The position numbers were made by a program, and so were the translations under genes. From positions 62,001 to 126,000 of the forward strand of contig JALOLR010000002.1 in assembly GCA_025455885.1 (NCBI GenBank): a DNA stretch of 64,000 bases, read 5' to 3'. Positions 1-64,000 of this stretch are shown here, in pieces. This DNA comes from Acidimicrobiales bacterium. GTDB lineage: Bacteria > Actinomycetota > Acidimicrobiia > Acidimicrobiales > Acidimicrobilacustridaceae. How positions within the stretch are numbered: the stretch's first letter is position 1; each line of letters opens with the position of its first letter. The notes below the pieces were generated by a model. It saw only the letters and a program-made list of their open reading frames with translations, was not told where the DNA came from and searched no databases.

Positions 1-1913
1 AGCTCGATCGCCGTCAGCCACGACGGCTTGCCCAACAACTCGTTGATGGCCGGGAACGACGCCAACCCGATGACGGCCATGAAGGCGGCGATCGGGTAGC
101 GGACCCCCTGCACGGCCAGCAGCAGCACGAGCGGCAGGCCGGCGAAGAGCGGGAAGGAGTCGACCCGCAGCGCCCCCGAGGACAGCCCGAGCATGCACCC
201 GGCGAAGCCGGCGACCGCACCGGAGAGGGCGAACACGAGCATCTTCTGGGTCGTGAGGTTCACGCCGATGGTGGCCGACGCCGCAGGGCTGTCGGACATG
301 GCGATCCACCGCCGCGCGAAGCGGGTGAGGCGCATCAACATGAAGCCGAGCATGAAGATGCTGAAGATCAGCGCGAGGAAGATCACGAACGCCTGGCGGT
401 CGCCCGTGTCGGTGCTGATCTGGAATCCGAAGAGCTGGAGGGGCTCGAAGAGGGTGCCGGTCGCCGACGGGTCGATCATGTTCGGGTGGCGCACGATGAC
501 CTTGTCGGCGAACTCCGCAAACGCCAAGGTGGCCAAGGCCAGATAGAGGCCCTTCAATCGCAGGGCCGGGAGGGCCACCAACAGCCCGAGGGGCGCGCAG
601 ACGGCCATGACGAGCAGGATCCCGATGGGATCGCCGTTCTGGCCCCCGAAGTGGCTGAACAGCACGGCGCCGATGCCGGCGATGGCGAAGTTGGCGAAGC
701 TCACCTGCCCCGCCCAGCCGATGAGCGGCACCAGCGAGAGGGTGATCACGCCGAGGACCATGAAGCCGGCGGCCCGTCCCAGCCACACGTCGGAGCGGGT
801 GCCGAACGTGGTGCCGAACCAAGGGATCCACCCCTGGGCCCACACGAACACGAGGCCGAAGACCACGCCCGAACCGAGGAGCGCCTCCCACGGTTTTGTG
901 AGCCGTTCCGTGCGCTTGGTCAGCTTGGCCTTGCCGGTCTCCAGGCGGGCCTGGGGGAGGAACAACAGGGCGATGAACAAGATGACGGCCGGGATGGCCT
1001 CCGACGCGTAGCTCCAGTCCCCGCCGAAGCTGAGGAAGACGCCGGCGAACGCCTTGGCCAGGCCGATGATCAGGCCGCCGGCGATCGTCCACGGAAGGCT
1101 CTTGAGCTGCCCGATGGCTGCGGCTGCTGCGGCCACCACGATGAGCAGAGCCAGGTTCTCGACCACGAGGCCGGTCTCGGGGGCGATGAGGATGCCGGCC
1201 AGGCCGGCGGTCATGCACCCGAGTGCCCACGACGCCCCGCTGACCCGAGAGGGCTTGGCGCCGGTGAGGCCGGCCAGGCTGCGGCTGTCGACGACGGCCC
1301 GCATGGAGATGCCGAGCCGGGTCCGGTAGAGCAGCCAGCGCAGGCCGAGGGCGATGCCGATGGCCACGATCACGGTGATGATGCGGTGCCACGTGGCGGT
1401 GACGTCACCGATCTGCACACCGCTCGTGTCGCGGAAGAACTGCGGGAGCGTGCGCCCCGTGGTGGGCTTCCAGATGGTGAGGGTGACGCCCATGAACGCC
1501 AGCATCAGGCCGACCGTGACCATGAGCTGGACCACGAGGGTGGCGTCGCGGAGGCGGCGCATGATGAGCCGGTCGAGCCCTATGCCGATGGCGGGGGCGA
1601 TCACGAACAGGACGATCACCAGCGAGACGGGGACCGGAAGACCCCAGTCGACGCTGAACTGCCAGTAGACGAAGGCCAGGAAGCAGCCGATGGCAGCATG
1701 GGCGAAGTTGAAGATGCCGGTGGTGGCGTAGGTGACCACCAGGCCCCCGGCGAGGATGGCGTAGATGCCCCCGAGGGCGACGCCGACCACCAGGAAGGTG
1801 GCGATGTTCTTGAAGCTGAGGGGGTTGCCGCCCCAGTTGGCCACGACGATGTAGAGCGTGAACAGGGCCACGCCGACTGCGGCGAACAACTTGGGTGAGA
1901 CCTTCAACCGCAT
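1..1913 (-). CDS. Fused branched-chain amino acid ABC permease (LivH-LivM), 3' end outside window
   Basis: Membrane permease of a high-affinity branched-chain amino acid (or related amide) importer. The ATG is at 1911-1913 and the frame stays open to base 1, giving about 637 visible residues. The first half (roughly residues 20-290) is LivH-like: many hydrophobic helices and a GGIYAILAGGLVV-type start. After a charged linker around residue 320 the second half is LivM-like, with the conserved stretches GWAGQVSFANFA and PALRLKGLYLALATLAFAE. LivH and LivM are usually separate proteins, so this is a natural fusion. It lies downstream of the binding-protein gene at 2004-3389 on the same strand; the LivG/LivF ATPases would be expected beyond the left edge. 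Confidence 0.9.
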   Translation of the reverse strand, partial: MRLKVSPKLFAAVGVALFTLYIVVANWGGNPLSFKNIATFLVVGVALGGIYAILAGGLVVTYATTGIFNFAHAAIGCFLAFVYWQFSVDWGLPVPVSLVIVLFVIAPAIGIGLDRLIMRRLRDATLVVQLMVTVGLMLAFMGVTLTIWKPTTGRTLPQFFRDTSGVQIGDVTATWHRIITVIVAIGIALGLRWLLYRTRLGISMRAVVDSRSLAGLTGAKPSRVSGASWALGCMTAGLAGILIAPETGLVVENLALLIVVAAAAAAIGQLKSLPWTIAGGLIIGLAKAFAGVFLSFGGDWSYASEAIPAVILFIALLFLPQARLETGKAKLTKRTERLTKPWEALLGSGVVFGLVFVWAQGWIPWFGTTFGTRSDVWLGRAAGFMVLGVITLSLVPLIGWAGQVSFANFAIAGIGAVLFSHFGGQNGDPIGILLVMAVCAPLGLLVALPALRLKGLYLALATLAFAEFADKVIVRHPNMIDPSATGTLFEPLQLFGFQISTDTGDRQAFVIFLALIFSIFMLGFMLMRLTRFARRWIAMSDSPAASATIGVNLTTQKMLVFALSGAVAGFAGCMLGLSSGALRVDSFPLFAGLPLVLLLAVQGVRYPIAAFMAVIGLASFPAINELLGKPSWLTAIE

Positions 1914-1958
1914 GCTTCCCCCGGGTTGCGCTCTCGAGTCGGATGGAACGAGCGGCGC

Positions 1959-1984
1959 GGGGCCGGCGGCGTGCCGCCGGCCCC
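1959..1984 (-). terminator. Strong GC hairpin between binding protein and permease
   Basis: A 12-base perfect inverted repeat (GGGGCCGGCGGC and its complement) separated by two bases; about 10 pairs with a 6-base loop is the realistic fold. No U-tract follows. Its place just after the binding-protein stop suggests partial termination or 3'-end protection, giving more binding protein than permease. The role is inferred from position and symmetry. Confidence 0.5.
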
Positions 1985-2003
1985 GGACCGGTGCTGCGTC
2001 GTG

Positions 2004-3389
2004 CTACTGGACCTTCTCGGCCTCGACCGCCGGATCGAGGGTCTGGGTGATGAGGTAGTCGGGGTTGCAGTCGAGCTCGCCCTTCTCCGTGGGGAGCTGG
2101 CGGACCCACTCGCCGGCCTCGAGCTGCACGATGACCTGGCAGTCCGAGAAGCCGCCCTTCAGGCTCTTCGGGCCCATCCAGCCGTTGGCGTCGAAGTCAC
2201 CGAAGCCGTTCAGGACCTCGAGCAGCTTGGCCCGGGTGATGGCGTTCGGACCCTCGGTGGTGACGATCTCGTCCACCGCCTGCTGGAAGGCGACCGCCGC
2301 CATCCACGCCTGGGCGCCGAACGAGTCCGGGGTGCCGATGCTGTCCAGGTAGTTGTCGAGCTCCTGGTTCGACCCCTTGTCCTCGAAGGGGAGGAACTGC
2401 ATCCAGCCGTAGGTGCCGTCGACGTCGGCCCCGGCGTCCTTGAACTTCTGGGTGTAGCAGGCCAGCGAGCACGCCCAGATGTCGATGCCGGTGAGGTTCT
2501 GCGCTGCGGCCTCACGTCGCATGTTGATCATCGCCACGTCGTTGGAGCCGTTGTAGATGTAGTTGGCGTTGCCGGCGCTGGCGTTCTGCACCAGCGGGGT
2601 GTACGCCGACTGCTCGGCGCGACCCGAGACCTTGAAGGCCCCGATCCAGTCGACGCCGACCTCGGCCTGCGCCGAGATCTGGTAGGTGGCCGACTGCACG
2701 GTGGTGGGCAGGTCGCCGGGGACCATGAACAGACCGGTCAGCTCCGGCTGGAGCGTCAGGTAGTACTTGGTCGGCCCGACCATCGCGATGAGCGGCCGCG
2801 TGCCCGTCGGCGGCGTGCCGTCGGGGTTGCAGGTCTCGGCGATGCCCTGGATGATGAACGAGTTCGCCGCGCACTGCTCGTTGATGTCGTTGGCCAGCGC
2901 GGAGATGTTCGGGATGCCCGTGGGCTGACCCTGCGCGTCGGCGCACGTGTTCATCTCGGTGACGTCGGGGTTGAACAGGGAGTTGCCGCCCACCATCGCC
3001 AGCGCGTTGGTGCACGCCTGGATCTGGCCGTTCTTGGCCTCGTCGGGGGTGAGCTTGGAGTCCCAGGTCTCGACCTCGAGGTCACGACAGCCCACGCCGC
3101 CGTTCTCGTTCACGAAGCTGGCGAACGCCTCGACGGCGTCGACGTTGCCCTGGAACAGGCCCGGTGCGAGCGGCGAGCCGGTGTCGGCCATGACCTGGAT
3201 GGTGATGGTGTCGGCGGTGACCCCGGTGTCGGTGGCCTCGAGGGTGACGCCCTCGCACGCCGGGTTGGACGCAGCCGACGTCGTCGCGCTCCCGCCCCCC
3301 TCGTTCGTGGTCGTCTCGTCGTCACGGCTGCAGGCCGCCGCGACGAGGCCGAGCACCATGAGCACGGCCAGCCAGCGGTATCGCTTCAT
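2004..3389 (-). CDS. Branched-chain amino acid ABC transporter substrate-binding lipoprotein
   Basis: Extracytoplasmic ligand-binding lipoprotein of 461 residues. It starts with a lipoprotein signal peptide: MKRYR, a hydrophobic stretch and lipobox LVAAAC (Cys 20). A Thr/Ser/Gly-rich tether follows, then a Leu/Ile/Val-binding (type 1 periplasmic-binding) fold. The ATG is preceded by a GAGGGGGA Shine-Dalgarno, so this gene is translated from a leader. It is the first gene of the Liv-type unit with the fused permease downstream, 90 bases apart with a hairpin between. The ligand cannot be read from sequence; amino acids, short amides or urea are possible for this family. Confidence 0.88.
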   Translation of the reverse strand: MKRYRWLAVLMVLGLVAAACSRDDETTTNEGGGSATTSAASNPACEGVTLEATDTGVTADTITIQVMADTGSPLAPGLFQGNVDAVEAFASFVNENGGVGCRDLEVETWDSKLTPDEAKNGQIQACTNALAMVGGNSLFNPDVTEMNTCADAQGQPTGIPNISALANDINEQCAANSFIIQGIAETCNPDGTPPTGTRPLIAMVGPTKYYLTLQPELTGLFMVPGDLPTTVQSATYQISAQAEVGVDWIGAFKVSGRAEQSAYTPLVQNASAGNANYIYNGSNDVAMINMRREAAAQNLTGIDIWACSLACYTQKFKDAGADVDGTYGWMQFLPFEDKGSNQELDNYLDSIGTPDSFGAQAWMAAVAFQQAVDEIVTTEGPNAITRAKLLEVLNGFGDFDANGWMGPKSLKGGFSDCQVIVQLEAGEWVRQLPTEKGELDCNPDYLITQTLDPAVEAEKVQ

Positions 3390-3526
3390 TCGTTCCCCCT
3401 CGGAGTCGATCCACCCCCCGGTGGATCAGGTCCGGCACCTTAGCCCAAACGCGCGCGCGTGGAGTGGCCCCCGTCACAGTGACGACGATCACGTCGGCGT
3501 GGCCGACCGACCCCCACGGTCCTCAC

Positions 3527-3532
3527 TAGCGT
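3527..3532 (+). promoter_or_regulatory. Putative leaderless -10 (TAGCGT) of the SixA-like gene
   Basis: The TANNNT hexamer TAGCGT ends six bases before the GTG start at 3539, which would put transcription start on the start codon. No Shine-Dalgarno is present. This matches eleven similar arrangements in the window. Confidence 0.4.
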
Positions 3533-3538
3533 TTCGCC

Positions 3539-4000
3539 GTGCCCATCCACGTCGTCCGCCACGCCCACGCCGGCAAGCGCTCCGAATGGGACGACGACGA
3601 CCGGCTGCGACCGCTCTCGCCGAGGGGGGTCGCCCAGGCGGCCTGGCTCGCCGACCTCCTCGCCGGCGACGGGATCACCCGAGTGGTGAGCAGCCCTCAC
3701 ACCCGCTGTGTGCAGACGGTGGCCCCGCTCGCGGCAGCACTCGGCCTCGAGGTCGAGACCAGTCCCCGGCTCACCGAGGGCGCCGACTACGACGACGCTC
3801 TCGCCGCGGTGATGGAGCTCGAGGCCGACAACGGGATCGCTTGCAGCCACGGCGACGTGATCCCCCAGGTGCTTCGTCGGCTCAAGGCACGGTCGATGGT
3901 CGTCGACGGGCCGTTGCTCGACCAGAAGGGTTCGGTCTGGGTACTCGACGTCCGCGACGGTGTGGCCCGCCACGGGCGCTACGTGCCGCCCGGCCTCTGA
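3539..4000 (+). CDS. SixA-like phosphohistidine phosphatase
   Basis: Small histidine-phosphatase-superfamily enzyme (153 residues, about SixA size). It has the catalytic RHAHAG motif (His 8 is the likely phospho-acceptor), the second-Arg region SSPHTRCVQT and the C-terminal catalytic His in CSHGD. SixA enzymes remove phosphate from phosphohistidine on signalling or phosphotransfer proteins; the target here is unknown. The GTG start is chosen because the protein must begin just before HVVRHAHAG and because a -10-like hexamer sits six bases upstream. It is divergent from the binding-protein gene and convergent with the ccm operon. Confidence 0.85.
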   Translation: MPIHVVRHAHAGKRSEWDDDDRLRPLSPRGVAQAAWLADLLAGDGITRVVSSPHTRCVQTVAPLAAALGLEVETSPRLTEGADYDDALAAVMELEADNGIACSHGDVIPQVLRRLKARSMVVDGPLLDQKGSVWVLDVRDGVARHGRYVPPGL

Positions 4001-4044
4001 TCGGGCCGTCGAGCCGTCGGCGTCACCAGCGCCGATCGTCAGTC

Positions 4045-5016
4045 CTACGGCGGTCCGCCCGACGGCGGTGGAGCCGCGTCGAGCGACTGACGCAACCCGG
4101 TCACCATCTCCTCCATGAAGGCGGGCACACTGCCGTCGGGCACGGCGGCCAGATCGGCCCGGGCGGCGTCGAGCTCGCCCGCGGTGCGCAGGATGATCGC
4201 CCGGAACACCCGGGCGTCCGGGTAGGTCGGGTCGCTGGCGATCGCCTCGTCGAGGCGGGCCCTGGCCCGAAGCTCCAGTTCGGCGGCGGACGCCTCGTCG
4301 CCCACGTTGAGCGCGAGCGTGTGCAGCACCCACCCCTGATAGGTGAGCGCCTCGGCGTTGGCCGGCTGGAGCTCGAGCACCCGTTGGTAGGACTCGATGG
4401 CCGCCCGGTACGACTCGAGGGCGCCCTGGGCATCGCCGGACTCCAGCAGTTGGGTGGCCTGGCCGGTGAACTGCTGCGCCTCCAGGAGCAGGTCGCGGCT
4501 CGACAGCCGGATGTCGCCCGAGGCCTGGCCGCCCGGCGGTCGGTTGCCCGAGGCCCGGGCGACGAGCACCCCGCCGAGCACCGCCACGAGCGTCACGAGC
4601 ACGACCCACGCCGCGATGCGGGGCCACGAGCGGGGCCGGCGCCGATCCCGGGCGAGGGCCCGGCGCGCCTCGATGCTGCGCAGCACGGCGGCCGCCCGAG
4701 CGGTGTAGTCGTCCTTCAGCTCCTCGTAGTCGTCGTCGCCGACGTCGCCGGCGTCGTGCTCGCGCTCGAGGTCGTCGAGCGACGCGAGGAGGAAGTCGCG
4801 CTCCTCCTCCAGCGCGGCCAGCGCGTCGGGGTCGAGGCGCCGCCGGGCGGTGGCGTCGCCACGCCGGCCCGACCCCGTCGAACCCCGGCTCGGGGGCGCC
4901 CCCGACGTCGACGCAGGGGCGGCACCGGCGCCCCGCGCCGCCCGCCGGGCGGCCGTGCCGGCCGTGGCGGCGGTCGTGGAGGGGCGGCCGGGGGCCTCGG
5001 GGTCGGTGGTGCTCAC
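4045..5016 (-). CDS. Membrane-anchored TPR protein, CcmI-like, last gene of the ccm operon
   Basis: 323 residues. Residues 1-60 are Ala/Pro/Arg-rich and probably disordered; 60-125 are acidic and helical (DPDALAALEEERDFLLASL), likely coiled coil. One membrane segment (WVVLVTLVAVLGGVLVA) is followed by an extracytoplasmic domain with at least two TPR units (GALESYRAAIESYQRVLELQ onward). CcmI/CcmH C-terminal domains use TPRs to hold apocytochrome c for heme ligation, and the position fits that role. Unlike CcmI of proteobacteria there is only one membrane segment, so the acidic helix is predicted cytoplasmic. The GTG overlaps the ccmH TGA (GTGA). Confidence 0.75.
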   Translation of the reverse strand: MSTTDPEAPGRPSTTAATAGTAARRAARGAGAAPASTSGAPPSRGSTGSGRRGDATARRRLDPDALAALEEERDFLLASLDDLEREHDAGDVGDDDYEELKDDYTARAAAVLRSIEARRALARDRRRPRSWPRIAAWVVLVTLVAVLGGVLVARASGNRPPGGQASGDIRLSSRDLLLEAQQFTGQATQLLESGDAQGALESYRAAIESYQRVLELQPANAEALTYQGWVLHTLALNVGDEASAAELELRARARLDEAIASDPTYPDARVFRAIILRTAGELDAARADLAAVPDGSVPAFMEEMVTGLRQSLDAAPPPSGGPP

Positions 5017-5522
5017 CGCGACGAGCCCTCCCCGTGGCCGTCGCGACCGCCGGCCAGGCCGTCGCGGGCCTCGGCCACGAGGGCGCGATCGTCGTCGGTG
5101 GCGGTGGCCGTCTCCCGCGTCCCCCGGCGCAGCACGACGACGAGACCCGCCCCGGCGACGACGACGGCCACGACCGGGATGATCCACACCAGCGAGGCGA
5201 CGCCGGTGGACGCCGGGGTCAACAAGATGCCGTCGCCGTATCGCGAGACGTAGAACGCCCGGATCTCGTCGTCGGTCTGGCCCTGCTCGATGCGCAGGGC
5301 GATGTCGCGGCGCACCTCCTGGGAGGACGGGGCGTTCGACTCCGCGGCCGACTCGCCGCTGCACGTGGGGCACTTGATGGTGCGGGCCAGGTTGGTGACC
5401 CGGTCCTGCGCGGTGAGATCACCGGTCGTGCCCTGCGAGCCGAAGGCCAGCAGGGTGACGACGACGACGAACAGCACCGCCCACGGCAGCCAGGTGCGCA
5501 GCGGGGATCGAGCGGCGCTCAT
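5013..5522 (-). CDS. ccmH: Cytochrome c maturation protein CcmH (apocytochrome reductase subunit)
   Basis: 169-residue thiol-disulfide protein that acts with CcmF to keep the apocytochrome CXXCH cysteines reduced. It has an N-terminal membrane segment (about 10-30), the redox motif CPTC (Cys 51 and Cys 54), the family helix motif SQEVRRDIALRIEQGQTDDE, the conserved RYGDGIL, then a second membrane segment (about 105-130) and a charged tail. This is the short N-terminal CcmH module; the TPR half is the separate next gene. ATG at 5520-5522 overlaps the preceding stop by four bases. Confidence 0.9.
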   Translation of the reverse strand: MSAARSPLRTWLPWAVLFVVVVTLLAFGSQGTTGDLTAQDRVTNLARTIKCPTCSGESAAESNAPSSQEVRRDIALRIEQGQTDDEIRAFYVSRYGDGILLTPASTGVASLVWIIPVVAVVVAGAGLVVVLRRGTRETATATDDDRALVAEARDGLAGGRDGHGEGSSR

Positions 5523-6129
5523 CGAGCCCCGGCCTCGGCGGCCGCCGCCTCGGCGTCGTCGATCACCTCGTCGAGCGCGTCGGCGGTGACGCCGGTGAAC
5601 TTGGCCACCACCCGTCCGCTCGGGTCGACCACGTAGGACTCGGGCACGCCGGTGACCCCGAAGTCGAGGGCGATGCGGCCGGTGCCCTCGCCGACGAGGA
5701 CCGGCCAGTCGCCGCCCTCCTCGGCGAAGAAGTCGCGGATCGCGGCGTCGTCGTCGTCGTAGGCGACGCTGACCACGCTCACGCCGTCGTCGGCGACCTG
5801 GTGCTGGTCGGAGAAGCGGACCAGCTCGGGGTGCTCGACGCGACAGGGCACGCACCAGGTGGCGAAGAAGTTCACGACCACCCACTCACCCCGGAACCGG
5901 TCGATGTCGTAGGTCTCGCCGTCGAGCGTCGTGCCGACGACGGGCGGCACCGCCCGACCGACGGCGTTGGCGACGGGGACCCGCTCGTCGACGGTCGGGC
6001 GGGTGGCGAGGACGCCGACGAACAGCGCCAGCACCACCCCGACGACGATGGCGGCGTTGCGGGCGGTGTGCCGGGGGCGGCCGGTGGTCGCGGCGGGGGC
6101 CTCCTCGGTCCGGGGGGACGCGGGCTCGC

Positions 6130-6133
<4 letters not shown>
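5519..6133 (-). CDS. ccmG: Thiol:disulfide oxidoreductase CcmG/ResA type
   Basis: Membrane-anchored thioredoxin-fold protein of 204 residues. It has a short cytoplasmic tail, a membrane anchor (AAIVVGVVLALFVGVLA), and a thioredoxin domain with active site WCVPC (Cys 94, Cys 97) and the cis-Pro region GVPESYVVDP. It passes reducing equivalents to CcmH or the apocytochrome during c-type cytochrome assembly. The ATG at 6131-6133 overlaps the ccmF stop by four bases, implying translational coupling. ResA of System II is similar, but all neighbours here are System I. Confidence 0.9.
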
Positions 6134-8240
<2,107 letters not shown>

Positions 8241-8244
<4 letters not shown>

Positions 8245-8816
8245 GGCGTGCCTGCCTGCCCCGTTCCCCCCTCGACGGCCCCCCCGTCCTCGGCGATCCG
8301 GAGCCGGTCCTCGTTCTTGGCGTCGTACTCGTTGGTGTGCTTCACCAACATGCGGTCCGACAGGAAGAGCGGCGCGTCGGCGGGCCCGGTCGACCCACCC
8401 TCGGCGAAGCGGCCCTCGAGCACGACCGGGATGTCCGGCTGGAACAGCTCCGGAGGGTCGCCCTGGTGGCTGACCGGGACCTCGACGCCGTTGAACGTCA
8501 CGTCGAACGTGACGCCCTCGTCGACGCGCTGCACACTCGGGCCCACCACCGTGCCCTGGAGACGGAAGCGCTGGGTGCCGAGCTCGCTGCGCTGGGCCAC
8601 CGCCTCGTCGGCGTTGTAGAAGAACAACGTGGCGTTGCCGAGGGCGTTCACGATCACGAAGCCGGCGACGCCCACGATCACCAGCAGGGCGACGACGACC
8701 GGCAGGCGGCGCCGGGAACGGGACCGGCGCGCCTCCGCGGGCGCGAGGCCCGGACCGGCGGTCTCGCCGGGTGCGGCGTCGTCGACGGACGGGCCGGTGC
8801 GCGGGGTCAGCTCCAC
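8241..8816 (-). CDS. ccmE: Heme chaperone CcmE
   Basis: Covalent heme carrier, 191 residues from a GTG at 8814-8816. This start is preferred over an upstream one because GGAGGA lies eight bases before it and it overlaps ccmD by 10 bases. There is a cytoplasmic Pro/Ser-rich tail, a membrane anchor (LPVVVALLVIVGVAGFVIV), then the OB-fold domain. The heme-binding HXXXY motif is present as HTNEY (His 160, Tyr 164), so this is the canonical His type rather than the Cys variant of archaea and some sulfate reducers. The N-terminal tail before the anchor is longer than usual. Confidence 0.92.
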
Positions 8817-8944
8817 CGACGGTCCTCCGGGGGCACGATGCGGCTCAACCGACGGCCACGGCTCACGATCGTCCACGCGTACACGCCCAGGCCGCCGAGG
8901 ACGACGATCCAGGCGACGATGACGTAGACCCACATGTCGCTCAT
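8807..8944 (-). CDS. ccmD: CcmD, small heme-export membrane protein
   Basis: A 45-residue protein with one membrane helix (WVYVIVAWIVVLGGLGVYAW) and a basic C-terminal tail, exactly the shape of CcmD, which joins the CcmABC complex and helps release holo-CcmE. The ATG at 8942-8944 overlaps the ccmC stop (ATGA) and its own stop lies inside ccmE. Identity rests on size, topology and position between ccmC and ccmE, since CcmD sequences are poorly conserved. Confidence 0.8.
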   Translation of the reverse strand: MSDMWVYVIVAWIVVLGGLGVYAWTIVSRGRRLSRIVPPEDRRWS

Positions 8945-9795
8945 CGCGGGCCCTCCGGGTCGGCGGCACCGTGGGCGAGCTCCACCGGTTCGGCGACGAC
9001 CCCGGGGACGCCGACGTGGGCCTCGGCGCGACGCTCGAGGAGCGCCGCGGTCAGCCCCTGACCCTCGACCTGCTCCTCGAGCCAGGCCAGGCGGAACCGG
9101 TGCACCAACAGCCAGGCGAAGTAGAGGCCGAACGTGACGAAGCCGAAGAACAGCGCGAAGAGCATGATGCCCTCGATCGTGGCGCCGGGACCGTCGGCGA
9201 AGAGGCTCGCCTCCTGGTGCAGCGTGCGCCACCACTGCACGGACTGGCGGACGATGATCACGTTGGGCACGAGCAGGAGCCCGACCACCGCCGCCCGCTT
9301 GGCCCGCACCGGGTAGTCGGCGGGGAGGCGCCGGATGGCGAGGTACCCGAGCAGCAACAGGAACAGCATCGCCGTCGACGTGAGCCGGGCGTCCCACACC
9401 CAGAACACGCCCCAGGTCGGTCGTCCCCACAGCATCCCGGTGAGGAGGGTGAGCGCGGTGAACACCGTGGCGATCTCGGCCGAGGCGTACCCGACCAGCT
9501 CCCACCACTGCGACTTCTTCCACAGGTACATCACGCTGCCGATGGAGGTGAGGAAGCACCCCAGGTAGGCCAACGTGGCGGACGGCACGTGGATGTAGAG
9601 GATGCGCACCGACTCGTCCTGCACCACGTCGGGGGGCGTCCACCAGAACCCGAGCAGGACCAGCACGACGGTGCCGGCCAGGGCCAGGATCCCCAGCACC
9701 CGGGTGGCGGGCGACCCGGTCGAGGTCGGCGCCGGTGGCGACGGGGAACGCGTCTCCCCCTGCGTCGTCGGGGGGGCGTTCGACTGAGGGGTCAC
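8941..9795 (-). CDS. ccmC: Heme exporter/handling protein CcmC
   Basis: 284-residue member of the heme-handling family with six membrane segments. CcmC presents heme to CcmE with help from the CcmAB ATPase. The tryptophan-rich motif is WGVFWVWDARLTSTAM, and conserved histidine regions are present (LYIHVPSATLAYLG and WWRTLHQEAS). The start is the GTG at 9793-9795 overlapping the ccmB stop as GTGA; upstream sequence in this frame is a shadow of ccmB. The last 45 residues are hydrophilic and partly acidic, longer than in proteobacterial CcmC. Confidence 0.93.
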   Translation of the reverse strand: MTPQSNAPPTTQGETRSPSPPAPTSTGSPATRVLGILALAGTVVLVLLGFWWTPPDVVQDESVRILYIHVPSATLAYLGCFLTSIGSVMYLWKKSQWWELVGYASAEIATVFTALTLLTGMLWGRPTWGVFWVWDARLTSTAMLFLLLLGYLAIRRLPADYPVRAKRAAVVGLLLVPNVIIVRQSVQWWRTLHQEASLFADGPGATIEGIMLFALFFGFVTFGLYFAWLLVHRFRLAWLEEQVEGQGLTAALLERRAEAHVGVPGVVAEPVELAHGAADPEGPR

Positions 9796-10460
9796 GATTC
9801 CTCCAGCAGGGGCCCGAACCCGAGCACCCCGGCCACGATGTAGAGCAGGGAGAACACAGCAAGTAGACCGACCCAGGGCCAACCGTCGGCCGGGGCGCCG
9901 GCGAGTGCCGCCTCGAACGCCCGGGTCGAACCGATCAGCACCGGTGCGAGTACCGGCAACAGTAGGAGCGGCAGCAGGGTTTCGCGAACTCGGAGCCCGG
10001 CAGCCAGGACGCCGTAGAGAGTACCGGCGGCAGCGATTCCCGCGGTCGCGACCCCCACGGTGACGAGGAGCAGCGCCCAACCCGAGAACTCGGTCGTGTA
10101 GAGCACGGCGACGCCCACCCCGAGGAGGACCTCGAGGACGAGGAGCTGGACGGCCACGGCCGCGGCCTTGCCGAGGAAGATCCCGGCGGGGTCGAGCCCG
10201 GAGAGGCGCAGGGCGTCGCTGTTGCCGTCGGCGGCCTCGACGGTGAAGGCCCGTTGCAGCGCCAACAGCGCGCTGAACAGCACCGCCACCCAGTACAGGC
10301 CGGCGGTGGCCCGCTCCAAGAGGCCCCGGTCGGGGTCGAGGGCGAACGCGAACAGCACGAGGACGAGGAGGGCGAAGGGGACGATCTGGTTGAGCGCCAC
10401 CCGCGACCGGGCCTCGAGGCGCAGGTCCTTGCCGGCCACGAGGAGGGCGTCACGCCACAT
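9792..10460 (-). CDS. ccmB: Heme exporter membrane subunit CcmB
   Basis: 222-residue integral membrane protein with six predicted helices. It begins MWRDALLVAGKDLRLEARSR, the typical CcmB opening in which an amphipathic basic helix precedes the first membrane span. With CcmA it forms the ABC module that drives release of holo-CcmE. The internal ATG at 10458-10460 is chosen over one 24 codons upstream because it matches family length, has GGAG about nine bases before it, and gives only a 10-base overlap with ccmA. Confidence 0.9.
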   Translation of the reverse strand: MWRDALLVAGKDLRLEARSRVALNQIVPFALLVLVLFAFALDPDRGLLERATAGLYWVAVLFSALLALQRAFTVEAADGNSDALRLSGLDPAGIFLGKAAAVAVQLLVLEVLLGVGVAVLYTTEFSGWALLLVTVGVATAGIAAAGTLYGVLAAGLRVRETLLPLLLLPVLAPVLIGSTRAFEAALAGAPADGWPWVGLLAVFSLLYIVAGVLGFGPLLEES

Positions 10461-11235
10461 CGGTCTGCTCCGGGGGCGGGGAGCCGTCACGCCGGGGAGG
10501 GGGCGTCGGGAGCGCCCCGGCGCGGGCGTCACCGGCGGCGGACGTCACCTGGTCGGTGGCCCCACCGGCGACGGTGACGGTGCGGTCGGCGAGGGCCACG
10601 GCCCGGTCGAGCTCGTGGGAGCTCATGACGACGGTCGCGCCGGCGGCCGCCGCGTCACGGACGATCCGGTCGACGAGGTCGCGACCCTCCTGGTCGAGCC
10701 CCGCGTGGGGCTCGTCGAGGAGCCACAGCTCGGGGCGCCGGGCGATGAGGCAGGCCAGCGAGGTCCGGCGGCGCTGCCCGGCCGACAACCGCCCGACGGC
10801 GACGTCGCGCAGACGACCGTCGAGCCCGAGGCGGGCCATGGCCGCGTCGGCGTCGGACCGGCGGGCCCGGGCGGCCCGGGCCCAGAAGACGACGTTGTCG
10901 GCCACGGTGAGGTCGTCGTACAGGCCGGTGGCGTGACCGAGCAGCCCGACCCGGTGACGGACGGCCTTGCGATCGACCACCAGGTCGACACCGAGCACCC
11001 GCGCCTCGCCGCGGGTCACCGGGACGAGGCCGGCGAGGACCCGCAGCAGGGTGGTCTTGCCCGCCCCGTTGGGGCCCCGCAGCAGGACGATCTCGCGACG
11101 CGCGACGTCGAGGTCGGCGCCGGAGAGGGCCGGGAAGCTCCCGAGGAGCGCGACGGCGCCGCGGAGGCGGACGACGGGTGGTGACCCACCACCCTGCGGC
11201 GGCCCGGACTCGGCAGGGTTCTCGGAGGGCTCCAT
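10450..11235 (-). CDS. ccmA: Heme exporter ATP-binding subunit CcmA
   Basis: ABC ATPase, 261 residues, first gene of the ccm operon. It has Walker A GPNGAGKTT, signature LSAGQRRR, Walker B LWLLDEP, D-loop GLD and H-loop SSHE. The signature is the CcmA type (LSAGQ-R-R rather than LSGGQ). A Gly/Pro-rich N-terminal extension of about 25 residues and a 40-residue hydrophilic tail flank the domain. The start ATG at 11233-11235 gives the family N-terminus; the frame continues upstream only as non-coding sequence. Divergent from the sortase gene. Confidence 0.9.
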   Translation of the reverse strand: MEPSENPAESGPPQGGGSPPVVRLRGAVALLGSFPALSGADLDVARREIVLLRGPNGAGKTTLLRVLAGLVPVTRGEARVLGVDLVVDRKAVRHRVGLLGHATGLYDDLTVADNVVFWARAARARRSDADAAMARLGLDGRLRDVAVGRLSAGQRRRTSLACLIARRPELWLLDEPHAGLDQEGRDLVDRIVRDAAAAGATVVMSSHELDRAVALADRTVTVAGGATDQVTSAAGDARAGALPTPPPRRDGSPPPEQTDVA

Positions 11236-11324
11236 GGGGCGCCACGAGCGTACCGGCCGGCCGCTCCCCGGTCCCAGCCGGCCCGGAGCCGCCCGGGCGC
11301 GGACGGCCGAGGCAAGGCCCTCGC

Positions 11325-11330
11325 TAGGGT
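11325..11330 (+). promoter_or_regulatory. Putative -10 (TAGGGT) of the sortase gene
   Basis: TAGGGT ends eight bases before the GTG at 11339, leaving a predicted 5' leader of about two bases. No Shine-Dalgarno is seen. Confidence 0.35.
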
Positions 11331-11338
11331 GGCCGACC

Positions 11339-12289
11339 GTGCAGGGATGGCGCGCGCTGGGCGCAGTCGGGCGGGCGCTCATGCGGCTCGGGGTCCTCGT
11401 CCTGTTGTTCGTGGCGTTCCAGCTCTGGGGAACCGGGCTGCTCACCGACCGGGCCCAGGACGAGCTGGCCCGCGACTTCGACGCCCAGCTCGAGCAGGCC
11501 CAGAGCGTCACCACCCTGCCTCCGGGGACGAGCGCGCCCGGCACGGCCCCGGTCGACCTCCCCGTCCCCGAGCCGGGTCAGGCCATCGGCCGCGTCGTCA
11601 TCCCCACCGTCGACGTGGACTTCGTGTTCGTCCAGGGGGTGGAGCTGCGGTACCTGCGCGACGGCCCCGGCCACTTCCCCCAGACCCCGCTGCCGGGCCA
11701 GCCGGGGAACGCCGCCCTGGCCGGACACCGCACCACCTACGCGGCCCCGTTCCACCGCTTGGACGAGGTGGCGCCGGGTGACGAGGTCACGGTGGAGACG
11801 GTGCAGGGCACCTTCACCTATCGGGTCGACGCCCACGAGGCCGGGGACGGTGAGCCGATCGGGCACTTCATCGTGGCGCCCTCGGCCGTGGAGATCCTCG
11901 ACCAGGACGGGACGAACCGGCTGACCCTCATGGCCTGCCATCCGAAGTACAGCGCCCGCCAGCGGATCGTCGTCACGGCGACCCTCGTGTCGGAGCCGGC
12001 CCCCCCGACGCCGCGGCCCGACGCCACGCTCGACGACGCCGTGACCGTCGACGCCGCCGCCGACCCGCTGGCCGGGGGCGACCCGAGCGCCTGGCCCCTC
12101 GCCATCGCCTGGTCGCTCGCCGCGATCGTGGCCTGGTTCCTCACCTGGCTGGCCGGTCGCCTCCTCCGGGACCGCCAGGGCGGCTGGGCGTGGGGACTGC
12201 CGCCCTACGTCATCGGGGTGCCCGTCGTGGCCGTGCTGCTCTTCATGGCCTTCCAGGACATCGCCCGGCTCCTCCCGGCGGCCTACTGA
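11339..12289 (+). CDS. Class E sortase
   Basis: Membrane-bound cysteine transpeptidase of 316 residues that joins LPXTG-like (class E: LAXTG) surface proteins to peptidoglycan or pilin. An N-terminal membrane segment (LVLLFVAFQLWGTGLL) is followed by the sortase barrel. Catalytic residues are His 130 (LAGHRTTYAAPF), Cys 200 (TLMACHPKYSARQR) and probably Arg 209. Two further membrane segments close the protein (about 255-280 and 290-312), so the catalytic domain sits between membrane anchors. It overlaps the next lipoprotein gene by one base (TGATG). No LAXTG-type substrate was recognised in the window. Confidence 0.88.
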   Translation: MQGWRALGAVGRALMRLGVLVLLFVAFQLWGTGLLTDRAQDELARDFDAQLEQAQSVTTLPPGTSAPGTAPVDLPVPEPGQAIGRVVIPTVDVDFVFVQGVELRYLRDGPGHFPQTPLPGQPGNAALAGHRTTYAAPFHRLDEVAPGDEVTVETVQGTFTYRVDAHEAGDGEPIGHFIVAPSAVEILDQDGTNRLTLMACHPKYSARQRIVVTATLVSEPAPPTPRPDATLDDAVTVDAAADPLAGGDPSAWPLAIAWSLAAIVAWFLTWLAGRLLRDRQGGWAWGLPPYVIGVPVVAVLLFMAFQDIARLLPAAY

Positions 12290-12858
12290 TGCGCCGCGTG
12301 GCCCCCGGGCTCCTCACCCCGGTCCTCGTCGGCCTCTTCCTCGCCGGGTGCACCGGGGGGTCGGCGACGGTCGCCACCACCACGACCGCGCCCACGACGA
12401 CGGTGCCCCCCGGGGCGACGGCCAGCACCCAGCTCCCGCTCGGCGAGGGTCGGGAGCTGTTCGTCTACAACCCCGAGCCCGGGCAGTGCTTCGACCTCCG
12501 CGCGACCGAGACCGGGGAACGCCTGGCGCTCCGGGCCGACGCCACCCGTGTCGGCGACGGGGAAGTGGTCGTGCTCCTCGACTGCACCCTGCCGCACCAG
12601 TACGAGGTGACCGCCGTGCTCGACGTGCCCTTCGTGACCGGCCGGCCCGGCGACGACGAGCTGACCACCATCGCCAGACGGCTGTGCCCGAACAGCCACG
12701 CCGCCTACGTCGGTCTGCCCTACGAGCGCTCCGAGCTCGAGATGGGGTGGATCCTGCCGACGCCGGAGGAGTGGGACCGCGGCCGGACCGTCCTGGCCTG
12801 CCTGGTGTTCGATCCCGACGGCCCGACGACGGGAACGGCACAGGGGAGCGCCCGCTAG
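12289..12858 (+). CDS. Septum-formation-family lipoprotein
   Basis: 189-residue exported lipoprotein. Hydrophobic signal with lipobox LFLAGC (Cys 19), then a long Thr-rich linker and one folded domain with the pattern GQCFDL, LLDCTLPHQYEV, LCPNSHAAY and LACLVF. This GQCF / DC-x-x-PHQYEV pattern is that of the actinobacterial septum formation domain, with four cysteines probably forming two disulfides outside the cell. Molecular function is not settled for the family. The ATG overlaps the sortase stop, so the two are likely co-translated and act together at the envelope. Confidence 0.72.
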   Translation: MRRVAPGLLTPVLVGLFLAGCTGGSATVATTTTAPTTTVPPGATASTQLPLGEGRELFVYNPEPGQCFDLRATETGERLALRADATRVGDGEVVVLLDCTLPHQYEVTAVLDVPFVTGRPGDDELTTIARRLCPNSHAAYVGLPYERSELEMGWILPTPEEWDRGRTVLACLVFDPDGPTTGTAQGSAR

Positions 12859-12876
12859 GTCGCCCGGGAGGTGGGT

Positions 12877-13602
12877 TCAGCGACCCCCGAAGCGGGGGGC
12901 GCGCTTCTCGCCGAAGGCCCGCAGACCCTCGGCGAGGTCATCAGAGGCCCACGCCCGGTCGAACGCCTCGGCGAAGGTGGGCGTGACCTCGACGTCGGGG
13001 TCGGCCTCGTTCAGCGCCACCTTCATCGCGGCGAGGGTGAGCGGAGCCAGCGAGGCGACGCCGTCGGCCCACGCCAGGCCGTCGTCGAGGCTGCCGAGGC
13101 GCTGGACGAACCCGAGGACATGGGCGCGCTCGCCGGTCACCGGATCGGCGCTCAACAGCAGCTCACGCGCCGCCGACTGGCCGACCAGGGCGACGAGACG
13201 GCGCACCGTCCACTGGTCGACCATCAACCCGAGCTTCGCCGCCGGCACCCCGAACCGTGCGGCGGCGGTGGCGGAGCGCAGGTCGCAGGCCATCGCCAGC
13301 TGCGTGCCCGCCCCCAGGGCGAAGCCGTCGACGACGGCCAGCGTGGGGAAGGGGGCGTCGCGCAGGCCGCGCAGCACGCGGCTGAGGGTCGCCACGAAGT
13401 CGCGGTCCTCGACGTCGCTCAGGTCGGCCCCGGCGCAGAAATGGCCGCCGGCGCCGGTGACCACGAGCACCCGGGTCGTGTCGGGCACCTCGTCGAGGGC
13501 CCGCTCGAGCGCCCGGAGGGCGTCGTGGTCGACGGCGTTGCGTCGCTCGGGACGGTCGAGGGTCACCACGGACACGACGTCACCGTGGTCGATGCCGATC
13601 AT
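12877..13602 (-). CDS. Enoyl-CoA hydratase/isomerase-family protein lacking both catalytic glutamates
   Basis: 241-residue crotonase-fold protein with the oxyanion-hole region GGHFCAGADL and the family core around GAGTQLAMACD. In crotonase the two catalytic glutamates lie in GGGCELAM and in GQPEI; here the matching positions read GAGTQLAM (Gln) and GVPAAKLGL (Ala). Water addition by the normal mechanism is therefore unlikely. It may bind acyl-CoA without catalysis, as mycobacterial EchA6 does, or catalyse another crotonase-family reaction. A TAGGGT hexamer six bases before the ATG suggests a leaderless transcript. Convergent with the septum-family lipoprotein gene. Confidence 0.85.
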   Translation of the reverse strand: MIGIDHGDVVSVVTLDRPERRNAVDHDALRALERALDEVPDTTRVLVVTGAGGHFCAGADLSDVEDRDFVATLSRVLRGLRDAPFPTLAVVDGFALGAGTQLAMACDLRSATAAARFGVPAAKLGLMVDQWTVRRLVALVGQSAARELLLSADPVTGERAHVLGFVQRLGSLDDGLAWADGVASLAPLTLAAMKVALNEADPDVEVTPTFAEAFDRAWASDDLAEGLRAFGEKRAPRFGGR

Positions 13603-13608
13603 CGGCTC

Positions 13609-13614
13609 ACCCTA
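13609..13614 (-). promoter_or_regulatory. Putative leaderless -10 (TAGGGT) of the crotonase-like gene
   Basis: On the minus strand TAGGGT is followed by six bases and then the ATG at 13600-13602, so transcription would start at the start codon. Confidence 0.4.
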
Positions 13615-13708
13615 CGCGCCGAGACCGGGGGGAGGCCGGGGGCGACCGCCCGTGGCACCGCCACCGCGCCGACGCTCGCCCATCCACCACCGACCCCCAC
13701 CGCGGTCC

Positions 13709-13714
13709 TACCGT
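13709..13714 (+). promoter_or_regulatory. Putative -10 (TACCGT) of the small membrane protein gene
   Basis: TACCGT lies eight bases before the ATG at 13723. Together with the hexamer at 13609-13614 it would give a back-to-back pair of near-leaderless promoters in a 120-base intergenic region. Confidence 0.33.
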
Positions 13715-13722
13715 CGCGCGCC

Positions 13723-13989
13723 ATGTCCCTCCTCGTCGTGCTCGCCGCGGTCTCGTCCCTCGTCGCCGTCGCGGCGCTGGTGTGGCTCGTGGTCCGCGTG
13801 CGCAGGGACCGTGCCGAGCACGCTGCCCGCCTCCCGGCCGGTGCCGAGACGGCCATCCTCTCGATCGTCGAGGCGGTACCCGACCCGCGCAACCACCTGG
13901 CGCTGACCCGTGACCTCACCGGCGAGGTCCGCATCGCCGGCACTCCGCTCGATCCCCACCACCACGACCTGCTGGACCGGGCCTCCTAG
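13723..13989 (+). CDS. Small membrane protein of unknown function
   Basis: 88 residues with one N-terminal membrane segment (MSLLVVLAAVSSLVAVAALV, then WLVV) and a basic stretch after it (RVRRDRAEHAARL). The soluble tail of about 55 residues contains HLALTRDLTGEVRIAGTPL and ends HHHDLLDRAS. No family recognised. Its stop overlaps the stop of the convergent glycosidase gene by four bases. Codon use is like the neighbours and the reading frame is supported by an upstream -10-like hexamer; it could still be a spurious ORF. Confidence 0.55.
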   Translation: MSLLVVLAAVSSLVAVAALVWLVVRVRRDRAEHAARLPAGAETAILSIVEAVPDPRNHLALTRDLTGEVRIAGTPLDPHHHDLLDRAS

Positions 13990-15251
13990 CCCGACCGCCC
14001 GCCGCGGTCCGGGAGCCGCCGGGGATCGCCGGTCGCGACCAGCACCGCCAACGTGGCCCACGACTGCGGGCGCGCCCCGAGCCCGCGGCCGTCGTCGGCA
14101 TCCCAGTACTCGGCCCACCCCGAGGCGGTGGCGCCGTCCACGAGCATCGCCGCCAGGTCGGCGGCGGCATCAGCCGAGCCGGACCGCCGTGCCACCTGCC
14201 AGCACAGGTAGGTGAGCTGGGGCCAGGCCGGACCCCGCCAGTACGTCCGGGGCGAGAACGCCGGCTCGTCGCGGTGGACGTGGGCCGGGCCGGTGGCCCC
14301 GCCGTGGGCGGTCGGGTCGACCATCGCCGACACGGCCGTGTCGACCGCGTCCCGTCGTCGGCTCACCAGCGCCGGGAGGAGCGCGTCGAGGGTACGGCAC
14401 CGCCCGCTGTCGCGCTCGCTGTCGCCGGCATCGACCCAGGTGGCCGAGCCGGGGTCCCAGCGGGCGTCGAGGGCGTCGACGAGCTCCTCGGCGCGGGTCC
14501 GGAGGTGATCGTCACCGGTCACGTCGGCCAGCTCGAGGGCGTTGAAGGCCACCAACGCGTTGAAGCCCGCGGGCGCCACACGGAAGCCGGGGTTGGCCAG
14601 CGGCGAACCGTCGTCCGACCGGACGATCGACGCCAGGAGCTCGCCCTTCACCTCGTACCAGCGCCCGGGATCCCATCCGCCGGGGCACCAGTGGTCCCAC
14701 CGCGGGCAGTCGTCGCCGCCGCTCTCCCAGGGGTGACACAGCGCCACGAGCCCGTCGATCCGCGAGCGCTCCTCGAGCAGGAACGACAGGCCCCGTCGGG
14801 CCGGCTCGACGAGCCCCTCGACCCCGACCCCGGCTCGCGCCAGCTCGGCGACGGCATGGCCGTACATCGGGGGCTGGGTGATCGACGAGGCGCCCTCGCA
14901 CCCCCAGAAGTCGGCGTGGTGGCGGGGGTCGTGCTCGTAGTCGACGTGGGGCACGAAGCCCGAGGCGGCCTGGGTCCGGAACAGGTGCGCCAGCTCCACG
15001 ACCGCACGGCCGGGCTCGCCGAGCTCGGCCCACACCAGGGCGTGGAAGCACGAGTCCCACAGCCACTGGAACGGGTACACCGTTGCGTTGGGCACCGTGT
15101 ACGGCTCGCGCCAGTTCGCCTCCAGCACCGCCCGGGCCGATGCCCGCAGACCCTCCGAGGGCCTCTCCCCCGGCCCCTCCGGCCGTTCGCCGACCACCGG
15201 TAGCGTGGGCTCGTCGCCGGCGCCGTCGTCCGCTCCGGCCGCCGTCACCAC
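13986..15251 (-). CDS. MGH1/GH63-like (alpha/alpha)6-barrel glycoside hydrolase
   Basis: 421-residue cytoplasmic enzyme (no signal peptide). Tell-tale segments are YPFQWLWDSCFHALVW near the N-terminus, the acidic/aromatic region WESGGDDCPRWD, and TYWRGPAWPQLTYLCW near the C-terminus, typical of glycosidases related to amylo-alpha-1,6-glucosidase, GH63 and actinobacterial glucosyl/mannosylglycerate hydrolases. The substrate is not determined by sequence alone. Two tandem GTG codons at 15246-15251 are possible starts. Only nine bases separate it from the divergent glycosyltransferase gene, which suggests related glycan or compatible-solute metabolism. Confidence 0.75.
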   Translation of the reverse strand: MVTAAGADDGAGDEPTLPVVGERPEGPGERPSEGLRASARAVLEANWREPYTVPNATVYPFQWLWDSCFHALVWAELGEPGRAVVELAHLFRTQAASGFVPHVDYEHDPRHHADFWGCEGASSITQPPMYGHAVAELARAGVGVEGLVEPARRGLSFLLEERSRIDGLVALCHPWESGGDDCPRWDHWCPGGWDPGRWYEVKGELLASIVRSDDGSPLANPGFRVAPAGFNALVAFNALELADVTGDDHLRTRAEELVDALDARWDPGSATWVDAGDSERDSGRCRTLDALLPALVSRRRDAVDTAVSAMVDPTAHGGATGPAHVHRDEPAFSPRTYWRGPAWPQLTYLCWQVARRSGSADAAADLAAMLVDGATASGWAEYWDADDGRGLGARPQSWATLAVLVATGDPRRLPDRGGRSG

Positions 15252-15260
15252 CGACCACCC

Positions 15261-16358
15261 GTGGAGCCCATGCCCGTCTGCGCGATCGTCTCGTTCCGCC
15301 TCGGGGGCACCGACGGGGTGTCCGTGGTGGCGGCCTCGTGGGCCGAGGCGATCGCCGCGATGGGCTTCGAGGTCGTGACCGTGGCCGGCGAGGGCCCGGT
15401 CGACCGGTGCGTCCCCCGGCTGGCCATCGGCGCCTTCGCCGACGGGCGGGCCTCCGTCGAGGGGCCCGACTCGGCGGGCCCGGGGGCGATCGCCGAGCTC
15501 GAGGACGAGGTCGGCACGGCGCTGGCCGACGCCGACGTGGTGGTGGTCGAGAACCTGGGCACGATCCCGATGAACCTACCGGCCTCCCGCGCCGTCGCCC
15601 GGGTGCTCGCCGGAAGGCCGGCGCTGTTCCACCACCACGATCCGGCCTGGCAGCGGGACCGGTACGCGGAGGTCGGCGAGCTCCCCTTCGACGACCCCGC
15701 CTGGCGCCACGTCACGATCAACGACCTGACCCGCGCCCAGATGGCGGCGCGCGGGATCACCGCCGTCACGATCCGCAACGGCTTCGACGTGGACGTGACC
15801 CTCGGCGACCGCCTCACGGCACGCAGGGCGCTCCGTTTCGGGGCCGACGAGCTGGTGGTCGTGCACCCGGTCCGGGCCATCGCCCGCAAGGACGTCCCCG
15901 CGGCGATCGCGATCGCCGAGGCAGTCGGCGCGACCTACTGGCTCACCGGGGCGGCCGAAGAGGGCTACGGGCCCCACCTCGACCGGCTCCTCGCCGAGGC
16001 CGCGGCACGGGGGACCCGGGTCCGCCACCACCCCGCCGACGATCCGGCGGCGATGTACGCCGCTGCCGACGCGGTGGCGTTCCCCTCGACGTGGGAAGGG
16101 TTCGGCAACCCCCCGGTCGAGGCGGCCATCCACCGGCGACCGGCGGCGGTCGCGCACTACCCGGTGGCCGAGGAGCTGCGGGGCCTCGGCTTCCGCTGGT
16201 TCGACCCGTCGCGCCCCGCGGAGCTGGCGGAGTTCCTCCGCGCTCCCGACGACGGGCTGCTCGACCACAACGCCGACGTCGCCAGGACGCACCTGTCGCT
16301 CACGGTCATGGCCGACCGGATCCGGGCCCTGTTCGATGAGGCAGGCTGGAGGCCGTGA
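15261..16358 (+). CDS. GT4-type glycosyltransferase
   Basis: 365-residue GT-B fold transferase. The N-terminal half has the acceptor-domain motif LGGTDGVSVVAASWAEA; the C-terminal half carries the nucleotide-sugar site WEGFGNPPVEAAIHR, the E-x7-E motif of retaining GT4 enzymes. The GTG at 15261 or the ATG at 15270 could be the start (MPVCAIVSFRLGG begins at the latter and looks more natural). No signal peptide. It is followed with a four-base overlap by a small membrane protein and is divergent from a glycosidase, hinting that sugar addition and removal act on the same compound. Confidence 0.8.
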   Translation: MEPMPVCAIVSFRLGGTDGVSVVAASWAEAIAAMGFEVVTVAGEGPVDRCVPRLAIGAFADGRASVEGPDSAGPGAIAELEDEVGTALADADVVVVENLGTIPMNLPASRAVARVLAGRPALFHHHDPAWQRDRYAEVGELPFDDPAWRHVTINDLTRAQMAARGITAVTIRNGFDVDVTLGDRLTARRALRFGADELVVVHPVRAIARKDVPAAIAIAEAVGATYWLTGAAEEGYGPHLDRLLAEAAARGTRVRHHPADDPAAMYAAADAVAFPSTWEGFGNPPVEAAIHRRPAAVAHYPVAEELRGLGFRWFDPSRPAELAEFLRAPDDGLLDHNADVARTHLSLTVMADRIRALFDEAGWRP

Positions 16359-16645
16359 GCACCGATCCCACCGACCCGGGTGGCGGCGGACCCGCCGACG
16401 ATCCCGTCCGGGTGCGGCGCGCCCAGCTCCAACGAGTGGCCACCATGGGACAGCGGGTGGGCTACCTGTTCTTCGCCGTGGCGATGGTGGCGTTCTTCTA
16501 CGGGTTCTTCGTCGACTTCGGGGCCGGGGTGGTCCGGGTCATCGTCGGCGCCATGGTGATCGGCTCGATCTCCCTCGCGCCGGCCATCGTGCTCGGCTAC
16601 GCGGTGAAGGCCGCCGAGCGCGACGACGTCGAGCAGGGCTTCTGA
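16355..16645 (+). CDS. Small two-helix membrane protein
   Basis: 96 residues: Pro/Gly/Asp-rich start, a basic amphipathic stretch (VRRAQLQRVATMGQRVG), then two membrane helices (YLFFAVAMVAFFYGFFV and VVRVIVGAMVIGSISLAPA) and a short acidic tail. Its GTG overlaps the glycosyltransferase stop (GTGA), so it is co-translated with that gene. Family not recognised; such small proteins are widespread in actinobacteria. Convergent with the TetR gene 13 bases away. Confidence 0.7.
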   Translation: MSTDPTDPGGGGPADDPVRVRRAQLQRVATMGQRVGYLFFAVAMVAFFYGFFVDFGAGVVRVIVGAMVIGSISLAPAIVLGYAVKAAERDDVEQGF

Positions 16646-16658
16646 GCGACCGCCGAGC

Positions 16659-17246
16659 TCACTCGGGGCGTAGGCCCCGCAGCCCGGCCCAGGCCATCTC
16701 GGCGACCTGCGCGGCGAGGTCGTCGGCGTCGAGCTCGATCTCCTTGGCGAGCCACCGCCGGCAGGTGCTCTCGCCCAGACCGACGATCCCGTAGGCCAGC
16801 AACCGCCGGCGCTCCTCGGAGAGCCCGTCGACGACGATGAGGTCGGCGATGTTGTCGGCGATCTGGCGCTCGACCTTGCCGGCCTCGGCCATGAACTCCG
16901 GGTCGCGGCGCACGTCGCCCGCGAACAGCACCGTGAAGCCGTCGCGCCGCTCGGCCACCCACCCGAACCAGGCCTCGAAGCCGCGCCGCACCTGCTGATG
17001 GGGCGAGGGGGCGCCTTCGGTGGCATCCCGGACCCGCTCGCGCAGGTCGTCGCCCACCTCGCGCAGCACTTCGAGGAAGAGCTCGCGCTTGGACCCGAAG
17101 TGCTGGTACAGGACCGGCTTGGTGACCCCGGCGGCGTCGGCGATGTCGTTCATCGACGCGCCGTGGTAACCGGCGGCGGCGAAGGTGGCGAGGGCGGTGG
17201 CGAGGAGCTGGTGACGGCGTTCGGCCGCGGGAAGGCGGACGTTCAT
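16659..17246 (-). CDS. TetR-family transcriptional regulator
   Basis: 195 residues with the TetR N-terminal helix-turn-helix (RRHQLLATALATFAAAGYHG, then MNDIADAAGVTKPVLYQHF) and a divergent ligand-binding C-terminal half. It lies 51 bases downstream of an acyl-CoA dehydrogenase gene on the same strand, so it is probably co-transcribed and may control that operon in response to an acyl-CoA; this is inference. No clear operator could be assigned. Confidence 0.88.
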   Translation of the reverse strand: MNVRLPAAERRHQLLATALATFAAAGYHGASMNDIADAAGVTKPVLYQHFGSKRELFLEVLREVGDDLRERVRDATEGAPSPHQQVRRGFEAWFGWVAERRDGFTVLFAGDVRRDPEFMAEAGKVERQIADNIADLIVVDGLSEERRRLLAYGIVGLGESTCRRWLAKEIELDADDLAAQVAEMAWAGLRGLRPE

Positions 17247-17297
17247 GGGCGGTTGATCACTCGGACCGTGCTAGCAGAAGGTGGGACGGCGCCCGGA

Positions 17298-18515
17298 CTA
17301 CTCGATGCGCAGACCGGAGATGGCCCGGCTGATGACGAGGCGCTGGATCTCCGAGGTGCCCTCGAAGATCGTGAAGATCTTGGCGTCACGGTGCCAGCGC
17401 TCGACCGGGTACTCCCGGGTGTAGCCGTAGCCGCCCAGGATCTGGATGGCCTTCTCGGTCACCCAGACCGCCACCTCGCCGGCCTTGAGCTTCGACATCG
17501 AGCCCTCGGCGGCACCGAACTCCTTGCCGCTGGCCGCCATCCACGCGGCGCGGTGCACGAGCAGGCGGGCGGCGTCGATCTCGGTCTTCATGTCGGCGAG
17601 GGAGAAGGCGATCGCCTGGTTCATGATGATCGGCCGCCCGAACGCCTGGCGCTCCTGGGCGTAGTCGAGGGCGTACTCGTAGGCGGCGCGGGCGACACCG
17701 ATGGCCTGGGCGCCCACCGCCGGACGGGTGGCCTCGAAGGTCGCCATCGCCGGCTGCTTGGCACCGGTGTGGCCGGCCTCGCGGGCCCGGGCCAGCTTGG
17801 CGTCGAGCTTCTCCTTGCCGCCGAGCAGACACCGGCCCGGCACCCGGACGTCCTCGAGCACGACCTCGGAGGTGTGCGACGCCTTGATGCCGTGCTTCTT
17901 GTACTTCTGGCCCATCGACAAGCCCTTCGTACCGGGGGGCACGACGAAGCTGGCCTGGCCGCGACCCCGCAGCTCGGGGTCGACGGCGGCGACGACCACG
18001 TGGACATCGGCGATGCCGCCGTTGGTGATCCACGCCTTCGTGCCGTTGAGCACCCACTCGTCGGTGGCCTCGTCGTAGACGGCCCGGGTGCGCAGCGACG
18101 ACACGTCGGAGCCGGCGTCGGGCTCGCTCACGCAGAACGCGCCGAGCTTCACGTCGTCGGCGGTGCCGTAGCACTGCGGCACCCACTCCACGACCTGCTC
18201 GGGGGTGCCGTTGCCGCTGATGCCGGCGGCGGCGAGGCCGGATCCCATGATGGACAGGCCGATGCCGGCGTCGCCCCAGAAGAGCTCCTCGATGGCGATG
18301 GGAAGCGTGAGCCCGAGGGGATCGGACATGGCGTTGGCCATGAACTCCCAGCCGTAGAGACCGATGTTGGCGGCCTCCTGGACCACCGGCCAGGGGAACT
18401 CCTCACGCTCGTCCCACTCCTCGGCGACGGGGCGGACGACGGAGTCGGCGAAGTCGTGGACCCACTTCTGGATGGTGAGCTGGTCCTCGTTGAAGTCGAG
18501 CGAGTACTCGGGCAT
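17298..18515 (-). CDS. Acyl-CoA dehydrogenase
   Basis: 405-residue flavoprotein that oxidises acyl-CoA to trans-2-enoyl-CoA. It shows the FAD/substrate motifs CVSEPDAGSDVSSL and WITNGG, the GGYGYTREYPVERWHRDAK region and the C-terminal FEGTSEIQRLVISR containing the usual catalytic glutamate of short/medium-chain types. The ATG at 18513-18515 follows GAGGTG; an ATG 12 codons upstream is less likely. Residues 205-260 include a slightly longer loop than usual (KEKLDAKLARAREAGHTG). Likely first gene of an operon with the TetR regulator. Chain-length preference is unknown. Confidence 0.92.
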   Translation of the reverse strand: MPEYSLDFNEDQLTIQKWVHDFADSVVRPVAEEWDEREEFPWPVVQEAANIGLYGWEFMANAMSDPLGLTLPIAIEELFWGDAGIGLSIMGSGLAAAGISGNGTPEQVVEWVPQCYGTADDVKLGAFCVSEPDAGSDVSSLRTRAVYDEATDEWVLNGTKAWITNGGIADVHVVVAAVDPELRGRGQASFVVPPGTKGLSMGQKYKKHGIKASHTSEVVLEDVRVPGRCLLGGKEKLDAKLARAREAGHTGAKQPAMATFEATRPAVGAQAIGVARAAYEYALDYAQERQAFGRPIIMNQAIAFSLADMKTEIDAARLLVHRAAWMAASGKEFGAAEGSMSKLKAGEVAVWVTEKAIQILGGYGYTREYPVERWHRDAKIFTIFEGTSEIQRLVISRAISGLRIE

Positions 18516-18615
18516 GGGGCACCTCGTCAGGTGGGGGACGGTTCCGGGCACCTACCCGGTTCGCCCCAAGTTACCCGCTGGTAACAAGCGGGACCACCCG
18601 GGCCGTGCGATCGGC

Positions 18616-20022
18616 TCAGCCGGGGCGCACCTGCGTGCCCGTCGGCGTGTCCTCGACCACCCAGCCCTCGGCGGTGAGCGCGTCACGGATGGCGTCGGCG
18701 GCGGCCCAGTCCCGGGCGGCCCGGGCCTCGTCGCGCTGCGCCGCCCGCGCCCGGATCTCCGCGGGCACCGCGTCGGCCGCTCCGTGCAGCTCGAGACCGA
18801 CGGCCAGGCAGATCTCGCCGATCGCCCGCACGAGCGGGGCCGCGCCCGACGCGTCGCCGGCGTCGAGCGCGGAGTTGGCCCGGGTGACGAGCCCGAACAG
18901 CAGCGCCACCGCCGAGGCCGTGTCGAGGTCGTCGTCCATGACGCGCCCGAACTCCACCATCGCCCGGGGGTCGGCGTCGCCGGCGTCGTGGCCGTGCAGG
19001 GCCAGGCCGGCGGCCACCGCCCGACGTGCCAGCGCATCGAGACGCTCGAGCGCAGCGGCTGCGTCGCCGGTGGTGGCCGGCGTGACCTCGAGCGGCGACC
19101 GGTAGTGGGCCCGCAGCACCAGGAGCCGGTAGGCGCGCGGGTCGGTGCGCTCCACGAGATCGACCAGGGTGGTGAAGTTGCCGGTGCTCTTCGACATCTT
19201 CTCGCCGCCGACCTCCACGAAGCCGTTGTGCACCCAGTGGCGGGCGAAGGTGCGTCCGGCGGCGATCGCCTGAGCGCGCTCGTTCTCGTGGTGCGGGAAG
19301 GCGAGGTCCTGGCCGCCACCGTGGATGTCGAAGCCCTCCCCGAGCAGATCGAGCGACATGACCACGCACTCGGTGTGCCAGCCGGGGCGCCCCTCGCCCC
19401 ACGGGGAGGGCCACGACGGCTCGCCGGGCTTGGCCAGCTTCCACAGCGCGAAGTCGATGGGCGAGTGCTTGTGGTCGGCGATGTGGACGCGAGCGCCGGC
19501 GCGCAGCGACTCGACGGACTGACGGGCGAGGAGCCCGTAGTCGGCGACGGTCTCTGGCGAGAAGTAGACGCCGTCGGCGGCGACGTAGGCCGCACCCCGC
19601 TCGATCAGGTCGGCGACGAGGACCACCATCCGCTCGACGTAGTCCGTGGCGTGGGGATCGTGGTCGGGGCGGTCGACCCCGATGGCCGCCATGGCGTCCC
19701 ACCAGATGGCCTCGTTCTCGGCGACCACCTCGTCGGTGGTGACACCCAGCTCCGCGGCGCGGGCGATGATCTTGTCGTCGATGTCGGTGATGTTCGACAC
19801 GTAGGTGACGTCGAGGCCCGTCCAGCGCAGGTAGCGGCGCAGCACATCGAACACCAGCGAGAACCGGCCGTGGCCGAGGTGGGGTGGTCCGTAGACGGTC
19901 GGGCCGCAGACGTACATCGACACCTTGCCCGGCTCACGGGTCTCGAGCGGAACGACGGCTCCCCGGGCGGTGTCGAACAGCTCCAGCACGACCGGCACGC
20001 TACCGGGCGCCTGCCGGGCCAT
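18616..20022 (-). CDS. cysS: Cysteine--tRNA ligase
   Basis: Class I aminoacyl-tRNA synthetase of 468 residues. HIGH-type motif HLGH in YGPPHLGHGRFS, zinc ligands beginning with CGPTVY and including WHTECVVMS and the FPHHENE region, and KMSKS in GGEKMSKSTGNFTT. The C-terminal anticodon-region tail (RDWAAADAIRDALTAEGW...) shows it is CysS rather than the shorter mycothiol ligase MshC. The start is taken at ATG 20020-20022; a GTG 9 codons later is possible. Divergent from valS with 48 bases between starts. Confidence 0.93.
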   Translation of the reverse strand: MARQAPGSVPVVLELFDTARGAVVPLETREPGKVSMYVCGPTVYGPPHLGHGRFSLVFDVLRRYLRWTGLDVTYVSNITDIDDKIIARAAELGVTTDEVVAENEAIWWDAMAAIGVDRPDHDPHATDYVERMVVLVADLIERGAAYVAADGVYFSPETVADYGLLARQSVESLRAGARVHIADHKHSPIDFALWKLAKPGEPSWPSPWGEGRPGWHTECVVMSLDLLGEGFDIHGGGQDLAFPHHENERAQAIAAGRTFARHWVHNGFVEVGGEKMSKSTGNFTTLVDLVERTDPRAYRLLVLRAHYRSPLEVTPATTGDAAAALERLDALARRAVAAGLALHGHDAGDADPRAMVEFGRVMDDDLDTASAVALLFGLVTRANSALDAGDASGAAPLVRAIGEICLAVGLELHGAADAVPAEIRARAAQRDEARAARDWAAADAIRDALTAEGWVVEDTPTGTQVRPG

Positions 20023-20070
20023 CAGCGGCTTCGGGGACGACCCAGACGCAGCGGTAGCCTCGGCGGACCT

Positions 20071-22707
20071 ATGAGCGCCTCTGCCCCCACCCCACGAGAC
20101 AGCTGGACCGTCCCCGAGAAGCCGGCGTTGGATGGGCTCGAGGACCGCTGGGGCACCACCTGGGAGGCCGACGGCACCTACCGCTTCGACCGCACCGCCG
20201 GCCGCGACGACGTGTACTCGATCGACACGCCGCCGCCCACGGTGAGCGGCTCGCTGCACGTCGGCCACGTGTTCAGCTACACCCACACCGACACGATCGC
20301 CCGCTACCAGCGCATGCGGGGCAAGGCCGTCTTCTACCCGATGGGATGGGACGACAACGGCCTGCCCACCGAGCGCCGGGTGCAGAACTACTACGGGGTC
20401 CAGTGCGACCCCGCCCTGCCCTACAACGCCGACTTCGCGATCCCGCCGCCCCTCGCCGAGCTGAGCGCCAAGGAGCGCAAGGCCCACCGCGACGTCCACA
20501 TCAGCCGGCGCAACTTCATCGAGCTCTGCAACCACCTCACCGGCGAGGACGAGGTCGCCTTCGAGCAGCTGTGGCGCCATCTCGGGCTGTCGGTCGACTG
20601 GTCGATGACCTACGCCACCATCGACGAGCGCTCCCAGCGGGTGGCCCAGCGGGCCTTCCTGCGCAGTCTCCAGCGGGGCGAGGCCTACCAGGCCGAAGCG
20701 CCGGTGCTGTGGGACGTCGACTTCACGTGCGCGGTGGCCCAGGCCGAGCTCGAGGACCGCGAGGAAGCCGGCGCCTACCACCGGCTCCCCTTCGTCCGCA
20801 CCGACACCGGCGACCCCGTGCCCATCGAGACCACGCGTCCCGAGCTGTTGGCGGCCTGCGTCGCGCTGGTCGCCCACCCCGACGACGAGCGCTACCAGCC
20901 GCTGTTCGGGCGCACCGTGCGCACTCCGCTGTTCGGGGTGGAGGTCGAGGTCCGACCCCACGAGCTGGCCGATCCCGAGAAGGGCTCGGGCATCGCCATG
21001 ATCTGCACCTTCGGCGACCTCACCGACGTGATCTGGTGGCGCGAGCTGCAGCTGCCCACCCGCTCGATCGTGGCCGAGAACGGTCGCATCGTCGCCGACA
21101 CCCCCGAGTGGATCGAGGCGGCCGGTGAAGCGGCCGTGGCCGCCTACGCCGAGCTGGCCGGCAAGTCGGTGAAGCAGGCCCAGGCTCGCATCGTCGAGCT
21201 GCTGCGGGAGTCCGGTGAGCTCGAGGGCGACCCCAAGCCCATCGTCCACCCGGTGAAGTTCTACGAGAAGGGCGAGCGTCCACTCGAGATCGTGACCAGC
21301 CGCCAGTGGTACCTGCGCAACGGCGGCCGCGACGCCGACCTGCGCGACGCGCTGCTCCAGCGGGGCCACGAGCTGCACTGGCACCCCGCGCACATGCGGG
21401 TCCGCTACGAGAACTGGGTGAACGGCCTCAACGGCGACTGGTTGGTGAGCCGGCAGCGCTTCTTCGGCGTGCCGTTCCCCCTGTGGTACCCGGTCGACGC
21501 CGACGGGAAGCCCGACCACCACCGGCCGATCCTCGCCGACGAGGCGACCCTGCCCGTCGACCCCTCCACCGACGTCCCCCCGGGGTACGACGAGTCGCGA
21601 CGCGACCGGCCGGGCGGCTTCACCGGCGACCCCGACGTCATGGACACCTGGGCCACCTCGTCGCTCACCCCCCAGATCGCCACCGGGTGGGGCGAGGACG
21701 ACGACCTCTTCGCCCGCACCTTCCCGATGGACCTGCGCCCCCAGGCCCACGAGATCATCCGCACCTGGCTGTTCTCGACGACCGTGCGGGCCCACCTCGA
21801 GCACGACACCCTCCCGTGGCGCAACGCCGCCATCTCCGGGTGGGTGCTCGACCCCGACCGCAAGAAGATGTCGAAGAGCAAGGGCAACGTGGTCACCCCG
21901 ATGCACCTGCTCGAGCAGTACGGCGCCGACGCGGTGCGCTACTGGGCGGCCAGCGGTCGCCCGGGCACCGACACCGCCTTCGACGAGGGCCAGATGAAGG
22001 TCGGGCGACGTCTGTCGATCAAGCTGCTCAACGCCAGCCGCTTCGCCCTCGGCCTGGGCGGTGGCGACGGGGCCGCCCGGATCACCGACCCGTCGGTGGT
22101 CACCGAGGCCCTCGACCGGGCGATGCTGGCCCGCCTCGCCGAGCTGGTCGGCGACGCCACCGACGCTTTCGACGCCTATGACTACGCGCGCGCCCTCGAG
22201 CGCACCGAGTCGTTCTTCTGGGCGTACTGCGACCAGTACCTCGAGCTGGTGAAGGGCCGCGCCTACGGGGCCCGCGGCGACGAGGCGGCGTGGTCCGCCC
22301 AGGCCGCCCTCCAGCTGTCGCTGTCGACCCTGCTGCGCCTGTTCGCGCCGTTCCTGCCGTTCGTGACCGAGGAGGTCTGGTCGTGGTGGCAGGACGGTTC
22401 GGTCCACACCGCCCCGTGGCCGGACGGGACCGTGCTCCGCGACGCCGCCGCCGACGGCGACCCGCTCGTCTTCGAGATGGCCGCCGCCGCGCTGGGCGAG
22501 GTCCGACGGGCCAAGACCGAGGCCAAGCGCAACCTGAAGTGGCCCGTCGACGCGGTGGTCGTGGCCGACCACGCCGCACGCGTCGACGCGTTGCGGGCCG
22601 CCGCCGACGACGTGCGCGACGCCGCCAACGCGGCGTCGGTGACCGTCGAGGTCGCCCAGGACCCCCGGATCCACGTGACGCTCGCCGCCGAGCCCGACGA
22701 GGGCTGA
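20071..22707 (+). CDS. valS: Valine--tRNA ligase
   Basis: Class I synthetase of 878 residues charging tRNA-Val. ATP-site motif SGSLHVGHVFSYTHTD, then the CP1 editing domain, KMSKS in RKKMSKSKGNVVTP, and the C-terminal anticodon-binding domain. It is the shorter form common in actinobacteria, without the long C-terminal coiled-coil arm of the E. coli enzyme. The ATG follows a TAGCCT hexamer by ten bases. The frame is open far upstream but that part is antisense to cysS and not coding. Confidence 0.95.
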   Translation: MSASAPTPRDSWTVPEKPALDGLEDRWGTTWEADGTYRFDRTAGRDDVYSIDTPPPTVSGSLHVGHVFSYTHTDTIARYQRMRGKAVFYPMGWDDNGLPTERRVQNYYGVQCDPALPYNADFAIPPPLAELSAKERKAHRDVHISRRNFIELCNHLTGEDEVAFEQLWRHLGLSVDWSMTYATIDERSQRVAQRAFLRSLQRGEAYQAEAPVLWDVDFTCAVAQAELEDREEAGAYHRLPFVRTDTGDPVPIETTRPELLAACVALVAHPDDERYQPLFGRTVRTPLFGVEVEVRPHELADPEKGSGIAMICTFGDLTDVIWWRELQLPTRSIVAENGRIVADTPEWIEAAGEAAVAAYAELAGKSVKQAQARIVELLRESGELEGDPKPIVHPVKFYEKGERPLEIVTSRQWYLRNGGRDADLRDALLQRGHELHWHPAHMRVRYENWVNGLNGDWLVSRQRFFGVPFPLWYPVDADGKPDHHRPILADEATLPVDPSTDVPPGYDESRRDRPGGFTGDPDVMDTWATSSLTPQIATGWGEDDDLFARTFPMDLRPQAHEIIRTWLFSTTVRAHLEHDTLPWRNAAISGWVLDPDRKKMSKSKGNVVTPMHLLEQYGADAVRYWAASGRPGTDTAFDEGQMKVGRRLSIKLLNASRFALGLGGGDGAARITDPSVVTEALDRAMLARLAELVGDATDAFDAYDYARALERTESFFWAYCDQYLELVKGRAYGARGDEAAWSAQAALQLSLSTLLRLFAPFLPFVTEEVWSWWQDGSVHTAPWPDGTVLRDAAADGDPLVFEMAAAALGEVRRAKTEAKRNLKWPVDAVVVADHAARVDALRAAADDVRDAANAASVTVEVAQDPRIHVTLAAEPDEG

Positions 22708-22725
22708 CCGCCGGCGCGCCGGCGG
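22708..22725. terminator. 18-base GC palindrome between convergent valS and nitroreductase genes
   Basis: Perfect palindrome directly after the valS stop (7-base arms CCGCCGG/CCGGCGG with a CGCG loop). Works on both strands as a compact hairpin; no U-run. Probably a shared 3' end for the two convergent genes. Confidence 0.45.
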
Positions 22726-22732
22726 GTGGCCC

Positions 22733-23875
22733 TCAGCCGCCGCCGTAGGAGTTCCAGGACAGCAGCTCGGTCGCCGGCCGCCGGGGCGTGACCGCGAAGT
22801 CGGTGCCGATCGTGTGGGCGATGGGGAACAGCCCGACCTGGGTCCACCGTTCGTAGGGGATGTCGAGCACCTCGGCGACCTCGCGTTCCTTCGCCACGCT
22901 GAGGGTCGTCCACGCCGAGCCGAGGCCGCGGGAGCGCAGGGCGAGCAGGAACGACCAGACGGTGGGCAGCACCGACCCCCAGCGCATGGCCTGCCACACC
23001 GCTGCGGTGCGCTCGGCGTGGGCGCCCTCGCCGCCGCCGTCGGTCCGGCCGGCCATGAGCGGCACGCACAGCACCGGGACCTCGTGGAAGTGCTCGCGGA
23101 GGTACATGACGCTCTCGGTCATGCGCTGGTCACGGTCGCCGGATCGGTCGACGGTGTCCTCGGGGGCGTCGGTGCGGGGCCGGGCGACGAACTCGTCCAT
23201 CGCCTGGCGGTAGAGGTCGGCCAGGGCGCTCTTGGCCTCCGGGTCGTCGACGAACACGAACCGGTAGCCCTGCTGGTTCGACCCGCTGGGCGCGTGGACG
23301 GCCACCTCCAGGCACTCCTCGACGAGGCGCCGGTCGACCGGCCGGGCGAGGTCGAGGCGCTTGCGCACCGTGGCCGTCGTCATGAGCAGGTCGTCGGGGT
23401 CGTGCACCACGAGGGGGCCCTGGAAGAGCTGGCGATGGGCGGCGAGCGTGCCCCAGTGCTCCCAGATCCGGTCGATCGAGCCGTCGGCGTCGAAGCGGAA
23501 CAGGAAGCCGTAGACGTTGTCGTAGTCGCGGCCCTGGCGCGTCCGGGCGGTGTAGCGGTGCTGGCGGAAGACGAACGGTCCGTCGGAGATGGTGACCACG
23601 TCGTGGAACCGGGCGGTGGCGAGGTCGTAGCGGTCCACCCGGCGACCGTTGGGCAGCGGTGGTGCCGGGGCCCGACCGAGCACCAGGGCACCGATCTCGT
23701 CGCGACCCCGGAAGACGGTCTGCCCGGGGGCGGACGGGAACTCGCCGAGCCCGTTCCACCACTCGCAGTCCTCGCTGAGCAGCGTCAGCCGATCGAGGTC
23801 CCGCGGTCCGGTGAAGAACGCCTCCACGACCCGCTCCCTCGCGACGCGGCCCCCGTCGGCGTGGTGCTCCCCCAT
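22733..23875 (-). CDS. SnoaL-like domain fused to nitroreductase-family domain
   Basis: 380 residues in two parts. Residues 1-150 form a SnoaL/NTF2-like cone (RVVEAFFTGPRDLDRLTLLS, EWWNGLG, NVYGFLFRFDADGSIDRIWEH). Residues 160-380 form a flavin (FMN) nitroreductase-like domain (RRLVEECLEVAVHAPSGSNQ, GSVLPTVWSFLLALRSRGLG, IPYERWTQVGLFPIAHTIG). Both domains are common alone; the fusion is unusual. It probably reduces or senses a small aromatic or quinone-like molecule; no substrate can be named. The ATG at 23873-23875 has GGGGAG six bases upstream. Downstream of the channel gene by 81 bases. Confidence 0.8.
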   Translation of the reverse strand: MGEHHADGGRVARERVVEAFFTGPRDLDRLTLLSEDCEWWNGLGEFPSAPGQTVFRGRDEIGALVLGRAPAPPLPNGRRVDRYDLATARFHDVVTISDGPFVFRQHRYTARTRQGRDYDNVYGFLFRFDADGSIDRIWEHWGTLAAHRQLFQGPLVVHDPDDLLMTTATVRKRLDLARPVDRRLVEECLEVAVHAPSGSNQQGYRFVFVDDPEAKSALADLYRQAMDEFVARPRTDAPEDTVDRSGDRDQRMTESVMYLREHFHEVPVLCVPLMAGRTDGGGEGAHAERTAAVWQAMRWGSVLPTVWSFLLALRSRGLGSAWTTLSVAKEREVAEVLDIPYERWTQVGLFPIAHTIGTDFAVTPRRPATELLSWNSYGGG

Positions 23876-23956
23876 CCGCTCCCCTTCCGTTGTCCCCTTC
23901 ACCCGGACCTCGGCGAGGCTAGGTCCGACGGGCCGCTTCGACCGAGCGCCTCCCGG

Positions 23957-25057
23957 TCAGCCCTCTCCGGGCGGTTCGACCGGTGGGCCGCCGGAGCGGG
24001 GCGGCTCGCTGGTGGGCTCCACCCGGACCTGACCGAAGTTGACCGGGGTGGCCGAACCGGTGAGGGCGTCGGTGAGGCCGGCGTCGTCGAAGGCCGCCTT
24101 CAGCCGCAGGCGCAGCTCGCGGAGCACCGACCACTGCGCAGCGGGGCGCACCTTGATCACGAGGCGCATCGTCACGCCCTCCCGGGAGATGGCCTCGACA
24201 CCCCAGACCTCGGGCTCCTCGAGGACCTGGTCGGACCACGGCGGGTCGGCGGCGAGCCCGTGAGCGGTCTCGGCCATCAGGGCCTTGACCTGCTCGAGGT
24301 CGGCGTCGTGGGCGACGACGACGTCGAGCAGCGCCCGGGCCCACTCCTGGCTCTGGTTGCCGACCCGCAGGATCTCGCCGTTGGGGACGTGCCACACGAC
24401 GCCGTTGACATCGCGCAGGCGGGTCGAGCGCAGGGTGATGCGTTCCACCGTCCCGATGGCGTCGGGCCCGAGGTCGACGACGTCGCCGACGCCGAACTGG
24501 TCCTCGACGACGAGGAAGAAGCCGTTCAGGAAGTCCCGGACGATCGTCTGGGCGCCGAAGCCGAGGGCCACGCCGAGGATCCCGGCGGCCGCCAGCAGCG
24601 GCCCGAGGGCGATGCCCACCACGTCGAGGACCACGACCGCGGCCACGAAGACCACCGCCACGGTGGTGAGCGACTGGAGCACGGCCGAGATCGTCGAGGT
24701 GCGGGCCTCGCTGCGGAGATTCCAGACCTCCGAGCGGGCCAGGACGGCCGGAGTGCGACTGCGACGACGCCGGTCGCGGCGGGTCGGGTCGGCGAGGCGG
24801 CCCACCGACCGCCGGACCAGCCAGCGCAGGACACGGTTGGCGATGAAGGCGACGACGAGGACGACGAGGATGGCCAGCGGCTTGGCCAGCACCCAGTCGG
24901 CCACCTCGGCCCAGGCCTCGGACCCGGTGGCGTCGAACACCCACTCACACGCCCACGACGGATCCGTCCCGCAGGGGTCGCCGAGCTCGGCGAGGGCGTC
25001 GCTGACCGACGTGGTGCTGGTCGTGGCCTGCGCCAGCACGGTGGCGAGGACCGTCAT
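23957..25057 (-). CDS. Small-conductance mechanosensitive channel (MscS family)
   Basis: 366-residue membrane channel that opens under membrane tension to release solutes. An N-terminal extracytoplasmic region with two Cys (GDPCGTDPSWACEW) precedes a membrane helix (LAILVVLVVAFIANRVLRWL), a charged loop, then the pore-lining helix with its Gly/Ala pattern (ILGVALGFGAQTIVRDFLNG) and the beta domain (VGDVVDLGPDAIGTVERI, VPNGEILRVGNQS). The Pro-rich tail is probably disordered. Located 33 bases after sodB on the same strand, so likely co-transcribed with it. Confidence 0.92.
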   Translation of the reverse strand: MTVLATVLAQATTSTTSVSDALAELGDPCGTDPSWACEWVFDATGSEAWAEVADWVLAKPLAILVVLVVAFIANRVLRWLVRRSVGRLADPTRRDRRRRSRTPAVLARSEVWNLRSEARTSTISAVLQSLTTVAVVFVAAVVVLDVVGIALGPLLAAAGILGVALGFGAQTIVRDFLNGFFLVVEDQFGVGDVVDLGPDAIGTVERITLRSTRLRDVNGVVWHVPNGEILRVGNQSQEWARALLDVVVAHDADLEQVKALMAETAHGLAADPPWSDQVLEEPEVWGVEAISREGVTMRLVIKVRPAAQWSVLRELRLRLKAAFDDAGLTDALTGSATPVNFGQVRVEPTSEPPRSGGPPVEPPGEG

Positions 25058-25090
25058 CGTGACCCCGGCGCCCCCGAGGGGCCGCCCGTC

Positions 25091-25672
25091 TCAGGCCGCC
25101 AGGTTCTCGTTGGCGAAGTCCCAGTTGACCAGGCTGTCGAGGACGACGTCGAGGAACTTGGCCCGCGCGTTGCGGTAGTCGATGTAGTAGGCGTGCTCCC
25201 ACACGTCGATGGTGAGGAGGGCCTTGGCGCCGTGCTTCATCGGCAGGTCGGCGTTGGCGGTCTTCATGACGGCGAGCTTGCCGCCCTCGTCGACCAGCCA
25301 GGCCCAGCCGGACCCGAACTGGGTGAGCCCGGCCTCGACGATGGACGAGCGGAAGGCGTCGTAGCCGCCGAGGTCGCTGTTGATGCGCTCGGCGATCTCA
25401 CCGGTCGGCTGGCCGCCCCCCGACGGGGAGAGGCTGTTCCAGAAGAACGTGTGGTTCCAGGTCTGCGCAGCGTTGTTGAACAGCCCGCCCTCGGCCTTGG
25501 CGATGATGTCGGTGAGCGACGCGTTCTCGTCGGCGGTCCCGGCGACGGCCTTGTTGAGGTTGTCGACGTAGGTCTTGTGGTGCTTGCCGTAGTGGTACTC
25601 GAGCGTCTCGGCGCTGATGTGGGGCGCCAGCGCGTCCTGGGCGTACGGCAGGGGGGGCAGCTCGAAGGCCAT
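25091..25672 (-). CDS. sodB: Superoxide dismutase, Fe-type predicted
   Basis: 193-residue Fe/Mn superoxide dismutase converting superoxide to peroxide and oxygen. Metal-ligand regions are visible: LEYHYGKHHKTYVDNLN, TWNHTFFWNSL and the C-terminal DVWEHAYYIDYRNAR. The AAQTWNHTFFW segment has Gln where Mn enzymes have Gly-Gly, favouring iron. No signal peptide, so cytoplasmic. The ATG at 25670-25672 follows GAGGAAGG; a TAGGGT hexamer about 35 bases further up is a candidate -10. Likely first gene of an operon with the MscS channel. Confidence 0.93.
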   Translation of the reverse strand: MAFELPPLPYAQDALAPHISAETLEYHYGKHHKTYVDNLNKAVAGTADENASLTDIIAKAEGGLFNNAAQTWNHTFFWNSLSPSGGGQPTGEIAERINSDLGGYDAFRSSIVEAGLTQFGSGWAWLVDEGGKLAVMKTANADLPMKHGAKALLTIDVWEHAYYIDYRNARAKFLDVVLDSLVNWDFANENLAA

Positions 25673-25752
25673 GTGAGGGGTCCCTTCCTCGATCGGTGCG
25701 GAGGTCCGTGACCCTATCGGGCCCCACCCCGGAGGTCGCCCCAACCGGGACG

Positions 25753-25792
25753 CGACGAGGCGGGACCGGCCGGAGCCGGTCCCGCCTCGTCG
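25753..25792 (-). terminator. Perfect 18-base-pair hairpin downstream of the Rpf gene
   Basis: Two 18-base arms, perfectly complementary, around a CGGA loop, 25 bases after the rpf stop and before sodB on the same strand. There is no long U-run, as usual for such GC-rich genomes. The core CCGGC-CGGA-GCCGG also occurs in the hairpin at 32248-32273. Confidence 0.75.
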
Positions 25793-25817
25793 ACGCTCGG
25801 GTGGAGGGGTGCTCAGG

Positions 25818-26498
25818 TCAGCGCAGTCCGGCCTTGCGCGAGCACGCCGGCCAGGCGCCCCAGCCCTGCGAGTCGAGGACGCGCTCGGCGATCTCGATCT
25901 GCTGGGCCGGCGTCGCCTGGTAGGCGTAGGGGGCGTAGGCGGTCCCGCCATGGGAGCGCCACGTGCCCGGGTGGAACTGCAGGCCACCCGAGAAGCCGTT
26001 GCCGCTGTTCATGGACCAGTTCCCGCTGCTCTCGCACTGGGCGATGGTGTCCCAGACGCCGTTGCCGCCCGAGGTGGTCACCTGGCGGCTGGCCTGCCGG
26101 GCGGCGGCCTGGGCGGCGGCCTCGGCAGCGGCCCGCTCGGCGGCGGCCCGGGCCTCGGCCTCGACGGCTGCGAAGTAGTCGAGCGTCCGGGTCTGCTCGT
26201 CGGGACTCATCGCGTTCCAGCGGAGGGTGAACTGCTCCTCGGGCGGGAGGGCGGCGATGGCGGCCACGATGTCGGCGGTCTCGACGCGCCGGCGCTCGGC
26301 GTCGAAGGCGACGGCGACGGTGCGGTAGCGCTGCGCGGCGGCCTCCTCCGGCGAGAAGGCGGCGGCGACGGCCACGGTGTCGTCGCCGTCGCCGTCGAGG
26401 GCGAACGCGGGGAGGGCGACGGCCGCGGTGAGGGCCAGGGCGCCGACGGCGGCGGTCTTGAGGGAGCGGCTGACGCGCCGCTCGGGGGTGGGGGTCAT
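25818..26498 (-). CDS. Resuscitation-promoting factor-like muralytic protein
   Basis: 226-residue secreted peptidoglycan-cleaving protein. N-terminal signal peptide (RSLKTAAVGALALTAAVALPAFA), an Ala/Glu-rich helical linker (about 55-145), then a C-terminal Rpf domain of about 75 residues: VWDTIAQCESSGNW with the catalytic-site Glu, GFSGGLQFHPGTWRSHGG, QIEIAERVLDSQGWGAWPAC. Rpf proteins cleave glycan strands like lysozyme and help dormant cells regrow. ATG at 26496-26498 with a strong GGAAGGAG upstream. Flanked upstream by repeated TGCAACA sites and downstream by a strong hairpin, so it is its own transcription unit. Confidence 0.92.
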   Translation of the reverse strand: MTPTPERRVSRSLKTAAVGALALTAAVALPAFALDGDGDDTVAVAAAFSPEEAAAQRYRTVAVAFDAERRRVETADIVAAIAALPPEEQFTLRWNAMSPDEQTRTLDYFAAVEAEARAAAERAAAEAAAQAAARQASRQVTTSGGNGVWDTIAQCESSGNWSMNSGNGFSGGLQFHPGTWRSHGGTAYAPYAYQATPAQQIEIAERVLDSQGWGAWPACSRKAGLR

Positions 26499-26539
26499 GG
26501 TTCGGGGGGCTCCTTCCACGCCGACCATCGGCGTTGGAG

Positions 26540-26602
26540 TGCAACAAACAGCGGCACACTCTGTTGGGTCCGTCACCGAAATGCAACATTTTCTGCAACA
26601 TT
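26540..26602 (-). promoter_or_regulatory. Three TGCAACA sites upstream of the rpf gene
   Basis: TGCAACATT occurs at 26582-26590 and 26594-26602 (12-base period), and TGCAACAAA at 26540-26548, 42 bases from the first, which is four helical turns. This patch is much richer in A and T than its surroundings and lies 42-105 bases before the rpf ATG, so it is likely to hold the promoter and protein-binding sites. The binding protein is unknown. Confidence 0.45.
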
Positions 26603-26755
26603 TCGACCATGACACATGACACGTCCCCGCCGCGGTGGCGCCGGGCCGACGGCCGGGCGGCCCCCCCGATGCGGCGTCACCGGGACAGCACCCCGGGTTG
26701 TCCCCAGGCGGCGCACCCTTCTCCGCAGGGGAGCACCACGAGGAGCAGGATCAGC

Positions 26756-27772
26756 TCACGTAGAGCGGTCGATTGTCCCCAGGCTGTGGAGAAGTCCGGC
26801 GGCGGCCAGACCGGAGCGTGCCGCACCCCCGACCAGCGGCCCGCCGAAGATGTCGCCGGCGAGCACCGCCGGCGGAAGTCCGGCGAGACGGCGGGCTCGT
26901 TCGGGGCGACACGACACGGGCCGCGCGTAGCGCCACCGCTGGACCTGCACCTCGACGGGCGCGGCGGCCAGGCCGGGGACGGCGGCGAGCAGGTCGCGGG
27001 CGACGGCGTCGTCGTCGCGGTCCCACCAGTCGCGACTCGTCACCGGACCGGCGTGCACCGTGACCGCCGGCGAGGGGGAGACGCCCTTCGCCTGGTTGTC
27101 GGCCACGAACTCGACCGGCTCGGCGCCGAGGCGCCACGCACCGGGGGCGGGGAGACCCGAGGGGCCGTCGAGCACGGCCAGGACCGCGAGGCAGGGGTCG
27201 TAGTCGAGAGCCCGCAGCTCTCGTTCGTCGCCATCGTCGAGGACGACTCCGCCCGCATCGAGCAGAGCGAGGGTCTGCGGGACCGGCGCGGTGAGCACCA
27301 GCGCCGGGGCCTCGAGCACTCCGCCGTCGGCGACCTCGGCCCGCCAGCCCGCACCGGACGACACCGCCGTCACCGTGCTGGAGGTGCGCACGTCGAGCCT
27401 CTCGGCCAGGTGCTTGGCCACCGCCGTCATCGACGGCGCTCCCCGCCAGCGGGGATGGCCGTCGGCGACGAGACCGCCGTCAGGGAGAAGCCGCCCCTCG
27501 AACCAGGGAACGATGACTCCCCGATCCCGCCACCGGTCGACGAGCGGCCCGAGCTCGGGCCCGGGCGTGGTGAAGAACTGGGCCCCGTGGTCGAACACCG
27601 CCTCGCCGAGGCGTCGGGTCGCCATCCGACCGCCGACCCCCCGGCCCTTGTCGACCACCACGACCGTGTGACCGGCATCGGCGAGGGCGGTGGCCGCCGT
27701 CAACCCGGCGATCCCGGCCCCGACGACGAGAACGTCGCACGACGGCGACTCCTCTCCGGTCACCACGAACAC
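26756..27772 (-). CDS. FAD-dependent NAD(P)-binding oxidoreductase, renalase-like amine oxidase family
   Basis: 338 residues with an N-terminal Rossmann FAD-binding motif (DVLVVGAGIAGLTAATALA, then VVVVDKGRGVGGRMATRR), the GGRMATRR signature of the renalase/FAD oxidoreductase group, and FDHGAQFFTTPGPEL. A C-terminal FAD contact region is seen in LAGDIFGGPLVGGAARSGLA. No signal peptide. Several GTG codons (27772, 27766, 27763) could start it. It begins eight bases after the beta-propeller gene on the same strand. The substrate is unknown. Confidence 0.82.
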   Translation of the reverse strand: MFVVTGEESPSCDVLVVGAGIAGLTAATALADAGHTVVVVDKGRGVGGRMATRRLGEAVFDHGAQFFTTPGPELGPLVDRWRDRGVIVPWFEGRLLPDGGLVADGHPRWRGAPSMTAVAKHLAERLDVRTSSTVTAVSSGAGWRAEVADGGVLEAPALVLTAPVPQTLALLDAGGVVLDDGDERELRALDYDPCLAVLAVLDGPSGLPAPGAWRLGAEPVEFVADNQAKGVSPSPAVTVHAGPVTSRDWWDRDDDAVARDLLAAVPGLAAAPVEVQVQRWRYARPVSCRPERARRLAGLPPAVLAGDIFGGPLVGGAARSGLAAAGLLHSLGTIDRST

Positions 27773-27780
27773 GTCCGGGT

Positions 27781-28917
27781 TCAGCCGGTGACGGTCGGCG
27801 CAGTCACTGCCGCGACCGCGGGCGGCGCGGTGGCCGGGGGGTTCGTCGGGGACGGTCCGAGCGGGAGGGCGGCCGGGCAGGCGCGACCGGCGAGGGTGAT
27901 CCCGGTCGGGCCGCGACCGACGGTGATCGGGTCGCCCACCACGGTGTCGGAGGTCGTGTCGATCACCGACACCGTGCCGCTGTTGGCATTGGTCACGAAG
28001 GCCCGTCCCCCGTCGGCGGTGATGACGATCCTGGCGGGGCCCGAGCCGACGGCGACGGGGCTGCCGATGACCGTGTCGGTCGCGGTGTCGATCACCCGGA
28101 CCTCGTCGCTACCGAAGACGGCCACGTACAGGCGAGCGTCGTCGGGGGTCAGCGCCAGACCACCGACGTTGGTGCCGACCGGGATCGACCCGATCACCGA
28201 GCGGGACGCGGTGCCGATCACCGAGACCGTCGTGCCTGCGTTGTCGTGGCCCACATAGAGGCGGGTGCCGTCGGCGGTGATCGTGGCGGCCGACGGGTTC
28301 GGGTCGACGGCGATGCTGTCGGTGACGGTCGCGGTCGCGGTGTCGATGACCGAGACCGAGGCCTCGGCGTTGTTGGTCACCCAGGCGGTGGCACCGTCGG
28401 GCGAGACCACCACGTCGATCGGGCCGAGGCCCACATCGATCGTGTCGGTGACTGCCTCGGTCGCGGTGTCGATCACCGACACGGTCGTACCGAACTGGAA
28501 GTGGGTGACGTACACCCGAGAGCCGTCCGGAGTGACGGCCACGCCGATCGGGCTGGGTGCGACCGGGATCGTGGCCCGCACCGTCCCGGTGGCCGTGTCC
28601 ACGACAGAGACGCTGGCCCCGTTCACGCTCGCGACGTAGAGCCGAGCGCCGTCAGGTGTCGCCGCCGCCCTGACCGGTCCGTCGCCGACCGCGATCGGTG
28701 CGCCCACCACCGCCGGCACGGCCGGGTCGATCACCGAGAGGTCGGCGCCGTCCTCGTTCATCACGTAGGCACACTCGCCACTGCCCGCGGGCTGGGCCCA
28801 GGTCGCGGCCGGGTCCACCGTGACGGCCAGCCCCACCGTGAGTAGGCATGCCGCCGCCATCGCCCTCCGAACGCGGGAGCGCCCCGACCCGAGCTGCCCG
28901 TGTCCGATGCGCACCAT
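27781..28917 (-). CDS. Secreted YVTN-type beta-propeller protein
   Basis: 378 residues with a basic N-terminus and signal peptide (MAAACLLTVGLAVTVDPAATWA). It is almost wholly built of roughly 42-residue blades, each ending SVIDTAT or similar and containing TPDGARLYV or close variants; seven blades can be counted. Such YVTN propellers are extracellular surface or scaffold proteins. The tail is Pro/Ala/Thr-rich and ends without a recognisable sorting motif. ATG follows GGGGGA. The flavin oxidoreductase gene starts eight bases after its stop, so the two are probably an operon. Confidence 0.85.
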   Translation of the reverse strand: MVRIGHGQLGSGRSRVRRAMAAACLLTVGLAVTVDPAATWAQPAGSGECAYVMNEDGADLSVIDPAVPAVVGAPIAVGDGPVRAAATPDGARLYVASVNGASVSVVDTATGTVRATIPVAPSPIGVAVTPDGSRVYVTHFQFGTTVSVIDTATEAVTDTIDVGLGPIDVVVSPDGATAWVTNNAEASVSVIDTATATVTDSIAVDPNPSAATITADGTRLYVGHDNAGTTVSVIGTASRSVIGSIPVGTNVGGLALTPDDARLYVAVFGSDEVRVIDTATDTVIGSPVAVGSGPARIVITADGGRAFVTNANSGTVSVIDTTSDTVVGDPITVGRGPTGITLAGRACPAALPLGPSPTNPPATAPPAVAAVTAPTVTG

Positions 28918-29001
28918 GATCCGTTCCCCCTGTCTACCTCTCGTCGGCGGAACCCGGCTGGTCCGTGGCGCAGACCCTACGTGGCCGCGATCGCTCGGAG
29001 A

Positions 29002-29036
29002 GCGAACCCCGTCGATCGGTCATAGACGGGGTTCGC
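29002..29036 (-). terminator. 12-base-pair hairpin after the YjbR-like gene
   Basis: Arms GCGAACCCCGTC and GACGGGGTTCGC, perfectly complementary, with an 11-base loop. It lies 45 bases after the stop at 29081 and about 85 bases before the propeller gene start, both on the minus strand. Probable terminator isolating the propeller operon. Confidence 0.6.
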
Positions 29037-29080
29037 GATCACCCGCGGGCCCCGTCACCGTCCTGATCCGACCCGATCCG

Positions 29081-29458
29081 TCACCCCGGGAGCCGTGCGA
29101 CCAGCGCAGCGGGGGCCGTCATCCGAAAGGAGTCCTCGACCAGCTCCGCGATCTCCGCCCAGTCGATCGCGGCGACGGTGAGGTCGAGACCGATCCAGCC
29201 GGAGGGGCCCCAGTAGGCCGGCACGAAGAACCGGGGATCGTCCAGCAACGCCGCCGCTTCGTCCGGGTCCGGGAGCACCAGCACGGCCCGGTCGAATCGG
29301 CCCGAGCCGTGGTCACCCTTGGTGACCGCCCCGTAGATCGAGAAGATCTTCTTGGTGAAGAAGCACGGCCGTCCGTGGGACACCTTCTCCGCCGCACCCG
29401 GCAGGGCGAGGCACACGTCGCGCAGCCGGATCAGCCAGGGATCGGCGTCGTCGAACAT
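29081..29458 (-). CDS. MmcQ/YjbR-family protein
   Basis: 125-residue protein of the MmcQ/YjbR family (double-wing, CyaY-like fold), recognised by LRDVCLALPGAAEKVSHGRPC, FFTKKIFSIYG and the C-terminal GWIGLDLTVAAIDWAEIAELVEDSFRM. Members are proposed to bind DNA, but function is not established. The ATG at 29456-29458 gives the family length; no strong ribosome site. It follows msrA by 65 bases on the same strand, so may be read from the same transcript. Confidence 0.8.
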   Translation of the reverse strand: MFDDADPWLIRLRDVCLALPGAAEKVSHGRPCFFTKKIFSIYGAVTKGDHGSGRFDRAVLVLPDPDEAAALLDDPRFFVPAYWGPSGWIGLDLTVAAIDWAEIAELVEDSFRMTAPAALVARLPG

Positions 29459-29523
29459 CAGCGGGTGGGCGATCCCGCAAGCTTCGGCGCGGACAGCGGG
29501 CCGGTCAAGGAGTCGAACTCCAG

Positions 29524-30168
29524 CTACGTCGACAGGCCGGTCGGGCACGAAAGCCCGGTGCCACCCAGCCCGCAGTAGCCGTTGGGCACCTTGTGGAGGT
29601 ACTGCTGGTGGTAGTCCTCGGCGTAGAAGAACGGCCCGGCCGGGGCAATCTCGGTGGTGATCTGGTCGTAGTGCGCCGCCGTCAGCACCCGCTGGAAGGC
29701 GTCCCGGGCGGCCTCGGCCCGAGCCAGCTGGTCGGCGTCGGCGGCGTAGATCGCCGAGCGGTACTGGGTGCCGACGTCGTTGCCCTGACGGTACCCCTGG
29801 GTCGGGTCGTGCCCCTCCCAGAAGACCCGCAGCAGCTCGTCGTAGGCGATCACGGCGGGGTCGAACACGACCAGCACCGCTTCGGTGTGACCGGTGCGGC
29901 CCGAGCACACCTCTTCGTAGGTGGGGTTGGGGGTGATGCCCCCGGCGTAGCCGACGGCGGTGGTGTGCACGCCGTCGAGTCGCCAGAACATGCGCTCGGC
30001 GCCCCAGAAGCAGCCCATCCCGAACTGGGCCACGCCGAACCCCTCCGGGAACGGGGGCACCAGCGGCGTGCCGAGCACGGCGTGGGGGCGGGGGACGACG
30101 ATGGGGTCACCACGGCCGGGCAGGGCCTTCTCGGGCGTCACCATCTCTGGTTTCCGGAGTCCGAACAT
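29524..30168 (-). CDS. msrA: Peptide methionine-S-sulfoxide reductase MsrA
   Basis: 214-residue repair enzyme reducing the S-epimer of methionine sulfoxide. Catalytic motif [13 protein letters not shown], substrate motifs [20 protein letters not shown] and HAEA-like HTEAV, then GTQYRS and the C-terminal resolving-Cys region [13 protein letters not shown]. An N-terminal extension of about 45 residues is normal for long-form MsrA. ATG at 30166-30168, with TAGCGT eight bases upstream, indicates a near-leaderless transcript. Divergent from the menC-type gene. Confidence 0.94.
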
Positions 30169-30176
30169 GACGCTGA

Positions 30177-30182
30177 ACGCTA
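30177..30182 (-). promoter_or_regulatory. Putative -10 (TAGCGT) of msrA
   Basis: On the minus strand TAGCGT is followed by eight bases and the msrA ATG. Confidence 0.35.
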
Positions 30183-30242
30183 CCGCCGGCGGCCGCGGGG
30201 CCATCGGTCGGGGACCGGCTCGGAGCCCCGCCGATGGCGCCG

Positions 30243-30248
30243 TAACCT
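30243..30248 (+). promoter_or_regulatory. Putative leaderless -10 (TAACCT) of the menC-type gene
   Basis: TAACCT is followed by six bases and the GTG at 30255, so the start codon would be the first base of the transcript. No Shine-Dalgarno. Confidence 0.42.
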
Positions 30249-30254
30249 CGGGAC

Positions 30255-31433
30255 GTGAGGATCGAGTCGGTGGAGCTGCGGATCGTGGCGCTCCCGCTCG
30301 TCACCCCCTTCGCGACGGCGCACGGCAGGGTGGACGAGCGCCGGTCCGTGCTGGTCCGGGTGGTCGGCGACGACGGCGAGGGATGGGGCGAGTGCGCGGC
30401 CCTCCCCGATCCCACCTACAGCGCCGAGTACGTGGAGGGCGCCCTGCTGACCCTCCGCCGCCACCTCGTGCCCCGGCTCTTCGCGGCCGGCCGCGACGAC
30501 CCGCGGGAGCCGGTCGCCGCCCACGTCGGGGACGTGCTGTCCGGGGTGGTCGGCCATCCGATGGCGAAGGCCGCACTGGAGCTGGCGCTGCTCGACGCCG
30601 AGTTGCGGGGGCGTCACCGGTCGCTGGCGGAGCACCTGCTCGGCGACCGCCCGCCGCCCCCGCCGGAGGTCCCGGCCGGCGCCACGCTCGGGTTGTGCGC
30701 CTCCCCCGATGCGACCGCCGACGCCGTGGCGACGCTGGTGGCCCGCGGCTACGGACGGGTGAAGATGAAGATCGCCCCGGGTCTCGACCTCGACCACGCC
30801 CGCGCCGCCCGCGCCGCCGCCGGACCCGACGCGGTGCTGGTGCTCGACGCCAACGGCGCGTACCGCCTCGACGGCGAGCCGGGGGCGCCCGACGACGCCC
30901 GCCGCCTCGGTGCCCTCGACGACCTCGGGATCGCCTGCCTCGAGCAGCCCCTCGGGACCGACGCACTCCTCGACCACGCCGAGCTGGCCCGCCGGCTGGC
31001 CACGCCGCTCTGCCTCGACGAGTCGCTGACCTCGGCGGCCGCCACCGCGCAGGCCCTCGACATGGGGGCCTGTTCCGTGGTGTGCGTGAAGGCGCCGCGC
31101 TACGGCAGCTGGCTGACGGCGGTCGAGGTGCTCGACCGCTGCGCGGGCACCGGCGTGCCGGCGTGGATCGGCGGGATGCTCGACACCGGCCTCGGACGCG
31201 CCGCCAACCTCGTCCTCGCCGACCATCCGGCGTGCACCCTGCCGGGCGACGTCCCGATCACCACCGACGTCGTGCGCGACGACGTCGTCGCGCCGCAGGG
31301 ACCGGTCGACCCGGACGGCCCCCTGCGTCTCGCGCTGCCCACCGGGCCGGGGCTCGGGGTCGACCTCGACGAGGCCGCCCTGGTCCGCCTCACCACCCAC
31401 GTCGAGACCATCCGCGCCGACGAGGCCCCATAG
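30255..31433 (+). CDS. menC: Enolase-superfamily enzyme, o-succinylbenzoate synthase type
   Basis: 392-residue mandelate racemase/muconate lactonizing-subgroup protein. The N-terminal capping domain includes [20 protein letters not shown] and [16 protein letters not shown]; the barrel carries KMKI (catalytic KxK pair), metal ligands in [15 protein letters not shown] and CLDESL, and [10 protein letters not shown] (the second catalytic Lys region). This set fits o-succinylbenzoate synthase of menaquinone synthesis or the related N-acylamino acid racemase; no other men gene is near, so racemase activity remains possible. The GTG start is supported by a leaderless -10. Confidence 0.78.
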
Positions 31434-31475
31434 GCTCCACGCTCGCCCCGTAGGCTCCGCACCCATGGTGTCGAC

Positions 31476-32210
31476 ATGGAGCTGAGCGGCAGGGTCGTGG
31501 TCGTCACCGGGTCCTCGAGCGGGATCGGCGAGGCCGTCGTGCGCCTCGCCGCCGAGCGGGGCGCCCGGGTGGTGGTCAACTCCGCTCGCAGCGTCGAGGC
31601 GGGCCGGGCCGTCGCGGCGTCGCTGCCCGACGCCCTGTACGTGCAGGGCGACGTCGCCTCGGACGGCGCCGGGGCCGCGTTGGTGGCGGCCACCCTGGAG
31701 CGCTTCGGCCGGCTCGACGTGCTGGTCAACAACGCCGGGGTGACGGAGGTGATCCCCCACCACCGCCTCGAGGCGTTGAGCGGCGACCTGTTCCGCCGCC
31801 TCTTCGACGTCAACGTCGTCGGTGCGTGGTCGGTCACCGACGCCGCCCTCCCCGCGCTGCGCGACTCGGGCGCCGGCAGCGTCGTGAACATGGCGTCGCT
31901 CGCCGGTCTGCGCCAGACCGGGAGCTCGATCCCCTACGCGGTGTCGAAGGCCGCGCTGATCCACCTCACCACGCTGCTCGCCAAGGTGACCGGACCGCTG
32001 GTGCGGGTCAACGCCGTCGCCCCCGGCCTGATCGACACCCCGTGGACCGAGGACTGGGACGCGCTCCGCGCCCGGGTGGAGGACGCCGCGCCCCTGCGGC
32101 GCACGGGCACGCCCGCCGAGGTGGCGAGGGTCACCCTGGACCTCGCACAGGCCGACTACGTCACCGGGCAGACCGTGGCGGTGGACGGCGGCATGGGGCT
32201 CGTGGTCTGA
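31476..32210 (+). CDS. Short-chain dehydrogenase/reductase
   Basis: 244-residue classical SDR with cofactor motif TGSSSGIG, NNAG, catalytic Ser in MASLAG and YAVSK. The substrate is not readable. The C-terminal half has GLIDTPWTEDW in the substrate loop and ends VDGGMGLVV as usual. It lies 42 bases after the menC-type gene, same strand; an 8-base sequence (TAGGCTCC) occurs twice in that gap. Followed by a strong hairpin. Confidence 0.9.
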   Translation: MELSGRVVVVTGSSSGIGEAVVRLAAERGARVVVNSARSVEAGRAVAASLPDALYVQGDVASDGAGAALVAATLERFGRLDVLVNNAGVTEVIPHHRLEALSGDLFRRLFDVNVVGAWSVTDAALPALRDSGAGSVVNMASLAGLRQTGSSIPYAVSKAALIHLTTLLAKVTGPLVRVNAVAPGLIDTPWTEDWDALRARVEDAAPLRRTGTPAEVARVTLDLAQADYVTGQTVAVDGGMGLVV

Positions 32211-32247
32211 GCCGGCCCGGGCGCCCGCGCCCGGCCCCGGACGCGGG

Positions 32248-32273
32248 AGGACCCCGGCCGGAGCCGGGGTCCT
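32248..32273. terminator. Bidirectional terminator hairpin
   Basis: Perfect 11-base arms AGGACCCCGGC/GCCGGGGTCCT around a CGGA loop, midway between the convergent SDR and binding-protein genes. Same loop and inner stem as the hairpin at 25753-25792. Confidence 0.7.
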
Positions 32274-32293
32274 CGTCGTGACGGCGGTGGCGT

Positions 32294-33694
32294 TCAGCCG
32301 CCGGTGTAGGCCGTCGAGATCCGGTCGGGCCCGAGCTGGGCCGCGGCCACGGTCGGCACCGACGGGTCGACGGTGGCGATGTACTTCGGGTCGCAGGAGA
32401 ACTCGCCCTGGGCCTCGGGGAGGGCCTGGACGAACGAGGTGCCCTGCATCTGCATCACGACGACGCAGTCCGGCGGCTCGTTGCCGGCCGGGTTGGCCTC
32501 GGCGTGGAGGCCGCCACCGGTCCAGCTGGTCACCTTCGAGAGCTCCTCGAGCACGCACGCCCGGGTCAGGTCCGACCCGCACGCCTTGGCGGCGGTGGCC
32601 CAGAGGAGGAAGGACGAGGTCGACTGGGCACCGAGCAGCGCCGGCTCGCCGCCGGAGGCCTCGATGACGTCGAGGTACTGCTGCGTGGCCTCGTTCTGGT
32701 CGGCCTGCTCGAACGGGACGAAGGCCAGGCGGGTGAACACGTTGTCGGCGTTCCCGCTGGCGTTGGCCGCCGCGAAGCTGGCGTCGTAGAAGTTCGAGTC
32801 GGTGATCCAGAGCGGGTCGTAGTCCGCCTGCGCGGCGGCGTCGAGGAAGTTCTGGAAGTTCGGGAGCGGCGACCCGGAGAAGAACACGAACTCCGCGCCG
32901 CAGTCCTTCAGCTTCTGGACGTAGGGCGCCCAGACGACGCTGCCCTGGATGGGGTAGGTCTGCTCGCACTCGGGGATGAACTCCCAGCCGGCCTGCGGGT
33001 AGGTGTCCAGCGCCTTCTCGGTGGACTCGCGGGTGGCGGCGTAGTCGCCGAACACGGCGGCCGCCTTCTTCACCTGCTCGGGGTACTTCTCGGCGAGGAG
33101 GTAGGCCTGGCCGATCGGCGTGAGGTCGACGGGGTTGGGCACCGAGTTGTAGGTGAGCGGACCGTGGGCGACCGTCGAGCTGACGGTGAAGCCGGGGACC
33201 TGCGGGAGCTGGCAACCGACGCGGGTCTGCTCGGCGGCGCCGTCGAGGGACCAGCCCTGACCGACCAGCATGAAGACCTGCGAGCAGGCCTCGAGCATGA
33301 CGTTGGTGGAGTCGAGGATCTTGGCGTCGTAGTAGTTGCCGACCACGGTGCGGCCGTTGATGCCGCCCTGGTCGTTGCACCAGTCGATCATGGCCTCGAC
33401 GGCCTGCGACATCTGCTTGTTCAGGCCGGGCGCACCGCTGAAGCCGGCGTCGTCGCCGTAGCCGATGGTCACGGTGTCGGCGGTGACGCCCTGTTCGCCG
33501 GTGGCGGTGTTGGTGCCCTCGGCGGGACCGCACGGCGACTCGAGGTCGCCGAACCCGTCGGTGGGACCCGACTCGCCGGCCTCGGCCGAGGTCGACGGAG
33601 CGGCCTCGTCCTCGGAGCGGCTGCCGCCGCAGGCGGCCAGGAGCAGACCCAGCACGGCGAGGACGCCGAGCCAGCGCAGACGCTTGTGATTCAT
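32294..33694 (-). CDS. ABC transporter substrate-binding lipoprotein, orphan
   Basis: 466-residue lipoprotein: MNHKRLRWLGV, lipobox LLLAAC (Cys 22), acidic/Ser linker, then a branched-chain amino acid type periplasmic-binding fold (GFSGAPGLNKQMSQAVEAM, DWCNDQGGINGR, CEQTYPIQGSVVWAPYVQ). Seven or more cysteines in the mature part suggest disulfides. It resembles the protein at 2004-3389 in overall design, but no permease or ATPase gene is adjacent, so it may serve a distant transporter or act as a receptor. ATG at 33692-33694, with GGGGG upstream. Confidence 0.85.
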   Translation of the reverse strand: MNHKRLRWLGVLAVLGLLLAACGGSRSEDEAAPSTSAEAGESGPTDGFGDLESPCGPAEGTNTATGEQGVTADTVTIGYGDDAGFSGAPGLNKQMSQAVEAMIDWCNDQGGINGRTVVGNYYDAKILDSTNVMLEACSQVFMLVGQGWSLDGAAEQTRVGCQLPQVPGFTVSSTVAHGPLTYNSVPNPVDLTPIGQAYLLAEKYPEQVKKAAAVFGDYAATRESTEKALDTYPQAGWEFIPECEQTYPIQGSVVWAPYVQKLKDCGAEFVFFSGSPLPNFQNFLDAAAQADYDPLWITDSNFYDASFAAANASGNADNVFTRLAFVPFEQADQNEATQQYLDVIEASGGEPALLGAQSTSSFLLWATAAKACGSDLTRACVLEELSKVTSWTGGGLHAEANPAGNEPPDCVVVMQMQGTSFVQALPEAQGEFSCDPKYIATVDPSVPTVAAAQLGPDRISTAYTGG

Positions 33695-33938
33695 GGAACC
33701 CCCATGTCCGGAGCCGACCACCAGGGCGGCTCCCCGGCACCGGCGGCGGGGGCCACCGGCGGTGAGGCCGCGGAGACGGCCGTCACGGCGAGGCAACCTA
33801 GGCCGAGCGCGGCTGTGCCGACAAACCCGGTACGTGATCGGGTCAATGAACCTCGTCAACCAGATGGTCGGATCCCGGGCTCCCGTCGGCCCGCCCGCAC
33901 CCGACCGTGCCGGCGCCGCCGGGCGCGGGTTCGGCGGA

Positions 33939-33944
33939 TAGGGT
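33939..33944 (+). promoter_or_regulatory. Putative -10 (TAGGGT) of the SDR gene
   Basis: TAGGGT is followed by eight bases and the GTG at 33953. The remaining intergenic DNA back to 33695 must also hold the divergent binding-protein promoter; nothing else distinctive was seen there. Confidence 0.36.
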
Positions 33945-33952
33945 CCCCGGCC

Positions 33953-34741
33953 GTGAGCATCCTCGATCGATTCCGCCTCGACGACAAGGTCGCCGTCGTC
34001 ACCGGCGCCGGACGGGGGATCGGCGCGGCCAGTGCCCTCACCCTGGCCGAGGCCGGCGCCGACGTCGTCATCATCGCCCGGACCGCCGAGCAGCTCGACG
34101 CCGTCGCCGCGCAGGTCGCCGAGCTCGGCCGCCGCGCCGTCGTCGTGCCGGGCGACGTGAACGACCTCGACTTCCTCGCCCGGCTCGCCGAGCGCGCCGT
34201 CGACGAGCTCGGTCGGATCGACGTGGTCGTCAACAACGCCGGCGGCGCCCCGCCGAGCCAGTTCACCGAGCTGTCGGCCCGGTCGTTCGAAGCGGCGTTC
34301 CACTTCAACGTCACCACCGCGCTCGCCCTCACCCAGGCCGCGCTCCCCCAGCTCGTCGAGCACCACGGCAGCGTGGTCAACATCTCGTCGATGGCCGGCC
34401 GGGTGGCCAGCCGGGGCCTGACCTCCTACGGCACGGCCAAGGCGGCCCTCAGCCACCTCACCCGCTACATCGCCACCGAGGTGAACCCCAAGGTGCGCGT
34501 CAACGGCATCGCCGTCGGGTCGACGGCCACCTCCGCCCTCGAGACCGTGCTCGAGCTCCCCGAGATCCGCGACGCGATGATCGCCGCCACACCGCTGCGG
34601 TTCATCGGCGACCCCACCGACATCGCCCTCGGTGTGCTGTACCTGGCCTCGCCGGCGTCGCGCTACGTCACCGGCAAGATCATCGAGATCGACGGCGGCA
34701 CGCAGGCCTCGACGCTCGAGCTGCCCTTCCCCGACCTGTAG
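33953..34741 (+). CDS. Short-chain dehydrogenase/reductase
   Basis: 262-residue SDR: MSILDRFRLDDKVAVVTGAG start (GTG), TGAGRGIG cofactor loop, NNAGGAPP, ISSMAGR with the catalytic Ser, and YGTAK. The C-terminus has YVTGKIIEIDGG. The family is typically NAD(P)-dependent oxidation or reduction of hydroxy- or keto-acyl/steroid substrates; the position near acyl-CoA genes suggests lipid or steroid metabolism. It is convergent with the D-aminoacylase-like gene 22 bases away. Confidence 0.9.
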   Translation: MSILDRFRLDDKVAVVTGAGRGIGAASALTLAEAGADVVIIARTAEQLDAVAAQVAELGRRAVVVPGDVNDLDFLARLAERAVDELGRIDVVVNNAGGAPPSQFTELSARSFEAAFHFNVTTALALTQAALPQLVEHHGSVVNISSMAGRVASRGLTSYGTAKAALSHLTRYIATEVNPKVRVNGIAVGSTATSALETVLELPEIRDAMIAATPLRFIGDPTDIALGVLYLASPASRYVTGKIIEIDGGTQASTLELPFPDL

Positions 34742-34763
34742 CGGGGGACCAGGGCCACGGACG

Positions 34764-36482
34764 TCAGATCGCCACGGTCTCGGTGTCGCGCCCGGAGCGC
34801 AGGGTGGTGCCCGGGGTGTCGCCGGTGACGCGGCCCTCGCGGACGATCTCGACGCCGTTCACGATCGTGGAGGTCACCCCGGTCGCCTCGCTGTAGAGGC
34901 GCCATCCCCCGCCCGGGAGGTCGCGACGCGGCGCCACCGTGCCCGGCCCCACGGTCGCGGGGTCGAGCACGACGAGGTCGGCGCACCACCCCTCCGCCAC
35001 GCGACCGCGGCCGGTCAGCCCGTAGAACCGGGCCGGAGCGTCGGTGAAGAGCTGGACCGCCCGCTCGAAACCCATGAGGCCCCGGTTGCGGACCGCCTCG
35101 GCCAGGAAGCTGGTGTGGCAGGCGAAGGTCTTCATCATGTCGAGGTGGGCGCCGGCGTCGGAGCCCCCGGCGATGACACGCGGGTCGCTGTCGAGGAGCC
35201 GCACCCGCTCGGCCCACGCCTCGTCGTCGGTGCCGATCGAGACGGGCTCGAGCCCGGTGGCGAGGTCGTCGGCGACGACCACGTCGAGCAACGCGTCGAT
35301 GGCCTCGACGCCGCGCTCCTCGGCGATCGAGGCGATGGTCCGCCCGACCAGGCCCTGCTGCGCAGGGGCCGCCACGTCGACGATCGTGTAGTCGGCGAAG
35401 CGGGCGATGGAGTGCGCCGGGCCGGCCGACGCGGCCGACTCGGCGAGGTGCCGGCGGGTGGCGGGGTCGGCGAGCGCCGCCCGACGCTCGCCGTGGGGGA
35501 GGTGCAGCACGTCGGCCCACCCGGGCACGATGTCGAGCACGAAGCCGGTCGCGAAGGAGAGGCGCATGCGCATCGGCTCGGGGAGGCACAACCCGACCAC
35601 CCGACCACCCCGCGAGGCCGCGTGGTCGGAGGCGGCCAGCTTGGCCTCACGCGACTCGCGGGCCTCCTCGCCCGAGGCCACCACCATCACGTTCCAGTTC
35701 AGCGAGCGCCGGGCGGCGACGGACATCGCCGTCATCCGCTCGACCTCGACGTCGGTGAAGCGGGCCGCCGCGGCGGGGATGAACTCGAGCGTCGTCCCGG
35801 GGTGCGGGGCGACGGCTGCGGCGAGGGCCACGAACTCCGCGTCGGTGGCGAACCGCGACGGCACGGGCTGACCGAGGTGGTCGCTGTGGCTGGCCGAGGA
35901 GGTGCTCGAGAAGCCCAGACCGCCGGCGTCGAGGCTCGTGTGGAGCAAGGCCACCATGGCGTCGAGCTGGGCGGGGGTCGCCTCGTGGCCCACGGCGTCC
36001 TCCCCCATCACCATCCGGCGCAGCGCGCTGTGGCCGACCAGGAACCCGGCGTTGACCGCCACGCGGCCCTCCAGGCGGTCGAGCCACGAGCCGAAACCGT
36101 CCCACTCGAGGTCGAGCCCGGCCTCGAGCGCCTCGACGGGCATCCCCTCGACCCGGGCGAGCATGGGCAGGAGGTACTCGGCGGCGTCCCGGTCCATCGG
36201 CGCGATGGAGAAGCCGCAGTTCCCGCCGATCACCGTCGTGACACCGTGCAGCGACGACGGCGTGGCCGCCGGGTCCCACATGATCTGCGGGTCGTAGTGG
36301 GTGTGGAGGTCGACGAACCCCGGCGCCACCACCCGGTCGCCGGCGTCGATCTCCGCGGCGGCCGGCTCGTCGACCGTGCCGACGGCCACGATCCGACCGT
36401 CGCGAACCCCCACGTCGGCCCGGAACCCGGGCGCCCCGGTGCCGTCGACGACCGTCCCGCCCCGCACCACCAGATCCAGCAT
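34764..36482 (-). CDS. N-acyl-D-amino-acid deacylase-like amidohydrolase
   Basis: 572-residue amidohydrolase (Amidohydrolase_3 group). The opening MLDLVVRGGTVVDGTG is a classic beta-sandwich start, followed by the metal-binding HXH in DLHTHYD, the D-aminoacylase-type Cys region GGNCGFSIAP, GHSALRRM, and the Asp of GGSDAGAH. The C-terminal beta strand region reads SEATGVTSTIVNGVEIV. It probably hydrolyses an amide bond in an N-acylated compound; the substrate is uncertain. ATG at 36480-36482 with GAGGGGGG upstream. Divergent from the hotdog-ligase operon. Confidence 0.85.
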   Translation of the reverse strand: MLDLVVRGGTVVDGTGAPGFRADVGVRDGRIVAVGTVDEPAAAEIDAGDRVVAPGFVDLHTHYDPQIMWDPAATPSSLHGVTTVIGGNCGFSIAPMDRDAAEYLLPMLARVEGMPVEALEAGLDLEWDGFGSWLDRLEGRVAVNAGFLVGHSALRRMVMGEDAVGHEATPAQLDAMVALLHTSLDAGGLGFSSTSSASHSDHLGQPVPSRFATDAEFVALAAAVAPHPGTTLEFIPAAAARFTDVEVERMTAMSVAARRSLNWNVMVVASGEEARESREAKLAASDHAASRGGRVVGLCLPEPMRMRLSFATGFVLDIVPGWADVLHLPHGERRAALADPATRRHLAESAASAGPAHSIARFADYTIVDVAAPAQQGLVGRTIASIAEERGVEAIDALLDVVVADDLATGLEPVSIGTDDEAWAERVRLLDSDPRVIAGGSDAGAHLDMMKTFACHTSFLAEAVRNRGLMGFERAVQLFTDAPARFYGLTGRGRVAEGWCADLVVLDPATVGPGTVAPRRDLPGGGWRLYSEATGVTSTIVNGVEIVREGRVTGDTPGTTLRSGRDTETVAI

Positions 36483-36570
36483 CGATCGCACCCCCCTCTT
36501 CGCGGGCCGCAGTGCCCACGCGCCCGCCCATCCTCGCGCCGAACGGGCCGGGTCGTCCGCGCCGGAACCG

Positions 36571-36576
36571 TAGGAT
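36571..36576 (+). promoter_or_regulatory. Putative -10 (TAGGAT) of the hotdog/ligase operon
   Basis: TAGGAT is followed by eight bases and the GTG at 36585. Confidence 0.36.
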
Positions 36577-36584
36577 CGCCTCCC

Positions 36585-37415
36585 GTGACCGCTCCCGAGC
36601 TCCGCTACCCCCCGGACGACCACGTCCTGGGTGAGCTGGGCATGGAGATCGACCTGAAGGACGACGGGACCCTCGACGGGTTCCTGCCCGTCACCGACGC
36701 GATCCGCACGGCGTCGGGCGAGCCCCTCCTCGGCGCGGTCGCCACCATGGTCGACATGATGGGCGGGATGGCATCGATCCGGGCGTGCAGCCCGGACCGC
36801 GTCGCCACCGCCGACATGACGCTGCACCTCGTCCCGACCGGCGGCACCGACGAGCTGGTCGGCACGATGCACATCCGGCGGCGGGGTCGACGCACGCTGG
36901 TGGTGGAGGTCGAGCTGCGCGGCGACCGGGACCAGCCCGCCGGCCTGGCCACGATCAGCTTCGCCGTGCTGCCCCAACCCCCCGGCGCGCCTGTCCTCCC
37001 CGCCGTGGAACCGGGTCGACGAGCCATGCTCCCCGGTGCGGCGGTGGGCTCACGGCCGTTCGCCGAGGCGGTGGGCATCGAGCACACCGGTTCCGGGGTG
37101 GTGGAGACCGCCCTGCGCGATCAGGTGCGCAACAGCCTCGGCGCGCTCAACGGCGGCTTCCTCACCGCGGGGATCGACGCGGCCGCGGCCGGCGCCGCCG
37201 CGGCGGCGTTCGGGCGGGCGGCCGAGACGGTCGACCTGCACGTCACCTTCCTCGAGCTCGGCCGCATCGGCCCGATCCGGGCCCGAGCCACCCTGCTCGA
37301 CGACCCCGGCCACGCCGCCTCCACCGGACGGGCGACGGTGACCGTCGAGGTCACCGATCGTGGGCGCGGCGGCGAGGTCCTCACCCGGGCGAGCGCCGTG
37401 GCGGTGGCCTCGTGA
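36585..37415 (+). CDS. Double-hotdog thioesterase-like protein, first of two
   Basis: 276 residues made of two hotdog domains. The first includes PLLGAVATMVDMMGGMASIR, where a PaaI-like hotdog helix carries the active-site acid; the second includes NSLGALNGGFLTAGIDAAAA. PaaI-type proteins hydrolyse acyl-CoA thioesters. Its GTG is eight bases after a TAGGAT hexamer. The stop overlaps the next, similar gene as GTGA and a CoA ligase follows, so hydrolysis and formation of the same thioester family seem paired. Catalytic activity is inferred from fold only. Confidence 0.75.
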   Translation: MTAPELRYPPDDHVLGELGMEIDLKDDGTLDGFLPVTDAIRTASGEPLLGAVATMVDMMGGMASIRACSPDRVATADMTLHLVPTGGTDELVGTMHIRRRGRRTLVVEVELRGDRDQPAGLATISFAVLPQPPGAPVLPAVEPGRRAMLPGAAVGSRPFAEAVGIEHTGSGVVETALRDQVRNSLGALNGGFLTAGIDAAAAGAAAAAFGRAAETVDLHVTFLELGRIGPIRARATLLDDPGHAASTGRATVTVEVTDRGRGGEVLTRASAVAVAS

Positions 37416-38332
37416 CCGACGCACGCCCCGCGTGGCCCGGCGCCGCCGACGAGCTCCCGCCGGTCGCCGAGCTCGAGGCCCGGGGCATGGGGGTGCCCCT
37501 GTACCTGCCCACCACCATGGACGAGCAGCCCGACCCGGCGGGCGGGGTCCAGGTGGTGGCCCGCTTCGAGCCCGGCACCCACCTGCTCGAACCCGACGGC
37601 CGCCTGGGCACCGGCATCCTGGCCACGCTCGTCGACAACGTCGGGGGCATGGCCGGCGGGCTCGCCGTGCTCCCCGACTGGATCGTCACCACCAACCTGG
37701 CCGTGCGCCGCACGACCGCGCCGCCGCCCGCCGGGAGCGATGGCGCCGTCACGATCCTCGCGAGGGTCCTCCGCCGGGGTCGCTCGACGGTCGTCTGCGC
37801 CGTCGACCTGACCGGTGACGACGGCCGGACGCTGGCCGGCGCGGTGATGACCAGCTCCATCCTGACCCCCGAGCTGGGCCCCCCGCCGATCCCCCGTCCG
37901 CTGCGTCGTCGGCCCGTCCCCGCCGTCGACGACCCGGCCTACGCCGGCCCACCCGCGGGCTTCTTCGGGCTGCGACCCGGCGACCGGCCGGGCGAGGTGC
38001 ACCTCGCCGCACCCGCGCGGGTCCGCAACCCGTGGGGCATCGTCCACGGAGGCGCGCTGGCCGTGGCCGTCGACGCCGCCGGGCGCGCCGCCGCGGCCCA
38101 TCCCACGGGCATCGACGCGGACGCCGACGCCCTCGGCGTGTCGGACCTGGTGATGCACTTCCTGAGCCCCGGCCGCGTCGGCCCGATCGTCGCCGTGGGC
38201 GAGCTCGTCGGCAGCCGCGGCGACGACCACCTCGTACGGGTGTCGGTGCGCGACCGGGGCGCCGACGACCGCCTGCTCACGCTGGCGGCCCTCACCGTCC
38301 GACCGGTCCGACCGGGCCGAGAGGAGAGCTGA
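37412..38332 (+). CDS. Double-hotdog thioesterase-like protein, second of two
   Basis: 306 residues, again two hotdog domains: first with GTGILATLVDNVGGMAGGLA, second with NPWGIVHGGALAVAVDAAGR. The second domain keeps the HGG motif typical of acyl-CoA thioesterases, which the gene upstream lacks (it has LNGGF). The linker is Pro-rich. It is translationally coupled to its neighbour and two bases upstream of the acyl-CoA ligase, whose Shine-Dalgarno lies in its last codons. Probably a diverged duplicate of the upstream gene. Confidence 0.75.
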   Translation: MTDARPAWPGAADELPPVAELEARGMGVPLYLPTTMDEQPDPAGGVQVVARFEPGTHLLEPDGRLGTGILATLVDNVGGMAGGLAVLPDWIVTTNLAVRRTTAPPPAGSDGAVTILARVLRRGRSTVVCAVDLTGDDGRTLAGAVMTSSILTPELGPPPIPRPLRRRPVPAVDDPAYAGPPAGFFGLRPGDRPGEVHLAAPARVRNPWGIVHGGALAVAVDAAGRAAAAHPTGIDADADALGVSDLVMHFLSPGRVGPIVAVGELVGSRGDDHLVRVSVRDRGADDRLLTLAALTVRPVRPGREES

Positions 38333-38334
38333 AC

Positions 38335-40014
38335 ATGGCGATGTCGTTCGAGGAGGCGGTGGCCTTCGTGACCGGCCCGGGCGGTCCGATGGAGATCGTC
38401 GAGGCGACCGTGTGCGGTCACCCGACCAGGGTCTTCGCCACCGCTCCCCGCTCGCTGCGGGACCACTGGGAATCGCTGCGCGACCGCGGCGACGACACCT
38501 TCGTCGTCTACGAGGACGAGGAGTGGTCGTACGCAGACGTCCTGGGAGAGATCGACGCCCTGGCCGCCGCGCTGGTCGAGCGCTACGGGATCATCCGCGG
38601 CGACCGCGTCGCCATCGCCATGCGCAACCTCCCGGAGTGGATCGTCGCCTACGCGGCGATCACCTCGATCGGGGGCGTGGCGGTGCTGTTGAACGCGTGG
38701 TGGACCGGCCCGGAGCTCGAGTACGGCCTGACCGACTCGGGAGCGACGGTGCTCGTGGCCGACGAGGACCGCTACGCACGGGTGGCCGACCGGCTGGCGG
38801 AGATCGACGTCGAGGCCGTCGTCGTCCGCTCGGACGCCGTACTCGCCCCGCCTGCCGCTCACCTCCGTGACGTGGTGGTGGCCGGCTCCCGACGACCCGA
38901 CGTCGACGTCGATCCGGACGACGACGCCACGATCCTCTACACCTCGGGGACCACCGGCCACCCCAAGGGCGCGGTCTCCACCCACCGGGCGGTGCTCACC
39001 GGGCTGTTCGGGTTCGCGTGCCGCACGGTCGTCGAGATGCTGCGGCGTGACCCCGGCGAGGCGCCGGCGCACCGTCCTGCGTTCATCCTCGTGGTGCCGC
39101 TCTTCCACGTCACGGGGTGCATCCCGGTGATGCTCGGCGCCACGCTGAGCGGCGCCAAGCTCGTGATGCTGCACAAGTGGGACCCCGCCCGGGCGCTCGA
39201 GCTGATCGAGCGCGAGCGGGTGACGAACTTCGTCGGGGTGCCGACGATGGCCGCCGACCTCCTCGCCTGCCCGGACTTCGCCACCCGCGACACGTCGTCG
39301 CTGCAGAACGTCAGCGGAGGGGGCGCGCCCATGGCGCCCGAGCTGGTGCGCCGCATCGACGGCTCCTTCGCCACGGCGCGGCCGATGCTGGGGTACGGGA
39401 TGACCGAGACGAACGCCTACGGCCCGAGCAACAGCGGCGACGACTACCTCGCCAAGCCGGCCAGCACCGGCCGGGTGGTCCCCATCATCGAGGTGCGGGT
39501 CGTCGACGAGCACGGCGCCGCCCGGACGACCGGTGAGGTCGGCGAGATCTGCTTCCGCGGGGCGAGCCTCTTCCGCGGCTACTGGAACCGGCCCGAGGAC
39601 ACCGAGGCCGCGCTGAAGGACGGGTGGCTGCACACCGGCGACCTCGGCTACGTGGACGACGAGGGCTTCGTGTTCGTCGTCGATCGCCTGAAGGACATGG
39701 TGCTCCGCGGCGGTGAGAACGTGTACTGCGCCGAGGTCGAGGCGGCCGTCTACGAGCACCCGGGCGTCCACGAGGCAGCCGTCTTCGGTCTGCCCCACGA
39801 CCGCCTCGGCGAGGAGGTGGCGTGCGCCGTGCAGCCCCGGGCCGGCGTCTCGATCGACGTCGACGAGCTCACCGACTTCCTTCGGGAGCGCATCGCCGCC
39901 TTCATGGTGCCGACGCGCTGGTTCGTCCACGAGGCACCCCTGCCCCGCGGCGCCACCGGGAAGATCCTCAAGCGGGAGCTGCGCGACGACGTGCTCGGGG
40001 GCCGGCCGGCCTAG
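38335..40014 (+). CDS. Acyl-CoA synthetase (AMP-forming)
   Basis: 559-residue ANL-superfamily ligase that activates a carboxylic acid with ATP and CoA. ATP-binding P-loop YTSGTTGHPKG, the aromatic/Thr motif YGMTETNAYGP, the hinge Asp in HTGDLGYVDDEGF, and the C-terminal catalytic Lys in PRGATGKILKREL. GAGGAG lies about 10 bases before the ATG. End of a three-gene unit with two hotdog proteins. Substrate unknown; features are those of medium or long-chain fatty acid ligases. Its stop shares CTAG with the convergent DUF1501 gene. Confidence 0.92.
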   Translation: MAMSFEEAVAFVTGPGGPMEIVEATVCGHPTRVFATAPRSLRDHWESLRDRGDDTFVVYEDEEWSYADVLGEIDALAAALVERYGIIRGDRVAIAMRNLPEWIVAYAAITSIGGVAVLLNAWWTGPELEYGLTDSGATVLVADEDRYARVADRLAEIDVEAVVVRSDAVLAPPAAHLRDVVVAGSRRPDVDVDPDDDATILYTSGTTGHPKGAVSTHRAVLTGLFGFACRTVVEMLRRDPGEAPAHRPAFILVVPLFHVTGCIPVMLGATLSGAKLVMLHKWDPARALELIERERVTNFVGVPTMAADLLACPDFATRDTSSLQNVSGGGAPMAPELVRRIDGSFATARPMLGYGMTETNAYGPSNSGDDYLAKPASTGRVVPIIEVRVVDEHGAARTTGEVGEICFRGASLFRGYWNRPEDTEAALKDGWLHTGDLGYVDDEGFVFVVDRLKDMVLRGGENVYCAEVEAAVYEHPGVHEAAVFGLPHDRLGEEVACAVQPRAGVSIDVDELTDFLRERIAAFMVPTRWFVHEAPLPRGATGKILKRELRDDVLGGRPA

Positions 40015-42488
40015 GGGGACGGGACGAAGTAGCCGGCCACGTCGGCCACGATGTGGCACGAGGCCACCGAGCCGACGACCGAGATCTTCCCGCCCGTCCC
40101 GACCTTGGCGACGACGAGGTTGGCCCGGGTCTGACCTGCGGCGAAGTTGAGGTTCGAGGCGGTGGGCCGGGTCTCGCCGGTCGGGTGCACGGTGAGCCAC
40201 CCCGAGGTCGTCGGCGCGGTGACCGTGAGGTTGACGACGACGGCCGTGACGCCGGTCGCGGGCACGCCCCCCACCCCGGTGACCTTCAGCTCGACGGGCT
40301 GGTCGGGCGGGACGATCGCCGTCCCGGTCCGCCCCACCCCGCTGCGGGTGTCGAGGATGCGGGCCGGCGGCAGCGCCAGGTGGCGGCCGGCGGTCGCGGT
40401 CGCGCTGAAGTAGCCGACGACGTCGGCGATGCAGTGGGTCGAGCCCCGGGCGTTGGCGATGCTGATCTTCCCGCCGGTGCCCACCTTGGCCACCACGAGG
40501 TTGGGCACCGTGTCGTTCGGTTCGTAGTTGAGGTTGGAGGCGTTGGGCTGCGTCGCCCCCTTGGGCCAGACGGTCAGCCAGCTCGATGTGTCGGGGGCGG
40601 TGGTGGTCATGTTCAGAACGACCGCGTCGACGCCCGTCGCGGGCACCCCGCCCACCCCGGCCACGGTGAGGTCGATCGCCGCCGTGCCGAGCGGTGTCCG
40701 GGCGCCGCTGCGGCCCGTGCCGTCACGGGTGTCGAGGATGCGGGACGGTGACAGGGGCGTGTACCGGGTTCCCGCGGCGGTGCCGTAGTAGCCGACCACG
40801 TCCACGACGACGTGCGCCGACCCGACGGCGTTGGTGAGCACCACCTTGCCGTCCCCTCCGAGCTTCGTCATCACCAGGTTGGGGACCGTCTGGCCGGCGA
40901 CGAAGTTCAGGTTCGAGGCGTCCGGGGTGGCGACGCCGCTCGGCGAGACCGTGAGCCAGCTGTCCCGGGTGGCACCGGTGACGGTGACGTTGAGCACGGC
41001 CGCGGTGGCGCCGGAAGGCGGGATGCCGCCCTGCCCGGCGACCTGGACGAGCCGGGGGGAGCCGGCCGCCACCGGGGCGAGCGTGCCGCCGGTCCCGTCA
41101 CGGGTGTCGACGATGCGCGAGGGGACGAGGGAGTTGAACATGGCCGGCGTCGGGGTGACGACGGGCGGGGGCGGGGGCGGGACGACCTGCCCGGGGGTGA
41201 GGGCGAACAGGTCGAGCGGGGCGTAGTCGGCCCCCAGGATCTGCCGGGCGTCGGCGTTCAGCCACCTCGTGAGGACGGTGGCGAAGACCTGCCGGAAGTC
41301 GCTGGTGGCGATGAGCTGGCGCCCCGGGGTGAGGGCGGTCAGCGAGGGCGGCGTGCCCTTCAGCCCCCCGGCCACGTTCTGGCCGACGAGCAACAGCGAG
41401 GAGGCCGTGCCGTGGTCGGTGCCGTTCGAGCCGTTGCGCTCCAGGCGCCGACCGAACTCCGAGAAGGTCATCACGGTGGTCCGGCCGGCGAACGTCGGCG
41501 AGAGGGTGGCGAAGAAGGCGCGCAGGCCGGCGTCGAGCTCCGCCATGCGGGCGTCGTGCATCGCGGGCTGGTTGGCGTGGCTGTCGAAGTCGCCGTAGCT
41601 CACGCCGAGCACCCGCACCCCGAGGTCGGCGTTGATCAGCCGCGCCGCCAGGGTCATCTCCTTGACCAGCTTCCCGGACGGCAGCTCCGGGCTGTACGAG
41701 GGGGCGATCGCCGCGGAGGTCTCGATGAGCAGCGCCCCGTTCCTGGCCAGCGCATCGCCCCAGGCGCCGGTGGTGGTCGAGGCCGATCCGAGGTCGCGCA
41801 GCACCTGGTACATCCGCTGGTCGTTGGCGTCGGTGCTCACCCCGAACGCCGGCGAGCTGGAGCCGACGGCGGTGGCCTTGGTCGTCGCGCCGGCGAGGTG
41901 GAGCGGGACACCCGAACCGATGCTGATCCCCCTGTAGGGGTCGGGCTGGGTGTTCATGCCGTCGAGCCACCGGCCGAGCCAACCCGACGTGGGCGGCCCA
42001 CCCGGCGCCCAGGCCTGCATCCAGGTGGCCATCGACGTGAAGTGGCTCAGGTCGGGGTTCGCCAGGCCCACGCCGCGCACGACCGCGACCTTGCCCTGGT
42101 CGTAGCGCTCCTTCACGAAGGTGAGGCTCGGATGGAGCCCGAAGCCACCGGCGAGCGGGAGAGCCGTGGTCGCGGGGATGGCCAGCGCACCCCGCTGGGC
42201 GTAGTAGGCGCTGTCACCGGTGGGCACCACCATGTTCAGGCCGTCGTTGCCGCCTCCCATGAGCAGCACGACCAGCACGCCGTCGGTCGGGCCGATGGGG
42301 GCCGCATCGGCGAAGTCCTCCCAGCCCGGCACCAGGGCGGCCAGGGCCTGGGGTCCCACCACCGCACCGCCCAGCCCGAGGCCGACGGCCTGGAGGAAGC
42401 GGCGGCGCCCGACGCCACCGGGTGAGCGGTCGGGAGGGACGGTGAGGTGGGCGAGGGCGTCGGCGGTCTCGATGTCGGGTGGCAGCAC
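40011..42488 (-). CDS. Tat-exported DUF1501 protein with three C-terminal beta repeats
   Basis: 825 residues. A twin-arginine signal (GRRRFLQAVGLGLGGAVVG, about residues 27-45) precedes a DUF1501 domain of about 400 residues, recognised by LVVLLMGGGNDGLNMVVP, YGDFDSHANQ and MTFSEFGRRLERNGSNGTDHG; the family is related to sulfatases and alkaline phosphatases. A Pro-rich linker (PPPPPPVVTPTP) leads to three tandem repeats from residue 450 on. The GTG start has GGGGAG seven bases upstream. It sits 15 bases after the DUF1800 gene, a pairing common in bacteria whose function is unknown; both are likely made and exported together. Confidence 0.85.
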   Translation of the reverse strand: MLPPDIETADALAHLTVPPDRSPGGVGRRRFLQAVGLGLGGAVVGPQALAALVPGWEDFADAAPIGPTDGVLVVLLMGGGNDGLNMVVPTGDSAYYAQRGALAIPATTALPLAGGFGLHPSLTFVKERYDQGKVAVVRGVGLANPDLSHFTSMATWMQAWAPGGPPTSGWLGRWLDGMNTQPDPYRGISIGSGVPLHLAGATTKATAVGSSSPAFGVSTDANDQRMYQVLRDLGSASTTTGAWGDALARNGALLIETSAAIAPSYSPELPSGKLVKEMTLAARLINADLGVRVLGVSYGDFDSHANQPAMHDARMAELDAGLRAFFATLSPTFAGRTTVMTFSEFGRRLERNGSNGTDHGTASSLLLVGQNVAGGLKGTPPSLTALTPGRQLIATSDFRQVFATVLTRWLNADARQILGADYAPLDLFALTPGQVVPPPPPPVVTPTPAMFNSLVPSRIVDTRDGTGGTLAPVAAGSPRLVQVAGQGGIPPSGATAAVLNVTVTGATRDSWLTVSPSGVATPDASNLNFVAGQTVPNLVMTKLGGDGKVVLTNAVGSAHVVVDVVGYYGTAAGTRYTPLSPSRILDTRDGTGRSGARTPLGTAAIDLTVAGVGGVPATGVDAVVLNMTTTAPDTSSWLTVWPKGATQPNASNLNYEPNDTVPNLVVAKVGTGGKISIANARGSTHCIADVVGYFSATATAGRHLALPPARILDTRSGVGRTGTAIVPPDQPVELKVTGVGGVPATGVTAVVVNLTVTAPTTSGWLTVHPTGETRPTASNLNFAAGQTRANLVVAKVGTGGKISVVGSVASCHIVADVAGYFVPSP
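40014..41141 (-). repeat. Three tandem ~125-residue repeats inside the DUF1501 gene
   Basis: Units at about 41141-40770, 40769-40386 and 40385-40014. Each begins (L/P)(V/S/P)(P)(S/A)RI(V/L)DTR(D/S)G(T/V)G, contains W-LTV-P-G, (A/D)SNLN, (V/A)NLV(M/V)(T/A)K(L/V)G, and ends DV(V/A)GYF or GYY. The protein repeat is clear but the DNA copies are diverged, so duplication is not recent. The repeats read as secreted beta-rich modules, probably for surface or glycan binding. Confidence 0.8.
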
Positions 42489-42503
42489 GGTGATCTCCCC
42501 GCG

Positions 42504-43799
42504 TCAGGCGAGCTGGAACTCGGGGGTCAGGGGCACGAGCGTCAGGAGGTTCGGCTGGACCGCCCACGACTGGCCGGCGCTGCGCTGTGCGCTCACCCAT
42601 GCCTCGAGCACCGAACGGGTCCGGGCGCTGGCGCGGTCGACGGCGAAGGTGTCGAAGGCCTGTTGGACGGCCACGGTGGGCGTGGCGCTGAGGGTCGAGG
42701 CGAGGACCCCGCGGTCGCGTGCCCGCCACGTGACGTACCGGACGAACCCGGCGCGCGCCGACGCCGCGCTCGTCGAGATCCAGTACCCGTTGGTCCGCCA
42801 GCCCGACACGTTGGGCGGGTCGAACGGCTCCTGGCCCATCGACCCCAGCCACCACTGCGGGTTGGCGTCGACGCCGGCGAGGCCGGTCGCCCGCATCACG
42901 CCCACCGCGAACTCGATCGGCGAGCGCACGAGGCCTTGGCGGGCGGTGGTCGTCCAGAAGTCGTCGTGGAGGAAGATCGCCCTGAGCAGCGCGCGGATGT
43001 CGAGCTGTGATGCGAACGCAGTGGCGATGGTGGTGAGCGTGGCGGACGACGGTTCCGGGCCGACGAGGAAGAGCCACAGCTTGCGGGCCACGAAGCGGGC
43101 TGCCAGGGCCCGGGTGGTGGCGTTGGTGAGGAGGTGGTCGATGATGTCGGGCCCGTCCCAGTTCTTCGTCACGCCCATGAAGGTCTTCTGGGTCGTGTCG
43201 TGCCACGGGGCGTAGAGCTCGTACTGGCGGGTGGTGTCGTTGATCCGGTGGCCGGTCCAGGCCTTGGCGGCGGCGTCGACGTCGGCCTCGGTGTAGTTGC
43301 CGACCCCGATCGTGAAGAGCTCCATGAGCTCCCGGGCGAAGTTCTGGTTCGGCTGGCCGGCTCGGTTGCGCCGGTTGTCGAGGTAGTCGAGCATCGCCGG
43401 CTCGATCGCCATCTTCTGGGTGAGGGTGGGGAAGCTCCCGAGCGCCAGCGACCGGTAGAGGCGGTTCTGGCGGACCATCCAGTCCATGTCGAAGACCTTG
43501 CCCTGGCCCGAGACGAAGTGGCCGTGCCAGAACAGGGTCATCTTCTCGACGATGGGCGTCGGACTCGTGGCCATCCGGTCGAGCCACCACTGGGTGGCGG
43601 CGACCCATTTGGGGTACTGGTCGACGGCCGGGTCGGCGATCGCCGCCGGGGGGTCGTCGGCGGGCGCGCCGGTGGTGGACAGGACGGCGTCGACGAGGTC
43701 CACCCGGTCGAGGGCGCCGAGCTCGGCGATGCGGGCCGGGGTGCCGCCGAAGCCGGCGCGGCGCAGGAGGTGGGCGACGTCGGCGGCAGGCGTGGGCAT
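42504..43799 (-). CDS. DUF1800 domain protein
   Basis: 431 residues of the DUF1800 family: DVAHLLRRAGFGGTPARIAE opening, WWLDRM...EKMTLFWHGHFV, NQNFARELMELFTIGVGNY, and VSGWRTNGYWIS near the end. No signal peptide is visible; a partner with a Tat signal (the DUF1501 protein next in the operon) could carry it outside. Function unknown; the pair occurs widely and is assumed to work on surface polymers. The ATG at 43797-43799 fits family length better than a frame-matched ATG 18 codons upstream. Confidence 0.85.
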   Translation of the reverse strand: MPTPAADVAHLLRRAGFGGTPARIAELGALDRVDLVDAVLSTTGAPADDPPAAIADPAVDQYPKWVAATQWWLDRMATSPTPIVEKMTLFWHGHFVSGQGKVFDMDWMVRQNRLYRSLALGSFPTLTQKMAIEPAMLDYLDNRRNRAGQPNQNFARELMELFTIGVGNYTEADVDAAAKAWTGHRINDTTRQYELYAPWHDTTQKTFMGVTKNWDGPDIIDHLLTNATTRALAARFVARKLWLFLVGPEPSSATLTTIATAFASQLDIRALLRAIFLHDDFWTTTARQGLVRSPIEFAVGVMRATGLAGVDANPQWWLGSMGQEPFDPPNVSGWRTNGYWISTSAASARAGFVRYVTWRARDRGVLASTLSATPTVAVQQAFDTFAVDRASARTRSVLEAWVSAQRSAGQSWAVQPNLLTLVPLTPEFQLA

Positions 43800-43880
43800 G
43801 GAGGCTCCGGTTGGCGGGGTCAGGGCCTTTCCCGGTCCGTATCGACCGATCACGCTCCGCGCTTTATCGATTCACGGAGA

Positions 43881-43908
43881 GTGGTCGGACGCGGGAGTGT
43901 CCGCCCAC
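43881..43908 (-). terminator. Imperfect hairpin just after the acyl-CoA synthetase gene
   Basis: Two four-base paired blocks (GTGG/CCAC and GGAC/GTCC) separated by a two-base mismatch, with an eight-base loop, two bases past the stop. Weak but well placed. The rest of the 111-base gap upstream of the DUF1800 gene has no clear promoter. Confidence 0.3.
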
Positions 43909-43910
43909 GG

Positions 43911-45542
43911 TCACCCGCCCGTGTCGGACGTCAACTCGACCGCCCGGCGGGTGAGGGCCTTGTAGTCGGCCTTGCCGTTGGCCGCCCGGTCGAGGGACGC
44001 CAGTGCGTGGACGCGCTTGGGGGCCTTGTAGCCGGCCAGGTGCTCCTTCACCTCGGCGATGACCGCCTGCTCGTCGAGCTCCGCCCCCGGGGAGAGCTCG
44101 ACCATCGCCACGACGACCTCGCCGAAGCGATCGTCGGGCACGCCGACGCAGACCGCGTCGACGACGTCGGGGTGGCCCTTGACCGCCTCCTCGACCTCCT
44201 CGGGGTACACCTTCTCGCCACCGGTGTTGATGCACACCGACCCGCGGCCGAGGAGGCGCAACGTGCCGTCGGCGTCGACGGTGGCGTAGTCACCGGGCAC
44301 CGACCAACGCGATCCCCCGAGATGGCGGAAGGTCGCCGCCGACTTCTCGGGGTCCTTGTGATAGCCGAGCGGCACCCGCCCCCGCATGGCGATCATCCCG
44401 ATCTCCCCGCTGCCGGGCACGACCTCGCGGCCGTCCTCGGTGAGCACCTTGGTGTCGTCGCCGAGGGTGAACGACGCCGTGCCGGCCCGGCCCCGCTCGC
44501 CGTCCGCGGACGCGACCGACAGCGCCATCCCGACCGCCTCGGAGGACCCCAGGGTGTCGACGCACAGGAGGCGGGGCGCATGGGCCAGGAGCCCCTGCTT
44601 CACCGGCGCCGACCACATGACCCCCGACGACGTCATCACCCGCAGCGAGGAGATGTCCCATCGCCCGGGCTCGGCGTCGAGCGCGGCGAGCAGCGGCTTG
44701 GCCATGGCGTCACCCACGATGGCGATGCTCTTGACCTGCTCGCGCTCGACGGTGTCGAGGATCTCGACGACCGGGAAGTGGCGATCGACCAGGGTGATCA
44801 CGGAACCGCCGCTGGACAGCGCCATGAAGGAGCTGAAGGCCCCGGTGCCGTGCATGAGGGGCGCCGCGGTCAGGTGGACCGGGCCCGGCTTCACCAGCGA
44901 GGCGGCGACGCCCTCCAGGCCGCCGTCGTCGGGGTGGCGCACCGCCGCCGAGGCGTTGAGCAGGGCGAACAGATCGTCCTGGCGCCACATGACGCCCTTC
45001 GGCAGACCCGTCGTGCCGCCCGTGTAGACGAGGTAGAGCTGGTCCGGGCTGCGCCCCCAGCGCGGGAGCGTCGGGCCGTCGTGAGGGGAGGACGCGACGA
45101 TCTCGTCCCAGTCGGTCGCCCAGGGCGGGCACGGCCCGCTCCCGTCGTCGACCCACACCCAGCGCCGCGGCCCGGGGAGCTCGGCGCGGACCCGGTCCAC
45201 CCGATCGGCGAACTCCCCGTGGAAGACCACGGTGCCGGCGTCGGCGTTGTCCCACAGGTAGGCGAGCTCGGACGGGGCGTAGCGGTAGTTCGTGTTGACC
45301 GGCGCCAGCCCGAGCTTGAACGCCGCGAAGACCGACACGAGGTACTCGGGGGAGGAGTAGAGGTACTGCGCCACGGTCTCCCCGGGCTCGGCCCCCTCCG
45401 CCAACAGCCACGCCGCGAGGGCGTCGGCCCGGCGGTCGAACTCACACCAGTCGAGACGCCGTCGGCCCTGCACCAGCGCGGGTGCCTCCGGCAGGGTGGC
45501 GGCGACCGTCTCCCACACGTCGGCGAAGTTCCATGCGGTCAT
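43911..45542 (-). CDS. Acyl-CoA synthetase (AMP-forming)
   Basis: 543-residue ANL ligase: P-loop [41 protein letters not shown] in the hinge region and the C-terminal catalytic Lys in AANGKADYKAL. The YTGGTTGLPKGVMWRQ pattern resembles the fatty-acid ligase at 61678-63351, to which it is clearly paralogous. Start taken at the ATG 45540-45542 (an ATG six codons earlier is also possible). It follows the PadR-family gene by 36 bases on the same strand, so may be under the same promoter. Substrate unknown. Confidence 0.9.
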   Translation of the reverse strand: MTAWNFADVWETVAATLPEAPALVQGRRRLDWCEFDRRADALAAWLLAEGAEPGETVAQYLYSSPEYLVSVFAAFKLGLAPVNTNYRYAPSELAYLWDNADAGTVVFHGEFADRVDRVRAELPGPRRWVWVDDGSGPCPPWATDWDEIVASSPHDGPTLPRWGRSPDQLYLVYTGGTTGLPKGVMWRQDDLFALLNASAAVRHPDDGGLEGVAASLVKPGPVHLTAAPLMHGTGAFSSFMALSSGGSVITLVDRHFPVVEILDTVEREQVKSIAIVGDAMAKPLLAALDAEPGRWDISSLRVMTSSGVMWSAPVKQGLLAHAPRLLCVDTLGSSEAVGMALSVASADGERGRAGTASFTLGDDTKVLTEDGREVVPGSGEIGMIAMRGRVPLGYHKDPEKSAATFRHLGGSRWSVPGDYATVDADGTLRLLGRGSVCINTGGEKVYPEEVEEAVKGHPDVVDAVCVGVPDDRFGEVVVAMVELSPGAELDEQAVIAEVKEHLAGYKAPKRVHALASLDRAANGKADYKALTRRAVELTSDTGG

Positions 45543-45578
45543 GGACGACGATCGTGACACACGGGCGCGAACGGCCGG

Positions 45579-46121
45579 TCACCCCGGACCGGGCCGTCCG
45601 CCCCGCCGAGGCGCCTCCGCGGCGCGGGCCCTCACGAGGAAGCGCTCGACGGCCTCGGCCTGCTCGGCCCTCCAACGGGCCACCAGGTCGTCGCCGCCCC
45701 GCGAGACGGCCTCGATCACCGGGGCCAGCCGCTCACGCTGACGCTCGAGCAGGTCGGCGTTGCCGAGGCCGCGCCGGCGACGGAGCTCGAGCTTCAACAA
45801 CAGCTCCGTGCGCACGTCGCGGAGGTGAGCGACCGGCTCCTCGAGCCAGCGGGCGTCGCTCCGGCGGCCGGCGGCGGTCGGCGCCAGGAGCGTGCGGGTC
45901 CGGCCGCCGCCGGGCGCCGTGCCTCGGCGCCGGAGGTGGCCGTCGTCGACCGACCGGTCGATCGCCCGGTAGACGAGCGGTCGACTGAGCGACCAGATCC
46001 GTCCGACCTCCCCGCCGGGGGCGAGCGCCGTGCCGACCGCCCAACCGTGCTCGATCCCCTCGACCACCAAGGCCAGGCACACGGGCTGGGCGAGGTCGGC
46101 GTCCGTGGGCTTGCGGGGCAC
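45579..46121 (-). CDS. PadR-family transcriptional regulator
   Basis: 180 residues: winged helix (LAQPVCLALVVEGIEHGWAV, then SRPLVYRAIDRSVDDGHLRR with the basic wing GGGRTRTLLAPTAAG) followed by a C-terminal helical dimerisation region rich in Arg/Leu (LLLKLELRRRRGLG). The GTG at 46119-46121 is chosen because a promoter with TACGAT lies six bases upstream; an in-frame GTG at 46140-46142 would overlap that promoter. It is divergent from modABC, so control of molybdate uptake is a likely role; an effect on the CoA ligase gene behind it is also possible. Confidence 0.82.
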   Translation of the reverse strand: MPRKPTDADLAQPVCLALVVEGIEHGWAVGTALAPGGEVGRIWSLSRPLVYRAIDRSVDDGHLRRRGTAPGGGRTRTLLAPTAAGRRSDARWLEEPVAHLRDVRTELLLKLELRRRRGLGNADLLERQRERLAPVIEAVSRGGDDLVARWRAEQAEAVERFLVRARAAEAPRRGGRPGPG

Positions 46122-46127
46122 CGGGCG

Positions 46128-46156
46128 ATCGTACCGGGCCACGGCGCAGTAGTCAG
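46128..46156 (-). promoter_or_regulatory. Promoter of the PadR gene
   Basis: On the minus strand: -35 CTGACT (46151-46156), 17-base spacer, -10 TACGAT (46128-46133), then six bases to the GTG at 46121. Each hexamer matches the consensus at four of six positions. A leaderless transcript is predicted. Confidence 0.5.
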
Positions 46157-46167
46157 AAGTTGACTAC
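46149..46167. promoter_or_regulatory. Inverted repeat, likely operator shared by padR and modA promoters
   Basis: Perfect seven-base arms GTAGTCA/TGACTAC with a five-base spacer. It covers the -35 of the PadR gene on one side and overlaps the -10 of modA on the other. A dimeric regulator bound here would block both promoters; PadR, encoded next door, is the obvious candidate but the site is not the common PadR ATGT/ACAT type. Confidence 0.55.
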
Positions 46168-46170
46168 AGT
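46165..46170 (+). promoter_or_regulatory. Putative leaderless -10 (TACAGT) of modA
   Basis: TACAGT followed by six bases and the modA ATG at 46177. No good -35 at the standard distance. Its first three bases are inside the shared inverted repeat. Confidence 0.4.
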
Positions 46171-46176
46171 CGGATC

Positions 46177-46971
46177 ATGCGGACCCGAGGCCTCCCCGTG
46201 CTGTTCGTCGCCCTGGCCGCGCTCCTGGTGGCCGTCGGATGCGGGGGCTCGGACACGACGGCGACCGCCCCGGCGACCGGACCGACGGCGCTCGCGGGCG
46301 GCGAGGTCACGGTGCTCGCCGCCGCGTCGCTGACCGACGTGATCGGGACCGTCGCCGCCGGGTTCGAGGCCGCCAACGCCGGTGTGACGGTGGCGGCCTC
46401 GTTCGCGGCGTCCTCCGCCCTGACCGCCCAGATCCGCGAGGGCGCCCCGGCCGACGTGTTCGCGTCGGCGGACGAGGCGACGATGGACGCGCTGGCGGGC
46501 GAGGGCCTCCTGTCCGGGTCGCCCGTCGTGTTCGCCCGCAACCGGATCGCCATCGCCGTCGCCCCCGGCAACCCGCTCGGGATCACCGGGCTGGCCGACC
46601 TCGCCGCACCCGGCGTCGTGTACGTCGCCGCCGGGCCCGCCGTCCCCATCACGAGGTACGCCGACGAGGCGCTGGCCGACGCCGAGGTCACCGTCCGGCC
46701 CGTGAGCCAGGAGGCCGACGTGCGGGCGGTGCTCGCCAAGGTGGCCGCCGGCGAGGCCGACGCCGGGATCGTGTACAGCACCGACGTGGCCGCGTCCGAG
46801 GGAGCCGTGACCGGCGTCGAGCTCACCGAGGTGGGCATCGTGGCGACCTACCCCGCCGCCGCGCTGCGCGAGGCGTCGCGACCCGACCTGGCCGATGCTT
46901 TCGTGGCGTTCCTCGCCGGCCCCGTGGGTCAGCGGGCCCTCGCGGACGCCGGCTTCGCCCCTCCCGGGTGA
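46177..46971 (+). CDS. modA: Molybdate ABC transporter substrate-binding lipoprotein ModA
   Basis: 264-residue lipoprotein (lipobox LLVAVGC, Cys 21) with the ModA signature: VLAAASLTDVIGTVAAGFEA near the N-terminus, FAASSALTAQIREGAPADVF, and ADAGIVYSTDV. It captures molybdate (or tungstate) outside the cell and delivers it to ModB. No Shine-Dalgarno; the ATG appears to begin the mRNA. First of three coupled genes: its stop overlaps modB (GTGA). Confidence 0.92.
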   Translation: MRTRGLPVLFVALAALLVAVGCGGSDTTATAPATGPTALAGGEVTVLAAASLTDVIGTVAAGFEAANAGVTVAASFAASSALTAQIREGAPADVFASADEATMDALAGEGLLSGSPVVFARNRIAIAVAPGNPLGITGLADLAAPGVVYVAAGPAVPITRYADEALADAEVTVRPVSQEADVRAVLAKVAAGEADAGIVYSTDVAASEGAVTGVELTEVGIVATYPAAALREASRPDLADAFVAFLAGPVGQRALADAGFAPPG

Positions 46972-47789
46972 CCCGCCGCCCCCGCGTCCGGCGGGTCCCG
47001 CTCCCGGTGGCGGTGCTGGCCACGGTGGCGTCGGTGTTCTTCGCGCTGCCCATCGTGGGCCTCGTCGCTCGCGCCCCGTGGGGCGACGCCTGGGCGATCC
47101 TCACGGCCCCCGACACCCTCACCGCTCTGCGCCTCTCGCTCTGGACCTCGGGCTGGTCCACCGTCCTGTCGCTCGTCTTCGGCGTCCCCCTGGCGTGGGT
47201 GCTGGCCCGCAGCACCGTCCCCGGCCGCGCCGGCCTGCGAGCGCTCTCCACGCTCTCGATGGTGCTCCCGCCGGTGGTGGCCGGCGTCGCCCTCTTCGCC
47301 GCCCTCGGTCGACGCGGCATCGTCGGCCAGCACCTCTACGACTGGTTCGGCATCCGGCTTCCGTTCAGCACCGCCGGGGTGGTGCTGGCCCAGACGTTCG
47401 TGGCCATGCCGTTCCTCGTCATCACGGTGGACGCCGCGCTCCGCCAGGCCGGCACCGAGGCCGAGGAGGCCGCCCGGACGCTCGGCGGCGGTCCCTGGTA
47501 CACCTTCCGCCGAGTGACCCTGCCGACCATCCGCCCGGCGCTCGTGGCCGGGGCGGTGCTGGCATGGGCCCGGGCGCTCGGCGAGTTCGGCGCCACGATC
47601 ACCTTCGCCGGCAGCTTCCCGGGCACCACCCAGACGCTCCCGCTGGCCGTGTACCAGGCGCTGGAGACCGACCCCGGCCAGGCCGTCCTCGTGGCGCTGC
47701 TGATGGTGGCCATCTCGTTCACGGTGCTGGTGTCCCTGCGCCACCGCTGGCTCGGCGGAGGGCTCGCCCCCGGCGGGACCAGAGCGTGA
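46968..47789 (+). CDS. modB: Molybdate ABC transporter permease ModB
   Basis: 273-residue permease with about six membrane helices and the ABC cytoplasmic loop EEAARTLGGGPWYTFRRVTLP (EAA motif), followed by GEFGATITFAGSFPGTTQTL, which is characteristic of ModB. The GTG start overlaps the modA stop; the stop overlaps modC. Works as a homodimer with ModC. Confidence 0.93.
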   Translation: MTRRPRVRRVPLPVAVLATVASVFFALPIVGLVARAPWGDAWAILTAPDTLTALRLSLWTSGWSTVLSLVFGVPLAWVLARSTVPGRAGLRALSTLSMVLPPVVAGVALFAALGRRGIVGQHLYDWFGIRLPFSTAGVVLAQTFVAMPFLVITVDAALRQAGTEAEEAARTLGGGPWYTFRRVTLPTIRPALVAGAVLAWARALGEFGATITFAGSFPGTTQTLPLAVYQALETDPGQAVLVALLMVAISFTVLVSLRHRWLGGGLAPGGTRA

Positions 47790-48856
47790 ACAGCGGGCTC
47801 GTCGCCGACGGCGGCCTCCGCGTCGGCACGCTCGACCTGCACGCCGCGATCGGCGTCCGCCCGGGCGAGGTCGTGGCCCTCCTCGGCCCCAACGGCGCCG
47901 GCAAGACGACGCTCCTGCGGGTGCTCGCCGGGCTCCTCCCTCTCGATCGCGGGCGCGTCACCCTCGACGACGAGGTGCTCGACGACCCGCTGATCGGCCG
48001 GTTCGTCGCGCCGGAACGCCGGCGCCTCGGCGTGGTCCTCCAGCACCTGGCGCTGTTCGAGCACCTCGACGTCCTGGAGAACGTGGCGTTCGGCCTGAGG
48101 GCCACGGGGATCCGCCGGGGCGAGGCGCGTCGCCGCGCCCGGGAGTGGCTCGACGTCGTGGGTCTCGCCGAGCGCGGCGGGGAGCGGCCCGGGGTCCTGT
48201 CGGGCGGCCAGCGCCAGCGGGTGGCGCTGGCCCGCGCCCTCGCCGCCGAACCCCGGGCGCTGCTCCTGGACGAACCCCTCGCCGCACTCGACGCCTCCAC
48301 CCGTGTCGACGTGCGCATCGACCTGCGCCGCCACCTCGACGAGACCGGACTGGCGACGCTCCTCGTCACCCACGACCCCGTCGACGCCCACGTGCTGGCC
48401 GACAGGGTGGTCGTGCTCGAGGACGGCCGGGTCGTGCAGGAGGGCGCCCTCGCCGACCTCGGCGCCCACCCGGCCACCGACTACGTGGCCGATCTCGCCG
48501 GCGTCAACCTGGTGACGGGCGTGCTCGACGGCGACGTGCTCGTCACCCCCGAGGGCGTCCTGGTGCACGGCATCCGGTCCGACACGACGCCCGTCGGCGG
48601 ACCCGGGCTGGCCGCGCTCGAACCGCGCGCCATCGCCCTCTACCGGGAGCCCCCGACCGGCAGCCCCCGCAACTGCTGGCCGACGCGCATCGCCGGGATC
48701 CAGGTCTTCCACGACCGCGCCCGGGTCCGCCTCGACGGTCCTCCCGCCACGACGGCGGAGATCACCGCGGGCGCGCTGGCCGAGCTGGCCCTGGCGCCGG
48801 GCGACGGCGTGTTCGCCGTGGCCAAGGCCACGGAGGTGCGGCTGTACCCGGGTTAG
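47786..48856 (+). CDS. modC: Molybdate ABC transporter ATP-binding protein ModC
   Basis: 356-residue ATPase: Walker A GPNGAGKTT, Q-loop QHLALFEHL, signature LSGGQRQRVALARAL, Walker B LLLDEPLAALD, H-loop THD. The C-terminal extension after about residue 235 has a TOBE/Mop-like domain (the last 50 residues, TAEITAGALAELALAPGDGV...) that can bind molybdate and regulate transport. GTG overlaps modB. The stop overlaps the convergent amidohydrolase stop. Confidence 0.93.
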   Translation: MNSGLVADGGLRVGTLDLHAAIGVRPGEVVALLGPNGAGKTTLLRVLAGLLPLDRGRVTLDDEVLDDPLIGRFVAPERRRLGVVLQHLALFEHLDVLENVAFGLRATGIRRGEARRRAREWLDVVGLAERGGERPGVLSGGQRQRVALARALAAEPRALLLDEPLAALDASTRVDVRIDLRRHLDETGLATLLVTHDPVDAHVLADRVVVLEDGRVVQEGALADLGAHPATDYVADLAGVNLVTGVLDGDVLVTPEGVLVHGIRSDTTPVGGPGLAALEPRAIALYREPPTGSPRNCWPTRIAGIQVFHDRARVRLDGPPATTAEITAGALAELALAPGDGVFAVAKATEVRLYPG

Positions 48857-50052
48857 GCGTGCGAGGCGGGGCGGCGCTCGTTCAGGCCGTCGGTGTTGTC
48901 GTGCATGATCATGCGCTGCACCTCGAGCGAGAAGTTCTTGAGCTCGTCGACGTAGTCGAGCGGCTCGGGCATGCCCTCGATGTGGGGCCAGTCCGACCCG
49001 AAGATGATGCGGTCGGCACCCATGAGCTCGACCAGCTCGTGCACGTCGTCCTCCCAGAACGGGTTGATCCAGACGTGCTCGCGGAAGGTCTCCGAGGGCA
49101 GCTCGGGGAACCAGCCCGGCATCTTGGCGTGGGTCACGTCGAGCTTCTTCAGCAACGCCCTCAGGAAACCCGAGCCGTTCTCGACCGACGCCACCCGCAC
49201 GTTGGGGAAGCGCTCGAAGAGCTTGTCGCAGACCAGTGCGGCGAGGAAGTCCTCGATCGGCCGGTCGAACATCGTCGCCATCTTGATGGGCTGCGGGCGG
49301 TTGCCGCTGTTGAAGTTGGCCGAGAACCCGGTGTCCTCGGCATAGCCGTTGGAGGAGTAGCCGCTGTCCCCGGCGTGGGCCACGACGGTGATGCCCGCCT
49401 CGTTGACCCGGGCCCAGAAGGGGTCGAACATCGGGTCGGCCGGCGAGCGGGGCCCGTCGACGGTGGTGGGGGCGGCGGGCCGCATCACGATGGTGCGCAC
49501 GTCGCGGTCCAGCGCCCACTCGAGCTCGGCGACCGCCCAGTCGACGTCGACCAACGAGAAGTAGGGCGCCCCGAAGATCCGGTCCCGGTACGCGAAGCCC
49601 CAGTCCTCCTCCAGCCATCGGTTGAAGGCGGTGAAGACCATCTGCACGGCGACCGGGTCGTGCTTGAGGAGCTCCTCGTAGATCATGCCGAGCGTGGGGA
49701 AGAGCCAGCACTTCTCGAGGCCGTGCTCGTCGAGGGTGGCGATGCGGGCGTCGCGGTCGCGGTACGCGGGGCGGATCGGCTCACGCTGCTTCATGAGCTC
49801 GAGCGGGGACTCGCCGCTCGGGTTGCCCCGGAAGTAGTCCTTCAGGATCCCGGGAGGCGACACCGGGTCGAACGTGGGGTTCACGACCGCCCGGCAGACC
49901 TTGCCGGCGATGACGTGGTACTTGCGGCCGTTGATCTCGCACCACTCGATGGTGCGGGGCCCGGTGCGGGGATCGAGGTGCCGGGTGAAGGCGTCGAGCG
50001 CCTCGTAGTAGTGGTTGTCGGCGTCGAAGCAGGGGTACGCGGGGGCGGTCAT
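48853..50052 (-). CDS. Amidohydrolase-2 family protein
   Basis: 399-residue TIM-barrel metal-dependent hydrolase or decarboxylase. The usual DXHXH opening is replaced by DADNHYYE, typical of a subgroup common in actinobacteria. Metal-site regions follow: VVAHAGDSGY, ENGSGFLRALLKKLD and the Asp of IIFGSDWPHIEGM. No signal peptide. It is preceded by PaaX and by a promoter predicted inside the paaX end, and it converges on modC. Possible substrates are aromatic or cyclic acids; no certainty. Confidence 0.85.
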   Translation of the reverse strand: MTAPAYPCFDADNHYYEALDAFTRHLDPRTGPRTIEWCEINGRKYHVIAGKVCRAVVNPTFDPVSPPGILKDYFRGNPSGESPLELMKQREPIRPAYRDRDARIATLDEHGLEKCWLFPTLGMIYEELLKHDPVAVQMVFTAFNRWLEEDWGFAYRDRIFGAPYFSLVDVDWAVAELEWALDRDVRTIVMRPAAPTTVDGPRSPADPMFDPFWARVNEAGITVVAHAGDSGYSSNGYAEDTGFSANFNSGNRPQPIKMATMFDRPIEDFLAALVCDKLFERFPNVRVASVENGSGFLRALLKKLDVTHAKMPGWFPELPSETFREHVWINPFWEDDVHELVELMGADRIIFGSDWPHIEGMPEPLDYVDELKNFSLEVQRMIMHDNTDGLNERRPASHA

Positions 50053-50058
50053 GTCACC

Positions 50059-50088
50059 AACCTACTACGCAACGGGCCGCTCCGACAA
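50059..50088 (-). promoter_or_regulatory. Leaderless promoter of the amidohydrolase gene
   Basis: Minus strand: TTGTCG (50083-50088), 18-base spacer, TAGGTT (50059-50064), then six bases to the ATG at 50050-50052. The -35 lies inside the last paaX codons. This gives the amidohydrolase its own start, separate from paaX. Confidence 0.48.
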
Positions 50089-50100
50089 GGTTGTGTAGTA
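50063..50100. promoter_or_regulatory. Inverted repeat around the amidohydrolase -35
   Basis: Arms TACTACGCAAC (50063-50073) and GTTGTGTAGTA (50090-50100) pair at 10 of 11 positions with 16 bases between. The left arm overlaps the -10 and the right arm sits just upstream of the -35. Likely an operator; PaaX is encoded across it, so autogenous or local control by PaaX is plausible but unproven. As RNA it could also fold at the paaX 3' end. Confidence 0.5.
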
Positions 50101-50928
50101 CGTCTCGGAGGCCTCGGACCAGCGCGCCTGGAGTTCGGTGAAGCGGGCCTTGGCCCTCGCGCCCGCCCAGTCGGCGGGCAGGAGGGTCGAGGGCAGCGCC
50201 GGGTCGATGCTGAGCAGGTGGCGCCACTCGTGGGCGAGACGGGTGCGCAACGCGAACGCCTCGCGGTCGTCGACCGGCTCGGCGTCGGCGAAGTCGGCGA
50301 GGAACCGTTCGTGGGCCCGAGCCGCCCCCTCGAGGTCCCAGGCACCGGCGACGACCTCGGCGGGCGTCGCCGAACCCGCGGTCGGCGCGGCGGTGAAGAA
50401 GACGGCTCCCGCCTCGAGGCCGAGCTCGCCGAGCACGACCCGGGCACCCGCCTCGGCACGAAGGTCGGCCGACACCCAGAGGCTCGGCCCGAGCGACCCG
50501 AAGCCCTCGAAGTCGAGGCCCGAGGCGAGCCGGTCGCGGCGGAGGCGGTCGGGCGGGGGGCCGGTCAGGCTCACCAACAGGAAGTGGCCGTCCCATTCGC
50601 GGTCGGGCAGGAGGGAGCGGGCGAGCCGATCGCGGGCGGACTGGAGCAGGCGCCGCCCGGCGGGCGACAGGGACCAGCGCGTGTACCGCCCGACCGATTC
50701 GCCGACCAGCCACCCGTCGGCGGCCGTCCGGTTGACCGCCTGGCGGGCCGCCCGCTCCTCGACCCCGAGGGCCTCGAGCGCACCGACGAGCGTGGACGTC
50801 CAGACGTCGACGCCCCGCGGCATGACGTACTGCCCGAGGATGCCCACGAGCAGCGACCGGGCGCTCGGCCCACCGTCGGCGCGACGGCGCGTGGGCGTCA
50901 CCACCACGTCGGAGCCGGAACCGGTCAT
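50065..50928 (-). CDS. PaaX-family transcriptional regulator
   Basis: 287 residues. An N-terminal winged-helix region (SARSLLVGILGQYVMPRG, EALGVEERAARQAVNRTAA, LVGESVGRYTRWSLSP) and a C-terminal PaaX domain (EWDGHFLLVSL, LGPSLWVSADLR). PaaX proteins repress phenylacetyl-CoA and related aromatic pathways and are released by acyl-CoA ligands. ATG at 50926-50928; upstream frame-matched codons belong to the divergent methyltransferase region. TACGAT sits eight bases upstream. Possible targets are the amidohydrolase and the acyl-CoA gene cluster to its right. Confidence 0.85.
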   Translation of the reverse strand: MTGSGSDVVVTPTRRRADGGPSARSLLVGILGQYVMPRGVDVWTSTLVGALEALGVEERAARQAVNRTAADGWLVGESVGRYTRWSLSPAGRRLLQSARDRLARSLLPDREWDGHFLLVSLTGPPPDRLRRDRLASGLDFEGFGSLGPSLWVSADLRAEAGARVVLGELGLEAGAVFFTAAPTAGSATPAEVVAGAWDLEGAARAHERFLADFADAEPVDDREAFALRTRLAHEWRHLLSIDPALPSTLLPADWAGARAKARFTELQARWSEASETYYTTLSERPVA

Positions 50929-50936
50929 GGGCGCCG

Positions 50937-50942
50937 ATCGTA
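50937..50942 (-). promoter_or_regulatory. Putative -10 (TACGAT) of the paaX-type gene
   Basis: TACGAT followed by eight bases and the ATG on the minus strand. Confidence 0.36.
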
Positions 50943-51010
50943 GGGCGCGCCGCACGCGGCGACGTCCGACCGGCGTGCCTCCCTCGGCGTCGGCGAGCGA
51001 CACTGGGAAG

Positions 51011-51652
51011 ATGGACGACGGCAGCGACGAGCGGGACCCCGACCCCGAACGGGGCCCCGGCCGGCCGGCGGCGGAGTGGGCCCGCTGGCGTGCAGAGGTG
51101 GACCTCGACGAGTACGACACCCGCTGGGAGCGCCTCGCGGCGAGCGGCGTCGATCCCCACGGAGAGGTCGACCTCGTGGTGCGCTACCGGCCCCGGCGCG
51201 TGCTCGACGCCGGGTGCGGCACCGGCCGAGTGGCCATCGAGCTCGACCGCCGGGGGATCGAGGTCACCGGCGTGGACCTCGACCCGGACCTCCTGGCCAG
51301 GGCCCGCGCACGCGCCCCCTCGCTGCGGTGGATGGAGGCCGACCTCGCCGCACTCGACGACGTCGAGCTCGGCGGCGCCTTCGACGTGGTGGTGGCAGCG
51401 GGGAACGTCATCGGCTTCGTCGACGCCGACCGCCGGACCGCCGTCGTGCACGCCTGCGCCCGACGCCTCGCGCCGGGCGGCCGCCTCGTCGCCGGCTTCC
51501 AGCTACGGCCCGACTGGCCGACGCTGCAGGCGTACGACGCGTGGTGCACCGAGGGCGGGCTCGTCCTCGAGGACCGTTGGTCGACCTGGGACCGACGACC
51601 GATCGGACCCGACCCGGACTACGCGGTGTCGGTCCACCGCAGGGACGGCTGA
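51011..51652 (+). CDS. Class I SAM-dependent methyltransferase
   Basis: 213 residues. SAM-binding motif I VLDAGCGTGRVAIELDRRG, motif II VTGVDLDPDLLARARAR, and the post-motif GAFDVVVAAGNVIGF. The N-terminal 45 residues include acidic and Trp-rich sequence (EWARWRAEVDLDEYDTRWERL) that is usual for small-molecule methyltransferases of the UbiE/COQ5-like type. The ATG follows GGGAAG. The 3' end overlaps the convergent enoyl-CoA hydratase gene by 34 bases. Substrate unknown. Confidence 0.85.
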   Translation: MDDGSDERDPDPERGPGRPAAEWARWRAEVDLDEYDTRWERLAASGVDPHGEVDLVVRYRPRRVLDAGCGTGRVAIELDRRGIEVTGVDLDPDLLARARARAPSLRWMEADLAALDDVELGGAFDVVVAAGNVIGFVDADRRTAVVHACARRLAPGGRLVAGFQLRPDWPTLQAYDAWCTEGGLVLEDRWSTWDRRPIGPDPDYAVSVHRRDG

Positions 51653-52737
51653 TCGGCGGACGCCGCGAAGTCGTCCGGCGTCACCACCTCGTCGACGAGC
51701 CCCCAGTCGAGGGCGGTCGCGGCGTCGATCGTCGCTCCCGTGAGCGCCACCCACGCCGTGCGCTGCCGGCCGATCCGACGCGGCACCGACGCCGTGCCCC
51801 CGGCCCCCGGGACGAGGCCCATCCCGACCTCGGGGAGTCGGAACACGGCGTCGTCGCGGGCCTCCACCCGGTGGGCGAACGCCGCCCACTCCATCCCGGC
51901 GCCGACGGCAGCCCCGTGGACGTGGGCGACGAGGCGCGGTGAGCACCGCACGAGATCGAGGGCCGGCGACCGGGTCGAGCGCACCAGGTGGGCGGTGACC
52001 GGGTCGGGCGCGCTGCCGAACTCGTGGAGGTCGCCCCCGCTGCAGAACGAGGGTCCCACCCCCCACAGGTGGACCTCGGCCACCGTGGGGTCGGCGAGGG
52101 CCACGTCCAGCGCGGCGTGCAGGTCGTCGCGGAGGCGGGCGCTCACGGCGTTGCGGGCCTCGGGCCTCGTCAGCGCGACGTCGAGGCGCGACCCGTGGCG
52201 GCCGCCTCGTACGAGAGGCCCCCCGCCGGCCCGGGGCAACGCTGCGTCCCGCCCGGCGAGCCACGCCCGGTGGTCGGGGCCCGACTGGAGCATCGAGTAG
52301 ACGAACGACTCGGCCAGCACCGCGTCCACGAGCGAGAGGTGCTGCCCGGCCCGGAGCAGCTGCACGAGCGCCACCGACGCCGCCGGGGAGCGGGCGATGC
52401 CGGACCGCAGCTCGACGAGCGCCGCGTCGACGTCCGCGACGGCCACCGACGACCGGTCCGCACCGTTCCCTCCGGGCGGCTCCCCGGCGAGCACGACGTC
52501 GAACGCCACGGCGGGCGGGGGGAGGGTCGAACCGGTGGGAACCCCGACGACGACGGCCGCCGCGAAGGGGATCTCGGCGGCCAGGGCGCCCAGGGCCGCG
52601 GCGTCGTCGGCGGTGTCACCGAACCCCACGGCGACCATCGCCGACCCACCGAGGACGCCGACGTCGTCCGCCGCCAAGCGCAGCGCCACCGCGGCCTCGG
52701 CCGCGCCGAGCAGCCGCGGCGCCGCCCGGTCAACCAT
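51619..52737 (-). CDS. Enoyl-CoA hydratase/isomerase with N-terminal extension
   Basis: 372 residues. The C-terminal 190 residues are a crotonase domain with both catalytic glutamates in place (GAGMEWA and LPEVGMGLVPGAGGT) and oxyanion region GPSFCSGGDL. The N-terminal 180 residues are a second, degenerate part (VAFDVVLAGEPP, AALVELRSGIARSPAASVAL) that resembles an accessory region seen in some actinobacterial paralogues. GAGG precedes the ATG. Same strand as, and overlapping by eight bases, the amidohydrolase gene upstream; part of a four-gene coupled unit ending at the CoA ligase. Confidence 0.82.
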   Translation of the reverse strand: MVDRAAPRLLGAAEAAVALRLAADDVGVLGGSAMVAVGFGDTADDAAALGALAAEIPFAAAVVVGVPTGSTLPPPAVAFDVVLAGEPPGGNGADRSSVAVADVDAALVELRSGIARSPAASVALVQLLRAGQHLSLVDAVLAESFVYSMLQSGPDHRAWLAGRDAALPRAGGGPLVRGGRHGSRLDVALTRPEARNAVSARLRDDLHAALDVALADPTVAEVHLWGVGPSFCSGGDLHEFGSAPDPVTAHLVRSTRSPALDLVRCSPRLVAHVHGAAVGAGMEWAAFAHRVEARDDAVFRLPEVGMGLVPGAGGTASVPRRIGRQRTAWVALTGATIDAATALDWGLVDEVVTPDDFAASADQPSLRWTDTA

Positions 52738-54154
52738 GGACCGCCTCGCCCCCGAAGAAGGTGAACCGGACGTGGTCGCTCGACGGCGCCCGGAGCGCCG
52801 CGGCGAGCGGCTGGTGCAGGAGGCAGAGATCCGCCGGGCGGCCGACCTCGACCGTGCGGACGGGCCCGCCGGGGTCGAGCGCAGGGGTCAGGTAGCCGGC
52901 CAGCGCCTCGCCGGCGGTGAGCGCCTCGTCGGGCCCGAGGACGACGCCGGCCGCGGTTCGCCGTTCGACCGAGGCCGCCACGGCGGCCCACGGGTCGGCG
53001 GAGGCCACCGGGGCGTCGCTGCTCAGCGCGACCGGCACCCCCGCCCGGCGCAGCGATGCCAGCCGGTAGAGGTCCGGGAGGTCGACCGGATCGACGGCGG
53101 CGAGGTAGTGGTCGCCCCGCTCGGCGACGAAGGACGGTTGGGTCACGACGGTCACGGGCACGGTGGCCAGGTAGCCGTCGAGGGCGGGGGGCAGCAGCGA
53201 GGCGTGCTCGAGCCGGTCGCCACGGCGGGCCCCGGCCTGGCGCAGCGCGGCCACCGCGGCGACGCACTCGGCGCGCGTCACGCAGTGCACGGCCACCGCC
53301 CTCCCGCTGTCGTGCACGCGCGCCATGCGCCGCGCCAGCTCGTCGACGTCGAGGCCCCGGTGCTCGTCGACCACCAGCTTCCGGGGGCCGAGGTCGGCCC
53401 AGGGGCCGAGACGGTCGTCGTCGGGGCGCCCGAGCACGGTGAGCCGCGCCCGGAGCGTGCCGTCGGCCCGGGCCCCGACGAGCAGGTCGAGCGCGCCGTC
53501 GTCGAGCGAGGGCGTGGTGTCGGTGACCCCGGTGATCCCATGGGCCGCCAGGCGCCGCGCCACCTCCGCGAGGTCCGGCGGCGCGGCCCCGACCCGGCCG
53601 CGCAGCCACCCGTCGAGGCGGTGGAGCCATCCGGTGGCCGAGCCGTCGTCGGCCCGCTCGACGCCGGCCGGGGGGTCGCCGGCGGCCGCACCGGGACCGG
53701 GGGCGGGATCGAGCCCGAGGGCCACCAGGCCGGCCGTCGACACCACCCACGACAGCCCGCTGCGATGCTGCACCCTCACGGGAACGGCCCCGCACGTGGC
53801 GTCGAGTCGATCACGGTCCATCGGTCCGTGGTCGTGCTCGTCGTAGCCGGCGACGCGGAGCCACCGCCCCGTGCGGGGCGCGGCGACCGCGGCGGTGAGG
53901 TGGCGGTCGACGGCCGCCGGACCGACGAGCGGGCCGAGGTCCACCGAACCCAGCCGGGCCGCCCACGCCAGGAGGTGGAGGTGGTGGTCGTGGAGCCCGG
54001 GGAGCAGCGCGCCGCCCCGGGCGTCGATCACGTCGGCGTCGGTGCGGTCCACGAGGGCGTTGTCGTCGACGTCGACGACGCACCCCCCGTCGAGGCGGAC
54101 CGCCCGCCCGGGGCGGCCGCCGATCTCGGCGTCGACCACGACGACGGCGGTCAC
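52730..54154 (-). CDS. Amidohydrolase-3 family protein (YtcJ-like)
   Basis: 474 residues. It begins VTAVVVVDAEIGGRPGRAVR and soon has LLPGLHDHHLHLLAW with the HXH metal motif; further conserved elements are WLRVAGYDEHDH, HGITGVTDTTPSLDDG and ALSSDAPVASADPW with the Asp ligand. YtcJ-like enzymes hydrolyse amides or formamides of aromatic compounds. The GTG overlaps the CoA-transferase stop (GTGA). The gene is translationally linked on both sides. Confidence 0.8.
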   Translation of the reverse strand: MTAVVVVDAEIGGRPGRAVRLDGGCVVDVDDNALVDRTDADVIDARGGALLPGLHDHHLHLLAWAARLGSVDLGPLVGPAAVDRHLTAAVAAPRTGRWLRVAGYDEHDHGPMDRDRLDATCGAVPVRVQHRSGLSWVVSTAGLVALGLDPAPGPGAAAGDPPAGVERADDGSATGWLHRLDGWLRGRVGAAPPDLAEVARRLAAHGITGVTDTTPSLDDGALDLLVGARADGTLRARLTVLGRPDDDRLGPWADLGPRKLVVDEHRGLDVDELARRMARVHDSGRAVAVHCVTRAECVAAVAALRQAGARRGDRLEHASLLPPALDGYLATVPVTVVTQPSFVAERGDHYLAAVDPVDLPDLYRLASLRRAGVPVALSSDAPVASADPWAAVAASVERRTAAGVVLGPDEALTAGEALAGYLTPALDPGGPVRTVEVGRPADLCLLHQPLAAALRAPSSDHVRFTFFGGEAVHG

Positions 54155-55278
54155 GTCGGCACCGGGGCCGGATCGCGGGGAGGGCCGACCCGACGGGCCG
54201 CCCACACGGCGGCCCGGGCCACCTCCCGCAGGGCGACGTCGACCAGCAACCCGCCCCCGTCCGCCCGGGCGCGGGCGGCGGCTCCCGCCGCCACCATCCC
54301 GGCCAGCGGGTCGGCGACCGCGTCGCCGACGAAGGCGGGCCGACCTCCCGCGACCTCGACGAGGCCTCCGGCTGCCGCCGCGTCGTCGCCGAACCCCACC
54401 CGATCGGCCCAGGGGCCGCGGCGGCCGTAGGCGGTGATCGACACCCACACCGCCCCGGGCTTCAGCACCTCGGTGGGCTCGATCCCCATCTGACGAAGGG
54501 CCCGGGGCCGCGAACCCTCGATCACGACATCGGCCGTGGACACCAGGGCGCGGAGCTCGTCGTGTCCGGCCGGGGTGGCCAGGTCGATGGTGCGGTGCTC
54601 CTTGCGGCCGTTGAGCAGGTCGAAGAAGGCGCGGTTCCCCGCCCGGGCGCCGTCGGGGCGGGTGGTCGACTCCACCTTCACGACCCGCATCCCCGCCTCG
54701 GCGAGGAGTCGGCCGCAGAGCGGCCCGGCCCACAACGACGAGAGGTCGACGACGAGCGGTCGAGCGCCGTCGGGATGCCGGGCCTCGGCGACGCGCTCGA
54801 CGAGGTGGCTCCGTGTGCCGTCGACCGTGCCCCGCTCGGACAGCTGCTCGTCGCCGGCGGTCAGGTCCGCAGGAGTCACCGGGACGGCGGCGACCGCCAG
54901 CCCGAGGAGTCGACCCCGATCGACGACCTCCGCGGTGGCGAGATCGCGCACGGCGGCGCCGACCTGCTCCCACGGCACGTCGAACCCCCCGTCGGCGGTC
55001 ACCGAGAGCCAGGCCGGCAGGAGGTCGACGTCGTCGGGGCGGGGCAGGTTCACCGCCACCCAGCCGTCGGCCGCCGCCAGGAGGCGGCACGACCCTCCGG
55101 CCGACACCTGCCCGGCCGCTCGGCGCCCGAGCAGGCGGGACCGTTCGGCGAGCAGGTCCTCGGCGGCCGGGACCCTCGCGACGGCCCCTCCGGTCACCTG
55201 CCGCGCGACGAGCGCCGGCTCCGCCAGGGCGGCGTCACCGACCTCGGCCGCCGCGGCGAGGAGCGCAGGCGCCCCCAC
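54151..55278 (-). CDS. CaiB/BaiF family CoA transferase with swapped halves
   Basis: 375 residues. The family normally starts with VRVLDLSRVLAGP, but here the matching segment PLVVDLSSLWAGPLCGRLLA is at about residue 180, followed by KVESTTRPDG, LNGRKEHRTIDL, VVIEGSRPRALRQMG, VSITAYGRRGPWADR and the catalytic-Asp region VADPLAGM (Asp 323). The first 170 residues instead resemble the family C-terminal half (AAADGWVAVNLPRPDDVDLL). The order is therefore circularly permuted. It should transfer CoA between carboxylic acids. Nine bases separate it from the upstream CoA ligase. Confidence 0.78.
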   Translation of the reverse strand: MGAPALLAAAAEVGDAALAEPALVARQVTGGAVARVPAAEDLLAERSRLLGRRAAGQVSAGGSCRLLAAADGWVAVNLPRPDDVDLLPAWLSVTADGGFDVPWEQVGAAVRDLATAEVVDRGRLLGLAVAAVPVTPADLTAGDEQLSERGTVDGTRSHLVERVAEARHPDGARPLVVDLSSLWAGPLCGRLLAEAGMRVVKVESTTRPDGARAGNRAFFDLLNGRKEHRTIDLATPAGHDELRALVSTADVVIEGSRPRALRQMGIEPTEVLKPGAVWVSITAYGRRGPWADRVGFGDDAAAAGGLVEVAGGRPAFVGDAVADPLAGMVAAGAAARARADGGGLLVDVALREVARAAVWAARRVGPPRDPAPVPT

Positions 55279-55287
55279 CGTCGACCG

Positions 55288-56763
55288 TCAGTCCGCCAGG
55301 TCGGCGAGGACCTCGCGGCGCAGCAGCTTCCCCGTGGGGGTGCGGGGCAGGTCGTCGCGGAACACCACGAGCTCAGGGGTCTTCGAGCCGCGGAGGTGCT
55401 CACGGGCGAACGCCTGGAGCTCCTCGGCGGTCGGCTCGGCGCCGGGCGCGGCCACCACCACGGCCGCGATGCGCTGGCCCCACTCGTCGTCGGGCACGCC
55501 CACCACCACCACGTCGGCGACGCCCGGGTGGCGGGCCAGCACGTCCTCGATCTCGGCGGGGGCGATGTTCTCCCCGCCGCGGATGATCGTGTCGTCGGCG
55601 CGGCCCTCGATGAAGAGGTACCCCTCGGCGTCGATCCACCCGCGGTCCTTGGTGGGGAACCAGCCCTCCTCGTCGAGCACGCTGAAGCCGTCGTACTCAC
55701 CCGACACCTGCTCGCCGCGGAGGAAGACCAGACCGGGCTCGCCGTCGGGCAGCACCTCACCGTCCGGTCCCCGGACCTCGACCTCGATGCCCGGCAGCAG
55801 CCGGCCCACCGAGCCGAGGCGCTCGCGGGCGACGGGATCGCCGGCGCGGGCCGCGGCGTGGTCGTCGGGACCGAGCAGGGCGATGGTCGACGACGTCTCG
55901 GTGAGCCCGTAGGCGTTGACGAACCCGGTGCCCGCGAAGAGCTCGAGCGCCTGCTCGAGCACGGGGAGCGGCATGCGCGAACCGCCGTAGGACAGGGTGC
56001 GCAGGGTGGGCACGTCGGCCGGCGCGCCGCCGAGCTCGGCGACGACCCGGGCCAACATCGTCGGCACGACCATGGCCTGGGTCACCCCGTGGCGACGGAT
56101 CGTGTCGAGCCAGGCCGCGGCGTCGAAGGCGTCGAGGTAGATGATGCGGCGGCCGGCGTAGACGTTCGACAGGAGGTTGGCCATGCCGGCGATGTGGTAC
56201 GGCGGCACGGTGACCAGCGCCGACTGCTCCTCCTCGGCCGCCGCGAACTCGACGGTGCCGATCACGTAGGCGGTGAGGTGGCGATGGCGCAGCAGCGCCG
56301 CCTTCGGCACGCCGGACGTGCCGGAGGTGTAGAGCACCACCGCGACGTCGTCGGGGTCGACGAAACCGGGGAGCTCGGCCGCCCCCGTCGCCTCGACGCC
56401 GAGCAGCTCGCGACGGTCGATCGTGCGGGCGGGGTCTGCACCGGGGACCGGGAGCTCCTCGGCCACCACCAGCGCGCCGGGGTGGGCCTCGACGAGGGGT
56501 TGGAGCTGCTCGACGGCGAGTCGGTAGTTGAGGGGGATGAACGGCACCCCTGCCGCGGCGGCGCCGAACAGGGCCACCGGGAACGTGGCGTCGTTGGTGC
56601 CGCAGTAGACGAGCGAGTCGTGGCCTCCCGCGGCGATGCGCTCGGCGCACGCCGTGGCCGCCGCTGCGAGGTCGGCATAGGTGAGGACCACGTCGCCGCT
56701 GACGACGGCGGGACGGTCGGCCAGCGTCGAGCCGGCCATCTCGAGCAGGAGGCCGAGGTTCAC
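55288..56763 (-). CDS. Acyl-CoA synthetase (AMP-forming)
   Basis: 491-residue ANL ligase: P-loop YTSGTSGVPKA, motif YGLTETSSTIAL, hinge-region WIDAEGYLFIEGRADDTIIR and C-terminal Lys in PRTPTGKLLRREV. The GTG (56761-56763) gives MNLGLLLEMAGSTLADRPAV, a normal ligase start. It is in a unit with the small Cys protein upstream, CoA transferase, amidohydrolase and enoyl-CoA hydratase downstream, which together would activate, transfer and hydrate an unusual acid or amide. Substrate unknown. Confidence 0.9.
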   Translation of the reverse strand: MNLGLLLEMAGSTLADRPAVVSGDVVLTYADLAAAATACAERIAAGGHDSLVYCGTNDATFPVALFGAAAAGVPFIPLNYRLAVEQLQPLVEAHPGALVVAEELPVPGADPARTIDRRELLGVEATGAAELPGFVDPDDVAVVLYTSGTSGVPKAALLRHRHLTAYVIGTVEFAAAEEEQSALVTVPPYHIAGMANLLSNVYAGRRIIYLDAFDAAAWLDTIRRHGVTQAMVVPTMLARVVAELGGAPADVPTLRTLSYGGSRMPLPVLEQALELFAGTGFVNAYGLTETSSTIALLGPDDHAAARAGDPVARERLGSVGRLLPGIEVEVRGPDGEVLPDGEPGLVFLRGEQVSGEYDGFSVLDEEGWFPTKDRGWIDAEGYLFIEGRADDTIIRGGENIAPAEIEDVLARHPGVADVVVVGVPDDEWGQRIAAVVVAAPGAEPTAEELQAFAREHLRGSKTPELVVFRDDLPRTPTGKLLRREVLADLAD

Positions 56764-56776
56764 GGACGGACCCCGG

Positions 56777-57079
56777 TCAGTCGGAGGAGGGCAGGGGCTT
56801 CGCGCCCTTGATCGTCAGCGGTCGCCCGTCGACGGCCAGCGGGCCGGGACCGGGCTTGGAGCACAGCACCTCGATGCCGGACTCCTCGTCGGTGTAGCGC
56901 TTGCCGACGAGCACCTGGTCGTCGTCGCTCGACGTGGCCGTGTCGGTGCGCTCCGACGCGGGGTCGACGACCGCCTCCCCGGCGCAGGTCAGCTCGACCT
57001 CGGTGCCCGGGGGGCGCACGACGACGACCTCCGTCGAGCCCGTCGGGCACGCCAACCGCTGTCCTGCCTTGATCTCCAT
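56777..57079 (-). CDS. Small conserved-looking protein, possible zinc or iron binding
   Basis: 100 residues, no signal or membrane segment. It opens MEIKAGQRLACPTGSTEVVV, followed by RPPGTEVELTCAGEAVV and later IEVLCSKPGPGPL. Three cysteines (about 11, 35 and 78) are spaced along a mostly beta-type sequence; a metal or disulfide role is possible. Small proteins with this 'GQRL... TEVVVVRPP... L-C-G' pattern are found near acyl-CoA genes in actinobacteria by my recollection, without known function. First gene of the unit, 13 bases before the CoA ligase. Confidence 0.68.
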   Translation of the reverse strand: MEIKAGQRLACPTGSTEVVVVRPPGTEVELTCAGEAVVDPASERTDTATSSDDDQVLVGKRYTDEESGIEVLCSKPGPGPLAVDGRPLTIKGAKPLPSSD

Positions 57080-57157
57080 GTCCCCGTGGCCTTTCTCGCT
57101 ACCTGTGCGGACGGTACCGGGGCGACCGCCACGACCAGCGGTCGCCCCGAATGGATC

Positions 57158-57171
57158 TGACACTAACGTCA
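57158..57171. promoter_or_regulatory. Short inverted repeat TGAC-N6-GTCA in the divergent intergenic region
   Basis: TGACACTAACGTCA, 79 bases from the minus-strand ATG. A TAGTGT hexamer (minus strand, 57160-57165) falls inside it. Possible promoter/operator of the small-protein/CoA ligase unit; only one copy seen. Confidence 0.3.
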
Positions 57172-57234
57172 CACACGAGGGTCGGATCCCCGGCGCGGCA
57201 CCCGAGCCCGTGCCGGGCGCCGACGGCGACCACC

Positions 57235-57240
57235 TACGAT
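57235..57240 (+). promoter_or_regulatory. Putative -10 (TACGAT) of the SDR/mcc unit
   Basis: TACGAT 30 bases before the ATG at 57271, with a clear Shine-Dalgarno (GAGGGGGAG) between, so this unit has a normal leader unlike many in the window. Confidence 0.42.
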
Positions 57241-57270
57241 CGGGCGTCGGGCCGATCCGAGGGGGAGCAG

Positions 57271-58038
57271 ATGACCGACCAGACGACGCGCTTCGAGGGC
57301 AGGGTGGCGCTGGTGACCGGCGCCGGATCGGGCATCGGGCGCGCCACCGCGGCCCGCCTGGCCGCCGAGGGGGCCTCGGTCCTCGGGGTCGACATCAGCG
57401 AGGCCGGCCTGGCCGGCACGGTCGAGCTGATCGGGGCACGGGGCGGCGGGCGCATCGAGACCAGCGTGAACGACGTGAGCCGTCCCGAGGAGTGCCGGGC
57501 CGCCGTGGCCACCGCGATCGACGCCTTCGGCCGGCTGGACGTGCTCGGCAACGTGGCGGGGATCGCCCGCAGCGAGCACGTCACGGAGGTGAGCGAGGAG
57601 CGGTACCGCCAGATGTTCGGCGTGAACACCGACGGCCCGTTCTTCATGTGCCAGGCCGCCATCCCGCACCTGCTGGAGACCGACGGCAACATCGTCAACA
57701 TCGCCTCGAACGCCGGGTTGATGGGCCAGGCCTACACGGTCGTGTACTGCATGACGAAGGGGGCGGTCGTCCAGCTCACCCGGGCCCTGGCGATGGAGTT
57801 CGCCACGACCGGGATGCGGGTCAACGCCATCGCCCCGGGGGGCGTGGAGAGCAACCTGACGGCGAGCTACGAGATGCCGGCCGAGATCGATTTCGACCTC
57901 ATGCGCCCCTACATGGGCTTCAGGGGGATGGGTCAGCCCGACGACATCGCCGGGCTCTTCGCCTTCGTCGCCTCCGACGAGGGGCGCAACATCCACGGGG
58001 CGATCCTCTCGAGCGACAACGGCATCACCGCCGGTTGA
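57271..58038 (+). CDS. Short-chain dehydrogenase/reductase
   Basis: 255-residue SDR with TGAGSGIG cofactor loop, GNVAG in place of [13 protein letters not shown] with the catalytic Ser region, and YCMTK. It carries a 3-oxo/hydroxyacyl type C-terminus ([20 protein letters not shown]). The ATG has a strong upstream ribosome site. It is four bases before the carboxylase gene, so the operon is SDR, mccB, mccA, CoA ligase, MaoC, suggesting a role in branched-chain or isoprenoid acyl-CoA breakdown. Confidence 0.9.
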
Positions 58039-58042
58039 GACC

Positions 58043-59671
<1,629 letters not shown>

Positions 59672-59677
59672 GCTGAC

Positions 59678-61678
59678 GTGTTCGACCGGGTGCTCGTGGC
59701 CAACCGGGGGGAGATCGCGGTGCGCGTCCTGCGCACCGTGCGGGCCCTCGGGGCGTCCGGCATCGCCGTGTACTCCGACGCCGACGTCGACGCCCTCCAC
59801 GTCCACGCCGCCGACGACGCGGTCCGGCTCGGTCCTGCGCCGGCCGCCGAGAGCTACCTCCGCGTCGACGCGCTGGTCGACGCGGCACGGCGCACCGGCG
59901 CCCAGGCGCTGCACCCCGGCTACGGCTTCCTGTCCGAGAACGCCGAGCTCGCCGAGGCCTGCGCGTCGGCCGGCATCGCGTTCGTCGGGCCGAGCGCCGC
60001 CGTCATCGCGACGATGGGCGACAAGGTCCTCGCGAAGGAGCTGGTCGCCGGTGCGGGCGTGGCCGTCGTCCCGGGCAGCGAGGGCCACGATCTCGACGAC
60101 GACGCGCTGGCGGCGGCGGCCGAGCGGATCGGGTACCCGGTCCTCGTGAAGCCCGCGGCGGGCGGGGGCGGCAAGGGCATGCGTCGGGTGGACGACCCGG
60201 CGGCCCTGGCGGACCATCTCAGGGGTGCTCGGCGCGAGGCCCTCGCGGCGTTCGGCGACGACGGGCTGCTCGTCGAGCGCTTCGTGGACGCGCCCCGCCA
60301 CATCGAGGTCCAGGTCCTCGGCGACCACCACGGCAACGTCGTCCACCTCGGCGAGCGGGAGTGCAGCCTGCAGCGACGCCACCAGAAGATCGTCGAGGAG
60401 TGCCCGTCGCCGCTGCTCGACGCCCCCACCCGCGCCGCCATGGGCGCGGCCGCCGTGGCGGTGGCGCGAGCGTGCGGCTACACGAGCGCCGGGACCGTGG
60501 AGTTCATCGTGACCGGCACCCGTCCCCACGAGTTCTTCTTCCTGGAGATGAACACCCGCCTCCAGGTCGAGCACCCGGTGACGGAGATGGTCTACGGGCT
60601 CGACCTCGTGGAGGCCCAGCTCCGGGTGGCCGCCGGCGAGGCGCTGCCATTCGGGCAGGGCGATCTGCGGCCCACCGGTCACGCCGTCGAGGCCCGGGTG
60701 TACGCCGAGGACCCGGCCCGCGACTTCCTCCCGACGGGCGGGCGCGTCGTCGGGCTGGCCGAGGCGGCCGACCGCCCCGGGGTGCGGGTCGACTCGTCGC
60801 TGCGGGTCGGGCTGACCGTGGGCCCGGACTACGACCCCCTCCTCGCCAAGGTGATCGCGCACGCCCACGACCGGGCCGGCGCGCTGCTCCGCCTCGACGG
60901 TGCGCTGGCGGCGACGGCCGTCCTCGGCGTCACCACCAACACGGGGTTCCTCCGCGCGCTGCTCGCCGACCCCGACGTCGCCGCCGGTCGCCTCGACACC
61001 GACCTCGTGGCCCGTCGCCTGGACGACCTGGTCGCCGACGGACCGCCCGACGCCGTGGTACTGGCGGCGGCACTCGACCGGTTCCACGACCCCTCGCCCG
61101 CCGCCGGCCCCTGGGACACGCGCACCGGATGGGCTCTCGGCGGCCATCGGCCGCTCGACGTCACGGTGCACGTCGACGGCGGCGCGCCGACGCGCGTCAC
61201 CGCCCGCCGCGACGGTCGGGAGTGGATCGTGGCCGTGGACGGCGCCGCGGAGCGGACGGTCGGCGTGGCCGTCGAGGGTGATCGGACGACCGTCACCCTC
61301 GACGGTCGCACCACGACGCTGCTCACCGCGACCTCCACCGACGGGGCCCGCTGGTGGGGCGTCGACGGATCGGCGTGGTGGACCCGGGTCGACGAACCGG
61401 CCGCGGCCCACGACGACGACCGCACGGGCGCCCACCGAGGCCCGGTGGTGTCCCCCATGCCCGGTGCGCTGACGACGATCGACGTCGCCGAGGGCGACGT
61501 CGTCGTCGCAGGGCAGGCCCTCGCCGCTGTCGAGGCCATGAAGATGGAGTTCACCCTGCGTGCCCCCTGCGACGGCACCGTGGCGGCGATCCACGCCCGG
61601 GTCGGCGAGCGGGTCGGGCTCGGCCAGCCCGTGGTGACGGTCGACCCCCGGCCGGAGCCGGCCGCCGGGAACACCTGA
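59678..61678 (+). CDS. mccA: Methylcrotonyl-CoA carboxylase biotin carboxylase/BCCP (alpha) subunit
   Basis: 666 residues. N-terminal biotin carboxylase (VLVANRGEIAVRVLRT, GGGGKGMRRV ATP loop, EMNTRLQVEHPVTEMV), a central connecting domain (about 460-560) and a C-terminal biotinyl domain with the biotin-bearing Lys 622 in VEAMKMEF. This is the fused alpha type used by MCC. GTG at 59678, six bases past the mccB stop. With mccB it forms the complete carboxylase. Confidence 0.93.
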   Translation: MFDRVLVANRGEIAVRVLRTVRALGASGIAVYSDADVDALHVHAADDAVRLGPAPAAESYLRVDALVDAARRTGAQALHPGYGFLSENAELAEACASAGIAFVGPSAAVIATMGDKVLAKELVAGAGVAVVPGSEGHDLDDDALAAAAERIGYPVLVKPAAGGGGKGMRRVDDPAALADHLRGARREALAAFGDDGLLVERFVDAPRHIEVQVLGDHHGNVVHLGERECSLQRRHQKIVEECPSPLLDAPTRAAMGAAAVAVARACGYTSAGTVEFIVTGTRPHEFFFLEMNTRLQVEHPVTEMVYGLDLVEAQLRVAAGEALPFGQGDLRPTGHAVEARVYAEDPARDFLPTGGRVVGLAEAADRPGVRVDSSLRVGLTVGPDYDPLLAKVIAHAHDRAGALLRLDGALAATAVLGVTTNTGFLRALLADPDVAAGRLDTDLVARRLDDLVADGPPDAVVLAAALDRFHDPSPAAGPWDTRTGWALGGHRPLDVTVHVDGGAPTRVTARRDGREWIVAVDGAAERTVGVAVEGDRTTVTLDGRTTTLLTATSTDGARWWGVDGSAWWTRVDEPAAAHDDDRTGAHRGPVVSPMPGALTTIDVAEGDVVVAGQALAAVEAMKMEFTLRAPCDGTVAAIHARVGERVGLGQPVVTVDPRPEPAAGNT

Positions 61679-63351
61679 TGGACGTCGACCTGGCCGGAGC
61701 GATCGCCGCGGTGGCCGCCGCCGTCCCCGAACGGGAGGCGGTGGTCCACGGGGATCGCCGTCGCACGTACCGGGAGTTCGTCGACGAGGCCAACCGGTTC
61801 GCGCGGGTGCTGCACGAGCGCGGCCTGGGCCTGCACCGGGAGCGACCGGAGCTGGCCGGGTACGAGTCGGGCCAGGACCACCTCGCGCTCTACCTGCACA
61901 ACGGCATCGAGTTCCTGGAGGCCAACGTCGGCGCGTTCGCGGCACGGGTCGCGCCGTTCAACGTCAACTACCGCTACGTCGACGACGAGCTCGTGGCGCT
62001 GTTCGCCGACCAGCGGGCCCGCGCCGTGGTGTTCCACTCCACGTTCGCGCCGGTCGTCGAACGGATCGCGGCGCGGCTCCCCCACCTCGAGCACCTGTTC
62101 CAGGTCGCCGACGGCTCCGGCGCGGCGCTCGCTCGGGGCGCGGTCTGGTACCACGAGGTGATCGCCGGACTCCCGGCCGACCCGCCGCCGGTCCGACCGT
62201 CCCCGGACGACCTCTACGTCCTGTGCACGGGCGGCACGACCGGCACGCCGAAGGGGGTGCTGTGGCGACAGGCCGACCTCTTCGTGGCCGCGCTCGGCGG
62301 CATGAGCACGCGCACCCGGGCCGAGTTCACGTCACTCGCCGAGCTGGCCGAGGAGGCCGAGCTCAAGGGCGGCAAGCGCAACCTGGCCACCGCCCCGTTC
62401 ATGCACGGCGCCGCCCAGTGGACCGCGCTCACCACCCTCACCCACGGCAACACCGTGATCGTGACGCCCGGCACGGGGTCCTTCGACCCTGCCGCGGTGT
62501 GGGCCACCGTCGAACGGGAGCGGGTGACGCTGGTGCAGGTGGTGGGCGACTCGTTCGTCCGACCCCTGCTCGACGCACTCGACGACCAGGACGTCGACAG
62601 CCTGCGGATCGTGAACAACGGAGGGGCTGTGCTGAGCGTCACCGCCAAGCAACGCATCCTCGAGCGGCTGCCGGGCCGGCTGATCGTCGACGGGCTGGGT
62701 TCGTCGGAGGCCGGCCCCATCGGCAACCACATGACCTCCGACGACGCGACCACCACCGAGTTCACCCTCGGGCCGTTCGGGTGCGTCCTGGCCGAGGGCC
62801 TCGACCGGGTCCTCGACGAGGGCGATCCGAGCGTGGGGTGGCTCACCACCCGCGGCCGCATCCCGCTCGGGTACCTGAACGACCCCGAGCGCACGGCGCG
62901 CACCTTCCCGGTGATCGACGGCGTGCGCTACGCGGTCGCCGGCGACCGGGGCCGCTACCGCCCCGACGGCACGGTCGAGCTGCTCGGTCGTGACGCCGTC
63001 ACGATCAACACCGGCGGCGAGAAGGTCTTCGCCGAGGAGGTCGAGGAGGCCCTCCTCGCCCATCCGTCGGTGGCGGACGTCGTCGTGTGCGGCCGGCCCT
63101 CCGAACGTTGGGGCAACGAGGTGGTGGCCGTCGTGTCGCTGCGGCCGGGGGCGAGCGCCGACCCCGACGACCTGCGCCGCGTCGCCGGCCGCTCGCTGGC
63201 CCGCTACAAGCTGCCGAAGCAGATCGTGTTCCGCGACCGCGTGCAGCGCAGCCCGGCCGGCAAGGCCGACTACGCCTGGGCGCGGGCCCAGGCCGAGGCC
63301 GCCGACCCGGCTGCGGCGCCGGCTGCCGATCCGTCCGACCGGCGGCGTTGA
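61678..63351 (+). CDS. Acyl-CoA synthetase (AMP-forming), long-chain type
   Basis: 557-residue ANL ligase: P-loop [11 protein letters not shown], motif [38 protein letters not shown] at the hinge and catalytic Lys in [12 protein letters not shown] central insert (about residues 215-240, [18 protein letters not shown]) lengthens it compared with the paralogue at 43911-45542. TGATG overlap with mccA. The product may be the fatty- or branched-acyl-CoA fed into the carboxylase pathway; inference from position. Confidence 0.9.
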
Positions 63352-63374
63352 CCGCCCGACCCCGAGGAGCCCCC

Positions 63375-63839
63375 GTGCGCCGTGCCGTCAGTGGGAAGTG
63401 GTTCGAGGAGCTCGAACCGGGACAGGTGCTCGACCACGCCGTCACCCGGACCGTGACCGAGGCCGACAACACGTTCTTCAGCTGCCTGACCATGAACCCC
63501 CAGCCGTTGCACCTCGACGCCGAGTTCGCCGCGGAGACGGAGTTCGGCGAGCGCCTGGTCAACTCGATGCTCACCCTGTCCCTGCTCGTCGGGATGACCG
63601 TCGCCGAGACGACGCTCGGCACGACCGTGGCCAACCTCGGGTTCACCGAGATCGACCTCCCCCGCCCGGTGCTGATCGGTGACACGTTGTGGGCCGAGAC
63701 CGAGGTCGTGGCCGTCCGTGCGTCGGCGTCACGCCCCGACGCGGGCGTCGTGACCTTCGAGCACCGGGGCTTCAACCAGCGCGACGAGCTCGTGGTCCGG
63801 TGCGTGCGGACCGCGCTGATGCGGCGCAGGCCCACCTGA
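63375..63839 (+). CDS. MaoC-type dehydratase domain protein
   Basis: 154-residue single hotdog protein of the MaoC group. In place of the R-hydratase motif GDXNPIHXD it reads [12 protein letters not shown], as in the mesaconyl/2-methylfumaryl-CoA hydratase subgroup; [20 protein letters not shown] follows. GTG at 63375 with GAGGAG eight bases upstream; an upstream TTG is in frame but less likely. Probably hydrates an enoyl-CoA with a methyl branch, consistent with the neighbouring methylcrotonyl-CoA carboxylase. Confidence 0.82.
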
Positions 63840-63866
63840 GCGGAGGCGACGCGGCGCCTGCCCCGG

Positions 63867-64000
63867 TCAGCTCTTGATCCGGGCCCGGAGGCGGGCCAGG
63901 AGGTCGGTGAACGCCGGTTGGCCCATCGACTCGAACTGCGGTCCCACCTCGGCGGCCACGGCGTCGGCCCCCGTGTCGATCCCACCGAGGGACCGCACCG
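63867..64000 (-). CDS. C-terminal fragment of a gene running off the right edge
   Basis: Only 44 codons are visible. The end reads VRSLGGIDTGADAVAAEVGP, then QFESMGQPAF, and ends ARLRARIKS before TGA. The helical E-x-x-x-Q and PAF pattern resembles C-termini of enoyl-CoA hydratases, but the piece is too short to name. Convergent with the MaoC-type gene, 27 bases away. Confidence 0.45.
   Translation of the reverse strand, partial: VRSLGGIDTGADAVAAEVGPQFESMGQPAFTDLLARLRARIKS

Follow-up and report, generated by a model that had tools for sequence, protein, structure and literature searches.

Organization of the padR-modABC locus

The window, by which we mean the whole 64-kb stretch of DNA analyzed here, carries a molybdate uptake operon on the forward strand. 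The first gene, modA (46177..46971, +), encodes the molybdate-binding protein (TIGR01256, 114 bits for a cut-off of 62.5) and is followed by the permease gene modB (46968..47789, +; TIGR02141, 216.7 bits for a cut-off of 182.6) and by modC (47786..48856, +), which encodes an ATPase with a C-terminal TOBE domain (PF00005 and PF03459). ModC was a weaker family match, with a TIGR02142 score under the cut-off, and its TOBE domain was the only one detected in a scan of the genome. The source genome also encodes molybdenum hydroxylases and, for molybdenum cofactor synthesis, a MoaA C-terminal domain was found. Further along the window, an open reading frame at 50065-51120 (-) had the look of a PaaX-type regulator when judged by eye.

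On the other side of the intergenic region, padR (45579..46121, -) encodes a protein of 180 amino acids. Since this protein alone gave no match to any Pfam or NCBIfam model, its family was assigned through its orthologues and its fold. PF03551 was matched by 18/22 family members at E ≤ 0.1, with a best value of 9e-10, and one orthologue (L024) reached 37.5 bits, above the 27-bit cut-off. The AlphaFold2 model (pLDDT 93.9) displayed a winged helix and long C-terminal helices, the closest PDB structures were PadR-family chains, and a profile search matched AphA, PadR and Rv1176c. On orthologue sequences and predicted fold, the protein is a PadR-family regulator. It belongs to a sharply bounded subfamily, matched at E < 1e-42 in 55 of 397 genomes of the order; outside it, two partial matches were followed by the remaining PadR matches of these genomes at 1e-18 or weaker. 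The members with a name belong to Ilumatobacteraceae, Microthrixaceae and Acidimicrobiaceae, to an assembly labelled acIV and to a few actinomycetes, which would place the window in Acidimicrobiia.

A palindrome overlaps both predicted promoters

Direct reading of the region between padR and modA revealed the inverted repeat GTAGTCA-GAAGT-TGACTAC (46149..46167, no strand), with two perfect 7-base arms and a 5-base spacer, which we consider a candidate operator on this reading and on its conservation. The modA -10 element TACAGT (46165..46170, +), likewise assigned by reading and conservation, has its TAC in common with the right arm and is separated by six bases (CGGATC) from the ATG at 46177-46179 (+); no -35 was recognizable when this promoter was read. 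For padR, the -10 element TACGAT (46128..46133, -), assigned by reading and by the geometry in other loci, stands six bases (CGCCCG) from a GTG at 46121-46119 (-). This GTG is most likely the true start; the mechanical ORF caller preferred the GTG at 46142. The padR -35 CTGACT (46151..46156, -) was assigned by consensus only (4/6 bases), with a 17-base spacer to the -10, and lies inside the palindrome. The promoter layout of the original prediction, with both -10 elements six bases before their start codons, a padR -35 at 17-base spacing and a repeat over the padR -35 and the modA -10, was confirmed in each of these points, the repeat covering the -35 and sharing three bases with the -10.

A generic sigma-70 scan reported no promoter in this intergenic region because the hexamers are weak, and a generic terminator scan gave nothing useful at the locus. 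The two strands of the window, whose G+C content is 73%, together contain the pattern TANNNT just 34 times. With up to 3 mismatches in the arms, the palindrome was the sole match in the 64-kb window, and with up to 2 mismatches the 19-mer was the sole site in the whole 3.29-Mb genome. By itself, a palindrome of this size in 64 kb is unremarkable.

The site is conserved and tracks the regulator

Loss of the repeat from orthologous mod/padR loci had been named beforehand as grounds for rejecting the prediction, and conservation was found instead. The core TAGTC-N7-GACTA, with at most one arm mismatch, preceded modA, or modB where modB was the first mod gene, in 69 of the 75 assessable distinct PadR loci. 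It occupied this position whether padR was divergent, upstream or downstream, and in modABC-padR operons it stood in front of modA, not of padR. In 0.62 Mb of PadR loci, the 7-base gap gave 78 matches, and each other tested gap 2-11. Across a bacterial order, the arms are conserved and the spacing is fixed while the spacer sequence is free; one subclade has TAGTCTC-N3-GAGACTA, with outer arms and spacing unchanged.

The exact site TAGTCA-N5-TGACTA was present in 24/397 genomes, 21 of which encode a subfamily PadR (Fisher p = 3e-17, a value inflated by shared ancestry). The reversed pattern, used as a control, showed no association with PadR (p = 0.3). In the three genomes with the exact site and no PadR (G067, G146 and G291), it lies away from modABC, and we read these as probable chance occurrences. 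When padR was on another contig (G314 and G136), the site stayed at modA, and in G345, where padR and modA are 1.5 kb apart, an identical 17-mer precedes each gene. The site was found in 0/20 modABC loci of genomes without a subfamily PadR. One such genome (G020) has a degenerate sequence with 2 mismatches beside modA, possibly a relic of the site. TAGTCATGCGACAACTT, beside modA in a PadR-less genome (L157:2689-2705), is perhaps a decayed operator.

The leaderless-like geometry was conserved as well. The right arm ends in a TA that opens a TANNNT in 49/69 conserved sites, and an in-frame start codon follows this hexamer after 5-8 bases in 43 of these 49; on the padR side, the distance from a TANNNT to an in-frame start is exactly 6 bases in 17/23 loci. 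In L015-type loci, the right arm provides a TTGACT placed as a -35, and a TACCGT lies six bases before the ATG. Both designs, with the site on the -10 or as the -35, would fit repression by promoter occlusion.

Linkage of padR to the mod genes

Mod genes adjoin padR in 21/21 strong relative loci that extend to the neighboring gene, and in a larger set of loci they lie beside padR in most, in the orders divergent, modABC-padR and padR-modABC. For a minority of the subfamily, from Pseudonocardia, Dactylosporangium and Acrocarpospora, no mod gene was present within 4 kb of padR. Among five such members from these genera (L093, L099, L103, L104 and L112), three show a mismatch-free TAGTC-N7-GACTA upstream of padR; the neighbors of these mod-less actinomycete padR genes included no clear molybdenum gene. 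Another locus, L056, has a padR gene extended by a Mop domain, with neither modA nor modB within 4 kb.

Some orthologues carry a Mop domain

Nine distinct PadR orthologues (L037, L042, L043, L046, L047, L049, L053, L056 and L065) possess a C-terminal, Mop-like extension, about 80-97 residues long, in which LSARNQ occurs. Mop is the domain with which ModE and ModG bind molybdate, and it accepts molybdate or tungstate. Scanned alone, 4/5 extensions exceeded the TIGR00638 (Mop) cut-off, with L043 under it (46.4 for 55 bits); the L013 protein also exceeded this cut-off. In one PadR-Mop protein, the C-terminus matched ModG and ModE of known structure and the N-terminus PadR. We found no report of this architecture in the open-access literature. 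Palindromes tend to be weaker at the loci of Mop-fused members, with 3 mismatches in L049, L053 and L065.

In the tree, the window PadR clusters with 8/9 Mop-fused proteins (support 86/81), and the Mop label requires three changes. The domain was therefore likely lost, or gained repeatedly, within the subfamily. The window PadR itself has no Mop domain in a Pfam scan, like most of the subfamily, and a genome scan found no other Mop-bearing regulator, so that molybdate sensing in the source genome rests on association. With nine orthologues carrying the domain, and most of them grouping near the window PadR, the signal is likely to be molybdate.

A different Mop regulator in relatives without PadR

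No protein exceeded the ModE cut-off (TIGR00637) in the source genome and 118 relatives, the weak matches being far below it, and the window PadR did not match this model of the ModE N-terminal DNA-binding domain. A small HTH_17-Mop protein was encoded in 33/119 genomes, one of which is the sole congener of the source genome in the set, and its gene was upstream of modABC in 11/20 inspected mod loci without PadR. A 130-residue protein of this kind, HTH_17/MerR-like with a Mop domain, was seen upstream of modABC in PadR-less genomes at L159-L162, L167-L169 and L173-L176. The HTH_17-Mop protein and a subfamily PadR were found together in 0/23 cases (p = 2e-4 overall and 2e-6 in modB genomes, uncorrected for relatedness). 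Judging from these distributions, the regulator over modABC looks to have changed by non-orthologous replacement. The original prediction set PadR against the usual ModE, and on this point it has to be amended: PadR-less relatives often have the HTH_17-Mop protein, not ModE, beside modABC.

Discussion

We propose, with a probability of roughly 0.8, that the adjacent PadR uses the palindrome as its operator and that this protein is a repressor and the molybdate regulator of the lineage. A PadR dimer on TAGTCA-N5-TGACTA would cover the modA -10 and the padR -35, and one binding event would therefore silence both predicted leaderless transcripts. With sufficient molybdenum, uptake would drop and PadR would also limit its own synthesis; with scarce molybdenum, PadR would release the DNA and modABC would be transcribed. 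The window PadR, without Mop, may sense the signal itself, through its helical C-terminal domain, or via a partner. Control of the molybdate uptake genes by PadR through this predicted operator, as originally put forward, is supported by the conservation in 69/75 loci and by a site that follows PadR across genomes. The same prediction had described a reciprocal switch, but it is more likely that PadR represses the two promoters together and thereby regulates its own gene.

A PadR operator over modABC could also respond to something else, such as tungstate, sulfate, the status of the molybdenum cofactor or some molybdoenzyme metabolite. The window PadR is Mop-less, no TOBE protein except ModC was detected in its genome, and, by their PDB titles, some PadR structures contain a bound organic ligand, for instance p-coumarate or vanillate. 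However, the nine orthologues with a domain that binds molybdate or tungstate, eight of them nearest to the window PadR in the tree, and a regulated operon that is modABC throughout make another signal rather unlikely. PadR could instead activate modABC from the palindrome, as the modA promoter has no good -35, like many activated promoters. Yet the site overlaps the -10 in 49/69 loci and lies at the probable -35 elsewhere, and a protein sitting on a -10 normally keeps the polymerase out, so we regard activation as improbable. Binding of PadR to the palindrome is itself a prediction, and another, unlinked regulator might occupy it with PadR as a mere neighbor; this is very improbable, given that the site tracks the presence of PadR, is absent before modABC of PadR-less relatives and stays with modA when padR is relocated. 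Perfect 7+7-base palindromes are not rare in 64 kb, but a chance repeat can practically be dismissed with conserved arms, a free spacer and a fixed spacing, and an RNA hairpin equally so, because the repeat would lie upstream of, and thus outside, both predicted leaderless transcripts.

The proposed repressor resembles ModE, the molybdate-responsive repressor of modABC in Escherichia coli, in being a one-component repressor at the modA promoter, and PadR-Mop orthologues also share Mop as the sensor. They differ in the DNA-binding domain, which is an unrelated winged helix in PadR, in the operator, and in the Mop domain, single or absent in the PadR subfamily. With PadR, VanR, Rv1176c and AphA, the subfamily shares the winged helix, the C-terminal helical domain and, by prediction, a palindrome placed both at the promoter of the regulator gene and at that of a neighbor, whereas its predicted target is an oxyanion importer and some of its members carry Mop. 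The HTH_17/MerR-type protein of relatives has the operon, the lineage and the Mop sensor in common with PadR(-Mop); in contrast, its DNA-binding domain is not homologous, it comes without the TAGTC-N7-GACTA site, and it never shared a genome with PadR among the 119. None of the regulatory TOBE architectures reported for gut microbes in PMC11980592 combines PadR with TOBE, and we found no PadR linked to molybdate, molybdenum or TOBE in the open-access literature.

More broadly, it seems likely from these comparisons that such PadR proteins, some fused to Mop and others sensing without it, form a class of molybdate-responsive regulators not previously described in the open-access literature. In Acidimicrobiia this class would take the place of other Mop regulators at modABC, with an operator within the leaderless -10. 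For a large group of actinobacteria, mostly uncultured, these results put a name to the probable regulator of molybdenum, to its operator and to the operon it would control, and the operator sequence would make the regulon findable from sequence alone. They also suggest that one operon has passed between unrelated DNA-binding proteins with a common sensor domain, and raise the question of how a regulator may sense molybdate after the loss, or before the gain, of its Mop domain.
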